64,000 nt of DNA from Acidobacteriota bacterium (GTDB taxonomy: Bacteria > Acidobacteriota > Terriglobia > Bryobacterales > Bryobacteraceae), in assembly GCA_026393985.1 (NCBI GenBank), contig JAPKZB010000073.1, forward strand, positions 1-64,000. Direction: 5' to 3'. Positions 1 to 64,000 of this stretch are shown here, piece by piece (within the stretch, counting starts at the first letter, position 1; each line of letters begins with the position of its first letter). The notes under the pieces were generated by a model that worked only from the letters and a program-made list of their open reading frames with translations, was not told the DNA's origin and made no database searches. A program made the position numbers and the translations under genes.

Positions 1-1
1 G

Positions 2-295
2 TACTTCGCGGTGGATTGTCCGGTTTGTGAGCGGGAGGAGAAGGAGTGGGTGAGGGAGCTGCCGGAGTTGCCGGGGAAGGTGGGGGATGAGGGGGCGCGG
101 ATCGCGTTGGGTCGGAAGTTTGGGTGGGATGTTTTGCCGTCAAATAACTATGTGCTGGCGGGGCAGGTGGCGCGGGGGAAGGGTCGGGGGCACGGGGTCG
201 GCTACTGCCAGCGGGGCGGCGCTGGCCTAGCGGAGGAGTTTGATCAGTTGTTGCGGCGGTATTTGCCGAATACGGTGGTGGGGGTGGGGCGGTGA
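2..295 (+). CDS. C-terminal fragment of SpoIID/LytB-domain protein (5' end outside window)
   Basis: Open from window start; motif GRGHGVGYCQRGGAGLAEEFDQLLRRYLPNT matches the conserved SpoIID/LytB C-terminal GHGVGxCQxGA signature. Confidence 0.7.
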   Translation, partial: YFAVDCPVCEREEKEWVRELPELPGKVGDEGARIALGRKFGWDVLPSNNYVLAGQVARGKGRGHGVGYCQRGGAGLAEEFDQLLRRYLPNTVVGVGR

Positions 296-338
296 GGAGG
301 GGTTTTGCGCTGGCTGAGGGCGGGTTAGGATTGTAGAC

Positions 339-557
339 ATGTCGTTAGACGAAATGCCCGACGAAATCGACTTCGGCAAAGCAACGCGCGGCCTTCATCA
401 TATCCCTGCTACGGCATCCGTGTTCTTGCCCGCTTCGATCGAGCGAAGCGTGTGGGAGTATTTTTCGGACAAGGCCGCGCAAAAGGGTGTTAGCCTTTCG
501 CACCTGCTCTCTGACGTTCTGAAGCGCGACATCGAGATCAGCGAGGCGCTGAAATAG
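339..557 (+). CDS. small antitoxin-like/CopG-like hypothetical protein
   Basis: 72 aa, pattern IDFGKATRG...VFLPASIERSVWEYFSDKAAQKGVSLSHLLSDVLKRDIEI resembles the BrnA/CopG-like antitoxin layout. Confidence 0.5.
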   Translation: MSLDEMPDEIDFGKATRGLHHIPATASVFLPASIERSVWEYFSDKAAQKGVSLSHLLSDVLKRDIEISEALK

Positions 558-564
558 CGCGGTG

Positions 565-1782
565 TTAGAGAAGGGTTTTGCGGAGCCAGTCGAGGGACTG
601 GATGACAGCTAGGCTGCGGACGCGGTGGCGGTCTCCGAAGAGTTTTAGCTTGCGGACTTGGACGCCGGTCGGGGTCGCCAGGCCGCAATAGACGAGACCG
701 GCTTGGTCGCCTTCTGCGTAGCCCGTTAAGCTGAGGGCGTAGGTCGCTCTCGTGCGTTCGCGGGCTCCTTGGGCCATGGCTATAGCTACGGGCTCGGAGA
801 CGGCGGTGTGTTCGGCGAGGACGGCGGGGTCGACGCCGAGGAGTTGGGTCTTCATGGCGTTTGTATACGTCTGGAAGCCTCCGACGTAATAGGCGCTGCT
901 GCCGGAGGTTTCGGTGACGCGGGCGCCGAGAAGGCCCGCTGTGAGGCTCTCCGCAGTGGCTAGGGTCGCGCCATGCTTCAGGAGCAGGCGGCCGACGGAC
1001 TCTTCTAACGTCGCTCCGTCGTCCGAGTAGATGCGATCGCCGAGGAGAGCGACGATGGGGTCGGCGACGGCGGCAAGAAGGGCTTCGGCTTCGGGCTCGG
1101 CGTCGGTGCGGGCGCGGAAGTGGATGTGCACGTCGCCGGGGGCGGCGAGGATGGTGGTGACGGGGTTCGTGTATTGGGTGTAAATAGGGGCGATGAGGGC
1201 GTCAAGATCGCTCTCGCCGACGCCGGCGACGCGGTACCAGCGGGTTCGGATGACGGACGGCGGGACGAGTGAACGCAGGCGGGGGAGGATTTGATCCTGC
1301 ACCATGGGCTTGAGTTCGCGGGGCGGGCCGGGGAGGAGGGCGACGAACTTGCCCGGGGCCGGCGCGAGCCAGAGGCCGGGGGCGGTGCCATTGGGGTTGG
1401 GCAGGACCTCGGCGCCGGCGATGACGTTGGCTTGGCGGCGGTTGTTGTCGCGGGGGGGGCGGCCGAATTTGGAGAAACGATCGATGATGGCGTCCCAGAT
1501 TGCGTCGTCGAAATGCTGGGTAAGGCCGAGGGCGGCAGCGCAGGCGTCGCGGGTTACGTCGTCCTCAGTGGGGCCGAGGCCGCCGGTGAGGATGACGAGA
1601 TCGGAACGGGAGAGGGAGGTCCGAATCTGCTCGGTGAGGCTGGAGCGGTCGTCGCCGATGATGGACTTGGCGACGACTTCGATGCCGAGGTCGTTGAGAT
1701 GCTGGGTGAGATAGAGCGAGTTCGTATCGACCTTACCGGGGGTAAGGAGCTCGCTGCCTACGGCTATGATTTCGGCGTTCAT
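565..1782 (-). CDS. cinA: CinA family competence/damage-inducible protein
   Basis: MNAEIIAVGSELLTPGKVDTNSLYLTQHLNDLGIEV; ILTGGLGPTEDDVTRD; C-terminal CinA amidase domain ATAESLTAGLLGARVTETSGSS. Confidence 0.95.
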   Translation of the reverse strand: MNAEIIAVGSELLTPGKVDTNSLYLTQHLNDLGIEVVAKSIIGDDRSSLTEQIRTSLSRSDLVILTGGLGPTEDDVTRDACAAALGLTQHFDDAIWDAIIDRFSKFGRPPRDNNRRQANVIAGAEVLPNPNGTAPGLWLAPAPGKFVALLPGPPRELKPMVQDQILPRLRSLVPPSVIRTRWYRVAGVGESDLDALIAPIYTQYTNPVTTILAAPGDVHIHFRARTDAEPEAEALLAAVADPIVALLGDRIYSDDGATLEESVGRLLLKHGATLATAESLTAGLLGARVTETSGSSAYYVGGFQTYTNAMKTQLLGVDPAVLAEHTAVSEPVAIAMAQGARERTRATYALSLTGYAEGDQAGLVYCGLATPTGVQVRKLKLFGDRHRVRSLAVIQSLDWLRKTLL

Positions 1783-1787
1783 GGTTT

Positions 1788-2813
1788 CTAGGAAAGAATC
1801 TGCGGAGGGATACCGACTTCGAGGCGGTAGATGGAGTTGGTGGTGGAGACGATCATGGCTCCTGTGGGGGTGAAGGCGAGGCCGACGATGCCGGGTCCGC
1901 TGACGAAGAGGCTGGCTTCGCGATCGGGGGTGATACGGACGACGCCGCGGCGGCCGGCGTGAGAGGCGGCGACGTAGAGGTTGCCGAGGATGTCAAAGGC
2001 GAGGCCTTGGGGTCGGCCGAGGCCGCGGAAGTACACTTCGACTTCGCCTTCACGGGAGACGCGGTGGACGCAGTCGTAACTGGAGGTGGTGGGGCCGGTG
2101 ACGTAGAGGTAGCCTTCGGGGCCGAAGGCGAGGTGGTAGGCGGAGATGGAGGGTTCGATCGTCGCGAAGACGTATATTTGGCGGTCGCGGGAGATTTTGA
2201 AAATGGTGCCGGAGCGGTCACCGACGTAGAGGTTTTCATCCTCATCGAAGGCGAGTCCGGTGGCGACGCCCATGCCTTCGACGTAGATGGACATTTCGCC
2301 GCGGGGGGAGGCTTCGTAGACGGTGCCGTCGTTGCGGGAGGAGATGTAGAGAATGCCGTCGCTATCGAAGGCGAGGGCGGTGGCGTTCATGATGTCGCTG
2401 AGGAAGGGCTTGGCGCCTTCGGCGGAATCGATGCGGTAGACGCTGACGGGGGAGCGCTGGCCGCGGGTGCCGGAGAAGGTGGTAAAAATTTGGCCGAAGC
2501 TATCGACGGCGGGGCTGGAGACGGGATGGAGGCCTTCGGCGAGGGAGATGCCGATGTCGCAGAACCAGGCGGGGCTGGTGCGGGCGCCGCTAGAGATGGT
2601 GAGTTCGCCGGAGGCGTGTTCCGGCACGCGGGCGATGACGAGAGAATCGGAGCCGACGACGATGGGGGCGGATTGTTCGCCGAGCATGACGCGGGGGCGG
2701 GAGTCTTTGGCGAAGCCTTTGCCGCGGATGCGGAGTTCGCCGCCGGGGATGGCGGCTTCGGGGGAGACCTGGGAGATCATCGGGGACGGGGCAACGATTT
2801 TGCGGGGGGGCAT
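1788..2813 (-). CDS. IPT/TIG domain plus NHL/SMP-30-like beta-propeller protein
   Basis: N-terminal IPT-like PGGELRIRGKGF, then repeated LAFDxxGxLYVAxxxxGxxxxI blades. Confidence 0.8.
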   Translation of the reverse strand: MPPRKIVAPSPMISQVSPEAAIPGGELRIRGKGFAKDSRPRVMLGEQSAPIVVGSDSLVIARVPEHASGELTISSGARTSPAWFCDIGISLAEGLHPVSSPAVDSFGQIFTTFSGTRGQRSPVSVYRIDSAEGAKPFLSDIMNATALAFDSDGILYISSRNDGTVYEASPRGEMSIYVEGMGVATGLAFDEDENLYVGDRSGTIFKISRDRQIYVFATIEPSISAYHLAFGPEGYLYVTGPTTSSYDCVHRVSREGEVEVYFRGLGRPQGLAFDILGNLYVAASHAGRRGVVRITPDREASLFVSGPGIVGLAFTPTGAMIVSTTNSIYRLEVGIPPQILS

Positions 2814-2832
2814 GGTGGTAAGCGAAGGACTC

Positions 2833-3282
2833 CTAATAAAGATTGTTCCATCCTGCCACCCGCATCACAACCGCACCGTAAATTCCGGCGAGGACATCGT
2901 CGAAGACGATGCCGTAACCGGCGGGCAGTTTTTCGACGCGGCGGATGGGCCAGGGCTTGGTGATATCGAACAGACGGAAGAGCACGAAGGCGAGGAGCCA
3001 GGCTTGCCAAGTACGGGTGTGGACAGCGGCGGCGAGGGTGATCCACTGGCCGAGCACTTCATCGATGACGACGTCCTGGGGGTCTTTTTTCCCTGTGATT
3101 TGGGAATGGACGGTGGAGGCCCAGATACCGGGGATGAGGAAGATGGCGGTGAGAATCCAGGGCGAGACGGGGACGAGGTAGGCAACGAGGAGGCCGCCGA
3201 GCGCGCCGGCGGTGCCGGGCGCTTTGGGGACGCGGCCGCAGCCGAAGAAAGTCGCCAGCGCACTAGCGATTTGATTCTTCAT
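2833..3282 (-). CDS. pgpA: phosphatidylglycerophosphatase A
   Basis: [64 protein letters not shown]: PgpA signatures. Confidence 0.95.
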
Positions 3283-3445
3283 CGGGTATATCGAGATCGG
3301 CGAGTTCGTGGAGGCTGAGTGGCGTGGAGATCACGTATTTTTCTTCGGCCCAGTTGGCGAGGTCGATCATCTTGCAGCGTTCGCTGCAGAAGGGCATGAA
3401 GGGCTCGCCGAAGGAGACAGGCTTCTTGCAAATGGGACACTTCAT
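3263..3445 (-). CDS. yacG: DNA gyrase inhibitor YacG-like zinc-binding protein
   Basis: CPICKKPV...[22 protein letters not shown]. Confidence 0.9.
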
Positions 3446-3450
3446 ATTCT

Positions 3451-4860
3451 TTATCGATGGGGGAGAACGTTGGGAGTCGAGTGCGGCGCCAGGATTGGGA
3501 AGTGATGATGGGCCGAGAGGACGGGGGCTCCGAAGTCGATGAGGTTGCCGACGAGGTCGTAGTCGTGGGCTTCGGTGACGCGGAGGCGGCGGATTTGGCC
3601 GGGGGCGAGGACGCCGTCGCCGGGGTCGGAGATATAGCAGACGCCGTCGATTTCGGGGGCTTGCGTGGAGAGGCGGGCTTGCCAGAGGAGGTCCGATTCC
3701 GAGGACGGGCCTTCGACGAGGACGCTCATTTCCTTGCCGATGAGGCCTTGGTTCGCCTTCTTGCTGATCTTGCGTTGGATGGCCATGAGGCGGCGCTTGC
3801 GGTTGTAGATGGTCTTGGCGTCGACCTTTTGATCGAGGTGATAGCTGGCGCTGGTTTCGACGTCGGAGTAGGAGAAGACGCCGAGACGGTCGAACTGGGC
3901 GGTTTGGACGAACTGGCAGAGCTCTTCGAAATCGGCGTCGGTTTCGCCGGGGAAGCCGACGATCATGGAGGTTCGGACGGCGACACCGGGAATCGTCGAG
4001 CGCATGTTTTCGAGGAGCTTGAGGAACGAGTCTCCGTGTTGGCCGCGCTTCATGCGTTTGAGGACGTTGCGGGAGGCGTGTTGGAGGGGGATGTCGATGT
4101 ACTTAACGAGCGACTGGTGAGCGGCGATGGTTTCGAGGAGGATGGGTGTGACGCGGTTGGGATAGGCGTAGAGAAAACGAACCCATTTTTCATGAGGTGT
4201 TTCGATTTCGGCGAGGCGGGCGAGGAGGGTGGCGAGGCCGTTTTTGAGGCCGAGATCTTCGCCGTAGCTGGTGACGTCCTGGCCGATGAGGTTGATTTCG
4301 CGGACGCCGTCATCGAACAGGCGGCGGGCTTCGAGGATGACGCCTTCAAAGCGGCGGCTGCGGAACTGGCCGCGGAACTGGGGGATGATGCAGAAGGTGC
4401 AGGGGTGGTCGCAGCCTTCGGCGATTTTGATATAGGCGTGGTGCTTGGGGGTGGTGCGGACGCGGGGGGAGCCTTCGTGATAGAGGAAGGGGGAGACGGG
4501 GTGGGCGGCCGGTTCGAGGCCTTCGCAGAGGGCGGCGATGTTGGCGAGTTCGTTGGTGCCGATGACGGCGTCGACTTCGGGCATGTTGGCGACGATGTCG
4601 GCGCGATGGCGTTCGACGAGGCAGCCGGCGACGATGAGGCGCTGGGCGCGGCCGGTTTCCTTGTACTGGGCCATTTCGAGGATGGTGTCGATGGACTCTT
4701 TTTTAGCCGGGTCGATGAAGGAGCAGGTGTTGACGACGATGACGTCGGCCTCGTCGGGGTGAGGGGTCAGTTCGTGCCCTTTCGAGACGAGATCTCCCAT
4801 CATGACTTCTGAGTCGACGAGGTTTTTGGGGCAGCCGAGACTAACGAAACCAATTTTCAA
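3451..4860 (-). CDS. rimO: ribosomal protein S12 methylthiotransferase RimO
   Basis: [22 protein letters not shown]; radical [28 protein letters not shown]. Confidence 0.95.
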
Positions 4861-4914
4861 GGTGACTTTCAGTTTACCATTGGGGCCGTTTGGCTTTTGC
4901 GCCGGGGGCTGCGG

Positions 4915-5988
4915 CTATCCTACCTCTTCGTTGGCGCGGCGGAGGAGTCCGCGCATCGACGCGATACAGTAGGCGACGCCGGCGCGGCGCATGCCTTGGT
5001 CGCCGGCGAACTCGGGGACGTGATCGGGGACGATGATGCCGTTGAAGCGGACCTGCCGGAGGGCCTTCATCACCTGGTACATATCGACGTAGCCGTCATC
5101 GGGGAAGGTTTCAACGAAGCGGGGCAGGGGACTCGAGACGTTGCGGAAATGGACGTCGAGGATCTTGCCCCGGCGGCCGTAGTCGGCGATCATGGCGAAG
5201 ATATCCTTGCCCATGCGATTGCCGCCCTCCATCCACGTGCCAACGCAGAAGGTGAGGCCCCAGGCCGGGGAGTTGCCGGCGATGCGTTCGGCGCGGGCGT
5301 AGCCGTCGGCGTGGACGAAGATTTTGGCGACGCCGTTCATTTTCGCCAGTGGCGGGTCGTCGGGGTGGAGGGCGAGCTTGACGCCGGCCTTTTCGGCAAC
5401 CGGGAGCACGGCCTTCATGAAGTAGGTGTAGGTGGCCCAGATCTCTTCGGCGGGGTACTCGCGGTCGAAGGCGGGTTTTTCGATTTTGGCGCGGAAGTCG
5501 GGTTCCGAAAACTCGCGGGCGCGGTAGCCGCGGGGGGAGTTGACGAGGGCGGTGGTGTAGGTGTTGGCGGGGTGCCAGTCGTAGTCGGCGACGGGGATGC
5601 GGAGGCGGCCGCAGTTGGTGAGAAAGCGGCAGTATTTTTCGATGAACTCGTCGCGGCGTCCGCGGCCAAGCTGGACGTCGAGTTCGCGGTAGTTATAGTC
5701 GACGGCGGAGTAGATTTCCATGTGGAAGCGGCGGAGGCGCTCCTGGGTGGCTTTCATGAAGTCGAAGGAGGCGTCGGCGCCAAACTCGATGCGGGCCCAG
5801 CGGATGCCGAGCTGCTGGAGGAAGAGCAGGTCGTCGTCGGAGAGGCTGCGGATCGGCATGCGATGCGACAGCTTGGTGTTGGCCGGGTCGTACTCGTCAA
5901 TCTTCCGGCCGGGGCCGCGCTGGTTTGGCAGTTGCGCGTGGAGAGCGGCGGCGGAGGCGGTGAGGGCGAACAGGCGACGGGTAAGCAT
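4915..5988 (-). CDS. mannonate dehydratase/UxuA-like TIM-barrel protein with N-terminal signal
   Basis: signal-like N-terminus; LALHPDDPPL, LTFCVGTWMEGG, DVHFRNV, GIIVPDHVPE motifs. Confidence 0.8.
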   Translation of the reverse strand: MLTRRLFALTASAAALHAQLPNQRGPGRKIDEYDPANTKLSHRMPIRSLSDDDLLFLQQLGIRWARIEFGADASFDFMKATQERLRRFHMEIYSAVDYNYRELDVQLGRGRRDEFIEKYCRFLTNCGRLRIPVADYDWHPANTYTTALVNSPRGYRAREFSEPDFRAKIEKPAFDREYPAEEIWATYTYFMKAVLPVAEKAGVKLALHPDDPPLAKMNGVAKIFVHADGYARAERIAGNSPAWGLTFCVGTWMEGGNRMGKDIFAMIADYGRRGKILDVHFRNVSSPLPRFVETFPDDGYVDMYQVMKALRQVRFNGIIVPDHVPEFAGDQGMRRAGVAYCIASMRGLLRRANEEVG

Positions 5989-6019
5989 CGCGGGGATTGT
6001 ATCACCCGTCGTGGCGGGG

Positions 6020-8902
6020 TCAGCGGCGGATGGTGATGGTGATCGGGTCGCTTTGTTCCGCGCGGCTGAGGCTGCGGACCTGGAGCACGGCGGGACCGGG
6101 CTGCAGGGTTTCCGGGATCTGGGCGGAGATCTGGCCGTCGGCGGTTTGAATCAGCGGCAGCGGCAGTTCGTTGATGACGATGCAGGAGCCGCCGAGGACG
6201 GTGGGAGCAGGGATGGTATCGGCGACGGCGGGGGTTGCGAGGCGGGAGCCATTGACGGTGATGAAGGAGCCGGGGCGGAAGTTCTGCGTGCCGTCGGTGG
6301 AGTTGACGACGCCGCGGGTACCGGTGGTGATGACCGGGCGCGGCGCGGTGCCGGTGGTGTAGACCGGAATGACGCTCAAGCCGCTGACGCCGATGCTGTA
6401 GGCGTTGCCCTGGCTATCGACGACCAACTGGCGCGGGGGGACGTTCACGCGGGCGGCGCCGAAGACGCTGAAGGTGGGGTTTTCGGGGGCGATCGCGATG
6501 ACGGTTTCTGCACCGGTTTCGATGTTGACGAGTTCGATGGTGGGGCGGGCGTCGTCGCGGGTGACGCTGGTGAGGTTCTGGCGCACGGGGGTGGTCATGC
6601 GGAGGAAGCGTTTTTCGTCGAGGGGATAGACGCTGGCGACGTTGCGCTGGCCGTTGGAGACGATGGTCTGGGTGGGCGGCTGGCCGGGGGCGGGTGGCGG
6701 GCCGAACTGAGTTACACCCGGGCGTTCGCTGCCACCGACGACAGCGAGCGAGGGGCTGAGGATGAGGCCGTTGGCGAGGAAGTACGCGCCGTTGCCGGAG
6801 CCGGCAAGGGGGCCGAAGTAGCTGACGGGGGCCTGGTCGTAGAGCTGGCGGCTGGCGGTGTAGGTGTCGGCGAGGGCGTCGTAGAGATAAGCGTTCGAGT
6901 TGCCCGCCATGGTGAGGATGGATTCCCCGTTGGCGGTGGCGACCATGGAGATGGGGCCGGGTACGGTGACCGGGGTCACGTTGTTGGCCGGGCGGGGGGC
7001 GGCCTGGTTACCAATGACGCGCCAGAAGCTTCCATTCGACATCATGAACTGCAGGCCGGAGACGCCGTAGGCGAGGGCGAGCGGGCGCACAGCGTTCTGA
7101 GCGCCGACGCGGGGAATGGGCGGGAATTCAATTTTGTTCAACTGCTTGCGGTTTTCGAGGTCGATGACCGTAATCGATTCGCCGCCCGAATCGCCAACGT
7201 AGAGGGTGCTACCGTCGGGAGTCATGGCCATGGAGTGGGGCAGTTGCCCTACTTCGATGGGATCGAGCAGTTTTTGGCGGCGGGTATCGAAGACTTCGAC
7301 GCGATTGAAGCCGGAGTTGGAGATGTAGAGGCGTCCGCGGGGTTCATCGAGGATCATGTCCCAGAGGCCTTCGCCATTGTTGAGTGCGACGGGGATGGGG
7401 TAAATGACGCCGCGTTGATCGCGGACGCGGTAATTCATGTACACCCGGATCGTGTTGGGGAAGTTGATGGCGTCGTTCGAGGCGACATTCACGTTGAGGG
7501 CCGTTCCGCCCCCGCCCGCCGCGGCGGTGAACAGATTGGTGCCGGGCTGGCGGACGACGCCGCTGCGTCCGGGGTCCATGGTCATGGTGATCGTGGACGG
7601 CGCGAGGCCGCTTGAGACCTGCATGATCAGGGCGGTGGTGGTGTTGGGAATGCTATAGCTCAATCGGCCTTTTCCGAGATTGGTCATTCGCACGGTGGCG
7701 CGGGCCGCGCCTTTGTTGCACTCGTCGTTAGCGAGAAAGACCTGCGTCGTTTCGGGGTTGAGAATCGGGTAGTCGTAGATGGTCGAGACGGGCAGGTAGA
7801 GCAGCCCGGATTCGCTCAGCGCCCAGATGTCGTCTCCGCTTGTGGTCGAAACCATCTGGCCGAGGATGGACTCGCGGAGCTTGAGGCCGAGCCGGACGCC
7901 CAGGTTGGTCGCATTGGTGATGTAGAGGACGTTCGAGACCGGCCGGGCTGTTGTGGCCGCCGTATTGAAGGCGCTGTAGATGGTGTCGCCGGCGCGGTTG
8001 AAGGCGCTGCCACCGAGGTTGCGCTGGATGTTGAAGCCGGGGTTGAAGCCGGCGCCGACGAAGAAGGGGAGATTGGCGGTGCTCATCTGGCCGATGACGG
8101 CCAGTGTTGCGGTGTCATAGAGGGTGGATCCGGCCATGAAGCGGCTGCCATCGGGGGCCATGGAGAGGATAGTGGACTGGCCGGTCACGGTGCGGCTCTT
8201 GACGACCGTGCCGGAGGCGACCTCGTAGACGAAGAGGGTGGTTTGGGCCGCATTGGTCGTCTGGTTGATGGCGACCATGCCGATGAGGAAGCTGCCGCCG
8301 GGGGTCGGGAGGAGCCGGCCGGGGAAGGCGGTGGCCGGGCGGCCGGCGAAGACGGCGGGCAGAGGATTGGGGGTGGTGATGGCGGGGGGGAAGGGAACCG
8401 AGTAGATTTGCTGGCCCGACTGCTGGGTGCGGTCGAAGAGAAGGAGGGTGTTAAGGGCGTTGTTCGTGCCGGTGCCCTGGGTGGTGATGAGGGCGCGGCC
8501 ATCGACGCCGACGGCGACGCCTTCGGGCCGGGCCGGGAGGGAGACGGTGTTGATGACGCTTTGGGTGCCGAGGTCAATGACGGAGAGGGAGGCGCTTTGG
8601 GTGTTGGTGACGTACAGGAAATTGTTGTCGGGCGAGATGGCAGCGGTGAGCGGGAACTGGCCGACGCTAATGCGGCTGGTAATGCGCTTGTCCGCGGTCG
8701 AGAAGACGTCGATGCGGTTCGCCGAGGAGTTGACGAGATAGAGCTTGCCGCGGATTTCGTCAAGGATGACATCGGAGGGGGTGCCGCCGAGGCTGTAGAC
8801 GGTGCCGAAGGTGGCTCCGGTGTTCTGCGCAAGGAGCGCGGCAGAGGCCAGAAGGAGGAGGACCGAACAGCGGGCGAGGACCGATTGCAGGAGCATAAGC
8901 AA
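6020..8902 (-). CDS. secreted YVTN-type beta-propeller protein with TIGR03437-like C-terminal domain
   Basis: signal peptide; repeated blades (AMTPDGSTLYVGDSGGESITVIDLENRK); C-terminus VNGSRLA...VLGGSCIVINELPLPLIQTADGQISAQIPETLQPGPAVLQV. Confidence 0.85.
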   Translation of the reverse strand: MLMLLQSVLARCSVLLLLASAALLAQNTGATFGTVYSLGGTPSDVILDEIRGKLYLVNSSANRIDVFSTADKRITSRISVGQFPLTAAISPDNNFLYVTNTQSASLSVIDLGTQSVINTVSLPARPEGVAVGVDGRALITTQGTGTNNALNTLLLFDRTQQSGQQIYSVPFPPAITTPNPLPAVFAGRPATAFPGRLLPTPGGSFLIGMVAINQTTNAAQTTLFVYEVASGTVVKSRTVTGQSTILSMAPDGSRFMAGSTLYDTATLAVIGQMSTANLPFFVGAGFNPGFNIQRNLGGSAFNRAGDTIYSAFNTAATTARPVSNVLYITNATNLGVRLGLKLRESILGQMVSTTSGDDIWALSESGLLYLPVSTIYDYPILNPETTQVFLANDECNKGAARATVRMTNLGKGRLSYSIPNTTTALIMQVSSGLAPSTITMTMDPGRSGVVRQPGTNLFTAAAGGGGTALNVNVASNDAINFPNTIRVYMNYRVRDQRGVIYPIPVALNNGEGLWDMILDEPRGRLYISNSGFNRVEVFDTRRQKLLDPIEVGQLPHSMAMTPDGSTLYVGDSGGESITVIDLENRKQLNKIEFPPIPRVGAQNAVRPLALAYGVSGLQFMMSNGSFWRVIGNQAAPRPANNVTPVTVPGPISMVATANGESILTMAGNSNAYLYDALADTYTASRQLYDQAPVSYFGPLAGSGNGAYFLANGLILSPSLAVVGGSERPGVTQFGPPPAPGQPPTQTIVSNGQRNVASVYPLDEKRFLRMTTPVRQNLTSVTRDDARPTIELVNIETGAETVIAIAPENPTFSVFGAARVNVPPRQLVVDSQGNAYSIGVSGLSVIPVYTTGTAPRPVITTGTRGVVNSTDGTQNFRPGSFITVNGSRLATPAVADTIPAPTVLGGSCIVINELPLPLIQTADGQISAQIPETLQPGPAVLQVRSLSRAEQSDPITITIRR

Positions 8903-8944
8903 GTTCGCTAGTCTAACCCATTAGCATCGCAAAAGTTTCCGTGT

Positions 8945-9361
8945 TTGGCGCAACATCTTGCCGCCAGCCGGGTTCAAGAGGGACATCGCATCGTGACCGT
9001 CAAATTGTCAGTGAGAAATGTGACCCGGGGGACGCTGGTAGCCTCTGAGGCGGATATCGCTGATACGAGCGTGAAACGGCGTGCCGGGTTGCTATCCCGG
9101 ACGGGCCTCGAGCCCGGCGAGGGGTTATGGATTGTCCCCTGTGAGGGCGTCCATACGTTTGCGATGAAGTTTCCGATTGACGTGGTGTATTTGAACAAGA
9201 CCCGGAAGGTGCTGAAGATTCGCGACCGGATGAAGAAGAGCCGCATCTCGTTCTGCCTGACGGCGCATTCGGTGCTCGAGTTGCCGGCGGGCCAAGCGGC
9301 CGAGACCGGCACGGTGGTTGGCGACCAACTGGAGTTCGAAAAGCGGCAGGTGACGCCATGA
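8945..9361 (+). CDS. DUF192 family protein
   Basis: KRRAGLLSRTGLEPGEGLWIVPCEGVHTFAMKFPIDVVYLNK; start codon uncertain. Confidence 0.85.
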   Translation: MAQHLAASRVQEGHRIVTVKLSVRNVTRGTLVASEADIADTSVKRRAGLLSRTGLEPGEGLWIVPCEGVHTFAMKFPIDVVYLNKTRKVLKIRDRMKKSRISFCLTAHSVLELPAGQAAETGTVVGDQLEFEKRQVTP

Positions 9362-10317
9362 GAGCGGTTTTTTTCCTCGTGACGGCCTTGGGCGCGATGA
9401 GTTGCGCCCGGCAGCAGCAAGCCGTCCGCGCGTCCCGGCCAGCGTTGCCAGCGATGATGCGGCAGCAGGTGTTGAATGCGGTGAATGCCGGCGATGGCAA
9501 CATTCGTGTGCGGCGTCTTCGCGAGCGGGTGGCCGCCGAGCCATCGAACGTTACCGTGCGTCTGGAACTGGCGGCCGAGTATGGCGCCATGGGCTATCCG
9601 GATCTCGAATTGGAGCACTGCCGGATTGCCGTCGAACGCTTCCCGGCATCGGCGGCCGCCGTGGACCGTCTGGCGAGAACTCTCCGGCGGGCTGTCGTGC
9701 CCGAACAGGCCGCGACGGTTCTGACCGGGATCGTGGCCCAGCAGGCCAAACCTACTGCGGAAACGTTAGCCTGGGCCGGCATTCTGCTGGACGAAGCGGA
9801 ACGGTACAGAGAAGGCGAGGCGATGCACCGGCGCGCGATCTCGCTTGAGGCGCGCCGCGATTACTTGCACAACAATCTTGGCTATAACCTGCTTTTGCAG
9901 GAGCGGTATCCTGAGGCCGCGGCGGCATTCCGCCAGGCTCTGGCGCTGAACAGCACCTCGATGATTGCGCGGAACAACCTGGGCCGGACCTTGATCCAGA
10001 TGAGCCCGGCCGATGCCATCGCGCAATTTCAGCGGGCGGGTGACCCGGCGGTGGCGCAGAACAATGTAGCCGCGGCGCTGTATGAAAAAGGCGATGTGGC
10101 CGGGGCACGGAAGGCGCTCGAGGCCGCCCTCGAATACCGCCGCGATCTGCCGCAAATTCTTGAAAACCTGCGGCTGGTGGCCGCCGACGATGGCAAGCCG
10201 ATCGTGATGCCGCCGCCGCGCCCCGGCTTGTGGCAGAGCGTGAGCCACGCATTGAAAGTAGCGTTCGGCACCCCGGACGTGCGACAACAGACAGGGACGG
10301 CGGAAGCTGCCCGCTAA
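9358..10317 (+). CDS. TPR-repeat lipoprotein (TadD-like candidate)
   Basis: ATGA overlap with upstream gene; lipobox-like MSCARQQ; TPR blocks such as LHNNLGYNLLLQERYPEAAAAFRQALALNSTS; directly upstream of flp. Confidence 0.75.
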   Translation: MRAVFFLVTALGAMSCARQQQAVRASRPALPAMMRQQVLNAVNAGDGNIRVRRLRERVAAEPSNVTVRLELAAEYGAMGYPDLELEHCRIAVERFPASAAAVDRLARTLRRAVVPEQAATVLTGIVAQQAKPTAETLAWAGILLDEAERYREGEAMHRRAISLEARRDYLHNNLGYNLLLQERYPEAAAAFRQALALNSTSMIARNNLGRTLIQMSPADAIAQFQRAGDPAVAQNNVAAALYEKGDVAGARKALEAALEYRRDLPQILENLRLVAADDGKPIVMPPPRPGLWQSVSHALKVAFGTPDVRQQTGTAEAAR

Positions 10318-10337
10318 GTGGAGTTACAGGAGTTCCC

Positions 10338-10526
10338 ATGATCAAACAGATTTTGCTTCGGCTTTGGAAAGAGGAAGACGGCCAGGACCTCGTCGAGTAC
10401 GCGCTGATTGTGGCCGCGGTGGGCTTGGCGCTGATCACCACGGTGAACCAGCTTTCCACCGCCGTCGTCAGCCTTTACTCGTCGATTACCCAGGGCTTGA
10501 CCTCGATCGGCGCCACCGGTCAGTAA
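10338..10526 (+). CDS. flp: Flp/Fap-type pilin
   Basis: MIKQILLRLWKEEDGQDLVEYALIVAAVGLALITTV: type IVb prepilin G/xxxxEY motif; ATG at 10338 inside longer ORF; starts a Tad locus. Confidence 0.9.
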   Translation: MIKQILLRLWKEEDGQDLVEYALIVAAVGLALITTVNQLSTAVVSLYSSITQGLTSIGATGQ

Positions 10527-10538
10527 ATCGCGATCTTC

Positions 10539-11939
10539 ATGGAGCCGCGCCCGCCGTCTGCGATGGTCCGCTGGCTCCTGCCGGATTTGAGTCTACTGCT
10601 GGCGGCGGTCACGCTGTTCTACGCGTTGGTGCTTTATCAAGCGCCAACGCAACTGTTCCGCGACTCCGACGCCGGCTGGCATATTCGGAACGGAGAGCGA
10701 ATTTTGTCCTCCGGTGCGGTACCGCGGGTGGATCCGTGGTCTTTTGCCAAGCCGGCCCAGCCTTGGTTTGCCTGGGAGTGGGGGGCGGATGTTGCCATGG
10801 GATGGGCGCACCAGCGGGCGGGGTTGCGAGGCGTTGTGCTGCTGTACCTGTCGCTGATCGCGCTGACGTCCTGGCTTTGGCTTCGGCTGCAGTGGCTGTA
10901 CGGGGGGACCTTCGGGCTGGCGGCTCTGTTCGCGGCCCCGTTCCTCACCACGGTGCAGCTGCACTGGCTAGCGAGGCCGCACGTGTTCGGCTGGGTCTGC
11001 CTGCTGTTGGCGCTCTGGTTGGTGGAACGCCGCCGATATGGCTGGCTGCTGCCTCTGGCGGTTGCGTGGGCGAATCTGCATGGCAGCTTTCTGCTGCTAC
11101 CGCTGCTGCTGGCGGCCTATGGATTTAACGAACGACGCGCCTGGTTCTGGGCCGCGGGGACGGCCGTGGCGACGTTGGTGAATCCCTATGGCTGGCGGGT
11201 GCACGCTCACATCGGCCACTATCTACTCGACCATGAGCTGCTCGACCGGATTGCCGAGTTTCAGAGCTTTAACTTTCACGCCGCGGGCGCCGCACAGGTG
11301 ATCCTGGCGCTGCTGCTGGTGATGGCCGGGGCGGTGTGCGCCCTGCAGGCGGGCCGCTGGCCACATGCGGTTTGGATGTTGGGTCTGGTGGTGTTGGCGC
11401 TGCGCGCGGCGCGCGGGTTGCCGGTGCTGGCGCTGGCGGGCCTGCCGATGGCGAACGCCGCGCTTTCGGCGGCGCTGGCCGAGCGGTGGCCGGCGCAGTT
11501 TGCTTACATGGCCCGTCTGCGCGTCTGGGACCGGCAGGTGCATGGCGCCGCGTTGGGGATCGCTTGGGCGGCCGTTGCGGGCTTGGCCGTGTTGGGGTCT
11601 CCGGCGCAGTTTCCGGCCGAACAGTTTCCGGTGGCGGCGCTGGCCCATGTGCCGCCCTCGGCCCGCCTGCTGGCGCCGGACGCCTATGGCGGCTACCTGA
11701 TCTATCAGGGCCGGATGGTGTACTTCGACGGCCGCAGCGACTACTACGGGGCCGAGTTTCTGAAAGAGTACGTCCGGCTGGTGGAGGTGCGGCCGGGGTA
11801 TCGCGAAATTCTTGCCAAATACCGGTTCACGCACGCGCTGCTGCCGGTTCGCTACTCTCTCACCGAGGCGCTCACGGCGCAGGGTTGGCGCGAACGGTAC
11901 CGGGATGAAGTTTCTGTCGTGCTCGAACGGAACTTCTAG
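10539..11939 (+). CDS. polytopic membrane protein, GT-C glycosyltransferase-like
   Basis: multiple TM segments; first extracytoplasmic loop FRDSDAGWHIRNGERIL...PRVDPWSF...WFAWEWGADV. Confidence 0.6.
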   Translation: MEPRPPSAMVRWLLPDLSLLLAAVTLFYALVLYQAPTQLFRDSDAGWHIRNGERILSSGAVPRVDPWSFAKPAQPWFAWEWGADVAMGWAHQRAGLRGVVLLYLSLIALTSWLWLRLQWLYGGTFGLAALFAAPFLTTVQLHWLARPHVFGWVCLLLALWLVERRRYGWLLPLAVAWANLHGSFLLLPLLLAAYGFNERRAWFWAAGTAVATLVNPYGWRVHAHIGHYLLDHELLDRIAEFQSFNFHAAGAAQVILALLLVMAGAVCALQAGRWPHAVWMLGLVVLALRAARGLPVLALAGLPMANAALSAALAERWPAQFAYMARLRVWDRQVHGAALGIAWAAVAGLAVLGSPAQFPAEQFPVAALAHVPPSARLLAPDAYGGYLIYQGRMVYFDGRSDYYGAEFLKEYVRLVEVRPGYREILAKYRFTHALLPVRYSLTEALTAQGWRERYRDEVSVVLERNF

Positions 11940-11979
11940 AGGTATGCTGTGTTATTACTCACTCGATGAAGGATAGGGA

Positions 11980-12954
11980 ATGGACCGGCAGAAGCTTCTG
12001 ATGATCTTCGGCGGCGCCGCGCTCGCGGCGGCCCTACTGACTTGGTTTCTCTACTCCGCCACTGTGGCCCCGAAGGCTGAAAAACTCGTGCAGGTGATTG
12101 CCGCCAATGGCAGCTTGCCCGCGGGGACGCGCCTGCAGGCGGGCCATCTGAAGAAAATCACGGTGGCGGCCAAGGACGTTCCGCCCGGAGTTCTGCCGGA
12201 TGAGAAGGCGGGCGTCGACCGCACCCTGCTCTACCCGCTAAGCCTGAACGAACCCGTGCTGACCAGCCGCCTGTCGAGCGTCTCCGGCGCCGATGGAGTG
12301 GCTTCCATGATTGAGCCCGGCAAGCGGGCCGTCAGTGTTTCGGTCAACGACGCTTCGAGCGCCAGCGGCCTGATTCAAGCTCGTTCCCACGTCGATGTTC
12401 TGTTTACCAAGCCCGGTTCGATGCTGGAGGCGGTGACGACAACAGTAATTGAGAATGTCGTGGTGCTCTCGGTGGGCCGCACGGTGGAACCGGCCAGCGC
12501 CGCCCCCGCCGCCGCCGGGGCTGCCGCCAACGCCACCCCCGCTCCAGCCACAACGGGGCAAAACCGCGCGGTAACGCTGCTGGTGACCCCGGAACAGGCC
12601 CGCGTACTCGAACTGGCCAAAAATCAGGGTCGCGTCTCCCTCGCTCTGCGGAACCCCAAGGACGAAGCGAAATCGGAGGCTACCGAGCCTCCCTCGGTCA
12701 CGGCCGAAGCCATCGACCCCGGCGGCGCCTACCGCTCGCAGCGCCTGAAGATGCAGGCGCAGAATCGCCTCCGCGGCGGGGTGCCGAATCTGCGGGACGA
12801 CCAGGCCTGGGCTAAGCTGATCGGCGAGGACCCCGATCCGAACAAACCCGCCGCCGCACCGCGGCCGCCGGCGAAGAAAGAACCCCCCAAGCCGAAATTT
12901 GTCATCGACGTTTTTCGCGGCGAAAAGCACGTGCAAGAGTCCTTTCAGGAATAG
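11980..12954 (+). CDS. cpaB: Flp pilus assembly protein CpaB/RcpC
   Basis: N-terminal TM, SAF domain ANGSLPAGTRLQAGHLKKITV, KRAVSVSVNDASSASGLIQARSHVDVL. Confidence 0.9.
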   Translation: MDRQKLLMIFGGAALAAALLTWFLYSATVAPKAEKLVQVIAANGSLPAGTRLQAGHLKKITVAAKDVPPGVLPDEKAGVDRTLLYPLSLNEPVLTSRLSSVSGADGVASMIEPGKRAVSVSVNDASSASGLIQARSHVDVLFTKPGSMLEAVTTTVIENVVVLSVGRTVEPASAAPAAAGAAANATPAPATTGQNRAVTLLVTPEQARVLELAKNQGRVSLALRNPKDEAKSEATEPPSVTAEAIDPGGAYRSQRLKMQAQNRLRGGVPNLRDDQAWAKLIGEDPDPNKPAAAPRPPAKKEPPKPKFVIDVFRGEKHVQESFQE

Positions 12955-12965
12955 CCCGACAACCC

Positions 12966-14378
12966 ATGCGATTGAAGCCCCTCTTACTTCTTTTCCCGTT
13001 GCTGTGTTGGTGTTCGATGGCATGGGGACAGGCCGGACCCGCCAAGGAGATTACCCTCACGGTCGGCCGTGGTGAATTGCTCCAATTGGAGGGCGAGGTG
13101 AAGACCGTCGCCGCCTCCGAACCGAAGATTGCCGATGTGGTTGTCGTCTCCCCGCGCGAAGTCATGGTGAACGCCAAGGGGATTGGCAAGGCGACGGTGA
13201 TCATCTGGGAAGATCGCGCGCTTCCCAAGCGTTATGAGGTCAACGTCATCGGCGACCAGCAGCAGTATGATCTCGTGCGCCGCGCCGTGCAGCAGGCCGT
13301 GGGGGACAACGCCATCAGTGTGCAGGGCAACCTGGAGACGATGGTGCTCTCCGGCGCTGTGAAGACCACGGAAGAGGCCAAACGCGCCGAAGCCATCGCG
13401 TCTACTTACAGCAAGAAGGTCGTCAATCTGCTGACGGTGCCGCCCCCGGCTGACCCGCGCCAGATCCTGCTCGAAGTGAAGTTTGCCACCGTCGACCGGA
13501 GCGCCCTGCAGGAGATCGGCTTCAACTTCTTCTCGCGCAACTCCAAGACCCTGGGCCTCGGCAGCACCCAGCAGTTTGCCACGCCCCGCTTCAGCCAGCT
13601 GCAGTTTCAAGACCAGGAGTTCGCCAACTCGACGCTGAACTTTTCGGACCTGTTGAACCTGTTCGTCTTCCGGCCCGACCTCAATATCGGCGCGACGATC
13701 CGCGCCATGCAGGCGCGGAATCTGCTGCAGGTGCTGGCCGAGCCGAATCTCATTGCGCTGGAAGGCAAAGAAGCCAGCTTCCTGGCCGGTGGTGAGTTCC
13801 CGTTCCCGACGCTGACGGCCACCTCCACCGGCGGCGCCACGGCGCCCGTCGTCACCGTGCAGTTCAAGAAGTTCGGCGTGCAGTTGGACTTTACCCCGAC
13901 AGTGACCGCCTCGGGCGGCATCCATCTGAAAGTTCGCCCGCAGGTCAGTTCGCTCGATTACGCGAACGCGGTGACGCTGCAAGGGTTCCTGATTCCGGCG
14001 GTCGCCACGCGCGTGGCCGAGACCGAAGCGATCCTCAAGGACGGAGAGAGCTTTGCCGTCGCGGGTCTGATTGACAGCCGCGTGATTCAGAGCTTGAGCC
14101 GCGTGAAGTGGCTGGGCGATGTGCCGATTCTGGGCCAACTCTTCCGGAGCCGGTCAGTCCGCAAGACCAACGACGAGTTGCTTGTCGTGGTGACGCCGCG
14201 GTTTGTCCGGCCGGTTCCCGCCGGCGAGAAGGTCGCCCTGCCCGATACCGTCGAACAGTTTCTGCCGGCCACCAAGGACGACAAAGACGCCGGCCTGAAG
14301 AAGCCGAAAGACAAGAAGAAAAAGAAGTCCAGCCCGGAGTTCATCGGCCCCAGTGGACATCAGGAACCCAAGAAGTAA
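12966..14378 (+). CDS. cpaC: type II/III-like secretin CpaC/RcpA
   Basis: BON-like and secretin domains: VEGxL motifs, VLAEPNLIALEGKEASFLAGGEFPFP, VPILGQLFRSRSVRKTNDELLVVVTPRFV. Confidence 0.92.
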   Translation: MRLKPLLLLFPLLCWCSMAWGQAGPAKEITLTVGRGELLQLEGEVKTVAASEPKIADVVVVSPREVMVNAKGIGKATVIIWEDRALPKRYEVNVIGDQQQYDLVRRAVQQAVGDNAISVQGNLETMVLSGAVKTTEEAKRAEAIASTYSKKVVNLLTVPPPADPRQILLEVKFATVDRSALQEIGFNFFSRNSKTLGLGSTQQFATPRFSQLQFQDQEFANSTLNFSDLLNLFVFRPDLNIGATIRAMQARNLLQVLAEPNLIALEGKEASFLAGGEFPFPTLTATSTGGATAPVVTVQFKKFGVQLDFTPTVTASGGIHLKVRPQVSSLDYANAVTLQGFLIPAVATRVAETEAILKDGESFAVAGLIDSRVIQSLSRVKWLGDVPILGQLFRSRSVRKTNDELLVVVTPRFVRPVPAGEKVALPDTVEQFLPATKDDKDAGLKKPKDKKKKKSSPEFIGPSGHQEPKK

Positions 14379-15654
14379 TCGGCCACTGACTTTGCGGCAA
14401 GGGCGCCGCCGGGGTAGTGTGTCCATGCAGGTGCTGGTGCTGATGGTGCCGGTCTTTCTCGGCTTCATGGGCTTCGCTATCGACCTCGGCCGGCTGTACA
14501 TGGCGCGCAACGAACTGAAGACGGCGGCCAATGCCATGGCGCTGGCCGCGGCGCAGCGATTGAACGGTACCGAGTCGGCGATTGAAGCCGCCACGCTCTA
14601 CGCTCGCATCCCCATCGACGCCACCAACGGACCCGCCAATAAATACGATTTTGGCGGCGCGACGATCGGCCAGACCAACGGCACGCTCAACAGCGCCGAA
14701 CCGGCGTTGACTTTCTACGATGCCTCCTCAGCCGCCATCGGCGCCGAAGGCGCTACGGGCGGGGAAGCCGGCGGCGCCACCGCCAAGCACGTCCGCGTGC
14801 TGGTTCGCGGCGAGGCCCCCACCATCTTCTGGCGCTTTCTCGCCATCGGCCTCGATGGCCGCGTCAACATGGCCGCGCAATCCGTGGCCGGACACAGCTC
14901 GCCGGTCTGCCAGGCCTGCGGCGTCGAACCCATTGCCGTGCAGGCTGTCTCGGTTGAGGATACGGTCGACTTCGGCTTCGTACCCGGCACCCGCTATACG
15001 CTCGGCTATCTGTGCACCGGAGGCCCTACCCCGGGCACCTTGGCTAACACCGTGTCGCGGATCCCCTATGTGATGCTCAATCGCTACAACGAGAGCGCCA
15101 CCTTCCTCGCCGACGAACTGACCCAACTCTACCGCATCGGCGCTCAGGGCCTGCCCCCGTCCTCGGATCCCGCCGTCTACTGCCTCCGCGTGAATCAGGA
15201 AGAGCCCGTCTGGGTGAACGCCGCGCCGCTGGCCTGCAACGCCAACCGCGTCGCCAACCAGGTTTCCACCTTTCTATGCGGGCTTGCCGCCCGCTTCGAC
15301 AACGGCACCGTGCCGGCCGCCTGCAGCACCGTCGCCGAATCCGATGCCGTGCTGGCCGCCAACCCGGCCGACTCCGACCTCGCCGACCTCGATGACTACA
15401 CGGCCTACACCGGCAACAACCGGCGCATCATCACCGTCCCGATTGTGGAAACCGCCGCCGAGTCCACCATGGTGGTGCTCGGCTTCCGGCAGTTCCTCAT
15501 CGAACCCGCCGCTAACGACACGACTCTGAATGCCGCCGATCAGAACGGCCGCTTCGCCGCCCTTTATCTCGGCAGCCGCATCCCGGTCAAACAGGGCCGC
15601 ATCGATGGCTGCACCCAGGCCGCCGGACCCGGCAAGGTAGTACTGCACCAATGA
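14353..15654 (+). CDS. TadG-related pilus assembly protein (Tad domain)
   Basis: RRRGSVSMQVLVLMVPVFLGFMGFAIDLGRLYMARNELKTAANAMALAAAQRL; start could be an internal ATG. Confidence 0.85.
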   Translation: MDIRNPRSNRPLTLRQGRRRGSVSMQVLVLMVPVFLGFMGFAIDLGRLYMARNELKTAANAMALAAAQRLNGTESAIEAATLYARIPIDATNGPANKYDFGGATIGQTNGTLNSAEPALTFYDASSAAIGAEGATGGEAGGATAKHVRVLVRGEAPTIFWRFLAIGLDGRVNMAAQSVAGHSSPVCQACGVEPIAVQAVSVEDTVDFGFVPGTRYTLGYLCTGGPTPGTLANTVSRIPYVMLNRYNESATFLADELTQLYRIGAQGLPPSSDPAVYCLRVNQEEPVWVNAAPLACNANRVANQVSTFLCGLAARFDNGTVPAACSTVAESDAVLAANPADSDLADLDDYTAYTGNNRRIITVPIVETAAESTMVVLGFRQFLIEPAANDTTLNAADQNGRFAALYLGSRIPVKQGRIDGCTQAAGPGKVVLHQ

Positions 15655-16160
15655 CGCGCCGCCCGGCCCAGCGGGGCAACTCGTTACTCGAAGCGGTGCT
15701 CTTCCTGCCGATCCTCATGCTCCTGCTCTGGGGCCTCATCGAGTTCGGCCGCATCACCTACACCTTCTACACGCTCCACAAGATGCTCCAGACCGTGGCC
15801 CGTTACACCGCCCAGCAACCCGGCCTGAACTTCTGCGACGAAGCCGATGTCCAACTCGCCCAGGCCAAAACCCTCGCCCTGCGCGGCGCGGGCGAAAGCG
15901 CCGGGGCCGAGATCATCACCAACCTCACCGCCGACCAGATCCGCATCCGGCTCGAACGCGTCGATCCCGATACCTCACAGCTCGGCGAATGCGAGTGTTC
16001 CGCCAACGGCTGCGACATCGCGCAGGGCGGCCGCAACCCCGATTTCATTGTCGTCTCCTTTACCGACGGCTTTCCCATGCGGCCGAACATCCCGTTCTTC
16101 AACGCCGCCGAATCCTTTGCCCTGCGTCCGCTCGTGCGGATGCCGGTGGGAGGCAACTGA
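15651..16160 (+). CDS. tadE: TadE-like pseudopilin
   Basis: RRPAQRGNSLLEAVLFLPILMLLLWGLIEFGRITYTFYTLHKMLQTVARYTAQQ; ATGA-type overlap with previous gene. Confidence 0.85.
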   Translation: MTRRPAQRGNSLLEAVLFLPILMLLLWGLIEFGRITYTFYTLHKMLQTVARYTAQQPGLNFCDEADVQLAQAKTLALRGAGESAGAEIITNLTADQIRIRLERVDPDTSQLGECECSANGCDIAQGGRNPDFIVVSFTDGFPMRPNIPFFNAAESFALRPLVRMPVGGN

Positions 16161-16660
16161 TGCGCCGCCAACGGGGCCAGGCTTCGCTCGAGTACGTCAT
16201 CGTCTCGGCCGGCGTGCTGATTCCGCTGTCGTTCATGATCGTCTTCACGGCGCAACTGCTGTGGACCTGGCACTCGGTGGTGGAATGGACGCGCCTCGGC
16301 GCGCGCTTCGCCGTCACGCACTGTTATCAAAACGCCGGCGAAAATGTCCGCACCTACATGCGCGCCAACGTCCCACCGAACCTCGACCAACTCGAGTTTC
16401 AGTCCGGCGGCGCCACCATTCAAATCGACTACTTTCAACGCGACCCGGCCACCGGCTCGCTCACCGAATTCAACTGCTCCGGCGGCGACTGCTCCACCGA
16501 GTGCGTGCCGGATGCCGTCACCGTGGGCGTTACCGGCTATCAGTTCCGCGCCTTCATGGCCTTTCTCGGCTTGCCGCCGGTAAGCCTGCCCAACTTTCAA
16601 ACCTCTCTGCCGGTGGAAAGCGCCGGCTGCGATGCCGAATCCGGCACCTGCACCCCGTAA
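16160..16660 (+). CDS. second TadE/TadF-like pseudopilin
   Basis: MRRQRGQASLEYVIVSAGVLIPLSFMIVFTAQLLWTWHSVVEWTRLGARFAV; ATG at 16160 overlapping the preceding stop. Confidence 0.75.
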   Translation: MRRQRGQASLEYVIVSAGVLIPLSFMIVFTAQLLWTWHSVVEWTRLGARFAVTHCYQNAGENVRTYMRANVPPNLDQLEFQSGGATIQIDYFQRDPATGSLTEFNCSGGDCSTECVPDAVTVGVTGYQFRAFMAFLGLPPVSLPNFQTSLPVESAGCDAESGTCTP

Positions 16661-16678
16661 GGAGAACTTCGAGACCGC

Positions 16679-17848
16679 ATGTCGTTTACCCTGATGATCG
16701 CCTCCCCTGATGACCAGCTCCGGGAACTGGTCCGCGACGCCGTGGCTGCCACCCCGAGCGCCCGCGTTCTCACCGAGTTCGTCGATGTCTCGGCCAATCT
16801 CTACATCCGCGTTCTTCAGGAACTCGACCGCTTCCCCGAAGCTGCTCTCCTGCTCGATATCTCGAGTGACCCGGTGAACGGCTTGAAGGCGCTCGAAAAA
16901 CTGCGCCTCGCCGCGCCGGAGCTCTACATCCTCGCCACCGACTACAGCGAAGATGGCGAGAGCATCCTGATGACGATCCGCGCCGGCGCCACCGACTATC
17001 TTACGCTGCCGCTCAAGCGCAGCGAGCTTCGCGACGCCCTACTCCGCCTCGACCGTGCGCCCCGCCGCGCCGTCAGCGGCGGCAGCCAACTCGGCAAAAT
17101 CTACACGTTCCTTGGCGCCAAGGGCGGGGTGGGCACCACGTCGCTCGCCGTGAACTTCGCCACCATCCAGGCGCAGCGCAAAAAACAGACTGTCCTGCTC
17201 GATCTCGATTGGGCTGCCAACGACGTCGCCATGATGCTTGGCTCAACGCCGCAGTACACCCTGGCCGAAGTCGGCGAGAACCTCGACCGTATGGATCAGA
17301 CCCTCTTTGAGGGCTTCGTCTCGCGCGACCCCGCCGGCTTCTTCTATGTCGGCCCGCCCGACAGCCTTGAAGCCAATCGCGGGGCGTTTACCGATTCCAT
17401 GCTCCGCGAGTTCGCCACGTTTCTCGTCGAAAAGTACGAGTGCATCGTGATCGACGCGGGGCGCAATATCAACGACGATCTCGCCCTCGCCGCTCTGCAG
17501 GTGTCCACTTCGGTCTTCCTCGTCTCGACGCAGGAGTTTCCCGCGGTGCGCAACGCCCAGCGCTACCTCGGCTATCTCATGCGCCTCGGCTTCACGCAGG
17601 ATCAGATCAGGGTCCTCATCAACAAGTATCAGAAGAAGCCCGCCGCGCAGTACGCCACCCTCGACCAGGTCAAGCAGACCCTGAACCAGCCCGTCTTCTA
17701 CGGCATTCCCGACTCGCCCGCCATGCTCGCCAGCATCAACAAGGCCCGCCCGCTCGTCACCGACCGCCAAGCCTTCGCCGACATGGACAAAACCCTCCGC
17801 GCCTTCGCCGACAAGGCCACGGGCGTCAAGCGGGAGCAGGCAGCGTAA
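16679..17848 (+). CDS. cpaE: CpaE/TadZ-like pilus localization ATPase
   Basis: receiver-like N-terminus plus MinD/ParA Walker KIYTFLGAKGGVGTTSLAVNFA. Confidence 0.9.
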   Translation: MSFTLMIASPDDQLRELVRDAVAATPSARVLTEFVDVSANLYIRVLQELDRFPEAALLLDISSDPVNGLKALEKLRLAAPELYILATDYSEDGESILMTIRAGATDYLTLPLKRSELRDALLRLDRAPRRAVSGGSQLGKIYTFLGAKGGVGTTSLAVNFATIQAQRKKQTVLLDLDWAANDVAMMLGSTPQYTLAEVGENLDRMDQTLFEGFVSRDPAGFFYVGPPDSLEANRGAFTDSMLREFATFLVEKYECIVIDAGRNINDDLALAALQVSTSVFLVSTQEFPAVRNAQRYLGYLMRLGFTQDQIRVLINKYQKKPAAQYATLDQVKQTLNQPVFYGIPDSPAMLASINKARPLVTDRQAFADMDKTLRAFADKATGVKREQAA

Positions 17849-17854
17849 TCCCCC

Positions 17855-19180
17855 ATGGCCACCCGCACCCCCCTTCGCCCTGCCGCCACCGCCACCACCG
17901 GCAACGCCCGGTGGCACGGCATCCGGTCGAAGGTCCACGCCAAGCTGCTGCAGCTGCTGACGCCGGACCAGCTCCGCGCGCTCAACAAAGACGGCGTGCG
18001 CGAACAGCTCGGCATTCACATCGAGCGCATCGTCCGCGAAGAGAACATCCCCCTCACCCAGGCCGAACGCGACCGGCTTATCGAGGAGGTGCTCGACGAG
18101 GTCTTCGGCCTCGGCCCGCTCGAAATCCTCTTCAAAGACCCCACCATCAGCGACATCATGGTCAACGGGCCGGACTCCATCTACGTCGAACGCAACGGCA
18201 AGGTGATGGAGACCGAGATCCGGTTCAAAGACCAGGCCCACCTGCGGATGATCATCGACCGCATCGTCTCGAACATCGGCCGCCGCATTGACGACTCTTC
18301 TCCCATCGTCGACGCCCGCCTCCCCGACGGCAGTCGTATGTGCGCCGTCATCCCGCCGCTCTCGCTCATCGGCCCGGTGATGTCCATACGCCGCTTCGGC
18401 AAACGGCAGTTGACGATTGAAGACCTGCTGAAGCTTGAAGCCTTCACCCCGGGCATGTACCAGTTCCTGGCGGGCGCCGTGCGTGCCCGGCTCAACGTGG
18501 TGGTCTCCGGCGGCTCCGGCTCCGGCAAGACCACCATGCTCAATACGCTCTCGCGCTTCATCCCGGAAGACGAGCGCATCGTAACCATTGAAGACACGGC
18601 CGAACTCACCCTGCAGCAGGAGCACGTCGTGCGCCTGGAAACCCGCCCAATGAACATCGAAGGCGCCGGAGCCATCACGCAACGCGACCTCGTCATCAAC
18701 GCGCTCCGCATGCGTCCGGAACGCATCGTCATCGGCGAGTGCCGAGGCCCGGAAGCAATGGATATGATGCAGGCCATGAACACGGGCCACGATGGTTCGA
18801 TGACCACCACGCACGCCAACACGGGCCGCGATGCGTTTTCGCGTCTTGAGACCATGGTGATGATGGCCAGCTCCTCGATTCCTGACCGCGTCATCCGCCA
18901 GATGCTCGCCAGCGCCGTCCAACTCGTCGTCCACTGCGCCCGCCTCACCGACGGCACCCGCAAGATCGTCTCCATCGCCGAAGTCGTGGGCATCGAAGGC
19001 GACCTTGTGAAGATGGAGGACATCTTCCTCTTCGAGCGGCAGGGTGTTTCGCCGGGCGGCCGCGTGCTGGGCCGCTTCCAAGGCACCGGCTACCGGCCGA
19101 ACGTCGCGCAGCGCATTCGGGCCTACGGCACCAAACTCAACGATGGGATCTTTGACGAAATCCAGGAGGTGGTCGACTAG
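17855..19180 (+). CDS. cpaF: secretion ATPase CpaF/TadA
   Basis: VVVSGGSGSGKTTMLNTLSRFIPEDERIVTIEDTAELTLQQEHVVRLETRP; TTTHANTGRDAFSRLETMV. Confidence 0.97.
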   Translation: MATRTPLRPAATATTGNARWHGIRSKVHAKLLQLLTPDQLRALNKDGVREQLGIHIERIVREENIPLTQAERDRLIEEVLDEVFGLGPLEILFKDPTISDIMVNGPDSIYVERNGKVMETEIRFKDQAHLRMIIDRIVSNIGRRIDDSSPIVDARLPDGSRMCAVIPPLSLIGPVMSIRRFGKRQLTIEDLLKLEAFTPGMYQFLAGAVRARLNVVVSGGSGSGKTTMLNTLSRFIPEDERIVTIEDTAELTLQQEHVVRLETRPMNIEGAGAITQRDLVINALRMRPERIVIGECRGPEAMDMMQAMNTGHDGSMTTTHANTGRDAFSRLETMVMMASSSIPDRVIRQMLASAVQLVVHCARLTDGTRKIVSIAEVVGIEGDLVKMEDIFLFERQGVSPGGRVLGRFQGTGYRPNVAQRIRAYGTKLNDGIFDEIQEVVD

Positions 19181-20149
19181 ATGGGCTTCTTCCTTGTCGC
19201 CTTTCTCATCTTCAGCGCCGCCTTTCTCGCCGCCGGCTACTATGTCTTCAGCGTTCCGCAGCAGCAGGCGGCCGATGTCCTTGGCGGCCGCCTCCGCCAG
19301 CTCCGCGCCCGCAACGGTGCCCGCGCCAGTGGCCGCGCCAGCCTCGTCCGCCGCGAAGAGACCGGCTCGTTTGCCTTTCTGGCCGACCTGCTCAGTTGGG
19401 GCGGCCTCGTCGGCCGGTTGCAGAAGTCGATCCGCCAGGCCGACCTCAAATACCAGGCCACCGATGTCATCGGCCTCTGCCTGATCCTATTTGTCGTCTT
19501 CGGCCTGCTGCTCAGTCTGTTCGTTCCTTCGCTCCTGATTCGCCTGCTGTTTGCCGGCCTGTTCGCCTTCGCTCCGGTGGCCTACATCCTCCGTCAGCGC
19601 GCCGCCCGCCTCGGCAAGTTTGAACACCAGCTGCCGGACGCCATCGACCTGTTCAACCGGTCGATGAAGGCCGGCCACAACATTCAGTCGGGTCTTGAAA
19701 CCATCTCGACGGAAGCCTCCGACCCGGTCAAGCAGGAGTTCAAGAAACTGATGGAGGAGATGTCGCTCGGCTCCACGCTCGATGCTGCCCTGCACAATCT
19801 CGGCGAACGGGTCCCGCTGATCGATCTCAAGTTCTTCATCACCGGCCTGATTCTCCAGCGCCAGACCGGCGCCAACATGGTCTCGGTTCTTGAAAACCTC
19901 TCCATGCTCGTCCGCGAGCGCCTCGCGCTGCAGGAGAAAATGAAAGCCGCCACGGCGCAGCAAAGGTGGTCGGCGGCCCTGCTGTGCGGCATGCCCATCT
20001 TCTTCGCGCTCGCCCTCTGGGTCATGAAACCGGAGTACATCGATGTGCTGGTGAATGATCCGGTCGGCAGCAAGTTCTTCGCTTACGGCGTCATCTCCGA
20101 GGTGGTCGGCATTCTCGTGATCCGCAAGCTATCGAGCCCCAAGATATGA
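19181..20149 (+). CDS. tadB: type II secretion system F family protein TadB
   Basis: QLPDAIDLFNRSMKAGHNIQSGLETISTEASDPVKQEFKKLMEEMSLG. Confidence 0.92.
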   Translation: MGFFLVAFLIFSAAFLAAGYYVFSVPQQQAADVLGGRLRQLRARNGARASGRASLVRREETGSFAFLADLLSWGGLVGRLQKSIRQADLKYQATDVIGLCLILFVVFGLLLSLFVPSLLIRLLFAGLFAFAPVAYILRQRAARLGKFEHQLPDAIDLFNRSMKAGHNIQSGLETISTEASDPVKQEFKKLMEEMSLGSTLDAALHNLGERVPLIDLKFFITGLILQRQTGANMVSVLENLSMLVRERLALQEKMKAATAQQRWSAALLCGMPIFFALALWVMKPEYIDVLVNDPVGSKFFAYGVISEVVGILVIRKLSSPKI

Positions 20150-21087
20150 TCCCCGCGCTGTTCTTCGTTTTCAGTTTCGCCGTGGTGGCCGCTCTGCTCT
20201 GGAGCGGTTTCCAACTGCTGCAACCCCCGGACAACCCGCTCGATGACCGGCTCGACGAACTCGTCTCCATCAACCGCGGCGGCACTGCGGCGCAGCGGCG
20301 CAGGCAGTTCGGCACCGGCTTCTGGGAGCGCTTTCTCTACATCATCAACCTGGTGCCCGGCGTGGACGGCATTCTCGAAGAGAGTGAAATGCTTCTGCGG
20401 CAGGCCGGCCTCCGCCGCCGGGAGGCCCTGGCCTACTACGCGATGTTCAACCTGCTCTTCCTCATCGCCCTGCTGCTCGGCTCCTGGTTCGTGCAGCCGG
20501 ATGACAAGCCGGTCTTCAGCCGGATGCTTGGCCTCGCCCCCGCTTTCCTCCTCGGCTGGCTGCTGCCCAAGCAGGTGCTCTACCGGCTCATGAAGCGCTA
20601 CCGGAACAAGCTCCAGGAGTCGCTGCCCGATACCGTCGACCTGCTCGGCATCGTGCTCGGCACCGGCCTGGCGCTCGACCAGGCGCTCACCCGCGTCTGC
20701 GAAGAGATGCAGTTCATCTACCCGGAGCTTTCGGCCGAGTTCTTCACCGTCGTCATGCAGGTCAAGGCCGGCCAGGACCGCAGCAAGGCCTTCCAGCAGC
20801 TGGTCCGGCGCACCGGCATTGAAGACATCAAGTCGCTGGCCGCGATGATCATTCAAAGCGAACGATTCGGCACGAGTCTTTCGCAGGCGCTGAAGGTCTA
20901 CGCCGATGCCCTGCGCTCCCGCCGCCGTCTGCGCGGCGAAGCGATGGTGGGCAAGGCCGGCATCAAGATGGTGCTCGCCACCGTGGTCTTCATTCTGCCG
21001 GTGGTCTTCATCATCACGCTGGTTCCCGCCATGCTCACGATGCTCAACAACCTCAAGGGCGGCATCGGCGCCAGCGCCGGACGGTAG
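20146..21087 (+). CDS. tadC: type II secretion system F family protein TadC
   Basis: LQESLPDTVDLLGIVLGTGLALDQALTRVCEEM...SERFGTSLSQALKVYADALRSRRRLRGE. Confidence 0.92.
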   Translation: MIPALFFVFSFAVVAALLWSGFQLLQPPDNPLDDRLDELVSINRGGTAAQRRRQFGTGFWERFLYIINLVPGVDGILEESEMLLRQAGLRRREALAYYAMFNLLFLIALLLGSWFVQPDDKPVFSRMLGLAPAFLLGWLLPKQVLYRLMKRYRNKLQESLPDTVDLLGIVLGTGLALDQALTRVCEEMQFIYPELSAEFFTVVMQVKAGQDRSKAFQQLVRRTGIEDIKSLAAMIIQSERFGTSLSQALKVYADALRSRRRLRGEAMVGKAGIKMVLATVVFILPVVFIITLVPAMLTMLNNLKGGIGASAGR

Positions 21088-21096
21088 CCGCGACGT

Positions 21097-21483
21097 TTAT
21101 CCCAGCAGCCGCCGGTGCTCTTTGAGCAGGCAGCGGTCCTGCACCACGGTCATCCCCGCGGGACTCTCCCCGCAGGTAATGCCCTCCTGCAGCCAGGCAT
21201 AGCCAAGCCCCAGCGCCTTCATCTCGCCGAGCAGCTCCGGCACGGCGTCCGAGGCCCGGAACACGTCCACCAGGTCAATCGGCTCCGGCACTTCGGCGAG
21301 CGAACGGTAAGCCTTTTCGCCCAGCACGGCAGTGGCGAGCGGATGCACGGGAATAATGCGATAGCCCTGCCGCTGCAGGTAAACGGCCACCCCGTAGGCG
21401 GGCCGGTCCGGACGATCCGACAGACCCACCACGGCGATCGTCTTCACGCGCGCGAGCAAGGCGCGCATCTGTTCATCGCTCAC
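21097..21483 (-). CDS. CoA-binding domain protein (YccU-like)
   Basis: TIAVVGLSDRPDRPAYGVAVYLQRQGYRIIPVHPLATAVLGEKAYRSLAEVP. Confidence 0.9.
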   Translation of the reverse strand: MSDEQMRALLARVKTIAVVGLSDRPDRPAYGVAVYLQRQGYRIIPVHPLATAVLGEKAYRSLAEVPEPIDLVDVFRASDAVPELLGEMKALGLGYAWLQEGITCGESPAGMTVVQDRCLLKEHRRLLG

Positions 21484-22219
21484 CGGTTGCTACCAGCTTT
21501 TCGAGCTTCAAAATCCGCCGGAACTTGTCCACTTCCTTCGGATTCAACGACCGCCATTCCCCGTGCTTCAACTCGCCAAGTTCAAGGAAGCCGATCTTCA
21601 CCCGTTTCAACTTCTCCACCAACCGGCCGAAGTAGCGGAACATCATGCGGATCTGGTTCTGCCGCCCTTCAATCAGCTGGACTTCGTACCACGGGTTCTC
21701 CTGGTTCTTGAGCATCCGCAGCCCGGCCGGCGCCGTTCGCTTGCCGTTGAGCGGCACGCCGCGCCGGAAGTGCTCCTCCTGCTCAAGCGTCAGGTTGCCG
21801 GTGGTCTTGACGACGTAGGTCTTCACCAACTGGCTATGGGCGCTCATCACGCGGTTGGCGAACTCGCCATCGTTGGTCAACAGCAGCAGCCCTTCGGAGG
21901 CATAGTCCAGCCGGCCAACCGGATAGACCCGCTCCTTCAACCCTTTCATTAACTGGTTCACGGTGGGCCGGCCTTCGGGGTCGTGCATGGTGGTCACGTA
22001 GCCGGCCGGCTTGTTCAGCGCCAGATACAGGAAACCCTTCGGCTTCTTGATCAACTTCCCGTCCACTTTAATGTGATCGGTCTCAAGGTCGGCCTTGGTG
22101 CCGAGTTCGGTGACGATGTTCCCGTTCACGCTCACCCGGCCTTCCAAAATCAGCTGTTCGGCCTTCCGGCGGCTGGTGATGCCCGCTCCGGAGAGAATCT
22201 TCTGCAGACGCTCCTGCAT
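21473..22219 (-). CDS. rluB: 23S rRNA/tRNA pseudouridine synthase (RluB-like)
   Basis: S4 domain MQERLQKILSGAGITSRRKAEQLILEGRVSVNG; NKPAGYVTTMHDPEGRPTV; VGRLDYASEGLLLLTNDGE. Confidence 0.9.
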   Translation of the reverse strand: MQERLQKILSGAGITSRRKAEQLILEGRVSVNGNIVTELGTKADLETDHIKVDGKLIKKPKGFLYLALNKPAGYVTTMHDPEGRPTVNQLMKGLKERVYPVGRLDYASEGLLLLTNDGEFANRVMSAHSQLVKTYVVKTTGNLTLEQEEHFRRGVPLNGKRTAPAGLRMLKNQENPWYEVQLIEGRQNQIRMMFRYFGRLVEKLKRVKIGFLELGELKHGEWRSLNPKEVDKFRRILKLEKLVATGER

Positions 22220-23049
22220 CAGACGGTTCCTTGCACGGCGGCGTTCTCGGGCGCGGCTTCCGGCGCGGACGTGGCTTCCGCCGGAACGGCCGGGGCCTCA
22301 GCCGGCGCGGCGGCTTCCCGCTGCTCCAGCGCTTCGACCGTGGCTTCGGCCTCCTCCTCGCTGAAAGCCAGCCGCCGCAGCTCTTCGAACTCCTTGAGCG
22401 AGGGCAGCTCCTTGAGCGAGCTCAAACCGAACTGCACGAGAAACTCTTTATTTGTTTTATAGAGAATCGGCTTGCCGATGACGTTCTTCCGCCCGGCCAC
22501 CTGTACCAGCTTCCGGTCGAGCAGCGTCTTCAGCACGCCGCCGCCCTGCACGCCGCGGATCTCCATGATCTCGGGCGCGGTAATCGGCTGCTTGTAGGCG
22601 ATCACGGCCAGCGTTTCAAGCGCCGCCAGCGATAGCTTCAGCGGAGGCTTCAGATTCTTTACAAACAGTCGCACCTGATCGTGCAGCTCGGCCTTGGTGG
22701 CCATCTTGAAGCCGCCGGCAATCTCCCTGATCTGCAGGCCGCGCTCAGGTTTGGCAAACTCCTCCACCAGTTCGGCCAGCAGCGCATCGATCCGGGCCGG
22801 CGGCTGCCGCAGCGCCAGGGCGATCTGCTTGGCCTCAAGCGGCTCTTCGGTGACATAGATCACCGCTTCGAGAATCGCCTTCAACTCCGTATCAGAGTAT
22901 TCGACGGCGGGCTCTTCTGGTCCTCCCGGGGTTGGCTCCGCCACCGCCTGCACCTCAATCTCTCCCACCGGCTCTACGAGAGCCTCCACCGCTTCCACTT
23001 CCGCGGCGGCCGTCTCGGCCTGTTCCCGCGGTTCCAATTCGTCTGCCAT
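22219..23049 (-). CDS. scpB: segregation and condensation protein B
   Basis: LKAILEAVIYVTEEPLEAKQIA; LKLSLAALETLAVIAYKQPITAPEIMEIRGV; adjacent to scpA. Confidence 0.93.
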   Translation of the reverse strand: MADELEPREQAETAAAEVEAVEALVEPVGEIEVQAVAEPTPGGPEEPAVEYSDTELKAILEAVIYVTEEPLEAKQIALALRQPPARIDALLAELVEEFAKPERGLQIREIAGGFKMATKAELHDQVRLFVKNLKPPLKLSLAALETLAVIAYKQPITAPEIMEIRGVQGGGVLKTLLDRKLVQVAGRKNVIGKPILYKTNKEFLVQFGLSSLKELPSLKEFEELRRLAFSEEEAEATVEALEQREAAAPAEAPAVPAEATSAPEAAPENAAVQGTV

Positions 23050-23059
23050 AGCTTCCTAC

Positions 23060-23842
23060 TTAACTGTATTCTTCTTCCAACCGGGCGATTGCCTCGCCCT
23101 CGGGGAACGCTTCGTCGAAGCGCTCCGTCTTGGCCAACCCGATATCACCGAACGCCTCGGTCTGTACCAGTTTGACGGCCTGATTCTTCACCATCTCGAG
23201 AATGGCCAGAAACATGGCAATCATGGCGTTCCGGCTCCGCTGCCTTTCGAACAACTCGGTGGCCGATACGCTGGCGCCCTTGCGCAGATCCCGCATGATG
23301 CTCTTGAGGTAATGGATCATGTCGGGAACCGTCACATCTTCCTTGGTGATCTCGAAATGCGGCCGGTTCTTGGCCCGCTCAATCACCTTCTGCAGCGTCT
23401 GCACGAGATCGAACAGGGTCACCGAAAGCCCCTGCTCCTCCTCGGCCAGAAAATCCTTCAGCGCCGGGTTCGACCAGGCCGCCTCTTCCACCAGCCGCTT
23501 CTGCTGCAGCATCTCGGCGGCGTTCTTGAACCGCTCGTGCTCAATCAGCCGGTCGACCAGCTCCTGGCGCGGGTCCTCCTGCGGGTCCATCTTCTCGAGT
23601 TCCGGATCCCGCGGCAGCAGCGTCTTCGACTTGATGTGGATCAAGGTCGCCGCCATATAGATGAACTCGGAGCTCAGCTCAATATCGAGCGCGTTCGCCT
23701 TGTCGATATACTCCAGATACTGCGATGTGATCTTCGCAATCGGGATATCGTAGATGTTCACCTGATGCTTGCGAATCAGATCGAGCAGAAGGTCCAGCGG
23801 ACCTTCGTACTGCTCAATATGGATTTGCAACGGGGATGACAT
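23060..23842 (-). CDS. scpA: segregation and condensation protein A
   Basis: YEGPLDLLLDLIRKHQVNIYDIPIAKITSQYLEYI; EFIYMAATLIHIKSKTLLP. Confidence 0.95.
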   Translation of the reverse strand: MSSPLQIHIEQYEGPLDLLLDLIRKHQVNIYDIPIAKITSQYLEYIDKANALDIELSSEFIYMAATLIHIKSKTLLPRDPELEKMDPQEDPRQELVDRLIEHERFKNAAEMLQQKRLVEEAAWSNPALKDFLAEEEQGLSVTLFDLVQTLQKVIERAKNRPHFEITKEDVTVPDMIHYLKSIMRDLRKGASVSATELFERQRSRNAMIAMFLAILEMVKNQAVKLVQTEAFGDIGLAKTERFDEAFPEGEAIARLEEEYS

Positions 23843-23848
23843 TTCTGT

Positions 23849-25906
23849 TTAGGGTACCACCGTCACCGGCTTCTTCGTCCATTCGGTCACCCAGTCCAGG
23901 AACGTGCGATACCACAGAACCGTGTTCTGCGGCTTGCCAATCCAGTGGCCTTCGTCCGGAAAGGTCAGCAGTTTCGAGGGTACTTTTTTCATCTGCAGCG
24001 CCGTGAACAGCTGCAAGCCCTGGCCAAGCGGTACCCGGTAGTCGAGGTCCCCGTGGATGACCAGCGTCGGCGTCCGGAACTCGTTGGTAAAGTGGCTCGG
24101 CGACCATTTCGCATAGGCCTCCGGATTGTCCCAGGGCATGCCGCGGAACTCCCAGTTCACAAACCACAACTCTTCGGTTTCGCCCGCCATGCTGCGCAGG
24201 TCGAAGACACCGGCGTGGGAAACCAGGGCCTTGAACTTCTGGGTATGCCCCAGCATCCAGTTCACCATGTAGCCGCCGTAGCTGCCCCCCGCGGCGGCGA
24301 ACCGTTCGGCGTCCGCCCAGGGCTGCCCGGCGACGTGGTCGACGGTGGCCATGATGTCGTCGTAGACCTTGCCGCCCCAGTCGTTGTTGATGTCATCTGT
24401 GAACTTTTGTCCGTAACCAGTTGATCCGCTTGGATTTGGCATGACGACTACGAATCCGGCCGCAGCGAAAATCTGCGGATTCCAGCGATAGCTCCACGCC
24501 TCGTTCCACGCCCCCTGCGGCCCACCGTGGATCAGAAACAGCACCGGGTACTTCTGCTGCAGGCTGAAGCCGGCCGGCTTCAACACGAAGCTCGATACCT
24601 TGGCCCCCTCGGCGCCCGTCACCGTGATCTCTTCAAAGTTCGGCAGGTCGTACTCGGCCACGATCTCCTCGTTCATCCGGGTCAGCGCCGTAATTTTCCC
24701 ATCGCCCGAATTTACCCGGAAGATCTCAGTCGGGCGCGACCCGCTTTGCTGCGTGAACATAATCGTCTTGGCGTCCGGGGTGAACTGCACATCGTCGTAG
24801 GTCGCATTGCCCGACACGATCGACCGCGCGCTGCCCGTGCCGCTCAGCACGAACATTTGAATGCTCTGCCGGCCCCGGTCTTCGACGGTGAAGAACAGGC
24901 GCGTCGAGTCCGGCGTCCAGGTCAGGCTCTGTACGTTCAGGTTGATGCTTTCGGTTAGATCGCGCACCTTGCCCTCGGTTCGTTTCATCAGAATCAGGCG
25001 CCAGCGGTCGGATTCGTAGCCGGCCGTCTTCTGGGCTCGCCAGGCGATCCACTGCCCGTCCGGCGAGTAGGCCGGTGAGACATCCGCACCCGGGGTGGTC
25101 GTAATCCGGGTGGCCTCGCCGCCTTCGGGCGAGACCGTGTAGAGGTTGCTGTTGGTGGATAGCGCCTGGTCGGGGTCGGTGTTGACGACGTAGCAGATCT
25201 CTTTGGAATCGGGGGAGATCGCGTAGCCGTCCGGCCCGCCGAGCGAAAAGGTCGGCACCTCGTGCGGGCCCGGCGTCAGGTCGCGCGCCTCGCCGCCCTC
25301 TACCTGCACCACCAGCAGATGGCTCCGGCGCTTGGCCCGCCACTGGTTCCAATGGCGATACAGCAGCGAGGTGTAGATCCGTGCCTTCGTCTTGACGGCC
25401 TTTTCTTCGGCCAGTTTCTGTTCGTTACAGGCTTCGGTCTTGCATTCGGGAAAGACTTCGCTCAGAAACAGCAGCCGCGTCCCGTCGGGAAAGAACGAAA
25501 CGCCGCTGGCCTCGGTGGCGATCTTGGTCACCTGCCGCTGCTCGGTCCCGTCGGCGTTCATCATCCAGATCTGCGACGATCCGGCGCGGTCGGAAATGTA
25601 GGCCACGCGCTTCGAGTCCGGCGACCAGCGCGGCCGCTCGTTGCTGCCCGTCGAGGTCAGCGCCACGGGGCTCCCCCCAGCGAGCGGCACGGCGTAGATC
25701 TGGCTGGTTTTCTTGTTGCCCTCCACGTCCACCGTCTGCACGACGAACAGCACCGTCTTGCCATCGGGCGACAGTTGGGGGTCCGACAAGCGCTTCATCC
25801 GCAACAATCCGGGCACATCGAACGGCTTGGCCGCCGTGAGGCTCACGGCAAGGGCGACCCAGAGACAAACAATCCGCAGCATACCCTTATTGTAGAGGAG
25901 CCCCAC
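23849..25906 (-). CDS. S9 family (acylaminoacyl/prolyl oligopeptidase) peptidase
   Basis: WD40-like TolB blades, then alpha/beta hydrolase with FAAAGGSYGGYMVNWMLGHT and VIHGDLDYRVP. Confidence 0.92.
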   Translation of the reverse strand: MGLLYNKGMLRIVCLWVALAVSLTAAKPFDVPGLLRMKRLSDPQLSPDGKTVLFVVQTVDVEGNKKTSQIYAVPLAGGSPVALTSTGSNERPRWSPDSKRVAYISDRAGSSQIWMMNADGTEQRQVTKIATEASGVSFFPDGTRLLFLSEVFPECKTEACNEQKLAEEKAVKTKARIYTSLLYRHWNQWRAKRRSHLLVVQVEGGEARDLTPGPHEVPTFSLGGPDGYAISPDSKEICYVVNTDPDQALSTNSNLYTVSPEGGEATRITTTPGADVSPAYSPDGQWIAWRAQKTAGYESDRWRLILMKRTEGKVRDLTESINLNVQSLTWTPDSTRLFFTVEDRGRQSIQMFVLSGTGSARSIVSGNATYDDVQFTPDAKTIMFTQQSGSRPTEIFRVNSGDGKITALTRMNEEIVAEYDLPNFEEITVTGAEGAKVSSFVLKPAGFSLQQKYPVLFLIHGGPQGAWNEAWSYRWNPQIFAAAGFVVVMPNPSGSTGYGQKFTDDINNDWGGKVYDDIMATVDHVAGQPWADAERFAAAGGSYGGYMVNWMLGHTQKFKALVSHAGVFDLRSMAGETEELWFVNWEFRGMPWDNPEAYAKWSPSHFTNEFRTPTLVIHGDLDYRVPLGQGLQLFTALQMKKVPSKLLTFPDEGHWIGKPQNTVLWYRTFLDWVTEWTKKPVTVVP

Positions 25907-25929
25907 GCGATAAGATCGAAGAAACCTTT

Positions 25930-26448
25930 ATGATCCGCTCGTTCCAAGGCGTCCGCCCGGCTATCGCCCCTTCGGCTTACATCGACCCCGCCGCCGTTGT
26001 CATCGGCGACGTCACTATCGGCGAAAATGTCAGCATCTGGCCCCACGCCACCCTGCGCGGCGATGTCAACAGGATCTTCATCGGCGACGATTCCAATGTT
26101 CAGGACAACGCCGTTGTCCACGTCGAGCACAAGCTGTTTGCATGCCACGTCGGCCGCCGCGTCACCGTCGGCCACTCGGTCGTCCTCCACGGCTGCGTCA
26201 TCGAGGACGACTCGCTGATCGGTATCGGCGCCATTGTGCTGAACGGCGCCCGCATCGGCCAGGGTTCGGTGGTCGCCGCCGGCTCGCTGGTTCCCGAAGG
26301 CATGCAGATTCCCCCCGGTTCGCTCGTCATGGGCGTGCCCGCCAAAATCCGTCGTGAGGTCTCGGCCGAAGAGCAGGAACGCTTCCGCCGGAACGCGGAC
26401 CACTACGTCAACCTAGGACAAACATACAAGAATGATCAAAGCAGTTAA
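25930..26448 (+). CDS. gamma carbonic anhydrase family protein (left-handed beta-helix)
   Basis: hexapeptide repeats; SIWPHATLRGDVNRIFIGDDSNVQDNAVVHV; VTVGHSVVLHGC. Confidence 0.92.
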   Translation: MIRSFQGVRPAIAPSAYIDPAAVVIGDVTIGENVSIWPHATLRGDVNRIFIGDDSNVQDNAVVHVEHKLFACHVGRRVTVGHSVVLHGCVIEDDSLIGIGAIVLNGARIGQGSVVAAGSLVPEGMQIPPGSLVMGVPAKIRREVSAEEQERFRRNADHYVNLGQTYKNDQSS

Positions 26449-27682
26449 GGGCACCCGGGACATCCTGCCGCCCCAATCCGGCGTCTGGAACCGCGTCGAA
26501 GCCACGGCCCGCGAAGTGTTCCGCACCTTCCACTATCACGAAATCCGCACCCCGATCTTTGAGGAAACGGCGCTGTTTGCCCGCGGCGTCGGCGAAGAGA
26601 CCGACATCGTATCGAAGGAGATGTACACCTTTGACGATCGCGACGGCACCAAGCTGACCCTCCGGCCGGAGAACACCGCCTCGGTCATCCGCGCCTACCT
26701 CGAACACCGCCTCGACCAGATCCCCGGCCCCAAGCGCCTCTATTACCTTGGACCCATGTTCCGCCGCGAGCGCCCGCAGAAGGGCCGCTACCGCCAGTTC
26801 TTTCAGATTGGCGCCGAGGCCATTGGCCTCGAATCTCCCGTGCTCGACGCCGAAATCATCGAACTGGTCTCCACTCTCCTGGGTGCCTGCGGTGTACCCG
26901 ACGCCCGCCTACTGATCAACTCCGTCGGTGATCCCGAATCCCGCGGCCGCTACGTCGCCAAGCTCAAGGAGGTGCTCACCGCTCACCTGGCCGACCTCTC
27001 GGCCGACTCCCAGCGCCGCGCCGTCACCAACCCTCTCCGTGTCCTCGACTCCAAGGACCCGCAGGATCAGCCCATCGTCGCCCAGCTCCCCAGCATTCAC
27101 GATTATCTCAACGATGCCTGTCGCGACCACTTCGCCGCCGTCTGCCGCTATCTCACCGATCGCGGCATCGCCTACGAAGTCAATCCGCGCCTGGTCCGGG
27201 GTCTCGACTACTACACCCACACGACCTTTGAATTCCTCCACGGCGCCCTCGGTGCGCAGAACGCCATCTGTGGCGGGGGTCGTTACAACGGCCTCGCCGA
27301 GTCGCTCGGCGCGAAGGTCCCGGCCCCTGGCATCGGCTTCTCCATCGGCCAGGATCGTTTACTCATGGCCGTCGAGGAGGCCAAGCCCGCCGGCTTCGAT
27401 CCCAAGCCCTTGGATCTATTCATCGCTCCGATGACCGAAGACGCCTTCCAACTCGGCGCCCGCCAGGCCAGGCAACTCCGCCAAGCCGGCTTCAGCGTCG
27501 AAGTCGCCCCGGCTGGCAAGTTCAAGAAGCTGCTCGAACTCGCGAGCAAATCCGGCGCCCGTTTTGCGCTCCTCATCGGCGACGATGAAATTGCCGCCGG
27601 GCGCTTTGGCCTCAAGAACCTCGCTACCGGGGAACAGCAGGCGGTCGCGGACTTCGACCTCGCGGCCCATCTGCTCGGATGA
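26432..27682 (+). CDS. hisS: histidine--tRNA ligase
   Basis: KAVKGTRDILPPQSGVWNRVE; TLRPENTASVIRAYLEH; LVRGLDYYTHTTFEF. Confidence 0.95.
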   Translation: MIKAVKGTRDILPPQSGVWNRVEATAREVFRTFHYHEIRTPIFEETALFARGVGEETDIVSKEMYTFDDRDGTKLTLRPENTASVIRAYLEHRLDQIPGPKRLYYLGPMFRRERPQKGRYRQFFQIGAEAIGLESPVLDAEIIELVSTLLGACGVPDARLLINSVGDPESRGRYVAKLKEVLTAHLADLSADSQRRAVTNPLRVLDSKDPQDQPIVAQLPSIHDYLNDACRDHFAAVCRYLTDRGIAYEVNPRLVRGLDYYTHTTFEFLHGALGAQNAICGGGRYNGLAESLGAKVPAPGIGFSIGQDRLLMAVEEAKPAGFDPKPLDLFIAPMTEDAFQLGARQARQLRQAGFSVEVAPAGKFKKLLELASKSGARFALLIGDDEIAAGRFGLKNLATGEQQAVADFDLAAHLLG

Positions 27683-28062
27683 GCGAACAGACGAGCCTCG
27701 TCGAGTGGCGGCGCGGCGACGGGGAAGCGTTCCTCGATCGCCGCGACTCGCGCCGCGATCGAGCCGCCTTCGACCTGAAAACTCTTCGTCCCCTCCCTCG
27801 CCCGTTGCCATATGCTCTGGTTCCGCGCCTCTGCCGCCGGGGCCGGCTTCTGCGTCGGTAGCGACCGGGACTCGACCGCCGCTGTCACGCTCGGCCCGGC
27901 ACGGTCTGGCACACCCCGTCTGCCTGCTCGCCAACTCGGTGGGCTCACTACTCCGCATCGAACCCGTTTTCTGAGCCCCAGGCCCGTGCAGCGCCGGAAC
28001 CAATCTGCCAAACTAGAGAGATTGTAATTTCGGGGCTCCTGGCTTCGTTTCCTTCACTTTCC

Positions 28063-29856
28063 ATGCCTGAACACGTACCTTTGGACTTCCTCGGAGACCT
28101 GCGCCGCACCCACTCCTGCGGCCAACTGCGCGCCTCCGATGCCGGCACCCGCTCGCTTCTCATGGGCTGGGTGCACCGCCGCCGCGACCTTGGCGGTGTC
28201 ATCTTCATCCACCTGCGGGACCGCGACGGCGTCACCCAGGTCGTCTTCCACTCCGACGAAAAGTTCGCCGCCGTCCACGCCAAAGCCGAGATGCTGCGCA
28301 GCGAGTACGTCATTGCCGTCGAAGGACGGGTCGTCCTCCGCGATAAGGAGACGATCAACCCCGACATCCCGACCGGCGAAGTCGAACTCGTCGTTGATCA
28401 GATCTGGATCCTCAACGAAAGCAAGACCCCGCCCTTCCCCATGGAAGAGAGCGTCGATGTCAGCGAGGATGCCCGGCTCAAATATCGCTACGTCGACCTC
28501 CGCCGCCCCCGCATGCAGCGCAACATCATGCTGCGCTCCAAGCTCAGCTTCGCCGTCCGCGAAGAGCTCTACCGCCAGGGGTTCCTTGAAATCGAAACCC
28601 CGTTTCTCACCAAGTCCACGCCTGAAGGCGCCCGCGACTTCCTTGTCCCCTCGCGCACCAGCCCTGGCGAATTCTACGCCCTGCCGCAGTCGCCGCAGAT
28701 CTTCAAGCAACTGCTCATGATCAGCGGCTTTGAAAAGTACTTCCAGATCGTCCGCTGCTTCCGCGACGAAGACCTCCGCGCCGACCGCCAGCCCGAGTTC
28801 ACGCAGATCGACCTCGAGATGAGCTTCCCGCAGCAGGAGACTATCTTCTCCACCATCGAGCCGCTGCTCGAACGCGTCTGCGCCGTCGCCGGCTTTTCCG
28901 GCGTCAAAGCGCCCTTCCCGCGCCTGACCTACGCGCAGGCCATGCGCAGCTACGGCATCGATAAGCCCGACCTCCGCCTGCCCCCGTTCTACTGCGTCGA
29001 GGATCTCTTCCCGGTGGACGAGAACTTCGCTACGCCCGGTCTGCCGATTGCCGCCATTGTCATTCCCAATGTCGGCCCCATCGCCCGCCGCGAGCGCGAC
29101 GAGATCAAGGCCTTTGGCGTCGAGCGGGGCCTCCGCGTCTTTGACGACGTCAAGCGCCTCGAACGGGACTTCCCCGAAGTGATGGTGAAGGTGCGTGAGC
29201 GCGCCGGCGCCGGCGAGAACGATCTGCTCATCCTGGCCGGCTGGGTCGGGGAAGGGAAGGGGCCGATCCCCGAATACACCGTCCTGCAGGGCGCCGGCCA
29301 ACTGCGCCTCTACTGCGGCCAGAAGTTCAACGACCGCCACAAGCTGCTCGACCCGACCGACTTCCGCTTCCTCTGGGTTCTCGACTTCCCCATGTTTGAA
29401 TGGGACGAAGAGGACCAGCGGTGGGTGGCCGCGCATCACCCGTTCACCTCGGTGCACGACGAGGATATTGACAAGCTCACGGCTGACCCGGCCCGCTGCC
29501 GCGCCAAGTCCTACGACATCGTGCTGAACGGTACCGAACTCGGCTCGGGTTCGATCCGTATCCACCGGCGCGATGTGCAGTCGGCCGTCTTCAGCTCGCT
29601 TGGACTGTCGATGGAGGAGGCGCAGACCAAATTCGGCTTCTTGCTCGAAGCGCTCGAACACGGCGCCCCGCCGCACGGCGGTATTGCGCTCGGTCTCGAC
29701 CGCCTGGTCATGATCCTGGCCGGCGAAAAGTCGCTGCGTGATGTGATTCCGTTCCCCAAGACCGCCAAGGGAACCGACCTGATGTGCGAAGCCCCGAGCG
29801 AGGTTCCCGACAAGAGCCTGCGGGACCTTCATATCCGGCTCGCGACCAAGAAGTAG
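28063..29856 (+). CDS. aspS: aspartate--tRNA(Asp/Asn) ligase
   Basis: GWVHRRRDLGGVIFIHLRDRDGVTQVVF; FLVPSRTSPGEFYALPQSPQIFKQLLM; GGIALGLDRLVMILAGEKSLRDVIPFPK. Confidence 0.97.
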   Translation: MPEHVPLDFLGDLRRTHSCGQLRASDAGTRSLLMGWVHRRRDLGGVIFIHLRDRDGVTQVVFHSDEKFAAVHAKAEMLRSEYVIAVEGRVVLRDKETINPDIPTGEVELVVDQIWILNESKTPPFPMEESVDVSEDARLKYRYVDLRRPRMQRNIMLRSKLSFAVREELYRQGFLEIETPFLTKSTPEGARDFLVPSRTSPGEFYALPQSPQIFKQLLMISGFEKYFQIVRCFRDEDLRADRQPEFTQIDLEMSFPQQETIFSTIEPLLERVCAVAGFSGVKAPFPRLTYAQAMRSYGIDKPDLRLPPFYCVEDLFPVDENFATPGLPIAAIVIPNVGPIARRERDEIKAFGVERGLRVFDDVKRLERDFPEVMVKVRERAGAGENDLLILAGWVGEGKGPIPEYTVLQGAGQLRLYCGQKFNDRHKLLDPTDFRFLWVLDFPMFEWDEEDQRWVAAHHPFTSVHDEDIDKLTADPARCRAKSYDIVLNGTELGSGSIRIHRRDVQSAVFSSLGLSMEEAQTKFGFLLEALEHGAPPHGGIALGLDRLVMILAGEKSLRDVIPFPKTAKGTDLMCEAPSEVPDKSLRDLHIRLATKK

Positions 29857-29891
29857 CAACGCAAGAAGTAGCAAAACAGGAAGCAGCAAAA

Positions 29892-29927
29892 CAGGAGGGG
29901 CGCTGGCCGAAGCCAGCGCCCCTCCTG
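29892..29927. terminator. bidirectional intrinsic-type hairpin between convergent aspS and oxidoreductase
   Basis: perfect inverted repeat caggaggggcgctgg / ccagcgcccctcctg. Confidence 0.7.
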
Positions 29928-29944
29928 CGTTTGGAAAAGGCGGC

Positions 29945-31282
29945 TTACGCCTTCGGGCTTTTGTCGACGATCTTGAACTTCTGTTCGTCGAAATACAGGA
30001 CCTTGCCCTGGCGGTAGCTCTGCACGGCCATCGTGATCAGCACCTGCGCGTGCGCGGCGGTCTCGACGTCGAGCGTCGGCTTGTTCCGGCTCACCATGCA
30101 GTCCAGGAAGTTGCCCACGTGGGTGTCCATCGTGTTCAGGTCCTGCACGGGGATCTTGACGTCCTCGATGCCGAACTTGTACTTGTCGCCGCCAATCGGC
30201 TTGCGGGCATCGCCGCGCCCGGTCAGCTCCGGCTTCAGCGTGATGAAGGGCGAGAAGCCTTCAAACCGCCCGTGCTCGACCATGATGATCGTGCCTTCGT
30301 GGCCGCGGATCAGGCCCGGAATGTGCTGCGAATTAGCCATCGACGAGCTGAGCACCAGCGAGTGGCCCTCATCGTAGTCGGCCAGCAGGTTGAACGTGTC
30401 CGGCACCTCGCGGTCTTTGAACTCATAGATGCCACCGCTAGCCATCACGCGGTGTGGATACTGCGGCTTGGTCCAACAGATGTTCATCGGCGCCACGACG
30501 TGGAAGAACAGGTCGGTGGCAATGCCGCCCGAGTAGTCCCAATACTTCCGGAAGCGGAAGAAGCGGTCAGCGTCGAAGGGGCGCTTGGTGGCGCTGCCGA
30601 GCCACATCTTCCAGTCGATATAGTTGTCACCCTTGCCGTCCGGCCCGGCTTCTTTGTCGATGGGCCAGTTCCATTCGCCCTCCACCGAGTTGCGGTGGTA
30701 GGATCCCTGGCTCAGCAGCATCTTGCCGATGGCGCCATCGGCTATGTACTTTTTGGCTTGGTGCCACTGGTTGCCGGAGGTGGTCTGCGAGCCGACCTGT
30801 AGCACCCGCTTGGTCTCCTTGACCGTGTCCATCAACTGCTTGACCTCTTCGACCGTGTGGCACATCGGCTTTTCGACGTAAACGTCTTTGCCGTTGTCCA
30901 TCGCGGCTAGAGCCACCTTCGCGTGCCAGTGGTCCGGGGTCGCCACGATCACGGCGTCGATCTCCGGATTGTTCACCACTTCGCGCCAGTCCAGAGTGCC
31001 TTTGCACTTGAAGCGCGCGGCCGCCTCGGTAACCCGCTTCTGGTAGACGTCGCAAACCTGGCTGATCTGGCACTTGCCGGTCTGCTCACCCAGTTTGGCG
31101 AAGACATTGGCGACGTAGCGGCCCCGGCCTCCCACGCCCACCACGCCAACATTGATCTTGTCGTTGGCACCAATCACCCGGCCCGCCTTCGCGGCGGCCG
31201 GCTTAGCGCCCAGAGCCGAACCGGCGGCCGACAGAGCCGAGCCAGCCGTGCCGGCTTGCATCAGAAAATCACGACGTTCCAT
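29945..31282 (-). CDS. Gfo/Idh/MocA family oxidoreductase with Tat-like signal
   Basis: [70 protein letters not shown]. Confidence 0.92.
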
Positions 31283-31393
31283 TCAGGGGACTCCTTTGGT
31301 CAGCGTCCCAACCCGGACGCCGAACATCCGTAATGAATGCGGGCCTTGACCCACCTCTTGAGTCTACACCCGCCGGTCCGCCGGACCAAGAGT

Positions 31394-32098
31394 TTATGGC
31401 GCCGTGCGCATACGACCCACCGAACGGACAGCCCCCGGTTGAAAGATCCGAAACCAGATGAAGCTCGTCAGAATGCTACCGCCGGAGATGACTAGGTTGC
31501 CGAGGTCCTTCAGCTCATTCGGGAAAAAGCGCAGAGCGTGGCCGATGGCGTCAATCGTGCACTGTAAGCCCATTCCCGCACTGACGAGCAGAAGCGTTTG
31601 GTCCCGGTTGCGATTGGAGAGCAGAACCGACCACAACAACAGGTTCAGACCCGTGGAGACCAACGCTACATCCCGGCTGACAAATGTCATCCAACGGTTC
31701 GGCCGCCCAGCGGCAAACACCTCGTAGTGCCACGCGGCCGACCCGGCCAGCACCGCGAGAAACCCGAACGAAAGCCAGCCCACCATCCGGCTCGCACCCT
31801 GCCGCAACTCGCCGACCCGGCGCAGCAACGCCAGCACCAGCGACACCCCACACAATTGCATCGACAGCGACAAAACCCAGTATGCTGACCGACTCACCCC
31901 CGTCCAGGTGGCGCCGGAGACGAGAAACGCGATACTCATGGGGGCGGACAGGGCAAATGTCAGACAAATATAAAGAAAAAGAACCGGATGTCGCCTCCAG
32001 AGTCCTCCGAGCATCGAGTGGATCGCCCCGATCAGCAGGAGCGTGCTGAGCACCGTCGAGAGGTAGTAAAAAGAGGTCACCGCAAAGCTTCTCGGCAA
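31394..32098 (-). CDS. polytopic (about 6-7 TM) membrane protein, unknown function
   Basis: 234 aa with regularly spaced hydrophobic segments, e.g. FYYLSTVLSTLLLIGAIHSML and VLFLYICLTFALSAPMSIAFLV. Confidence 0.7.
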   Translation of the reverse strand: MPRSFAVTSFYYLSTVLSTLLLIGAIHSMLGGLWRRHPVLFLYICLTFALSAPMSIAFLVSGATWTGVSRSAYWVLSLSMQLCGVSLVLALLRRVGELRQGASRMVGWLSFGFLAVLAGSAAWHYEVFAAGRPNRWMTFVSRDVALVSTGLNLLLWSVLLSNRNRDQTLLLVSAGMGLQCTIDAIGHALRFFPNELKDLGNLVISGGSILTSFIWFRIFQPGAVRSVGRMRTAP

Positions 32099-32176
32099 AT
32101 GTTGCGCCTGCCAAGATGTTTTGCGGTGAATTAGGCTAAAAAATATCAGTTAACGGACCAGCGATTCGTCGCCGTC

Positions 32177-32380
32177 CTATTCCGGATTATCAAAGTCCCA
32201 CGGAGGAGGAATCGGGCCGCCATGCGAGCTCGCTCCGTCAAAGTCCCACGGAGGAGGAATCGGGCCGCCAGCAAGCAGTTGGGGCTCCATTGTCCCAGCC
32301 GCAGGGGTAATACCGACGCTCGAGCCGAACGCCAGTGACACACAGAGTACAGTTCCCAGGATTAAGTTGAATATCTTCAT
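32177..32380 (-). CDS. small putative secreted peptide with duplicated GGPIPPPWDFD motif
   Basis: ATG at 32380 preceded by GGAG; 67 aa MKIFNLILGTVLCVSLAFGSS...LLAGGPIPPPWDFDGASSHGGPIPPPWDFDNPE; signal-peptide-like N-terminus. Confidence 0.65.
   Translation of the reverse strand: MKIFNLILGTVLCVSLAFGSSVGITPAAGTMEPQLLAGGPIPPPWDFDGASSHGGPIPPPWDFDNPE
32190..32270 (-). repeat. perfect 33-bp direct repeat, two copies, 48-bp period, within the peptide ORF
   Basis: tcaaagtcccacggaggaggaatcgggccgcca at 32190-32222 and 32238-32270. Confidence 0.95.
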
Positions 32381-32598
32381 TGATCTCCGTCCACCCGATG
32401 CCTTTGACACCGAATTGGAAGAGGTAGCTCCCCGACGTTGTGTCGTAGGTATCTACCTGCTTAAACCCATGTTAAGGGGGAGATATCGTTTGTATTCCTA
32501 GGAATGGCCCCTCCGCGGGCTAAGGTCATTCCGGTCACTCGGGAGGGCGTCCCTGAGTCGAGTCGGGGAAATCCGGACCGCGCTCAGTCAGCCCGTCG

Positions 32599-33489
32599 TT
32601 AGTCGCCGCTCTCTCGCCGTACCGAAGGCTCGTAGGTATCCTCATAGATGCTGCGGATGGGGCGCAGACGGCGTCCGGGCCACTCAAGGCGCATGTCTTC
32701 CGACACCTCGTCAAGCATCTTCAGCGTGCAAACCTTCGATTCCATGGCAAACGCGGTAAGCAACAGATTGTCGCAGATGCCATTGATCAGCCGGGGAATC
32801 CCCCGCGACCGCAGATGAATCTCTTCGATCAACGCAACGGGAAAGACCGTCTGGTCGGCTAAACCCACCTTCGACATCCGGCTGTCGATGTACTCGATCG
32901 TCTCGTCGAGCGAAAACGGCTTCAAGTTGTAGCGCAGGACAATCCGCTGCTTTAGTTGCCGGAGATTGGGGGCGTCCAGTTTCCGGTCAAACTCGGGTTG
33001 GCCCGCCAGCACGATCTGCAGCAGCTTGCCTTTCCGGTTCTCGAGGTTGCCAAGAAGACGAATCTCTTCAAGTACCTCCCAGTCCAGATTATGCGCTTCG
33101 TCAACGATCAGCACCGTGGTGCGCCCTTCGTTGGCATGCTGAATCAACATGTTATTCAGCGCAAACAGCACTTCGCTCTTCGACGTTCTCTGGCATTGGA
33201 GGTCGAGGTCGTAGGCAATCATCTCAAAGAACTGCTGGGGATTGATGCGCGAGTTGAACAGGAAGGCAAATTCGATATAGTTGCCTTCGAGATATTCCCG
33301 CAGGCACTCCAGCATCGTGGTCTTGCCCGTGCCCACTTCGCCTGTCAAGACAATAAAGCCCTTCCGGCTCTGCACCCCATAGATCAGATTGGCCAACGCC
33401 TCTTCGTGTTGCTCGCTGCGATAAAGAAACGCAGGATCGGGAGATAGATTAAAGGGGTTGTCCGTTATCCCAAAAAAGGCGTTGTACAT
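32599..33489 (-). CDS. ExeA/GspA-like AAA ATPase
   Basis: YNAFFGITDNPFNLSPDPAFLYRSEQHEEALANLIYGVQSRKGFIVLTGEVGTGKTTMLECL; VLIVDEAHNL; alternative GTG start at 33498. Confidence 0.88.
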   Translation of the reverse strand: MYNAFFGITDNPFNLSPDPAFLYRSEQHEEALANLIYGVQSRKGFIVLTGEVGTGKTTMLECLREYLEGNYIEFAFLFNSRINPQQFFEMIAYDLDLQCQRTSKSEVLFALNNMLIQHANEGRTTVLIVDEAHNLDWEVLEEIRLLGNLENRKGKLLQIVLAGQPEFDRKLDAPNLRQLKQRIVLRYNLKPFSLDETIEYIDSRMSKVGLADQTVFPVALIEEIHLRSRGIPRLINGICDNLLLTAFAMESKVCTLKMLDEVSEDMRLEWPGRRLRPIRSIYEDTYEPSVRRESGD

Positions 33490-33578
33490 AAAGACCACTG
33501 CGAACCATACTATGCTACCATGCGGTTTCCGTACACCCGCTTTTTGCTCTATTCGAGGGTACTACGCCCTGAAAAAAG

Positions 33579-34580
33579 TTAGGACTGTAGCGCGCCCGAA
33601 AGCGGGTAGTACTCTAGCCGCACCCAGCCCGGTACCGTCCCCGGTTCGCCGCCCAGATAGAGAATCCGCTGGGATTTTGGAAAGGCGAATGCTGTGGCCA
33701 GGGCCCGGCGGTAGGCCGGAATCGCCTCCAGCATCGGCCGTGCCGCCGACAACCGCGGCCCCAACGCCACCGACTTCGACAGAAAGCCGCCGCCCCACCC
33801 CACATTCAGCAGACAGCCGCCCCCCGCCTCCACGCCCGCCAGGGTCTGCTGCAGCCGCCCCAGACGGTGCGTTGCCGCAAAATCCCGCTGCCGAGCCAGC
33901 ATGATGCCCGATTGCGCCGTCACCGCCGCAAACTGCTCGGCCCACTCGCCGCTCACCGTGCCGCGCCCGCGGAAGACCGTTCCCGGGACCGCGCATTCGA
34001 CAAAAGTCGGCACCGGCTTCCAGCGCAATTCGGCACCGCCCGGCTTGGCCGGCGTGGCAACCCGCGAATAGTAGACCTGGTAGCGGTCTCCCGCCTCGGG
34101 CGTACCATCGCCCAGCCGCCAGCCGCGCAACAGCTTCGCCGCAATCTGGTGACGAAACGAAGCCAACTGCTCCGGGGTCAGCTGCGCGCCGAGCAGCGCC
34201 GTCTTCAAGGCGCCCTTCACCGCCGTAGCCGGCAGCAGCTTGCCGCTCGGACCAGTGCAAAAGGTCGGAATGAAAATATCTTCATCTTTGGCCTGCTCCC
34301 AGAGCGCTACCAGCCCCGGGTCCTCGAGCGGAATCCGGCGCACAGCGTAGGACTGCGCGTAGCCGCCCCAACTCTTGAATTCGAGCCGCCGGGCGCGGCC
34401 GAGCTCGGCCAGGTAGCCCTCCATTCGGGGCGTGCCGGCCAAGCGCCGGAAGATCAGGCTCTGATCGAGCACGTTCACCTGGTCCTTCCAGACCATGTAG
34501 TCGATTGGCGCGAGGCGCTTTCCGTCGCCCACCAGCGTCGGGGTAAGCACCGTCAGGCGCCACTCAATGCCCACACTCAT
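33579..34580 (-). CDS. csm5: type III-A CRISPR RAMP protein Csm5
   Basis: N-terminal RAMP strand LTVLTPTLVGDGKRLAPIDYMVWKDQVNVLDQSLIFRRL; C-terminal LLNVGWGGGFLSKSVALG, FPKSQRILYLGG; ATG at 34580 overlapping csm4 by 4 bp. Confidence 0.85.
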   Translation of the reverse strand: MSVGIEWRLTVLTPTLVGDGKRLAPIDYMVWKDQVNVLDQSLIFRRLAGTPRMEGYLAELGRARRLEFKSWGGYAQSYAVRRIPLEDPGLVALWEQAKDEDIFIPTFCTGPSGKLLPATAVKGALKTALLGAQLTPEQLASFRHQIAAKLLRGWRLGDGTPEAGDRYQVYYSRVATPAKPGGAELRWKPVPTFVECAVPGTVFRGRGTVSGEWAEQFAAVTAQSGIMLARQRDFAATHRLGRLQQTLAGVEAGGGCLLNVGWGGGFLSKSVALGPRLSAARPMLEAIPAYRRALATAFAFPKSQRILYLGGEPGTVPGWVRLEYYPLSGALQS

Positions 34581-35485
34581 AGCGCCACCGCCACGGCCAG
34601 GCCATTCCGGTAGACCGGGTGCGCCCAACCCTCCGGCGCCACATCCTGCAGCGTCCCCGCCGGGGCCTGCGGAGCGAATAGAACCGCGCCCTCCCGCACC
34701 AGCCGCTGCGGCTGTTTGGCCACCGTGGTTCCTTCCACCCATCCCGACCGGACCGTCAACTGGTAGGCGCCCTGTTCCCAGTAGACCTCCTCTCCGTCGG
34801 CCGGGGCGAACAGGCTCAACAGCCACCAGCCCTTCGAGCCATCGCCGGCGCCCCGCCGCAGCAGAGCCTCCGCGCTATCGGCACTTTCGATCCGCACCCC
34901 GGCGCTGCCGCCCCAGCCGAGCGAACGGTTGCCACCAAGGCCGGCATCGGCCAGCCAGCGCAAAGCGGCTTCGACGCGCGGCCGCCAGGCCTCGTCCTGA
35001 CATACCGCCAGTCCCCAGACGCCCGCGCCTTCGGCGAACTGCACTCCGGTTTTGGGTCCCGCGCCCTTTTCAACGCGCACCGGCCGGAACGGACCGCCAG
35101 CGCCCGCGCGGTCGGCTGCCAGCAGACAGCCGGAGGCGGGGTCGAGCACCCAGCGGGATTCCACCAGACCACTCTCGCTGAGCAGATCGCGGATTGCCGC
35201 CAAGGGAAGAAAACGAACCAGTTTTGGGCGCAGCCGCTGCAGACCGTGGGGCGGGGGCCAGGCCGCCGCCGGCGGGGGGGCAAACAGCGTGCCCTGCTGC
35301 CAGGGAAAAAGCGAACTGAGCCGGACGGCGCTGCCGGCCGCCAGCCACTCCTCGAGCCAGCCGAAGCGATCCATGGCCGCGCACACGGCACCGTAGAAGG
35401 TGTCGCTCCCGAGCAGGGACGGCCCCGCCCCGGCCGCGCTCCACGCCCCGCGGGCTTGGAACCGAAACAGGATCGCCTGCGCCAT
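34577..35485 (-). CDS. csm4: type III-A CRISPR RAMP protein Csm4
   Basis: LLGSDTFYGAVCAAM; SSLFPWQQGTLFAPPP; Gly-rich DAGLGGNRSLGWGG; terminal HPVYRNGLAVAV. Confidence 0.85.
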   Translation of the reverse strand: MAQAILFRFQARGAWSAAGAGPSLLGSDTFYGAVCAAMDRFGWLEEWLAAGSAVRLSSLFPWQQGTLFAPPPAAAWPPPHGLQRLRPKLVRFLPLAAIRDLLSESGLVESRWVLDPASGCLLAADRAGAGGPFRPVRVEKGAGPKTGVQFAEGAGVWGLAVCQDEAWRPRVEAALRWLADAGLGGNRSLGWGGSAGVRIESADSAEALLRRGAGDGSKGWWLLSLFAPADGEEVYWEQGAYQLTVRSGWVEGTTVAKQPQRLVREGAVLFAPQAPAGTLQDVAPEGWAHPVYRNGLAVAVAL

Positions 35486-35489
35486 GCCG

Positions 35490-36320
35490 TTATTCCGCCA
35501 GCGCCGCCGCGAAGCCTTCGCCGCGCACCAGAGCCTGTAGCGCCCCCAGATCGCCGCCCGCGAGCAGTTCTACTTCGCCGTTCTCGCCCAGATAGAAACC
35601 CTTGCCGCGCCAGGTCAACCGGCAGGCCGAAAAACGAACCCGGCCGCTGCCGCGCGATCCGCCGCCGCCCAAGGCGTCGTCTTCGAGCAGGCGCAAGCCC
35701 TGCACGAGCAGCCCGGTGAGGGCGTGATCGTCCTCGGCGAGTTGGTCCAGCACGAAGCGGACGTGGAAGCGCGCCCCGGCCGGGACGCGTTCCAGCGTCC
35801 GGGGATTAGCCTGGGCCGTAATCCGGTCGATGGCGTTCTCGCTTTTGACCTCGGTGAGTTCATCGTCGAGAAACTCGCGCATGGGCGCTGTGATCGAGTC
35901 CAGGTCGAGGGGAGCGTCGTAGATGGTCAGGCGCGCCGGGGTGGCCGAACGGCCGTCGAGGGCGTCGCCGCGCACCCGCTCCATGCGGCTGGGGCTGCGG
36001 CCGAACAGTAGACAGAGGGCGTCGTCGGGGCGGTCGCTCTGGTGGATCCGCACCTCCTGGCCGCGCCGCCGGGACAGGTAGACTAGCTCCTCAGGCGAGG
36101 TCAGGCCGTGGGCGTGCTCGAGCAGGCTGCGCAAACGACCGCGCAGCGAGGAGCCGGGGACGATGGGCCGGCCGAAGGCGTCCTTGACCACCGGATTATC
36201 GGCACCGCCAATTTCGAGCGATCCTTTGCCCGCGCCAATGTGCAGGCCGGTCTCGCAGTGCAGCACCGCTTCGAGAATGAGTTTGCCGCGCAGACGCAGC
36301 GTGGGTTTTGCTTCGCTCAT
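35490..36320 (-). CDS. csm3: type III-A CRISPR RAMP RNase Csm3
   Basis: CETGLHIGAGKGSLEIGGADNPVVKDAFGRPIVPGSSLRGRLRSLLEH; NAIDRITAQANPRTLERVPAGARF; ALGGGGSRGSGRVRF. Confidence 0.95.
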   Translation of the reverse strand: MSEAKPTLRLRGKLILEAVLHCETGLHIGAGKGSLEIGGADNPVVKDAFGRPIVPGSSLRGRLRSLLEHAHGLTSPEELVYLSRRRGQEVRIHQSDRPDDALCLLFGRSPSRMERVRGDALDGRSATPARLTIYDAPLDLDSITAPMREFLDDELTEVKSENAIDRITAQANPRTLERVPAGARFHVRFVLDQLAEDDHALTGLLVQGLRLLEDDALGGGGSRGSGRVRFSACRLTWRGKGFYLGENGEVELLAGGDLGALQALVRGEGFAAALAE

Positions 36321-36326
36321 GGCTGG

Positions 36327-36773
36327 TTACTCGTTGTAGGCAATGATGGCTTCAAACAGGTCGCGGAACCGCTCGTAGGTGGCAAGTTCATTCTTGCGGG
36401 TTACCTGGAGCAGCAGTTTTTCGAGCGGGTCCAGGCTGCGCAGCGAGTGGCGGGCGATGGTGTAGGCCAGCCGGGCGCGGAACATGACGAACTGGTGCTG
36501 CCGTTCGGTTTCAGGAGCGCGGCAGGCGCGCCGCACGGCGCTGTACAGGCGGCGCAACTGGCTGCGCGTGCCCGAGTCCATGTCGTGCAACCGGGTGACG
36601 AGCACATGCGCCTGGTTGTCGAGATAGAGACTGTCGGCGCAGAGCTTGGCGAGGTCGATTTCAACGTTGGCTTCCTGACGGGGACGGTCGCGGTCCCGGT
36701 CGTCGCGGCGCGGGGGGCGGCCACCGTCCCGTGGGGGCCGGTCTTCGCGGCGTGGCTGTCTCTGTTCGGCCAT
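36327..36773 (-). CDS. csm2: type III-A CRISPR small subunit Csm2 (with charged N-terminal extension)
   Basis: position between csm1 and csm3; helical LRRLYSAVRRAC...MFRARLAYTIARH...LEKLLLQVTRKNELATYERFRDLFEAIIAY. Confidence 0.85.
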   Translation of the reverse strand: MAEQRQPRREDRPPRDGGRPPRRDDRDRDRPRQEANVEIDLAKLCADSLYLDNQAHVLVTRLHDMDSGTRSQLRRLYSAVRRACRAPETERQHQFVMFRARLAYTIARHSLRSLDPLEKLLLQVTRKNELATYERFRDLFEAIIAYNE

Positions 36774-36794
36774 ATTCGCTCCTTACAAGATTCT

Positions 36795-38147
36795 TTACGA
36801 GGATGTTGCTTCGAGGCGTGCCCAGGCGAGCGCGACATAGCCGGTGGGGCGCAGTTGGCGCCGGCCGGCGGCTTCGGCGGTCAGTTGGCTCAGCAGGGTA
36901 TCCCATTGTTTGTCAAAGGCGTCGCTTTCGCCGACGTCCACCGCGCGCCGCAGCCGGCGGTGCAGCCGCCAGGGCTTGTCGAGGGTGCGGCCCCGGCGGC
37001 GCGCGCGCGCCGAAGCCAGGTCGCCGCCCGCCGCCGGGTCTACGTAGAAGCCTTCGAGTTCGTCGAGAAACTCGGGCGAGGCGTGAAAGCGGCTCAGCAG
37101 CTTGCGCATCTGGCCTTTGATTTCGATAGCTTCCTTCAACTGTGCCCAGTCGAGGGTCCGCCCGAACAGCGAGATGGCGTTTTTGCCGGAGGCCTTGACG
37201 GTTTCAAGGGCTTCGAGGGAGCGGCCGTAGACGCTGGCCAGGCTCTCGCCGCGGCCGGCGTGCACGATGGCCATCGAAACGCTCCGCGAAGCGCCCTCGC
37301 GCTGTTCATCGAGCTGCCGCAGCATCAGGCCGGCCACGCGGCGCATCTCGCGCGCCAGATCGAGCAGGGCATCCCAGGGGGCGGCCACCGCGAAATCGTC
37401 GCCACCGCTATAGAGCACTGTGACGCGGGAGGCGAACTCCTCGGTGGCGGCGACGCGGGCCAGTTCGCCGGCGACGAAGTTCTTAAAGGTCATCGACAGC
37501 TGCAGGTACTCTTCGGCGGTGGTGGCCGCCCGCAGCCGGGGGCCGACGTTATCGAGATCGGCCGTCAAAACGCCCCAGCGCCGCACCGGCGGCAAGGCCC
37601 GGCTGACGGCGATCGGCAGCGGCCACTGGTGCGCGCCGGCATCGGCCAGGAAGGCGGTGGGATCTTCGCTCGACCAGCCAACGTTGGCCGCCGACCGTAG
37701 CGCCGTGACGAGTGCATCGTAAGGAAACGGCGTGGTGCCGCCCACGAGCACGCCAAGCGGCAACCGAGGCGTCTCACGCCGCTGGCGCAGGCCGGCTGCA
37801 AGACGCTTGCGGATGTCCGGCCACGTGCCCAGATTCTCCGTGCTGCTCCAGACCAGCGCCACGCGGCCATCGGTCACCGTCGCTACCCGCGCGGCCAGGG
37901 TGGCAAGAAACGCATCGGCGGCCGGCATGGCCGCCTCCGGCAGGACCAACAGAAACCGCCCACCCGTCACCGCGCCCAACAGCAGCGGGGAGAGCCCGAG
38001 TTCGGCCAGGAGGGCCCGCGGGGCCATCTCCCCGAGCAAGGCAAACCAGTGGCAGCGGCTCAGAAAAGCTTCACTCCCCAGGCTTTCTTCCGTCAGCAGG
38101 GCGTTAATTCCGAAAAATTTGGCTTGGAGGAAAACTTGGAGCGACAT
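36795..38147 (-). CDS. csm1: Cas10/Csm1-type protein, HD-less, GGDD-containing
   Basis: palm motifs RWGVLTADLDNVGPRL and VTVLYSGGDDFAVAAPWD; SMAIVHAGRGESLASVYGRSLEALETVKASGKNAISLFG; 450 aa; in-frame stop 8 codons upstream of the ATG. Confidence 0.92.
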   Translation of the reverse strand: MSLQVFLQAKFFGINALLTEESLGSEAFLSRCHWFALLGEMAPRALLAELGLSPLLLGAVTGGRFLLVLPEAAMPAADAFLATLAARVATVTDGRVALVWSSTENLGTWPDIRKRLAAGLRQRRETPRLPLGVLVGGTTPFPYDALVTALRSAANVGWSSEDPTAFLADAGAHQWPLPIAVSRALPPVRRWGVLTADLDNVGPRLRAATTAEEYLQLSMTFKNFVAGELARVAATEEFASRVTVLYSGGDDFAVAAPWDALLDLAREMRRVAGLMLRQLDEQREGASRSVSMAIVHAGRGESLASVYGRSLEALETVKASGKNAISLFGRTLDWAQLKEAIEIKGQMRKLLSRFHASPEFLDELEGFYVDPAAGGDLASARARRRGRTLDKPWRLHRRLRRAVDVGESDAFDKQWDTLLSQLTAEAAGRRQLRPTGYVALAWARLEATSS

Positions 38148-38193
38148 CGGCTTGGCGGCGCTGCAAAAACTTCACTGTAGCATGGAGAAGGGA

Positions 38194-39045
38194 ATGAATT
38201 ATCGATTCGTGGTTACCGGGGACAGCCGGAGTTCGGTGAAGCAGTACCTGTTTGGTCAACTGCCTCTGTTCTCCCGCTACGCTCTGCGGCGGGCCACGGC
38301 CGACGGAGCGTGCCGCGTCGACGGCGAGATCGTCCCGGCCAGCTACCGTCTCCGCCCCGGTCAGGTGGTCGAATTCACGCTGGCGCCCGAGCCGCAGCGG
38401 ACGATTCTGGCCGAGGAGCAGCCGGTCGACATCCTCTTTGAAGACGAAGCGATTGTCGTGCTGAACAAGCCCGTCGGCATGCTCGTCCACCCCACGGCGC
38501 GGGAGCGCCACGGGACGGTGGCCAACGCGCTGCTCGGCCATTGGCGGGGCGAGAACCGGCGCCCTACCTTTCCGCACCGGTTGGACCGGGAGACCTCCGG
38601 GGTGCTGGTGGTGGCCAAAAGCACGGCCGCGGCCTGCGCCCTGGCGCTGCAGTTTGAAAACCGGCAGGTGCAGAAGCGATACGTGGCGCTGGTGGCGGGT
38701 GAGGTGGGGGCGCCGCGCGAGATCGACGCGCCGATCGGCCGGCGGGGCGGGGAGATGCCGCCGTGGCGGATCTGTCCGGAGGGGCGGGCGGCTTTGTCGC
38801 GGCTCACGCCCGTGCGGGCGATGGGGGGGGCGACGCTGGTGGACTTGGAGCCGGTCACGGGGCGGACCAACCAGCTACGGATCCACTGTGCTTCGATTGG
38901 CCATCCGATTGTGGGGGACCGGCTGTACGGCGGGCCTCCGGCGGAGCGGCTGTTTTTGCACGCGCGGCGGATCGGGTTCCGGCATCCGGTGACGGGTGAG
39001 GCGATGACGGTGGAGAGCCCGCCGATTGACTTTAAATTGAAATAA
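38194..39045 (+). CDS. RluA/RluD-family pseudouridine synthase
   Basis: VVLNKPVGMLVHPTARERHGTVANALLGHW; PTFPHRLDRETSGVLVVAKS; GRTNQLRIHCASIGHPIVGDRLYGG. Confidence 0.93.
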   Translation: MNYRFVVTGDSRSSVKQYLFGQLPLFSRYALRRATADGACRVDGEIVPASYRLRPGQVVEFTLAPEPQRTILAEEQPVDILFEDEAIVVLNKPVGMLVHPTARERHGTVANALLGHWRGENRRPTFPHRLDRETSGVLVVAKSTAAACALALQFENRQVQKRYVALVAGEVGAPREIDAPIGRRGGEMPPWRICPEGRAALSRLTPVRAMGGATLVDLEPVTGRTNQLRIHCASIGHPIVGDRLYGGPPAERLFLHARRIGFRHPVTGEAMTVESPPIDFKLK

Positions 39046-39121
39046 AAAGATTTGCACTCTGGGTGTAAATCCCAACATCTCCTGTAGCGAGTGGGGAACC
39101 CCTCACTGAGGAGATTTGAAA

Positions 39122-39607
39122 ATGAAAAAGATTGCTTTGTACGCGGCTCTGCTGGGCCTTCCCTTGGTTGTGACGGCGGGTCGGGCTTCGGCCGCCGACA
39201 TTGTGGACACGGCCGTGGCGGCCGGTTCGTTCAAGACCCTGGTGGCGGCCGTGAAGGCCGCCGGACTGGTGGAGACCTTGAAGGGCGTGGGTCCTTTCAC
39301 GGTATTTGCTCCCACGGACGAGGCGTTTGCCAAGCTGCCCGCCGGAACGCTCGATTCGCTGCTGAAGCCGGAGAATAAAGCCAAGCTGGCCGCGATTCTG
39401 ACCTACCACGTGGTGGCGGGTAAGGTGATGGCGGCGGACGTGGTGAAGATCAAGTCGGCCAAGTCTGTACAGGGCGGCCCGATTGCCGTGAAGGCCAAAG
39501 GCGGGAAGGTCACGCTGAACGGGCTTTCGCAGGTAGTGAAGACGGACATTGGCACGGATAACGGCGTGATTCACGTGATCGATACCGTGATCCTGCCCAA
39601 GCTGTAA
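39122..39607 (+). CDS. secreted fasciclin-domain protein
   Basis: signal peptide; [69 protein letters not shown]. Confidence 0.95.
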
Positions 39608-39630
39608 CCACGGTTGACCTCGAGCCTAAA

Positions 39631-39669
39631 AAAACAAAACGGAGCCCTCGCGGGGCTCCGTTTTGTTTT
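39631..39669. terminator. strong bidirectional hairpin terminator
   Basis: perfect 17-bp stem aaaacaaaacggagccc / gggctccgttttgtttt, 5-nt loop, between convergent fasciclin and peroxiredoxin genes. Confidence 0.9.
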
Positions 39670-39721
39670 GCAGGAGAGGGCGCCGGGAGCCGTGCGGGCG
39701 GCTCCCGGACGCTGGTGTCGC

Positions 39722-40249
39722 TTACTTCTTCTTGAGCCGCGAACAGACCGCCGCCGTGGCTTCGTTATGCGCGGCGGGTTTGGGATCGGCGACGATTTCG
39801 ATGATCTTCCCCTCCTTGTCAATCACGAAGGTGGTGCGGCTGGCGATGCCACGCTCCTCCATCAGCACGCCGTAGGCCTTGGCCGTGGCGCGATTCGGGA
39901 AGTCGCTCAGCAGGGGAAACGCCAGGCCAAGATCATCCGAGAACCGTTTGAGGGATGGGGCGGCGTCCACGCTGATACCGAACAGCTGGGTTTCCGACTC
40001 ATTTATCGTTTGGATTCCAGCCTGGAATCCTTTCATTTCCGCCGTTCAACCACCGGTAAACGCCAGCGGGAAGAAGGCAAGGACAACGTTTTGTTTGCCT
40101 TTGAAATCCGCGAGCGAGAACGATTTGCCGGGAACGGAGGAGGGCAGTTTCTCAAAGCCGGGTGCCATGTCGCCGACTTTGAGGTGGGTCTTTCCGCCCT
40201 GGGCAAGAAGCGCAGTGGCGGCGACCAGACTCAATAGTAGAGTTTTCAT
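39722..40249 (-). CDS. secreted peroxiredoxin (AhpC/TSA family), candidate selenoprotein with in-frame TGA = Sec68
   Basis: MKTLLLSLVAATALLAQGGKTHLKVGDMAPGFEKLPSS...VVLAFFPLAFTGG-U-TAEMKGFQAGIQ...FGISVDAAPSLKRFSDDLGLAFPLLSD...; both halves in the same frame, separated only by TGA at 40046-40048; SD-like AGAGG upstream of ATG 40249. Confidence 0.85.
40012..40030 (-). promoter_or_regulatory. candidate bacterial SECIS hairpin
   Basis: sense-strand GGATTCCA-GGC-TGGAATCC, perfect 8-bp stem starting 15 nt after the TGA; apical loop begins with G. Confidence 0.7.
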
Positions 40250-40299
40250 AGTGGACCTCTCCGCCTTATAGTCTAGTGGAGGAGAGCGCCGGTTGGGAA

Positions 40300-41652
40300 C
40301 TACCAGGGGAGCGGGAGATTGAGGATTTCGTTGCCGCCGGCTTTGGCGCGGACGGTTTGCCGCAGCGTCTTTCCCTCGCCGAGAAAGACGACCCATTCGT
40401 AGGTGCGGGCGACTTTCGATTCGATTTCGAGGCGGAGGAACTCGGCGGAGGGGCCGGCGTGGACCTGCGAGATATCCTCGTGGTCCGACTCCCAGAGGAA
40501 GAATTCGGCGCCGAGTTTGGGGGTGTAGTGGAGGCGGACGGTGTCGCCTTCGGCGAGGGGAAGGATGGCTCCGTTGCGCAGAAAGAAGATGGGCGTGGCG
40601 GCGTCGCCGGTGACTTCGATGGTCTGGCGGCCCTGGTGGGTGATGCCGGTGCGGAGGTCGGTCCAGTTGCCGCGGGGCAGGTAGACGGTGCGTTTGGGTC
40701 CATTGCAGAGGGGCGCCACGAGCAACTCGTCGCCGAGCAGGTACTCGTCGGCGCGTTCGCGGGCCGCGGCCTCGGTGGGGTACTGCAGGGGCAGGGGATG
40801 GATGATGGGATAGCCGCGGTCGCGGACCTCCTGCAGGTAGGTGACGAGGAAGATGCGGAGGCGTTCGCGCCAGGCGGGGTTGGCGAGGGGCTGGTCCCGG
40901 TAGACCATGGGGAGGCCGGCGGCGAAGGCTTCTGAGGCGGCGGGGTAGTGGTCGAGGTTGACGGCGGGGACGGTGGTGCCGGAAAGGGAAGCATGGACGA
41001 GGGAGTGGACGAGGGCGCAGGCATCGGGCTGTTTGTCGATGCGGCGGGCGTAGCGCGGGACGTTGCGGGTGGCGAGGAGTTCGACGTCGGTGGGCGAGTA
41101 GTCGATGGCGGCCCCGGTTTTGAAGCGCTCGTCGTAGATCTCTTTGGGGGTGGGGCCGTAGTGGAAGAGGTATTCGAGGCGATCGGCGCCGGCGATGGTG
41201 GTGCGGGCGAGGGTCTTGTTGGTGGCGGCGAGGTCGAAGCGGTAACGGCCGTAGCTTTTGTGGTCGAGGGCGTAGCCGGCGGTGGAGAGGAGGAAGGGCG
41301 ATTGCGTCGCGATTTCGCGGCCGCGGGAGGCGAGGCGGGCATCGGGCCGGGGGCCGAGGCCGAAGAACTCTTCGTCGGCGGGGGCGTGGCGGCTGAGCAG
41401 GATGTCGCCGTTGACGCGGCGCGCCGGGGCGGCTTCGGCCAGCAGTACCTTGCCGCTGGAGACGGCGAGGACGGTGAGCTGGCCGGTCTGGCTGATGCGG
41501 ACGATCAGGTGTTCGGACTTGAGCTCCTGGTTCTGGGCCGGACCGGGGGAGGCGCCCCAGGTGCGGATGAACTTGAAGGTCGACGGGGTGAGGAAGTCAA
41601 AGTCGATTTTGCCGTCGGCGAGCGGGAGGGTGAGGAAGAGGGCGAGCCACAT
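40300..41652 (-). CDS. GH31-like protein lacking most of the catalytic barrel
   Basis: N-domain EEFFGLGPRPDARLASRGREIATQSPFLLSTAGYALDHKSYGRYRFDL, LEYLFHYGPTPKEIYDERFKTGA; C-part RLRIFLVTYLQEVRDRGYPIIHPLPLQYP...ADEYLLGDELLVAPL. Confidence 0.7.
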   Translation of the reverse strand: MWLALFLTLPLADGKIDFDFLTPSTFKFIRTWGASPGPAQNQELKSEHLIVRISQTGQLTVLAVSSGKVLLAEAAPARRVNGDILLSRHAPADEEFFGLGPRPDARLASRGREIATQSPFLLSTAGYALDHKSYGRYRFDLAATNKTLARTTIAGADRLEYLFHYGPTPKEIYDERFKTGAAIDYSPTDVELLATRNVPRYARRIDKQPDACALVHSLVHASLSGTTVPAVNLDHYPAASEAFAAGLPMVYRDQPLANPAWRERLRIFLVTYLQEVRDRGYPIIHPLPLQYPTEAAARERADEYLLGDELLVAPLCNGPKRTVYLPRGNWTDLRTGITHQGRQTIEVTGDAATPIFFLRNGAILPLAEGDTVRLHYTPKLGAEFFLWESDHEDISQVHAGPSAEFLRLEIESKVARTYEWVVFLGEGKTLRQTVRAKAGGNEILNLPLPW

Positions 41653-42825
41653 TTAGATCAGGAGCATTTGTTCTTGCTTTTCGCCGGTGACGCGGGCGGC
41701 GGTATCGCCGATGAAGAGATTGACTTCCGAGCGAATGCCGAACTCGGGCAGGTAGATGCCGGGTTCGACCGAGAAGCAGGTCCAGGGGATGACGCGGCGT
41801 TCGTCGTGGGTTTCGAGGTTGTCCATGTTGGCGCCGGAGCCGTGGACCTCTTCGCCGATGGAGTGGCCGGTGCGATGGACGAAGTATTCGGCCAGGCCGT
41901 GTTCGCGGATGTGGCCGCGGCAGGCGTCGTCGACTTCGTAGCCGTAGAGGGGCTGGCCGTTGGCGATAGTGGTCTGCACTTTGGCGATGGCGGCGTCGCG
42001 GGCGCCGGCGACGATGGAGAAGATGTTTTGGACGTTTGAGGGGATTTCGTGGTCGGTATAGCCGGTCCAGGTGATGTCGTAGTAGACCGAGCCGGGGCGG
42101 GCGAGTTTGGCCCACATGTCGATGAGGACGACGTCGCCTTGCTCGATGGGGGCGCTGTTTTCGGGGTGGGGTTCGTAGTGGGGGTTCGAGCAGTTGGCGT
42201 TGACGGCGACGATGGGGCCGTGGTCGGTGTAGAGGCCGGCGCGTTCAAAGGCCTGGCGGATGAAGGCGGCGATGGTCCATTCGTTGACGAGTTCACGGCC
42301 GCGGAGGCGGTCGCCGATCTCTTCAAAGGCGCGGCGGCGGATCTCATCGACGAGCTGGCCGGCGGCGAGATGGGAGTCGAGTTTGTCCTGCGTCCAGCGG
42401 GCTTCGAAGTACTGGACGAGATTGGCCGAGGAGGCGACTTCGACGCCGCGGGCGCGGACGAGTTCGACGGTGCCGGCGTCGACCATGGCGACGTAGGGGA
42501 TGGCGCAGTCGGGCGAATACTGCATGGCGACGCGGCGGCAGCCGGCGAGGAGGGTGGCGAGGCCGTCGACCTGGGTGGCCCAGCTGGAATAGACATGGGT
42601 GACGCCGGGCAGGGCGCCGAGCATGTTGCGCTCGATGCGGTGTTCGAGCTTGCGCGGCTCGCCGTGGGCGGGGATGAGGTAGTACCAGCGGCGGCTGGGC
42701 GTGCGGGGCGGGTCGAAATTCAGGATGCGGTAGGCGAGGGGGTCTCGGAGGTGGTGGTCGAAGAAGAGCCAGCCGTCGAGGTTTTCTTCGCGGAGCGCGG
42801 CCTGAATGGCGGAGAGATTGGTCAT
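41653..42825 (-). CDS. M24 family Xaa-Pro peptidase
   Basis: VLIDMWAKLARPGSVYYDITWTGY; VDDACRGHIREHGLAEYFVHRTGHSIGEEVHGSGANMD; FSVEPGIYLPEFGIRSEVN. Confidence 0.93.
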   Translation of the reverse strand: MTNLSAIQAALREENLDGWLFFDHHLRDPLAYRILNFDPPRTPSRRWYYLIPAHGEPRKLEHRIERNMLGALPGVTHVYSSWATQVDGLATLLAGCRRVAMQYSPDCAIPYVAMVDAGTVELVRARGVEVASSANLVQYFEARWTQDKLDSHLAAGQLVDEIRRRAFEEIGDRLRGRELVNEWTIAAFIRQAFERAGLYTDHGPIVAVNANCSNPHYEPHPENSAPIEQGDVVLIDMWAKLARPGSVYYDITWTGYTDHEIPSNVQNIFSIVAGARDAAIAKVQTTIANGQPLYGYEVDDACRGHIREHGLAEYFVHRTGHSIGEEVHGSGANMDNLETHDERRVIPWTCFSVEPGIYLPEFGIRSEVNLFIGDTAARVTGEKQEQMLLI

Positions 42826-44276
42826 TTGATGCCTCCCATCATGGTACGAAGCGGTTTGATAAAAAGAGCGAGCAGGAGGCCGGCGGCGATGGCGAAGGCG
42901 CCGACGTAGCCGAAGAGCGTGTCGAGGGGCATGCTTTCATAGAAGCCGGCGAGGCGGCCGCCGATATAGTTGCCGACGCTGGTGGCCAGGAACCAGACGC
43001 CCATGATGACGCCGACCACTTTGGCCGGGGCGAGTTTCGTCATGGCGCTGAGGCCGACGGGGCTGAGGCAGAGTTCGCCGATAGTATGGAGCAGATAGGT
43101 TCCGGTGAGCCAGAGCGGGGAGACCTTGGCGCCGGAGGCGGCGAGGGCGGCGGCCGGCATCAGGGCCACGAAGCCGGCGCCGCCGAAGACGAGGCCAAGG
43201 ACGAACTTGGCCGGGACCGAGGGTTCTTTGGGGCCGAGCTTGATCCATAGCCAGCCGAACAGCGGGGCGAGGGCGATGAGGAAGATGGAATTAAGGGCCT
43301 GGAACCAGGTGGACGGGAAGGGAAGGCCGAGGAGCTGGTTGTCGGTTTTTTCGTCGGCGAAGAGGTTGAGCGTGGAGCCGGCCTGTTCAAACGAAGACCA
43401 GAAGATGGCGGCGACCAGGAACAGGACGAAGATGACGAGGATGCGCCTACGTTCGGCCGGGGTCCAGGGGCCGAAGTAGACGCCGGCGAAGACGACGCCG
43501 ATGACCGCCATGAGCAGGACGCCGAGGGCGTCGGCGAGTTGGGTGACCGTGGCGGCGATGACGCCGGAGCCGATCAGCAGCGGGACGCCGAGCAGCACGG
43601 CGAGGCCGACCCAGAGATAACGCTTCTGCGTGGCGGCTTCGGCGGGGGAGGAGAACGGGGCGGCGTGAAGCCCGGCTTGGCCGAGGTGCTTGCTGCCGAG
43701 GAGGAACTGGATGAGGCCGAGCGTCATGCCGGCGCCGACGACGAGGAAGGCGAGGCGCCATTCGATCATCTGGCCCACATAGCCGCAGACGAGGGGAGCG
43801 AAGAAGGCCCCGATGTTGATGCCCATGTAATAGATGGAAAAGCCGGCGTCGCGGCGGTTGTCGCCGGGTTCGTAGAGGGAGCCGACCAGCGTGGAGACGT
43901 TGGGCTTGAGCAGCCCGGTGCCGAGGCTGACGAGGGTGAGGCCGAGATAGAACATTTCGACCGAGGGCGCGGCGAGGCAGAAGTTGCCGATGGCGATGCC
44001 GGCGCCGCCGTAGAGGACGGCCTTGCGCTGGCCGAGGAAGCGGTCGGCGAGCCAGCCGCCGGGGATGCTCATCAGATAGACGAGCGAGACGACCATGCCG
44101 TAGACGGCGGCGCCTTTGCCTTTGTCGAACTGCAGGCCGGTAGGGGAGATCATGTACAGCAGCAGGAGCGCGCGCATGCCGTAGTAGCTGAAGCGTTCCC
44201 ACATTTCGGTGAAGAAGAGGGTGGCCAAGCCCCGGGGGTGGCCGAAGAATCGGGTGTCTAAGTTCGCCGTCGCCAT
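42822..44276 (-). CDS. POT/PTR family peptide MFS transporter
   Basis: FFTEMWERFSYYGMRALLLLYM; GGWLADRFLGQRKAVLYGG; FSIYYMGINIGAFFAPLVCGYVG. Confidence 0.95.
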   Translation of the reverse strand: MATANLDTRFFGHPRGLATLFFTEMWERFSYYGMRALLLLYMISPTGLQFDKGKGAAVYGMVVSLVYLMSIPGGWLADRFLGQRKAVLYGGAGIAIGNFCLAAPSVEMFYLGLTLVSLGTGLLKPNVSTLVGSLYEPGDNRRDAGFSIYYMGINIGAFFAPLVCGYVGQMIEWRLAFLVVGAGMTLGLIQFLLGSKHLGQAGLHAAPFSSPAEAATQKRYLWVGLAVLLGVPLLIGSGVIAATVTQLADALGVLLMAVIGVVFAGVYFGPWTPAERRRILVIFVLFLVAAIFWSSFEQAGSTLNLFADEKTDNQLLGLPFPSTWFQALNSIFLIALAPLFGWLWIKLGPKEPSVPAKFVLGLVFGGAGFVALMPAAALAASGAKVSPLWLTGTYLLHTIGELCLSPVGLSAMTKLAPAKVVGVIMGVWFLATSVGNYIGGRLAGFYESMPLDTLFGYVGAFAIAAGLLLALFIKPLRTMMGGIK

Positions 44277-45448
44277 TCAATCTCCGTTCGCAACTGCACC
44301 ATGCCCGCCGTATCCTTGGGGTCGATGACGGCAAAGGTCAACACATCGTCAATCCAGTCCTGGCTGGTCCCATCCCAGTGCTGCGTGGCAACCGTCAGTG
44401 TATATTCCTGGCGGCTCAGCAGGCAATCGAAGCGGAAATCGAGTTCGATGACTTCGCCGGCTTGGACGGGGCCGAGAGGGCGCTGTTCGACGCGGGTGTT
44501 GGTGCCGTAGACGTCGAGACCCATGCGGTTGCGGATGAGCATGCCGAAGATGGGGTTGTCGCAGTCGACCAGAAAGCGGGCGGTGATGCGGATGGTGGCG
44601 GGTTGGTGGGAGTGGAGGGCGGTGGCGGGTTGGCCGAGGTGGTTGAGCAGGACGACCGATTCGATTTTGCTGTGTTCATCGCCGTGGCGGTAGCTGCCAA
44701 GGGGGGTGGCGGCGTCGCGGAGCTGGAGTTCGTGGACGAGGCCGACGTAGCGGTTGACGACGTCGTTGGGGGTGCCGACGGCGACGACTTCGCCGTGGAG
44801 CAGGAGCGCGGCGCGGGTGGCGAGGCGCTTGACCATGCCGAGGTCGTGCGAGACGAACAGGATGGTGATGCCACGTTCTTTGAGCTCTTCGAGTTTGTGG
44901 ATGCAGCGGTTGGCGAAGATGGCGTCGCCGACGGCGAGGGCTTCGTCGACGATGAGGATTTCCGGGTCGACGTGGATGGCGGTGGCGAAGGCGAGGCGGA
45001 CGTACATGCCGCTGGAATACTCTTTGACGGGCCGGTCCATGAAGTCGCCGATTTCGGCGAAGGCGGCGATGGCGGGGAAGGCGGCTTCGATGGCGGGGCG
45101 GGAGAGGCCGAGGATTTCGCCGTTGAGGAGGACGTTTTCGCGGCCGGTGAATTCGGGGTTGAAGCCGGCGCCGAGTTCGAGCAGGGCAGCGATGCGGCCG
45201 GCGGCGACGACGCGGCCGCGGGTGGGTTGCATGATGCCGGCGACGATCTGCAGCAGGGTGCTTTTGCCTGAGCCATTGGGCCCGACGAGGGCGAAGACTT
45301 CTCCGGCTTCGACGGTGAGGTTGATGTCGCGGAGGGCCCAGAACTCTTTGGGGCGAATTTCGTCGAGGAAGGGCAGGGCGGCTAGCAGGCGGTCGGCGGG
45401 CCGGGCGAACAGGGGGTAGATTTTAGAAACGTGTTGGATGGAGACCAA
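44258..45448 (-). CDS. ABC transporter ATP-binding protein, polysaccharide export Wzt-like
   Basis: FALVGPNGSGKSTLLQIVAGIMQPTRG; VKEYSSGMYVRLAFATAIHVDPEILIVDEALAVGD; Wzt-like C-terminal beta-sandwich domain. Confidence 0.92.
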   Translation of the reverse strand: MVSIQHVSKIYPLFARPADRLLAALPFLDEIRPKEFWALRDINLTVEAGEVFALVGPNGSGKSTLLQIVAGIMQPTRGRVVAAGRIAALLELGAGFNPEFTGRENVLLNGEILGLSRPAIEAAFPAIAAFAEIGDFMDRPVKEYSSGMYVRLAFATAIHVDPEILIVDEALAVGDAIFANRCIHKLEELKERGITILFVSHDLGMVKRLATRAALLLHGEVVAVGTPNDVVNRYVGLVHELQLRDAATPLGSYRHGDEHSKIESVVLLNHLGQPATALHSHQPATIRITARFLVDCDNPIFGMLIRNRMGLDVYGTNTRVEQRPLGPVQAGEVIELDFRFDCLLSRQEYTLTVATQHWDGTSQDWIDDVLTFAVIDPKDTAGMVQLRTEIEWRRRT

Positions 45449-45482
45449 CCGGAAACCTCTTTACTCCAGTATCGGGGCAGAG

Positions 45483-46964
45483 TTACGGTTTGTCGATGAT
45501 GCGGTCGTAGCGGAGTTCGCCTCCTTTGAGGACCTTGACGCCGCCCCAGCCGCGGTCGAGGCGCGGGGGGCCGACCTGCTTTTCCATGCGGCTGAATACT
45601 TCACGCATCCTGGCGACGAGGTCCGGGTGCGCGGCGGCGACGTCGTGCTGTTCAGCGGGGTCGGTGGCGAGGTGGAAGAGCATGTTTTCGCGGGCGGGGT
45701 CGCCGGTGGTGACGCCGGGGTGCATGGTGGGCCGGGCCTGTTCGTAGGGGGCGAGGAGGGTGACGCCGTCGGGGCCGCGCGGGTCGACGTAGCGGTCGGG
45801 GTCGGGGATGCCGCCGGCGAGGCCGGGGCCGGGCTTGCGGACGTGGAGTTTCCAGGGGCCCATGCGGAGGGCGGAGAGGTTGGCGCCGCTCATGACGAAG
45901 AGGGCTTCGTGCGGGGAGGGGGCGCGGGGTGTGGTCATGAGGCCGAAGATGTTTTTGCCGTCGATGGTCCGGCCGGCGGGCAGCGGAGCGCCGGCTAGGG
46001 CGGCGAGGGTGGGGAGGAGGTCGATGACGCTGGCCATTTCGCTGGTGCGCAGGCCGGCGGGGATGCGGCCGGGCCAGCGGGCGAGGAGCGGGACGCGGAC
46101 GCCGCCTTCAAAAGGCGAGCCTTTCATGCCGCGCAGGCCGCCGGTGCTGCCGCCGAAGGTGGCGCCGTTATCGGAGGTGAACAGGACGAGCGTGTTGTCG
46201 TCGAGGCCGAGCGCCTTGAGCTTGGCGAGGATCTGGCCGACGGACCAGTCGAGTTCGGCGATGACGGCGGCGTAAAGGTTGGCGGGGTCGCCCTTGGTGT
46301 AGAAATCCTGCGAGGCGGCCAGGGGCTTGTGGGGCATGGCGTGGGGCAGGTAGAGGAAGAAGGGCCGGGCTTTGTTGCGGTCGAGGAAGGCGAGGGCGCG
46401 CTCGGTGTACTTGCGCGTGAGTTCAGACTGGGCGATGGGGTATTCGACCACGGTTTCGTTTTCGACGAGCTGGACGGGGCGCATGTCGTTCGAGTAGGGG
46501 ATGCCGTAGTATTCGTCGAAGCCCTGTGAGCGCGGCAGGGTGGTGGCCTGGTGGCCCAGATGCCATTTGCCGAGGATCGAGGTAGCGTAGCCGAGGGGCT
46601 TCAACACTTCGGCGATCGTTACTTCCTCGGGCGGCAGGGCGAGTTCGTTGATGCCCGAGTCGGGGGCGGGGTTGCCGGTGATGGTGGTGCGGAAGGGGTA
46701 GCGCCCGGTGAGCAGCGCCGACCGGGAGGGGGCGCAGAAGGGCATGGGGACGTAGAAGTCGGTGAACAGGGCGCCTTCGTCGGCCATGCGATCGAGGTGG
46801 GGGGTGGCGTTGCGGGCCGAGCCGTAGCAGGCGAGGTCGCCGTAGCCGAGGTCGTCGGCGAAGATGACGATGAAGTTCGGCTTGGGGGGCTGGGGCCGCG
46901 CGGGACGTTGGGCCCAGGCCGCGGCGCCGCCGAGGAGCAGGAGCATGTCCCGACGGGTGGTCAT
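45483..46964 (-). CDS. arylsulfatase-type sulfatase
   Basis: NFIVIFADDLGYGDLACYG; FCAPSRSALLTGRYPFR (CxPSR formylglycine motif); GKWHLGH. Confidence 0.95.
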   Translation of the reverse strand: MTTRRDMLLLLGGAAAWAQRPARPQPPKPNFIVIFADDLGYGDLACYGSARNATPHLDRMADEGALFTDFYVPMPFCAPSRSALLTGRYPFRTTITGNPAPDSGINELALPPEEVTIAEVLKPLGYATSILGKWHLGHQATTLPRSQGFDEYYGIPYSNDMRPVQLVENETVVEYPIAQSELTRKYTERALAFLDRNKARPFFLYLPHAMPHKPLAASQDFYTKGDPANLYAAVIAELDWSVGQILAKLKALGLDDNTLVLFTSDNGATFGGSTGGLRGMKGSPFEGGVRVPLLARWPGRIPAGLRTSEMASVIDLLPTLAALAGAPLPAGRTIDGKNIFGLMTTPRAPSPHEALFVMSGANLSALRMGPWKLHVRKPGPGLAGGIPDPDRYVDPRGPDGVTLLAPYEQARPTMHPGVTTGDPARENMLFHLATDPAEQHDVAAAHPDLVARMREVFSRMEKQVGPPRLDRGWGGVKVLKGGELRYDRIIDKP

Positions 46965-47016
46965 TGGAAGCCGATTCTATATCAGGCGGGGGCGGAAAGG
47001 GGTTGAGTTCAGCGAT

Positions 47017-47499
47017 ATGCTCGTAGAGATGGGTAACGGGGGGAAGGTGAAAACGGCGGTGATTCCGCGGCGGACGGCGGAGGCACTGCTGCGCGCGGTG
47101 GACTGGTTGACGGAGCAGGAGGTGGATTTCCAGGTGACAGGGGACACGGCGGCGCGGTTTTACGGGGCGAAGCTGAAGGTGCGGGAGATTGAGTTGACGG
47201 TGACGGCGAGTACGCTCGAACGGCTGGGCGGGGAGGTGGAGTGGCAGCGGGACGAACGGTGGGAGCGGTTGACGCTTGAGCGGGACGGGGTGCGGCTGGT
47301 GGCGAGCGCGGCGCGGTGTTGGGAGGCGCGGCGGGGGCGGTGGACCGCGGTGCGGGCCGACCTGCGGCACAACACGTGGATTGATTTTCAGGGCCGCCAC
47401 ATTCCGTTTGAAACGCGCGGCCCTTTGATGCGGCGCTATGAGCGCCTGGGCGAGGATGAACCGGTGCGGCAGATGCTGGCCGGCAGCCACTGCAGTTAG
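47017..47499 (+). CDS. hypothetical nucleotidyltransferase-like protein
   Basis: ALLRAVDWLTEQEVDFQVTGDTAARFYGAKLKVREIELTV pattern; ATG at 47017. Confidence 0.5.
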   Translation: MLVEMGNGGKVKTAVIPRRTAEALLRAVDWLTEQEVDFQVTGDTAARFYGAKLKVREIELTVTASTLERLGGEVEWQRDERWERLTLERDGVRLVASAARCWEARRGRWTAVRADLRHNTWIDFQGRHIPFETRGPLMRRYERLGEDEPVRQMLAGSHCS

Positions 47500-47508
47500 T
47501 CTCCGCAG

Positions 47509-48603
47509 TTAGTCGGTGGGCTTGGCGAAGGTGAGGCGGATACCGGTGGTGAACAGCAGGTCGTTGGTTTTGGCGCCGGGGACCGGGTTACTCAGGTAGC
47601 GGTTGCTAAAGCCGACGTTCCAGGCCATCCACTTGTTGATGTTGGTGGAGAGGGCGGTGTCGAAGTTCAGGCGGTAGTTGCCGGTGTTGGAGACGTTGGG
47701 ATAGAAGACGAGGCGTTCGGTGAGCACCATGTTCGAGGCGAGTTTGCGATTGAGTTCGTTGCCGAGGATGAGTTCGGTGGAGGTGCGGCGGAGGCCGGTG
47801 GAGAAGAATTCCTTGTTGAGGTTGGCGCCGGAGAACAGGTCGAAGACGGTGGTCTTGTTTTTGACGACGCGGTAGCCGCCGCCGCCGCCGAGGACGAAGC
47901 GCAGGTCGAGGCGCTGGAACTCGTCGAATTCGAGATCGGAGAGGGCGAAGACGAAGGATTTTTTGCTGAGGTTGAGGTCGTAGCGGCCGCCGCCGCGGAT
48001 GGCGTTGGCGGTTTGCTGGGTTTTGCCCTGGAGGCGGGCGTTGGTGTTGATGCTGGTGAAGAAGAGCGAGATTTTGTCGCGGGAGGTGGAGCGGGTCAGG
48101 TTGGCGCCGAGGTTGAGGGTGTTGGTTTCGGCGTTGCCACGGGTGGCGGCGTAGCCGGCGTCGAAGAAGCCGGTCCAGAGGTCGAGCAGGCCGGGGTTGG
48201 TGAGCCGGTCGAGGGCGGCGAGGTAGCGGGCCTGCTCCTGCTCGGAGCGGATGGTGGCGATTTTTTCCTTGGTGGTTTCGACGGTGCCGGCGGCGGCGGT
48301 GGTGACGGTGTAGCGGTCGTCCTCGGCCTTGAGGGAGCCGACGAGGGTTTGGCCGTCTTTGAGGACGAGGCTCAACGGGGCGCCGGAGTCGATGCTGGTG
48401 ATGGCGGCGAAGGGGATCTTCACTTCGCCGGCTAATTCAGACTTCAGCGTCAGCGAGTCGCCCTCGACGCGAATGACGGTGCCGGTGAGGCGGTCGCCGT
48501 TCTTCATGGTGATGGCGTCGCCGAATAGGGCGGTGGCGGTGAGCAGAACGGTGCAGGCGAGCAGCGCGAGGCGGGGCGGCGAGGAGAAACGGAGACAAAG
48601 CAT
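47509..48603 (-). CDS. DUF481 (YdiY-like) outer membrane protein
   Basis: signal peptide; TMKNGDRLTGTVIRVEGDSLTLKSELAGEVKIPFAAI; C-terminal beta-barrel with WTGFFDAGYAATRGNAETNTLNLGANL. Confidence 0.9.
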   Translation of the reverse strand: MLCLRFSSPPRLALLACTVLLTATALFGDAITMKNGDRLTGTVIRVEGDSLTLKSELAGEVKIPFAAITSIDSGAPLSLVLKDGQTLVGSLKAEDDRYTVTTAAAGTVETTKEKIATIRSEQEQARYLAALDRLTNPGLLDLWTGFFDAGYAATRGNAETNTLNLGANLTRSTSRDKISLFFTSINTNARLQGKTQQTANAIRGGGRYDLNLSKKSFVFALSDLEFDEFQRLDLRFVLGGGGGYRVVKNKTTVFDLFSGANLNKEFFSTGLRRTSTELILGNELNRKLASNMVLTERLVFYPNVSNTGNYRLNFDTALSTNINKWMAWNVGFSNRYLSNPVPGAKTNDLLFTTGIRLTFAKPTD

Positions 48604-48666
48604 AGGGTTTAACGGTTAAAACTCAGTATCCCAGACCGGGGCGGGAGTCGTGACATAATCTCTCGT

Positions 48667-49785
48667 ATGAGCTCAGAAACCAGGCGCAATTTTGTAAAAG
48701 CCGCGGCCGCTTTCACGATCGTCAGCCCGCAGGCGGTGCGGGGATCGCAGGCAAATTCGGCGATGACTCTCGGCCTGATTGGCTGCGGGAACCGGGGCAT
48801 GTACGTCAGCGGCATTTTCGCCAAGAACGAGAACGCGCGCGTGGCCGGCTTCAACGATATCTACGAAGACCGCTTTCAGGCGGCGGCGCAGAAGTACTCG
48901 GGCGCGAAGCGGTACAACACCTATGACGAGATGCTAGCCGATAAGGGGATTGATGCGGTGTTGATCGCCACCCCGGCCTTCCTGCACCCGGAGCATTTTG
49001 AGCGCGCCGTGAAGGCGAAAAAGCACATTTTTTGTGAGAAGCCGGCGGGCGTGGACGCGCCCGGGGTGTTGCGGTTCTTGAAGGCGGCGCGGAGCGCGGA
49101 TTCGACCAAGCGGATTTCGATGGACTACCAGCAGCGCTACGGCACGGAGTACCGCAAGGGGTACGCGCTCGTGAAATCGGGCGAGTTGGGGCGCATCAGT
49201 CAGGTGCGCGCGGCGTGGATGGGCGGCGGGCCGCCGATCAAGAAGGGTCACGATCCGAAAGAAGAGCGGATCCGGAACTGGTTCTTCTACCGGGAGCTTT
49301 CGGGCGATATGTTGATTGAGCAGGACTGCCACAACATCGACGTTGTGAACTGGTTTATGGGCACGCATCCGGTGCGGGTTTCGGGCGTGGGTTCGCGGAT
49401 GCAGCGGACGCAGATCGGAGACATCTACGACAATGTCTCGTTGAGCTATCAGTACGAAGACGGCACCATTTTCAGCTTCACGGCGAATCAGTTTGGCAAC
49501 CCGGGGTGGACGGACGTTTCCGAGACCTTTGTGTGCGAGAAAGGCGTGGTGAACGTGTCGCGCAAAGGGGTGAAGATCTACCGGCCGGGTAAGCCGGTGG
49601 AGGAGACCGAAACCAAGTACGACATTACGCAGGACGGGGTGAACCAGTTTGTGGCCGGGGTACGAGCCGGGCAGGTGGAGAACGCCGGGTTGTGGGGCGG
49701 GGAGAGTACGCTGTCGGCGGTGATGGGATTGATGGCCTGCACTTCGGGTCAGCCGATGACTTGGGAGAAGGTGAATCAGGTCTAG
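48667..49785 (+). CDS. Gfo/Idh/MocA family oxidoreductase
   Basis: LGLIGCGNRGMYVSGIFAKNENARVAGFNDIYEDRF; HIFCEKPAGVDAPGVLRF. Confidence 0.92.
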   Translation: MSSETRRNFVKAAAAFTIVSPQAVRGSQANSAMTLGLIGCGNRGMYVSGIFAKNENARVAGFNDIYEDRFQAAAQKYSGAKRYNTYDEMLADKGIDAVLIATPAFLHPEHFERAVKAKKHIFCEKPAGVDAPGVLRFLKAARSADSTKRISMDYQQRYGTEYRKGYALVKSGELGRISQVRAAWMGGGPPIKKGHDPKEERIRNWFFYRELSGDMLIEQDCHNIDVVNWFMGTHPVRVSGVGSRMQRTQIGDIYDNVSLSYQYEDGTIFSFTANQFGNPGWTDVSETFVCEKGVVNVSRKGVKIYRPGKPVEETETKYDITQDGVNQFVAGVRAGQVENAGLWGGESTLSAVMGLMACTSGQPMTWEKVNQV

Positions 49786-49821
49786 CCCCGGCGCGGGCGA
49801 AGCTGATTCTACAATGGGAGT

Positions 49822-50856
49822 TTGCAAAACCGGCTTCTCTCTCTCGACGCGTTCCGCGGATTGATCATGGCGTTCATGGTGCTGGTGAATACCCCCGGCA
49901 CCGGAGCGCATGTCTATCCGCCGCTGCGGCACGCCGAATGGCACGGGTGGACGCCGACCGATGTCGTCTTCCCTTCGTTTGTTTGGATTGTGGGCGTGGC
50001 GATTACGCTGGCGCGGCGGCCGACGATGGGGAAGACGCTGCGGCGGGGGGCGGTGCTGTTTGGGTTGGGGTTGCTCGTGTATCTGTATCCGCACTTCGAT
50101 TTTTCGACGGCGCGGATTCTGGGCGTGCTGCAGCGGATTGCGATCTGTTATGTCGCGACGGTGGCGATCTACCTTGGGACGGGGGTGCGCGGGCAGATCC
50201 TATGGACCGTGGGGCTGTTGGCGGGCTACTGGGTTTTGATGGTGGTGGGCGGGGACGGGCGGTTTGACGTCGAAGGGAACTTTGCCCACACGGTGGACCG
50301 GATGGTGCTGGGTGTGCACAACTACGCCAACACGAAGACGTGGGATCCGGAGGGGATCGTCAGCACGATTCCGGCGATTGCGACGTGTCTGCTGGGGGTG
50401 CTGGCCGGGCAGGTGCTGGCGCGGAAGGAGGAGTTGGCGCGGCGGTGTACGTGGCTGTTCCTGACGGGGAATCTGCTGCTGGCGGCGGCGCTGGTGCTGG
50501 ATCACTGGTTGCCGGTGAACAAGCAGCTGTGGACGAGTTCGTTTACCTTGCTGATGGCGGGGCTCGACTTTGTGATGCTGGCGATGATGGTTTGGCTGGT
50601 GGATGAGTACAAGGTGCAGCGGCCATTTGCGCCGTTTGTGATTCTGGGGCGGAACGCGATTGCGGTGTATATGGCTTCCGAGCTGATTGATATTTCCCTG
50701 CATGCGCTGGGATGGCGCGTGCCGCTGTATGAGAGCTTGTTTGCGCCGCTGGCATCGCCGATGAATGCTTCGCTGCTGTATGCGGTGGCGTATGTGGCCG
50801 TGAACTTTGCGATTGCTTGGGGACTGCACCGGCGCGGCTGGTATCTGAGGGCATAA
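49822..50856 (+). CDS. HGSNAT-like/DUF5009 membrane acyltransferase
   Basis: RLLSLDAFRGLIMAFMVLVNTPGTGAHVYPPLRHAEWHGWTPTDVVFPSFVWIVGVAI; TTG start. Confidence 0.88.
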   Translation: MQNRLLSLDAFRGLIMAFMVLVNTPGTGAHVYPPLRHAEWHGWTPTDVVFPSFVWIVGVAITLARRPTMGKTLRRGAVLFGLGLLVYLYPHFDFSTARILGVLQRIAICYVATVAIYLGTGVRGQILWTVGLLAGYWVLMVVGGDGRFDVEGNFAHTVDRMVLGVHNYANTKTWDPEGIVSTIPAIATCLLGVLAGQVLARKEELARRCTWLFLTGNLLLAAALVLDHWLPVNKQLWTSSFTLLMAGLDFVMLAMMVWLVDEYKVQRPFAPFVILGRNAIAVYMASELIDISLHALGWRVPLYESLFAPLASPMNASLLYAVAYVAVNFAIAWGLHRRGWYLRA

Positions 50857-50858
50857 CG

Positions 50859-52466
50859 ATGGGAAGCTGCGGCGCGACATTGGCGGGGGGACGGTCGGCG
50901 GCGATTGGCCGGGGCGAGAGTTTGGTCGAGTTTTGCTTTGACCATTTCGAGATGCGTTCGGAGCGGAACCGGGATGCGGTGTTTGTGCTGCACGCGGTGG
51001 GGGTAGACGAGGAGGGGCGGACGGCGGCGTTTGCGCTGGTGCACGTGGACGGAGTGGCGCAGTACTTTACGGCACGGTGGGGGCGGAGCGGGGTGGGCTC
51101 GCACCACTTCGGGCCGATTCCGGTGCCGGTGGAGGAGGACGAGCGGCCGGGGATTATGGTGTACGGTTCGCGGGCGTGCACGTTTACCTGGCGGAGCCAT
51201 CAGTGGGAGATCACGGGGGCGCAGAGTACGCCGCAGTTTGAGTTTCCGGCGCTCGAGGGCGAGACGCTGGTGGAGCCGTGGAACCTGCGGAACGCGTGGG
51301 CGCTGCGGGACGGGCGGCCGGTGTGCGATGTGGATGAGCTGGCCGATGGCGAGCACGGGGAGCTGACCAGGGATCCGGAATCGGCCGAGTCGTACCGGGT
51401 GCGGTTTGGGGGGCGGATCTGGCGGCGGTGGCGGCACCGGCACACGGGCAAGCAGTCGGTGGAGCTGTTGGCGTTTGACATTGCCGCGGCCGACATTGAG
51501 GCGTCGCTCGAGGAGGTCTGGAGCGAGATTGGGGGGCAGGAGGAGGCAAAGCGGGAGCTGGTGCGGGCGATTCAGTGGCCGGTGCTGTACCCGGAGCTGT
51601 TCATGCTGTTCAAGCGGCGGCGGTCGCGCGGGGTGCTGCTGTACGGGCCGCCGGGATGCGGCAAGACGCTGCTGGGGAAGGCCGTGGTGAAGCTGCTGGC
51701 GGCGCTGTACCGGCGGAAGGCCGACGACGGGGGCTTTCAGTACGTGAAGGGCCATCAGCTGCTCGATCAGTATGTCGGCAACTCGGAGAAGGGCGTGAAG
51801 ACGCTATTTGACCGGGCGCGGCGCTGGAAGGAGGACAAGGGCTATCCGGCCGTACTGTTTTTTGACGAAGCTGACGCGCTGTTCAAACGGCGGCCGCAGG
51901 GCGATGCGAGTTTTACGCTGGTGCCGGCGCTGCTGGCCGAGATGGATGGCATGGACGAGAGCGGCGCGTTTCTGATTCTGGCGACGAACCGGCCCGACGC
52001 GCTGGACCTGGCCGTGACGCGCCCGGGGCGCGTGGACCGGAAGATCCGCATTACGCGGCCGGACGAGAGCGGCTGCGAGCGGATCTTCGCGATTCATCTG
52101 GACGGGGTGTTTCTGGCCGAGGGGTTGACGCGGGAGGCGCTGAGCGCGGCGGCGGCGCGGGAGCTGTTTTCGGCCGCGCATCGGTTGTACGACGTCGAGT
52201 GGGAGGACGGTACGGTCGAGGGATTTTTGCTGAAGGATCTGGCGAGCGGGGCGCTCGTGCAGAACATCGTGGACCGGGCGACGGCGAACAAGATGGAGCA
52301 CTGCATCGAGAAAGGGGTGCGGGAGGGGCTGGACGTTGCCGATATCGCGCGGGCGATTGACGAGGTGCAGGCCGAGCAGCTGCTGTCGAACCATCCGGAA
52401 GAGGTGGCGGAGTTTGCCGAGAGCCGGCGGCGGCGCATTGCCGATGTGCGGAAAGCGGGGCTGTAG
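50859..52466 (+). CDS. Mpa/ARC-like AAA ATPase with unusual N-terminal region
   Basis: GVLLYGPPGCGKTLLGKAVV; YVGNSEKGVKTLFDRAR; AVLFFDEADALF; RPGRVDRKIRITRPD; Mpa-like tail VEWEDGTVEGFLLKDLASGALVQNIVDRATANKM. Confidence 0.8.
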   Translation: MGSCGATLAGGRSAAIGRGESLVEFCFDHFEMRSERNRDAVFVLHAVGVDEEGRTAAFALVHVDGVAQYFTARWGRSGVGSHHFGPIPVPVEEDERPGIMVYGSRACTFTWRSHQWEITGAQSTPQFEFPALEGETLVEPWNLRNAWALRDGRPVCDVDELADGEHGELTRDPESAESYRVRFGGRIWRRWRHRHTGKQSVELLAFDIAAADIEASLEEVWSEIGGQEEAKRELVRAIQWPVLYPELFMLFKRRRSRGVLLYGPPGCGKTLLGKAVVKLLAALYRRKADDGGFQYVKGHQLLDQYVGNSEKGVKTLFDRARRWKEDKGYPAVLFFDEADALFKRRPQGDASFTLVPALLAEMDGMDESGAFLILATNRPDALDLAVTRPGRVDRKIRITRPDESGCERIFAIHLDGVFLAEGLTREALSAAAARELFSAAHRLYDVEWEDGTVEGFLLKDLASGALVQNIVDRATANKMEHCIEKGVREGLDVADIARAIDEVQAEQLLSNHPEEVAEFAESRRRRIADVRKAGL

Positions 52467-52476
52467 GGAGCAAGCG

Positions 52477-53898
52477 ATGGCGAAGATCTTGATGGTGGCA
52501 AGCGAGGTGGCGCCGTTTGTGAAGACGGGGGGCCTGGCGGATGTGATGGGTTCGCTGCCGGCGGCGCTGGCGCGGGCGGGCGAGACGGTGACGGTGGTGA
52601 TGCCGCGGTACCGGGGCGTGAACGGGGCGGATTTTCGACGGGTGCGCGAGGATCTGCCCGTTTGGTTGAATGGCTTCCGGCACCGGGTGAACATTGACGG
52701 CTGTGAACGCGACGGTGTGGCGTATCGTTTCGTGGACGCGCCGTGGTTTTATGACCGCGAGGGGGTGTACTCGGGGGGCGGCAAGGATTGGGGGGACAAC
52801 CATATCCGCTACGCGATTCTGTGCCTGGCGGCGCTGGAGATTGCCCGGGAGATTGAGACGCCGGACGTTTTTCACGTTCATGACTGGCAGGGGGCGCTTC
52901 TGCCGGTGTATCAGAAGTCGTGGTTTGGCGGCGATGCGCGGCTGCAGCGGGTGAAGACGCTGCTGACGATTCACAACCTGGGTTACCAGGGGCGTTTCGG
53001 CGCGGCGGCGATGGGGGAGTTGGGCCTGGGGCCGGAGCTGTTTCATCCCGGGGCGCTTGAATACTTCGGCGATGTGAACCTGCTGAAGGGGGGCTTGGTA
53101 GAGAGCGACTGGTTGACGACGGTGAGCCCGCGCTATGCGCAGGAGATTCAGACGACCGAGTACGGCTTTGGCCTGGAGGGGCTGCTGCGCGAGCGCTCCG
53201 CGAGCCTGACCGGCATTTTGAACGGCGTCGACTACCGGGAGTGGGACCCGGCGACGGACCCGTACCTGCCGGCCAATTATTCGGCTGGGGACCTGCGGGG
53301 GAAGCGGGAGTGCAAGCGGCACCTGGTAGAGTATTTCGGCCTGCCCCCGGAGGCGATGGAGCGGCCGCTGCTCGGGATTGTGTCGCGCTTTGCCGAACAG
53401 AAGGGCTTTGATCTGATCGAACAGATTGCCGGGGCGCTGGCCGATGAGCCGATGTCGCTGGTCGTGCTGGGTTCGGGCAACCCGCACTGGGAGCAGATGT
53501 TCCGGAACCTGACGAACTGGCGGCCGGCCAAGTTTGCCAACTGGATTGGGTTTTCAAACGAAATGGCGCACAAGATCGAGGCCGGCGCGGACATTTTTTT
53601 GATGCCGAGCCGGTATGAACCGTGCGGCCTGAACCAGATCTACAGCTTGAAGTACGGCACGCCGCCGGTGGTGCGCGCCACGGGGGGACTCGATGATACG
53701 ATCGATGGGGAAACCGGATTTAAGTTTTGGGAGTATCACCCCGAGGCGCTTTTGAAGGGCGTGCGGTGCGCCATTGAGCGCTGGTATGACCGGGACAGCT
53801 GGCAGGAGCGGATGCGGCGCGGCATGGCGAAGGATTATTCGTGGGACCGGTCGGCCGGCGAATATCAGCGGCTCTACCGGCAACTGCTTGCAAGCTGA
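52477..53898 (+). CDS. glgA: glycogen synthase
   Basis: MAKILMVASEVAPFVKTGGLADVMGSLPAALARAGETVTVVMPRY; VFHVHDWQGALLP; PSRYEPCGLNQIYSLKYGTPPVVRATGGLDDT. Confidence 0.97.
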   Translation: MAKILMVASEVAPFVKTGGLADVMGSLPAALARAGETVTVVMPRYRGVNGADFRRVREDLPVWLNGFRHRVNIDGCERDGVAYRFVDAPWFYDREGVYSGGGKDWGDNHIRYAILCLAALEIAREIETPDVFHVHDWQGALLPVYQKSWFGGDARLQRVKTLLTIHNLGYQGRFGAAAMGELGLGPELFHPGALEYFGDVNLLKGGLVESDWLTTVSPRYAQEIQTTEYGFGLEGLLRERSASLTGILNGVDYREWDPATDPYLPANYSAGDLRGKRECKRHLVEYFGLPPEAMERPLLGIVSRFAEQKGFDLIEQIAGALADEPMSLVVLGSGNPHWEQMFRNLTNWRPAKFANWIGFSNEMAHKIEAGADIFLMPSRYEPCGLNQIYSLKYGTPPVVRATGGLDDTIDGETGFKFWEYHPEALLKGVRCAIERWYDRDSWQERMRRGMAKDYSWDRSAGEYQRLYRQLLAS

Positions 53899-53941
53899 AT
53901 CTTTTTCCGGGCCGGGACATCCATACTTCTGGAGAATAGCA

Positions 53942-54271
53942 ATGGCAGGACAAAACACACTTACCTTCACCGACGGCGCCTGGGATACCGAGGTGTTGCA
54001 ATCGGAGCAGCCCGTGCTCGTGGATTTCTGGGCCGAATGGTGCGGCCCGTGCCGCATGCTGGCGCCGACGATTGACGCCTTGGCGGTCGACTACGACGGG
54101 CGCGTGAAGGTGGGCAAGCTGAACGTGGACCAGAACGGGGGCGCGACGATGCGCTACGGCATCCGGGGCATTCCGGCGCTGATTCTGTTCAAAGGCGGCG
54201 AGGTGGTGGCGCAGAAAGTGGGCGCCGTTTCCAAGACCGAAATCGCCGCGATGCTGGACGCGGCGCTGTAA
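53942..54271 (+). CDS. trxA: thioredoxin
   Basis: VLVDFWAEWCGPCRMLAPTIDALA; GIRGIPALILFKGGEVV. Confidence 0.97.
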   Translation: MAGQNTLTFTDGAWDTEVLQSEQPVLVDFWAEWCGPCRMLAPTIDALAVDYDGRVKVGKLNVDQNGGATMRYGIRGIPALILFKGGEVVAQKVGAVSKTEIAAMLDAAL

Positions 54272-54300
54272 CGAGTTTCGCAGGCTAATCCCGCAAGCCC

Positions 54301-54338
54301 AAAACGGTTCCGGAGGAGTGATCCTACGGAACCGTTTT
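54301..54338. terminator. bidirectional hairpin terminator
   Basis: aaaacggttccg / cggaaccgtttt inverted repeat between convergent trxA and S41 peptidase. Confidence 0.85.
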
Positions 54339-54339
54339 C

Positions 54340-55812
54340 TTATGGCGCCAGCGGGGAGGTGAGCGTGGCCAAGGCGGCGACGATCCAGGGTTCGCGTTCG
54401 GCCTCGACCTTGTCGCCTTCTTCGACGCCGAGACTGAGGTTGATGATCTCCTGGCGGAGGCGGTGTTCGATCCAGTCCGAGCTGGCGAACCACTCGGCGA
54501 TGCCGGGCTGGATGTTGTTTTGGCTGAGCCAGGAGCGGAAGCGGTCGAGCAGCGGCTTGGGCAGCTGCCAGCCGGGGGCGATGGCCGGCCGTTCGGCGCG
54601 GAGGTATTCGGTGCCGAAGGCGGCGTAGGCTCCGGAGGCGTCGAGAACCATTTCGAGGCGTTTGTAGGGCGGCGGGGTGACGGATTGATCCGGGTCGATG
54701 CCGCCGCCGCCGCGGACGATGCGACCGGCGTCGGTCTTGTACTCCTGGCGCGGGGTGGCGGTGACGTGCTCGAGCTGCATGTCGACGAGCGGCTTTTGAA
54801 TGCTGCGGCCGCTGGGGGTGTAGTAGAGGGCCATGGTGAGGGCGAGGCCCGTTGATTGGGAGATGGGCAGGACGTTCTGGACGAGTCCTTTGCCGAAGGT
54901 GGGTTCGCCGAGGATGGTGGCGCGGTCGTGGTCCTGGAGGGCGCCGGCAACGATCTCGGAGGCGCTGGCGCTTTTGGCGTTGACGAGGACAGCGAGGCGG
55001 AAGCGGTAGGGTTTGGCCGTAGCAGGCACCTTCTCTTCGCCGTTCATGCGGCGGCCGCGGGCGCTGAGGATGGTCTGGCCGGGGTTGAGGAAGAGCGAGG
55101 CGGTATCGATGGCGCTGGCGACGACGCCGCCGGGGTTGTTGCGGAGGTCGAGGACGAGGCCGGCGAGGCCGTGGCCGCCGAGCTTTTCGATGCCGGCCTG
55201 GATATCCTTGGCGGTCTTGTCGTCGAAGCTCGAGACGCGCAGATAGCCGTAGCCGGGCTTGAGGAGAAACGCCCGTTCGACCGAACTGGACTGCATCTCT
55301 TCGGGGATGAGGGTGAACTGGATGGGTCGGGCGTTGCCCGGCTTGCGGACGTAGACGGTGGCGGGAGCCTGGCGGGCCTGGCTGAGCACCTGGGTGAGCT
55401 GTTCGGTGGTGAGGGGGCCGAGGGCGATGTTGTTGATCGCCAGGATCTCATCGCCGGCCGAGATGCCGGCCTTGGCGAGCGGGGCGCCGGGGAGGGCCTG
55501 CAGGACCTGGACGCGGCCGGGGAGGATGCTGACGACGCTGCCGAAGCCTTTCGATTCGCTGCGCTGCATGCGCTTGAGCTGGTCGAACTGGCCGGGATCG
55601 AGAAAGACGGAATGGGGATCGAGGCGGCGGAGCAGGCCGGGGATGATGCCTTCGTAGAAGAGGCGGGTGGAGTCGACCGGGTCGGCGTGGTTTTCGCGGG
55701 CGATGGCGTAGACGTCGAGGATCTTCCTGACGGAGGCTTCGAGGGCGTCCGGTTCCTGGGCCGGCAGGAGGCTGGTGAAGAGGAGGGCCAGGAGGAGGCA
55801 GCGGGACATCAT
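54340..55812 (-). CDS. S41 family carboxy-terminal processing peptidase (PDZ)
   Basis: PDZ: GAPLAKAGISAGDEILAINNIALG; LVLDLRNNPGGVVASAIDTASLFL; VLVNAKSASASEIVAGALQDHDRATILGEPTFGKGLVQ. Confidence 0.95.
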   Translation of the reverse strand: MMSRCLLLALLFTSLLPAQEPDALEASVRKILDVYAIARENHADPVDSTRLFYEGIIPGLLRRLDPHSVFLDPGQFDQLKRMQRSESKGFGSVVSILPGRVQVLQALPGAPLAKAGISAGDEILAINNIALGPLTTEQLTQVLSQARQAPATVYVRKPGNARPIQFTLIPEEMQSSSVERAFLLKPGYGYLRVSSFDDKTAKDIQAGIEKLGGHGLAGLVLDLRNNPGGVVASAIDTASLFLNPGQTILSARGRRMNGEEKVPATAKPYRFRLAVLVNAKSASASEIVAGALQDHDRATILGEPTFGKGLVQNVLPISQSTGLALTMALYYTPSGRSIQKPLVDMQLEHVTATPRQEYKTDAGRIVRGGGGIDPDQSVTPPPYKRLEMVLDASGAYAAFGTEYLRAERPAIAPGWQLPKPLLDRFRSWLSQNNIQPGIAEWFASSDWIEHRLRQEIINLSLGVEEGDKVEAEREPWIVAALATLTSPLAP

Positions 55813-56783
55813 CGGGTGAACCGGGTAGCTTTCTTGCGCTCGTGGCGGGCGAGCGCAAGTTGGATGAGCTCTTCGACGAGGGCGTTGAGCGGCACGCCGC
55901 TATGCTCCCACATTTTCGGGTACATGCTGATGGAGGTAAAGCCGGGGATGGTGTTGATCTCGTTGAGGTAGAGACGGCCGGTGGAGGCCTCCATGAGAAA
56001 GTCGACGCGGCTCATGCCTTCACAGTTGCAGGCGCGATAGGCGGCGACGGCGAGGCGCTGCACTTCAGCGGTGGTGACGGGGTCGAGATCGGCGGGGAGT
56101 TCGGTTTTGGCCGCGTCGAGCAGGTACTTGTCTTCGTAGTCGTAGAACTCGCGGGAGGGGAGGATTTCGCAGGGGACCGAGGCGCGGGCGCTTTCGTAGT
56201 TGCCGAGGACGGCGCATTCGAGTTCGCGGCCGACGATGGTGCGTTCGACGAGAATTTTCCAGTCGTAATGGGCGGCGAAGTCGAGCGCGGCGACGAGTTC
56301 GGCGTGGTCGTGCGCCTTCGAGATGCCGACGGAGCTGCCGAGATTGGCCGGCTTGACGAAGACCGGGTAGGCGAAGACGGCTTCGACGGCGTAGGGATCG
56401 AGGGCGCCGCGGTATTGGGTGACATACTCGGTGACGGGCAGGCCACGTTCGGCGCAGACGCGTTTGAGCAGCTCCTTATCCATGGCCACGGCCGAGGCCA
56501 TGACGCCTGGACCGACGTAGGGCAGGTCGGCGAGTTCGAGCAGGCCCTGCACGGTGCCGTCTTCACCGAAGGTGCCGTGGAGGACCGGGAAGACGACATC
56601 GATGTCGGGGTTGGCGCCGGGTGCGGGCAGGATGGGCGCGGGGCTCCATTGGCCTTCGCGCGAGATGAGGTAGGGGACGACCTCGTGGCCGTTGGCGACG
56701 AGTGCCGCCGAGACGGACTTGGCTGAGCGCAGCGAGATCTCGTGTTCGCCGCTGCGGCCGCCCTCAAGAACTGCAACCCGCAT
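55809..56783 (-). CDS. ddl: D-alanine--D-alanine ligase
   Basis: MRVAVLEGGRSGEHEISLRSAKSV; VFPVLHGTFGEDGTVQGLLELADLPYVG; SRVDFLMEASTGRLYLNEINTIPGFTSISMYPKM. Confidence 0.96.
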   Translation of the reverse strand: MRVAVLEGGRSGEHEISLRSAKSVSAALVANGHEVVPYLISREGQWSPAPILPAPGANPDIDVVFPVLHGTFGEDGTVQGLLELADLPYVGPGVMASAVAMDKELLKRVCAERGLPVTEYVTQYRGALDPYAVEAVFAYPVFVKPANLGSSVGISKAHDHAELVAALDFAAHYDWKILVERTIVGRELECAVLGNYESARASVPCEILPSREFYDYEDKYLLDAAKTELPADLDPVTTAEVQRLAVAAYRACNCEGMSRVDFLMEASTGRLYLNEINTIPGFTSISMYPKMWEHSGVPLNALVEELIQLALARHERKKATRFTR

Positions 56784-56785
56784 TT

Positions 56786-57703
56786 TCACAGAATTTTCTT
56801 TCCTAAAGCCGAGGTGAGTACTTCGACGGCGAGATCGGCCGTCCGGTTGGCGACATCGAGAACGGGGTTCACTTCCACCACTTCGAGGCTGACAAGTTTG
56901 CCGGAGTCGGCCAGGATCTCCATGGCGAGGTGCATTTCGCGATAGCTGAGCCCGCCGCGGACGGGGGTGCCGACGCCGGGGGCTTCGACGGGGTCGATGG
57001 AGTCCATGTCGAAGCTGAGGTGGATGCCGGCGGTGCCGGCGCTGGCGAGGGCGATGGCTTCCTGCATGATGGCGGGCATGCCGCGTTCGTCGATGTCGCG
57101 CATGGTGAAGGCGCGGACGCCGGTGGCCTTGACGTGGCGGACTTCGAGCGGGTCGACGTCGCGGAGGCCGATGAGGGCGACATTGCGCGGATCGACTTTC
57201 GGCGAGAAGCCGCACAGATTGACCAGTTCGGCGGGGCCGTCGCCGGTGAGGCACGCTAGCGGCATGCCGTGGACGTTACCGCTGGGCGTAGTGGCCGGGG
57301 TGTTCATGTCGGCGTGGGCGTCCATCCAGATGACCCCAATGGCTTCGTTTCGTCGTGCGAAGTGCTGCGCGACGCCGCTGACGGAGCCGGCCGCGATGGA
57401 GTGGTCGCCGCCGAGGATGAGGGGGAGCTTATGCTCGTCGAGCGCGGCGGTGACGAGGCCGGCGATGCGGGAGCAGACCGCGGTGATTTCGGGAAGATGA
57501 TGGGAGTCGGCCGGGCCGGCCGGGATGGCTTCGGCCTGTTCGACGGGGACGTTGCCGCAGTCCTCGATGGTGTAGCCGAGGGCGGCCAGCCGGCGGCCGA
57601 GGCCGGCGACGCGAATGGCGGACGGCCCCATGTCGACGCCGCGGCGGCCGGCGCCGAGATCGACCGGCGCGCCGATGATTGCAATGGTGGATTTGGCGTG
57701 CAA
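56786..57703 (-). CDS. rocF: arginase
   Basis: IIGAPVDLGAGRRGVDMGPSAIR; LGGDHSIAAGSVSGV; GVIWMDAHADMNTPATTPSGNVHGMPLA; SFDMDSIDPVEAPGVGTPVRGG. Confidence 0.96.
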   Translation of the reverse strand: MHAKSTIAIIGAPVDLGAGRRGVDMGPSAIRVAGLGRRLAALGYTIEDCGNVPVEQAEAIPAGPADSHHLPEITAVCSRIAGLVTAALDEHKLPLILGGDHSIAAGSVSGVAQHFARRNEAIGVIWMDAHADMNTPATTPSGNVHGMPLACLTGDGPAELVNLCGFSPKVDPRNVALIGLRDVDPLEVRHVKATGVRAFTMRDIDERGMPAIMQEAIALASAGTAGIHLSFDMDSIDPVEAPGVGTPVRGGLSYREMHLAMEILADSGKLVSLEVVEVNPVLDVANRTADLAVEVLTSALGKKIL

Positions 57704-59014
57704 CTAGGGCCTCGTGCGGTAGAGCATGCGCGGATAGGCGATGGTTTCGCGGATGTGTTCGAGACCGCACATCCAGGCCACGCACCGTTCGATGCCCATG
57801 CCGAAGCCGGCGTGGGGCACGCTGCCGTAGCGGCGGAGATCGAGGTACCACTCGAAGGCCTCTTTGGGCAGGTGGTGCTCTTCAATACGCTGGAGCAGGA
57901 GGTTGTAGTCGTGGATGCGCTGGCCACCGCCGATGATTTCTCCGTAGCCTTCCGGGGCGATCATGTCGACGCCGAGGGCGAGTTCGGGGCGTTCGGCATC
58001 GGGCTGGAAATAGAACGCCTTCACCTGCGCCGGGTATTTTTCCACGAGCACGGGCCGGGCGAACTCTTCGGCGAGCAGGGTTTCGTCGGTGCCGCCGAAG
58101 TCGCTGCCCCATTCGATGGCGCTGCCTTTGCGGCGGAGGATTTCTACAGCTTCGTCGTAGCTGATACGGGGGAAGGGGCCGGTGATGGCTGCCAGCTTCG
58201 AGACGTCGCGTTCGAGCACGGCGAGTTCAGCCCGGCGATTGGCGAGCACCCGCTGGGTGATGAAGCAGATGAGGCCTTCGGCGAGCGTTTTCACGTCGTC
58301 GAGCGTGGCGTAGGCCATCTCGGGTTCGACCATCCAGAACTCGGTGAGGTGGCGCCGGGTCTTGGACTTTTCGGCGCGGAAGGTAGGGCCGAAACAGTAG
58401 ACTTTGCCGAAGGCCATGGCGTTGGCTTCGTTGTAGAGCTGCCCGGACTGGGTGAGATAGACCTTCTCGTCTTCAAAGTAGTCGACCTCGAACAGGGTCG
58501 TGGTGCCTTCGCAGGCGGCGGGGGTGAAGATGGGGCAGTCGACGAGGGTGAAGCCGTTGTCGTCAAAGTAGTCGCGGGTGGCCTTGATGACCTCGTGGCG
58601 CACCTTGCCGATGGCGAACTGACGGCGCGAGCGCAGCCACAGGTGGCGATGGTCCATCAGGAAGTCGATGCCGTGTTCTTTGGGCGTGATAGGGTAGGGT
58701 GTCTCTTCGGGAACGCGCTGGAGGATTTCGCACGACTCGACATCGAGTTCGTAACCACCGGCGGCCCGGTGTTCGGCGCGCACTTTGCCGGTGATCTTCA
58801 CCGAGGACTCCTGCGTCAGGCTCTTGAGGGTTTCGAAGGTCTCCTCGGGCAGGTTGGCTTTTAAGGCAACGCATTGGATCATGCCGGAGCCGTCGCGCAG
58901 GATGGGAAAGCAGATCTTGCCGCTTTTCCGCAGGTTATAGAGCCAGCCGGCGAGGGTTACAGTTTGACCGTCGTGCCGGGCGATGTCCGCGATCCGGACG
59001 TGGGCGGTGGACAT
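57704..59014 (-). CDS. asnS: asparagine--tRNA ligase
   Basis: [86 protein letters not shown]. Confidence 0.96.
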
Positions 59015-59845
59015 TTACACTTTCTCCAGGTTTTCAAAGATACGTTGGATGGCTTCGAGCGGCTGCGGGAAGTCGGGGCTGGCTTTGAGTTCGAGCAGCA
59101 GGGGATATTGATGCTCGCGGGAGCGGAGCAGGGTCATGGTTTCCGTCCAGTCGATGGTGCCGGCTGCGGTGAGGGTAGGGAACAGGTGATGATCGTCCTT
59201 GCCGTTGTTGTCGTGAACGTGGGTGGAGCGGATGCGGTCCTTCATCATTTCGAAGGTCGGGGCTACCCCGTCCATGAGATTGGCGTGGCCGACATCGAGA
59301 CAGTAGCCGAGGTTGAGGTGGGTAATCCCGAGAAAGTAGTTCAGCTTTTCGGCCGAACTCAGGCCGTTCGGAATGTTTTCAAGCAGGACTTCGACGCCGC
59401 GGTGACGCGCAAACAGGCTGATCTCCTCGAGCGAACTGAAGGCGGCTTCGAGCTTGCCTTCGTCGAAGTCGTCGATCGGGGCGCCGAGGTGCTGGACGAG
59501 ATAGCGGCACGGGATCTGGTCAGCGATTTCGAGGGTGCGCTTGACTTCGTCGACGGCGGCGATGCGGCGGGGCTTGCTGCGGTCGGCGATGTTGATGATG
59601 GAGGTGGGTCCGGTGCGTCCCCAGACCTCATCGTTGAACATGGGCGAATGGAGCGAGTGCAGCTTGAGCGGGGCGTCGGAGAACCAGTGGGCGAGTTCGT
59701 TGATCTGGGCCCTGTTGTGCCAGTCGAGATGCCGCTTGGCGCAGAAGATTTCGACGGCCGGAATGCCGGCTTCATAGATCCGGTCAAGCCAGACGTTGGT
59801 CAACCGCTGGTTGACGAGAAAGTGGGTGGAGACGGCGTGGTTCAT
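59015..59845 (-). CDS. sugar phosphate isomerase/epimerase (xylose isomerase-like TIM barrel)
   Basis: LHSLHSPMFNDEVWG; VEVLLENIPNGL; LGYCLDVGHANLMDG; STHVHDNNGKDDHHLFPTLTAAGTIDW. Confidence 0.92.
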   Translation of the reverse strand: MNHAVSTHFLVNQRLTNVWLDRIYEAGIPAVEIFCAKRHLDWHNRAQINELAHWFSDAPLKLHSLHSPMFNDEVWGRTGPTSIINIADRSKPRRIAAVDEVKRTLEIADQIPCRYLVQHLGAPIDDFDEGKLEAAFSSLEEISLFARHRGVEVLLENIPNGLSSAEKLNYFLGITHLNLGYCLDVGHANLMDGVAPTFEMMKDRIRSTHVHDNNGKDDHHLFPTLTAAGTIDWTETMTLLRSREHQYPLLLELKASPDFPQPLEAIQRIFENLEKV

Positions 59846-59859
59846 TTGGGGGTTCCGTG

Positions 59860-61530
59860 CTAGTAGCCGGCGGCCTTGCCTTCCACGCGCGGGTCGGCTG
59901 CGCCGGCGAGCCAGCCGGAGGCTTCCACTTGAACGGCGGATATCTCACAGATGCTGGCCGCGGATTCGAGGTGATGGCCCTTTTGCTCGAGCAGGCGGCG
60001 CGTGTCGGGCGAGAAGCCGGGTTCGAGAAAGAGCTTGTCCGGGCGCCATTGGTGGTGGTAGCGGGGAAAGTTGACGGCGTCCTGAATGGGCATCTGGAAG
60101 TCGATGACGTTTTGGAGGACCTGCAGCACACTCGTCAGGATGCGGGTGCCGCCGGGGGTACCGACCACGAGGGCCAGTTTGCCGTCCTTGAGCACGATGG
60201 TGGGGGTCATTGAACTCAGCGGGCGCTTGCCGGGTTGAATGGCGTTGGCCTCGCCGCCGATGGCGCCGTAGAGGTTTGGCGCGCCGGGCTTGACGGAGAA
60301 GTCATCCATTTCGTTGTTGAGCAGGATGCCGAGGCCCGGGGCGGTGGCGCCGGATCCATAGCCGCCGTTGAGGGTGTAGGTGACGGCGACCGCATTGCCG
60401 GCGGCGTCGACGATGGAGTAGTGGGTGGTTTCGGCCGATTCGTAGGGGGCGAGATTGCCGGGTTTAATTTGATCGGAGCTGGTGGCGGCGTTCGGGTCGA
60501 TTGACTCGCGGAGCTTGGTGAGGTAGCGGGGATCGAGAAGTTTTTTGGTGGGCACCGGGAAGAAGTCCGGGTCGCCCATATACTCGGAGCGGTCGGCGTA
60601 GAAGCGCCGCATGGCTTCGGCCGTGTAGTGGATGGCCTGGGCGGCGCCGGCGCCGGAGGCGGCGTAGGCGGTGGGTTCGAGCACGCCGAGCATCTGAAGG
60701 ATGCCGATGCCGCCGGAGCTGGGGGGCGGGGCGGTGATGATCTGATAGCCGCGGTAGGCTCCGGTGAGCGGCACGCGTTCGGCGGCCTGGTAGTTTTCGA
60801 GATCGTTCAGGGTGAACAGTCCGCCCATATTGCTGACGCCGCCGACGAGTTGGCGGGCGGTTTCGCCCTCGTAGAAGTCCTGGGGGCCGATCTTTTGCAG
60901 GCGTTCGAGCACGGCGCCGAGTTCGGGCTGCACGAGGCGCTCGCCTGGTTCATAAAACCTGCCGTCACGTTGGAAGATGCGCCGGGAGTCGGCGAACTGG
61001 GCGAGGAGCTTCGAGTTCTTGAGCGAGTTGGCCAGACCGTAGCTGACGGGGAAGCCCTGCTTGGCCAGTTTGACGGCAGGGGCGACCAGATCGGCCCACT
61101 TGGCTTTGCCGTACTGGCGATGGGCGAGTTCGAAGCCGCGGACGGTGCCGGGGATGCCGGCGGCGCGCCAGCCGACGAGCGAGTCGCGGGTGGGGCGGCC
61201 GTCCTTGTCGAGATACATGTCGCGGGTGGCCTTCTCTGGGGCGCGTTCGCGGAAGTCGATGAAGTTGGTGCGGCCGTCGGCCATGCGGACAAGCAGGAAG
61301 CCGCCGCCGCCGAGGTTGCCGGCCGAGGGGTGGGTGACGGCGAGGGCGAGGCCGACGGCGATGGCCGCGTCGACGGCGTTGCCGCCGGCGACCAGGACGG
61401 CGAGGCCCGCATCGGTGGCATTGGCCTCGCGGGAGACGACCATCGCCTTGCGGGCGCGTACGGGAACAGCAGCGTGAAGAGAGGCGAGGAGGATAGCTAG
61501 CGAGAGCGATAGGGCGAGAAGGGGCCGCAT
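59860..61530 (-). CDS. ggt: gamma-glutamyltransferase
   Basis: GGNAVDAAIAVGLALAVTHPSAGNLGGGGFLLVRMADGRTNFIDFRERAP; TTHYSIVDAAGNAVAVTYTLNGGYGSG; PGKRPLSSMTPTIVLKDG. Confidence 0.96.
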   Translation of the reverse strand: MRPLLALSLSLAILLASLHAAVPVRARKAMVVSREANATDAGLAVLVAGGNAVDAAIAVGLALAVTHPSAGNLGGGGFLLVRMADGRTNFIDFRERAPEKATRDMYLDKDGRPTRDSLVGWRAAGIPGTVRGFELAHRQYGKAKWADLVAPAVKLAKQGFPVSYGLANSLKNSKLLAQFADSRRIFQRDGRFYEPGERLVQPELGAVLERLQKIGPQDFYEGETARQLVGGVSNMGGLFTLNDLENYQAAERVPLTGAYRGYQIITAPPPSSGGIGILQMLGVLEPTAYAASGAGAAQAIHYTAEAMRRFYADRSEYMGDPDFFPVPTKKLLDPRYLTKLRESIDPNAATSSDQIKPGNLAPYESAETTHYSIVDAAGNAVAVTYTLNGGYGSGATAPGLGILLNNEMDDFSVKPGAPNLYGAIGGEANAIQPGKRPLSSMTPTIVLKDGKLALVVGTPGGTRILTSVLQVLQNVIDFQMPIQDAVNFPRYHHQWRPDKLFLEPGFSPDTRRLLEQKGHHLESAASICEISAVQVEASGWLAGAADPRVEGKAAGY

Positions 61531-61566
61531 ACTTACTATGGTATCGCTCCCGCCCGGGGTGTCGCT

Positions 61567-62286
<720 letters not shown>

Positions 62287-62389
62287 GAAAACTTCATGGT
62301 AACCCGTGGCTGTCCCGGGGTAGCAGTCCTCGGGAGCGGGACGGGGCAGTAGCGCGGACGCCGCCGCCGGGTGCATACTATCCACTAAG

Positions 62390-62827
62390 GTGCCTGCGCG
62401 CAAGCAGATCGAATCGACTTCCGGGGGCGAGAGCCTGCTCGAAACGCCGGAAATTCCCAATAAACTGTACTTCCGCATCGGCGACGTCAGTAAGTTGGCG
62501 GGGGTGAAGCCCTATGTTTTGCGCTATTGGGAGTCGGAATTTGCGCAGTTGCGGCCCAAAAAGAGCGGGACCAATCAACGGCTTTATCCGCGGAAAGAAG
62601 TAGAGCTGATTCTAGAAATCAAACGGCTTCTTTATGATAAGCGGTTCACGATTGAAGGGGCGCGGAAGGCGCTTGAGATGCGCGGCAAGCCGGCGGCGGC
62701 GCCCAAGCCAGTGCCGAAGGCTCCCAAGGAGCAGGCGGCTTTGTTTGTTCTCGAAGAGGGAATTCCGCGGGAGAATTGGAGCGCGGTGCGGTCCGAATTG
62801 AAAGCGATTCTTCAGCTACTGAAATAG
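62390..62827 (+). CDS. MerR family transcriptional regulator
   Basis: KLYFRIGDVSKLAGVKPYVLRYWESEFAQLRPKKSGTNQRLYPRKEVELILEIKRLLYDKRFTIEGARKAL. Confidence 0.93.
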   Translation: MPARKQIESTSGGESLLETPEIPNKLYFRIGDVSKLAGVKPYVLRYWESEFAQLRPKKSGTNQRLYPRKEVELILEIKRLLYDKRFTIEGARKALEMRGKPAAAPKPVPKAPKEQAALFVLEEGIPRENWSAVRSELKAILQLLK

Positions 62828-62877
62828 TTTCAAGAATGCCGGCGTTGGGGCGAAAAGTGGCATGAGGCCCAACTCCA

Positions 62878-63093
62878 ATGATTGCCCTGACCCGCATCAA
62901 CGGTTCCCCGTTGGTGCTCAACTCTGATTTAATCGAGCAGATTGAATCGAAACCGGACACGATCATTCGTTTGTCGAATGGGCAACGGGTAGTTGTGCGG
63001 GAGACGCCGGCCGAGGTGGTGGATTTAGTGGTCGCCTTCCGCCAGCGGTTGCATCCGGTGGTTGCACCGGGGACGGTCGTCGGTGGCGAATAG
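62878..63093 (+). CDS. flbD: flagellar FlbD family protein
   Basis: MIALTRINGSPLVLNSDLIEQIESKPDTIIRLSNGQRVVVRETPAEVVDLVVAFR. Confidence 0.95.
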   Translation: MIALTRINGSPLVLNSDLIEQIESKPDTIIRLSNGQRVVVRETPAEVVDLVVAFRQRLHPVVAPGTVVGGE

Positions 63094-63889
63094 GGTAGCG
63101 AGCAAGCCGAAGCGCCGGCCGGATTATGCCACGCTCGGAGGCTTGCTGGTCGCGTTGTCGGCGATTGTGGGCGGGCTGATTCTTGAGGGCGGTTCGCTGC
63201 ATGATATCTCGCAGCTGACGGCGTTGTTGATTGTCCTGGGCGGTACGGTCGGCGCCGTGATGGTGCACTATCCGCTGCGGACCTTGAAGAGCGGATTGCT
63301 GCGCTTGCGCGATGTTTTGTTTGAGGCGCCGACTGCGAAGCCGGAGCTGGTTGAGGTGATCTATTCGCTGGCGCACCGCGCGCGGCGGACGGGCATGGTT
63401 TCGCTTGAGGACGAGTTGGACAAGATTTATGACCCCTTTCTGCGGAAGGCCTTGAACATGGCTATCGACGGGGTGGAAGGGGCGGAGATCCGCCGGGTGA
63501 TGGAGCTGGAGATCGCGGTCCACGAGACGCGCGTTGAGCAGGAGGCCAAGATCTGGGAGAGCGCCGGGAGTTACTCGCCCACGGTGGGGATCATTGGCGC
63601 CGTCATGGGGTTGATTCAGGTGATGAAGAACCTGGCTGACATTGACCGGGTGGGCCACGGCATTGCCGTTTCGTTTGTGGCGACCGTCTATGGCGTGGCG
63701 CTGGCGAACCTGTTGTTTCTGCCCGCCGGCAACAAGATAAAGATGCGGGCACGCCTCGAAAGCGAGGTCCGCGAAATGATGCTCGAAGGCGTGCTGGCCA
63801 TCGTGGACGGGCTGAATCCGAAACTGATCAAGGACAAACTGGAAATGTATCTGGATAGTGGCTGGCCGAACCGGCGGGGGAACGGATGA
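63083..63889 (+). CDS. motA: flagellar motor stator protein MotA
   Basis: LGGLLVALSAIVGGLILEGG; SPTVGIIGAVMGLIQVMKNLADIDRVGHGIAVSFVATVYGVALANLLFLPAGNKIKMRA; GTG start assumed. Confidence 0.95.
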   Translation: MANRVASKPKRRPDYATLGGLLVALSAIVGGLILEGGSLHDISQLTALLIVLGGTVGAVMVHYPLRTLKSGLLRLRDVLFEAPTAKPELVEVIYSLAHRARRTGMVSLEDELDKIYDPFLRKALNMAIDGVEGAEIRRVMELEIAVHETRVEQEAKIWESAGSYSPTVGIIGAVMGLIQVMKNLADIDRVGHGIAVSFVATVYGVALANLLFLPAGNKIKMRARLESEVREMMLEGVLAIVDGLNPKLIKDKLEMYLDSGWPNRRGNG

Positions 63890-64000
63890 GAAACGGGCGG
63901 CGACGCGCCGCTGAGGTGGAAAACCATGAGCGGTGGCTCGTGTCCTACGCGGACTTCATTACGCTGCTATTTGCTTTCTTTGTGGTGATGTTTGCCAGTT
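63886..64000 (+). CDS. motB: flagellar motor protein MotB, 5' portion (runs off window)
   Basis: ATGA overlap with motA; ENHERWLVSYADFITLLFAFFVVMFAS. Confidence 0.93.
   Translation, partial: MRNGRRRAAEVENHERWLVSYADFITLLFAFFVVMFAS

Follow-up and report, generated by a model that had tools for sequence, protein, structure and literature searches.

We think it probable that the short csm operon carried by this stretch of DNA encodes a domesticated type III-A Csm complex, one that is vertically inherited, near-core in the Bryobacteraceae and independent of any dedicated array or adaptation module. As a rule, CRISPR-Cas loci have a patchy distribution and are gained by horizontal transfer. What is unusual here is a near-core operon with neither an array nor cas1 beside it, and this is the feature that the first-pass annotation of the window (by which we mean the whole stretch analysed, 64,000 nucleotides in length) overlooked in its account of a short Cas10 that lacks the HD nuclease domain. 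An HD-less Cas10 is by itself ordinary, since a published survey that covered 1113 type III loci could recognise an HD domain in only 39% of them and in 65% of those assigned to III-A, the domain being lacking in about a third of the latter, and the same survey reported a cyclase domain in 92% of the loci, with 133 loci being cyclase-positive, nuclease-deficient and provided with no known effector (PMC11229360). HD loss is thus already known, and it is the setting of the HD-less Cas10, in a near-core and array-free operon, that is new; among open-licence PMC papers we found nothing relevant on array-less Csm systems in Bryobacteraceae, Solibacter or Acidobacteriota.

The operon runs in the order short cas10-csm2-csm3-csm4-csm5, and is then often followed by a gene for an AAA+ ATPase (Table 1).

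Table 1. Genes of the short csm operon and its recurring neighbour in the window
Gene or product	Coordinates	Strand	Length	Matches and features
short cas10/csm1	36795..38147	-	450 aa	palm1, palm2 (SGGDD motif) and C-terminal domains; lacks HD domain and zinc finger
csm2	36327..36773	-	148 aa	PF03750, E 2e-10; core plus Arg/Pro/Asp-rich N-terminal extension of ~38 aa
csm3, Cas7-type backbone RNase	35490..36320	-	276 aa	TIGR02582, E 1e-55; putative catalytic Asp41 in IGGADNPVVKD
csm4, Cas5-type subunit	34577..35485	-	302 aa	TIGR01903, E 8e-26
csm5	33579..34580	-	333 aa	Csm5 models: PADLOC E 4e-14, NCBIfam E 1e-6
AAA+ ATPase, candidate operon partner	32599..33498	-		TIGR03015-like, under that model's cut-off

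Two of these genes call for some comment on how they were delimited or recognised. The listed open reading frame of csm5 runs upstream to 34826, and the homologous part begins with the ATG at 34580, a conserved start that overlaps csm4; the NCBIfam score of Csm5 lies below the cut-off, but the PADLOC Csm5 models do match. The AAA+ ATPase gene, which is highly conserved, sits directly 3' of csm5 in 44 of the 76 loci that have enough sequence. In addition, few parts of the operon are as conserved as the core of Csm2, and in all 115 loci that core is preceded by an N-terminal extension of 38-190 aa, rich in Arg, Pro, Gly and Glu and probably disordered, whose composition suggests that it may make extra RNA contacts.

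Downstream of the ATPase gene, the window also encodes a 67-aa secreted-looking peptide (32177-32380, minus strand) with two near-identical repeats of GGPIPPPWDFD. In 20 of 45 distinct loci, drawn from several genera, the stretch 3' of the ATPase codes for a small protein whose start is signal-like and whose repeats of 14-30 aa are often proline-rich (the opposite-strand control gave 4 of 45), and this protein resembles a repeat precursor peptide. A 33-nt direct repeat at 32190-32270 was considered as a pair of CRISPR repeats and rejected, as it codes for the repeats of the small secreted-looking peptide.

That the short Cas10 has no HD domain is well supported. The open reading frame of 450 aa, with its ATG start, was confirmed as originally described, and so was its surrounding: an in-frame TGA at 38174-38172 stands upstream, separated from the ATG by eight codons, and a pseudouridine synthase gene diverges from cas10 with its start at about 38194 (plus strand), which on re-reading leaves no room for an HD domain. 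The sole Pfam match of the protein is to palm2 (PF22335, aa 191-325, E 1e-15), and the NCBIfam Csm1 model TIGR02578 aligns Cas10 residues 189-445 with its positions 507-750 of 753. In a profile-profile alignment against full-length Csm1 of the same family, residue 5 of the short Cas10 falls at column 279, and it follows that about 277 N-terminal residues are missing. The earlier description had the protein beginning close to a first palm-like domain and called for comparison with Csm1 structures; indeed, the first element of an AlphaFold2 model (pLDDT 83, pTM 0.83) is the palm-1 strand, and the best solved-structure matches of that model, by Foldseek, are type III-A Csm1 chains. The zinc finger has been lost too, given that the short Cas10 has a single Cys and no CxxC, the zinc-finger cysteines of full-length Csm1 being missing.

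Several ways in which an HD domain might have escaped notice can be set aside. Truncation of Cas10 by the assembly is ruled out by 110 full-length homologues of like length (426-551 aa, counted from the aligned start). An upstream HD domain, or one joined by a frameshift, had been named at the outset as a finding that would overturn the claim; it was looked for and rejected, both on the agreement of the homologue lengths and on the lack of room 5' of cas10. The longest open frame upstream, of 708 aa from stop to stop at locus L033, overlaps the pseudouridine synthase gene in antisense and has no Pfam match, and where 'HD' dipeptides do occur, in nine relatives, they belong to a variable loop that follows the first strand. 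With the HD domain lost, it is fair to infer that the ssDNase activity of Cas10 has probably gone as well, just as the first-pass annotation predicted.

The subunit expected to cut RNA has kept its putative active site. The Csm3 motif IGGADNPVVKD aligns with solved Csm3 chains, and its Asp, which we take to be the equivalent of catalytic Asp33 in S. thermophilus Csm3, is invariant in 120 of 120 loci. The cyclase motif of Cas10 tells a more varied story. In the window protein SGGDD, ADLD and SGKN are all present, including the GGDD reported earlier, and on these motifs cOA signalling by the Cas10 of the window organism is plausible. Across 95 distinct Cas10 homologues, the motif reads GGDD in 70 and GGDE in 7 and is degenerate in 18, as in GLEG or GSAD, the tree requiring 10 or more changes, and the loci in which it is degenerate have intact remaining Csm subunits, with the catalytic Asp of Csm3 in place; published Cas10 sets, for their part, are 92-97% cyclase-positive (PMC11229360; PMC12669027). 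Signalling is consequently not a constant of the family, so that the original prediction of retained signalling is compatible with the Cas10 of the window and does not extend to the family as a whole.

These counts bear directly on the idea that the operon is a stand-alone signalling device, in which selection acts on an RNA-triggered Cas10 cyclase and the effector is the AAA+ ATPase or some unlinked protein. The 77 of 95 homologues with GGDD or GGDE would fit such a device, as would a highly conserved ATPase that so often adjoins csm5, but a cyclase motif that has degenerated time and again with the other subunits intact is not what it would lead us to expect, and nor is a Cas10 whose conservation falls far below that of Csm2 and Csm3. 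In addition, the window's own genome has no match to Csx1 HEPN, and on these grounds we regard the device as improbable. In the neighbourhood of the operon we recognised no cOA effector, and a search for Csm6 HEPN returned no matches, with controls that were likewise silent.

The case for domestication is carried above all by distribution and descent. We searched 257 genomes of the order, 237 of them from the family and most of them draft MAGs, and the short Cas10 was present in 214, all of them Bryobacteraceae. It occurs in 143 of the 163 high-quality genomes of the order. Among the roughly 148 of these that belong to the Bryobacteraceae its share reaches about 97%, just five (G078, G079, G103, G108 and G122) being without it; contig-edge losses aside, the five-gene operon is complete in 41 loci. 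The operon has descended vertically, and purifying selection on it is strong. Each of the eight multi-member genera is monophyletic in a tree built from Cas10, Csm3 and Csm2, pairwise dN/dS within the genus is 0.04-0.15 for the five operon genes, and there is no internal stop in any of 120 csm3 copies. Csm3 is conserved as AspRS is: across genera, it shares 65-76% identity with the protein of the window and the Csm2 core about 74-83%, with AspRS at 70-75% and HisRS at 60-62% (both from few loci), whereas Cas10, Csm4 and Csm5 mostly share 31-45% across the same genera. Carriage of the operon by mobile elements is argued against by the viral contigs, in which Csm3 has no relatives.

It might be objected that we are looking at the decaying remnant of a CRISPR-Cas system that has lost its array, its adaptation genes and its HD domain. 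Certainly, array, cas1 and cas6 are all absent beside the operon, the HD domain and zinc finger have gone and the cyclase motif is eroding in some lineages, but dN/dS values well below 1 in all five genes already contradict decay, as do the csm3 copies free of internal stops and the retention of the operon in nearly all good genomes, and we find this explanation very hard to credit.

The csm operon is INDEPENDENCE from CRISPR, in that an adjacent array, cas1 and cas6 are absent at the csm loci examined, both in the window and in csm loci from other genera, taken as 20-kb stretches. The repeat runs that array finders flagged in three of these loci (L035, L036 and L039) are not arrays but tandem repeats that lack unique spacers. 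Further afield, Cas1 was found in 120 of the 237 family genomes, and none was detected in the window's own genome, which is 98% complete. An array pattern based on a common repeat end (GATTRARAY) matches 88 of the 257 genomes of the order and has no match in the window's own genome, although it is insensitive, giving two or more matches in only 52 of the 120 Cas1-positive genomes. A repeat-independent script, which recovers the known arrays in three control loci, turned up tandem and dispersed repeats and no array in 1.10 Mb, or 19%, of the own genome, the other 81% having been searched by pattern only. Given the insensitivity of the pattern and the 19% coverage of the scan, there may be an unlinked orphan array.

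It is here that the main rival to our reading has to be weighed, namely that this is an ordinary HD-less III-A effector that has its arrays, Cas6 and adaptation genes at other places in the genome, and that would receive its crRNAs in trans and perform RNA cleavage and cOA signalling. All five subunits are, after all, Csm proteins, Cas1 is found in roughly half of the family genomes and subtype III-G sets a precedent for the use of arrays in trans (PMC12669027). There is also the matter of Cas6, of which the window's own genome has one, encoded on a different contig and flanked by genes for a TonB-type outer-membrane protein and a metalloprotease; its relatives occur in 190 of the 257 genomes (E 1e-15), in varying places and with no recurring neighbours. 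However, the operon is near-universal, vertical and as slow-evolving as housekeeping genes where Cas1 is patchy. Indeed, we find the short operon in 100 of 117 Cas1-negative genomes as well as in 114 of 120 Cas1-positive ones, and it is kept in 79 genomes that have neither Cas1 nor an array match. Cas6 was not found in the same-genus genomes G084, G089, G090 and G100, all of which keep the operon, so that Cas6 is common without being obligatory, and the cyclase motif on which signalling would rely is not conserved. As far as an insensitive pattern and a scan of 19% of the own genome can tell, we consider an ordinary effector supplied in trans less likely than domestication.

The orphan Cas6 of the window's own genome (G000) is a 236-aa protein with a glycine-rich loop, encoded at locus L053, 9355-10065 on the plus strand of contig C49, with no cas neighbours. 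In three genomes of the same genus (G093, G094 and G101), the match to the orphan Cas6 contains one internal TAA, and these copies may be pseudogenes. The retention of an orphan Cas6 in many genomes suggests that repeat-containing RNA is still processed there.

A further line of evidence comes from eight genomes (G071, G072, G076, G139, G142, G143, G144 and G155; loci L235-L242) that possess a full-length Csm1 alongside the short operon. This second Csm1 aligns across the whole Csm1 model, and in the genomes for which its frame was read it contains an HD-type motif (FLHDSGKF, FLHDIGKF or FLHDAGKL), GGDDL and the zinc-finger cysteines; a second type of Cas6 is encoded nearby, joined in several of the genomes by Cas1 or arrays. 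The Csm3 of these loci, four of which were compared, is 36-40% identical to that of the window, against 65-76% for the orthologues in short operons, and the short operon is for this reason a separate lineage, not a degraded version of the local immune system.

How, then, does the short operon relate to known systems? Its gene content is that of type III-A, with the cas10-csm2-csm3-csm4-csm5 order and subunits, the Csm1 fold and the active-site Asp of Csm3, and in genomic behaviour it resembles the array-less derivatives HRAMP and ARAMP. It departs from other III-A effectors in a Cas10 without HD domain or zinc finger, in the long, probably disordered N-terminus of Csm2, in its near-universal and vertical occurrence within a family and in that neither an array nor cas1, cas2, cas6 or csm6 is linked to it. 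With the HD-less, cyclase-positive loci of the published survey (PMC11229360) it shares the absent HD domain and the cyclase motif, and some of those loci also have no known effector, but they are patchy CRISPR loci in a set whose Cas10 is 92% cyclase-positive, whereas here the operon is near-core and the motif has been lost repeatedly. HRAMP and ARAMP (PMC8730458, PMC12669027) are likewise array-less Cas5/Cas7 modules that belong to one lineage and have no known function; they are, however, archaeal, with highly diverged Cas5 and Cas7 and added nucleases, while the short operon is bacterial, its Csm set is full and recognisable and extends to Cas10, its Cas7-type subunit has a conserved active-site residue and its recurring neighbour encodes an AAA+ ATPase. 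Subtype III-G (PMC12669027) is also a type III effector without an adaptation module, in whose loci no array has been found, but its HD-active, cyclase-dead Cas10 and its Cas7 without a catalytic Asp are the reverse of what the short operon has. Finally, a conserved Csm complex with a proposed role beyond adaptive immunity is found in the type III-A system of Mycobacterium tuberculosis (PMC13334790), although there the CRISPR system is kept, together with a Csm6 effector.

If the complex has indeed been domesticated, we can picture its workings as follows. Csm2, Csm3, Csm4 and Csm5 would assemble with the stripped-down Cas10 on a guide RNA that does not derive from a linked array, is probably host-encoded and is perhaps matured, where one is present, by the unlinked Cas6. 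The complex would pair with a target transcript, which Csm3 would cut by means of Asp41, and cyclic oligoadenylate may, in the window organism, be a further product, made at the palm-2 GGDD site. Cas10, being without its HD domain, would cut no DNA and might act as a scaffold, messenger synthesis not looking possible in every lineage. Such a complex could serve a regulatory role or one in innate RNA surveillance, in which the AAA+ ATPase might conceivably take part. More tentatively, it could be a housekeeping ribonucleoprotein throughout the family, using a chromosomal, non-CRISPR guide to cleave host or phage transcripts via Csm3, with the Cas10 nuclease, and in some lineages the cyclase, being dispensable; this we advance as a serious possibility, short of an expectation. 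If domestication is true, the Bryobacteraceae, a large family of soil bacteria, provide a natural test case for a CRISPR effector turned to a cellular function, and the question that it raises is which RNA the complex carries and which RNA it cuts. In addition, natural Cas10 variants that lack the HD domain, some lineages lacking a canonical GGDD too, should help to separate RNA cleavage from signalling.

As for the guide itself, no conserved non-coding DNA lies beside the operon, where only coding sequence is conserved between genera, and Rfam gave no match as a guide RNA candidate. Some repeats were seen in passing. Similar dispersed repeats with palindromic GCGCAC...GTGCGC parts occur on several contigs of the window's own genome (L278 507-784, L282 941-1188 and L274 1-229) and are possibly REP-like intergenic elements, and at L256 8060-8298 there is a tandem array with a 25-nt unit, AGCCTCGTCAGCAACAAACGACGCG, that runs into masked sequence.
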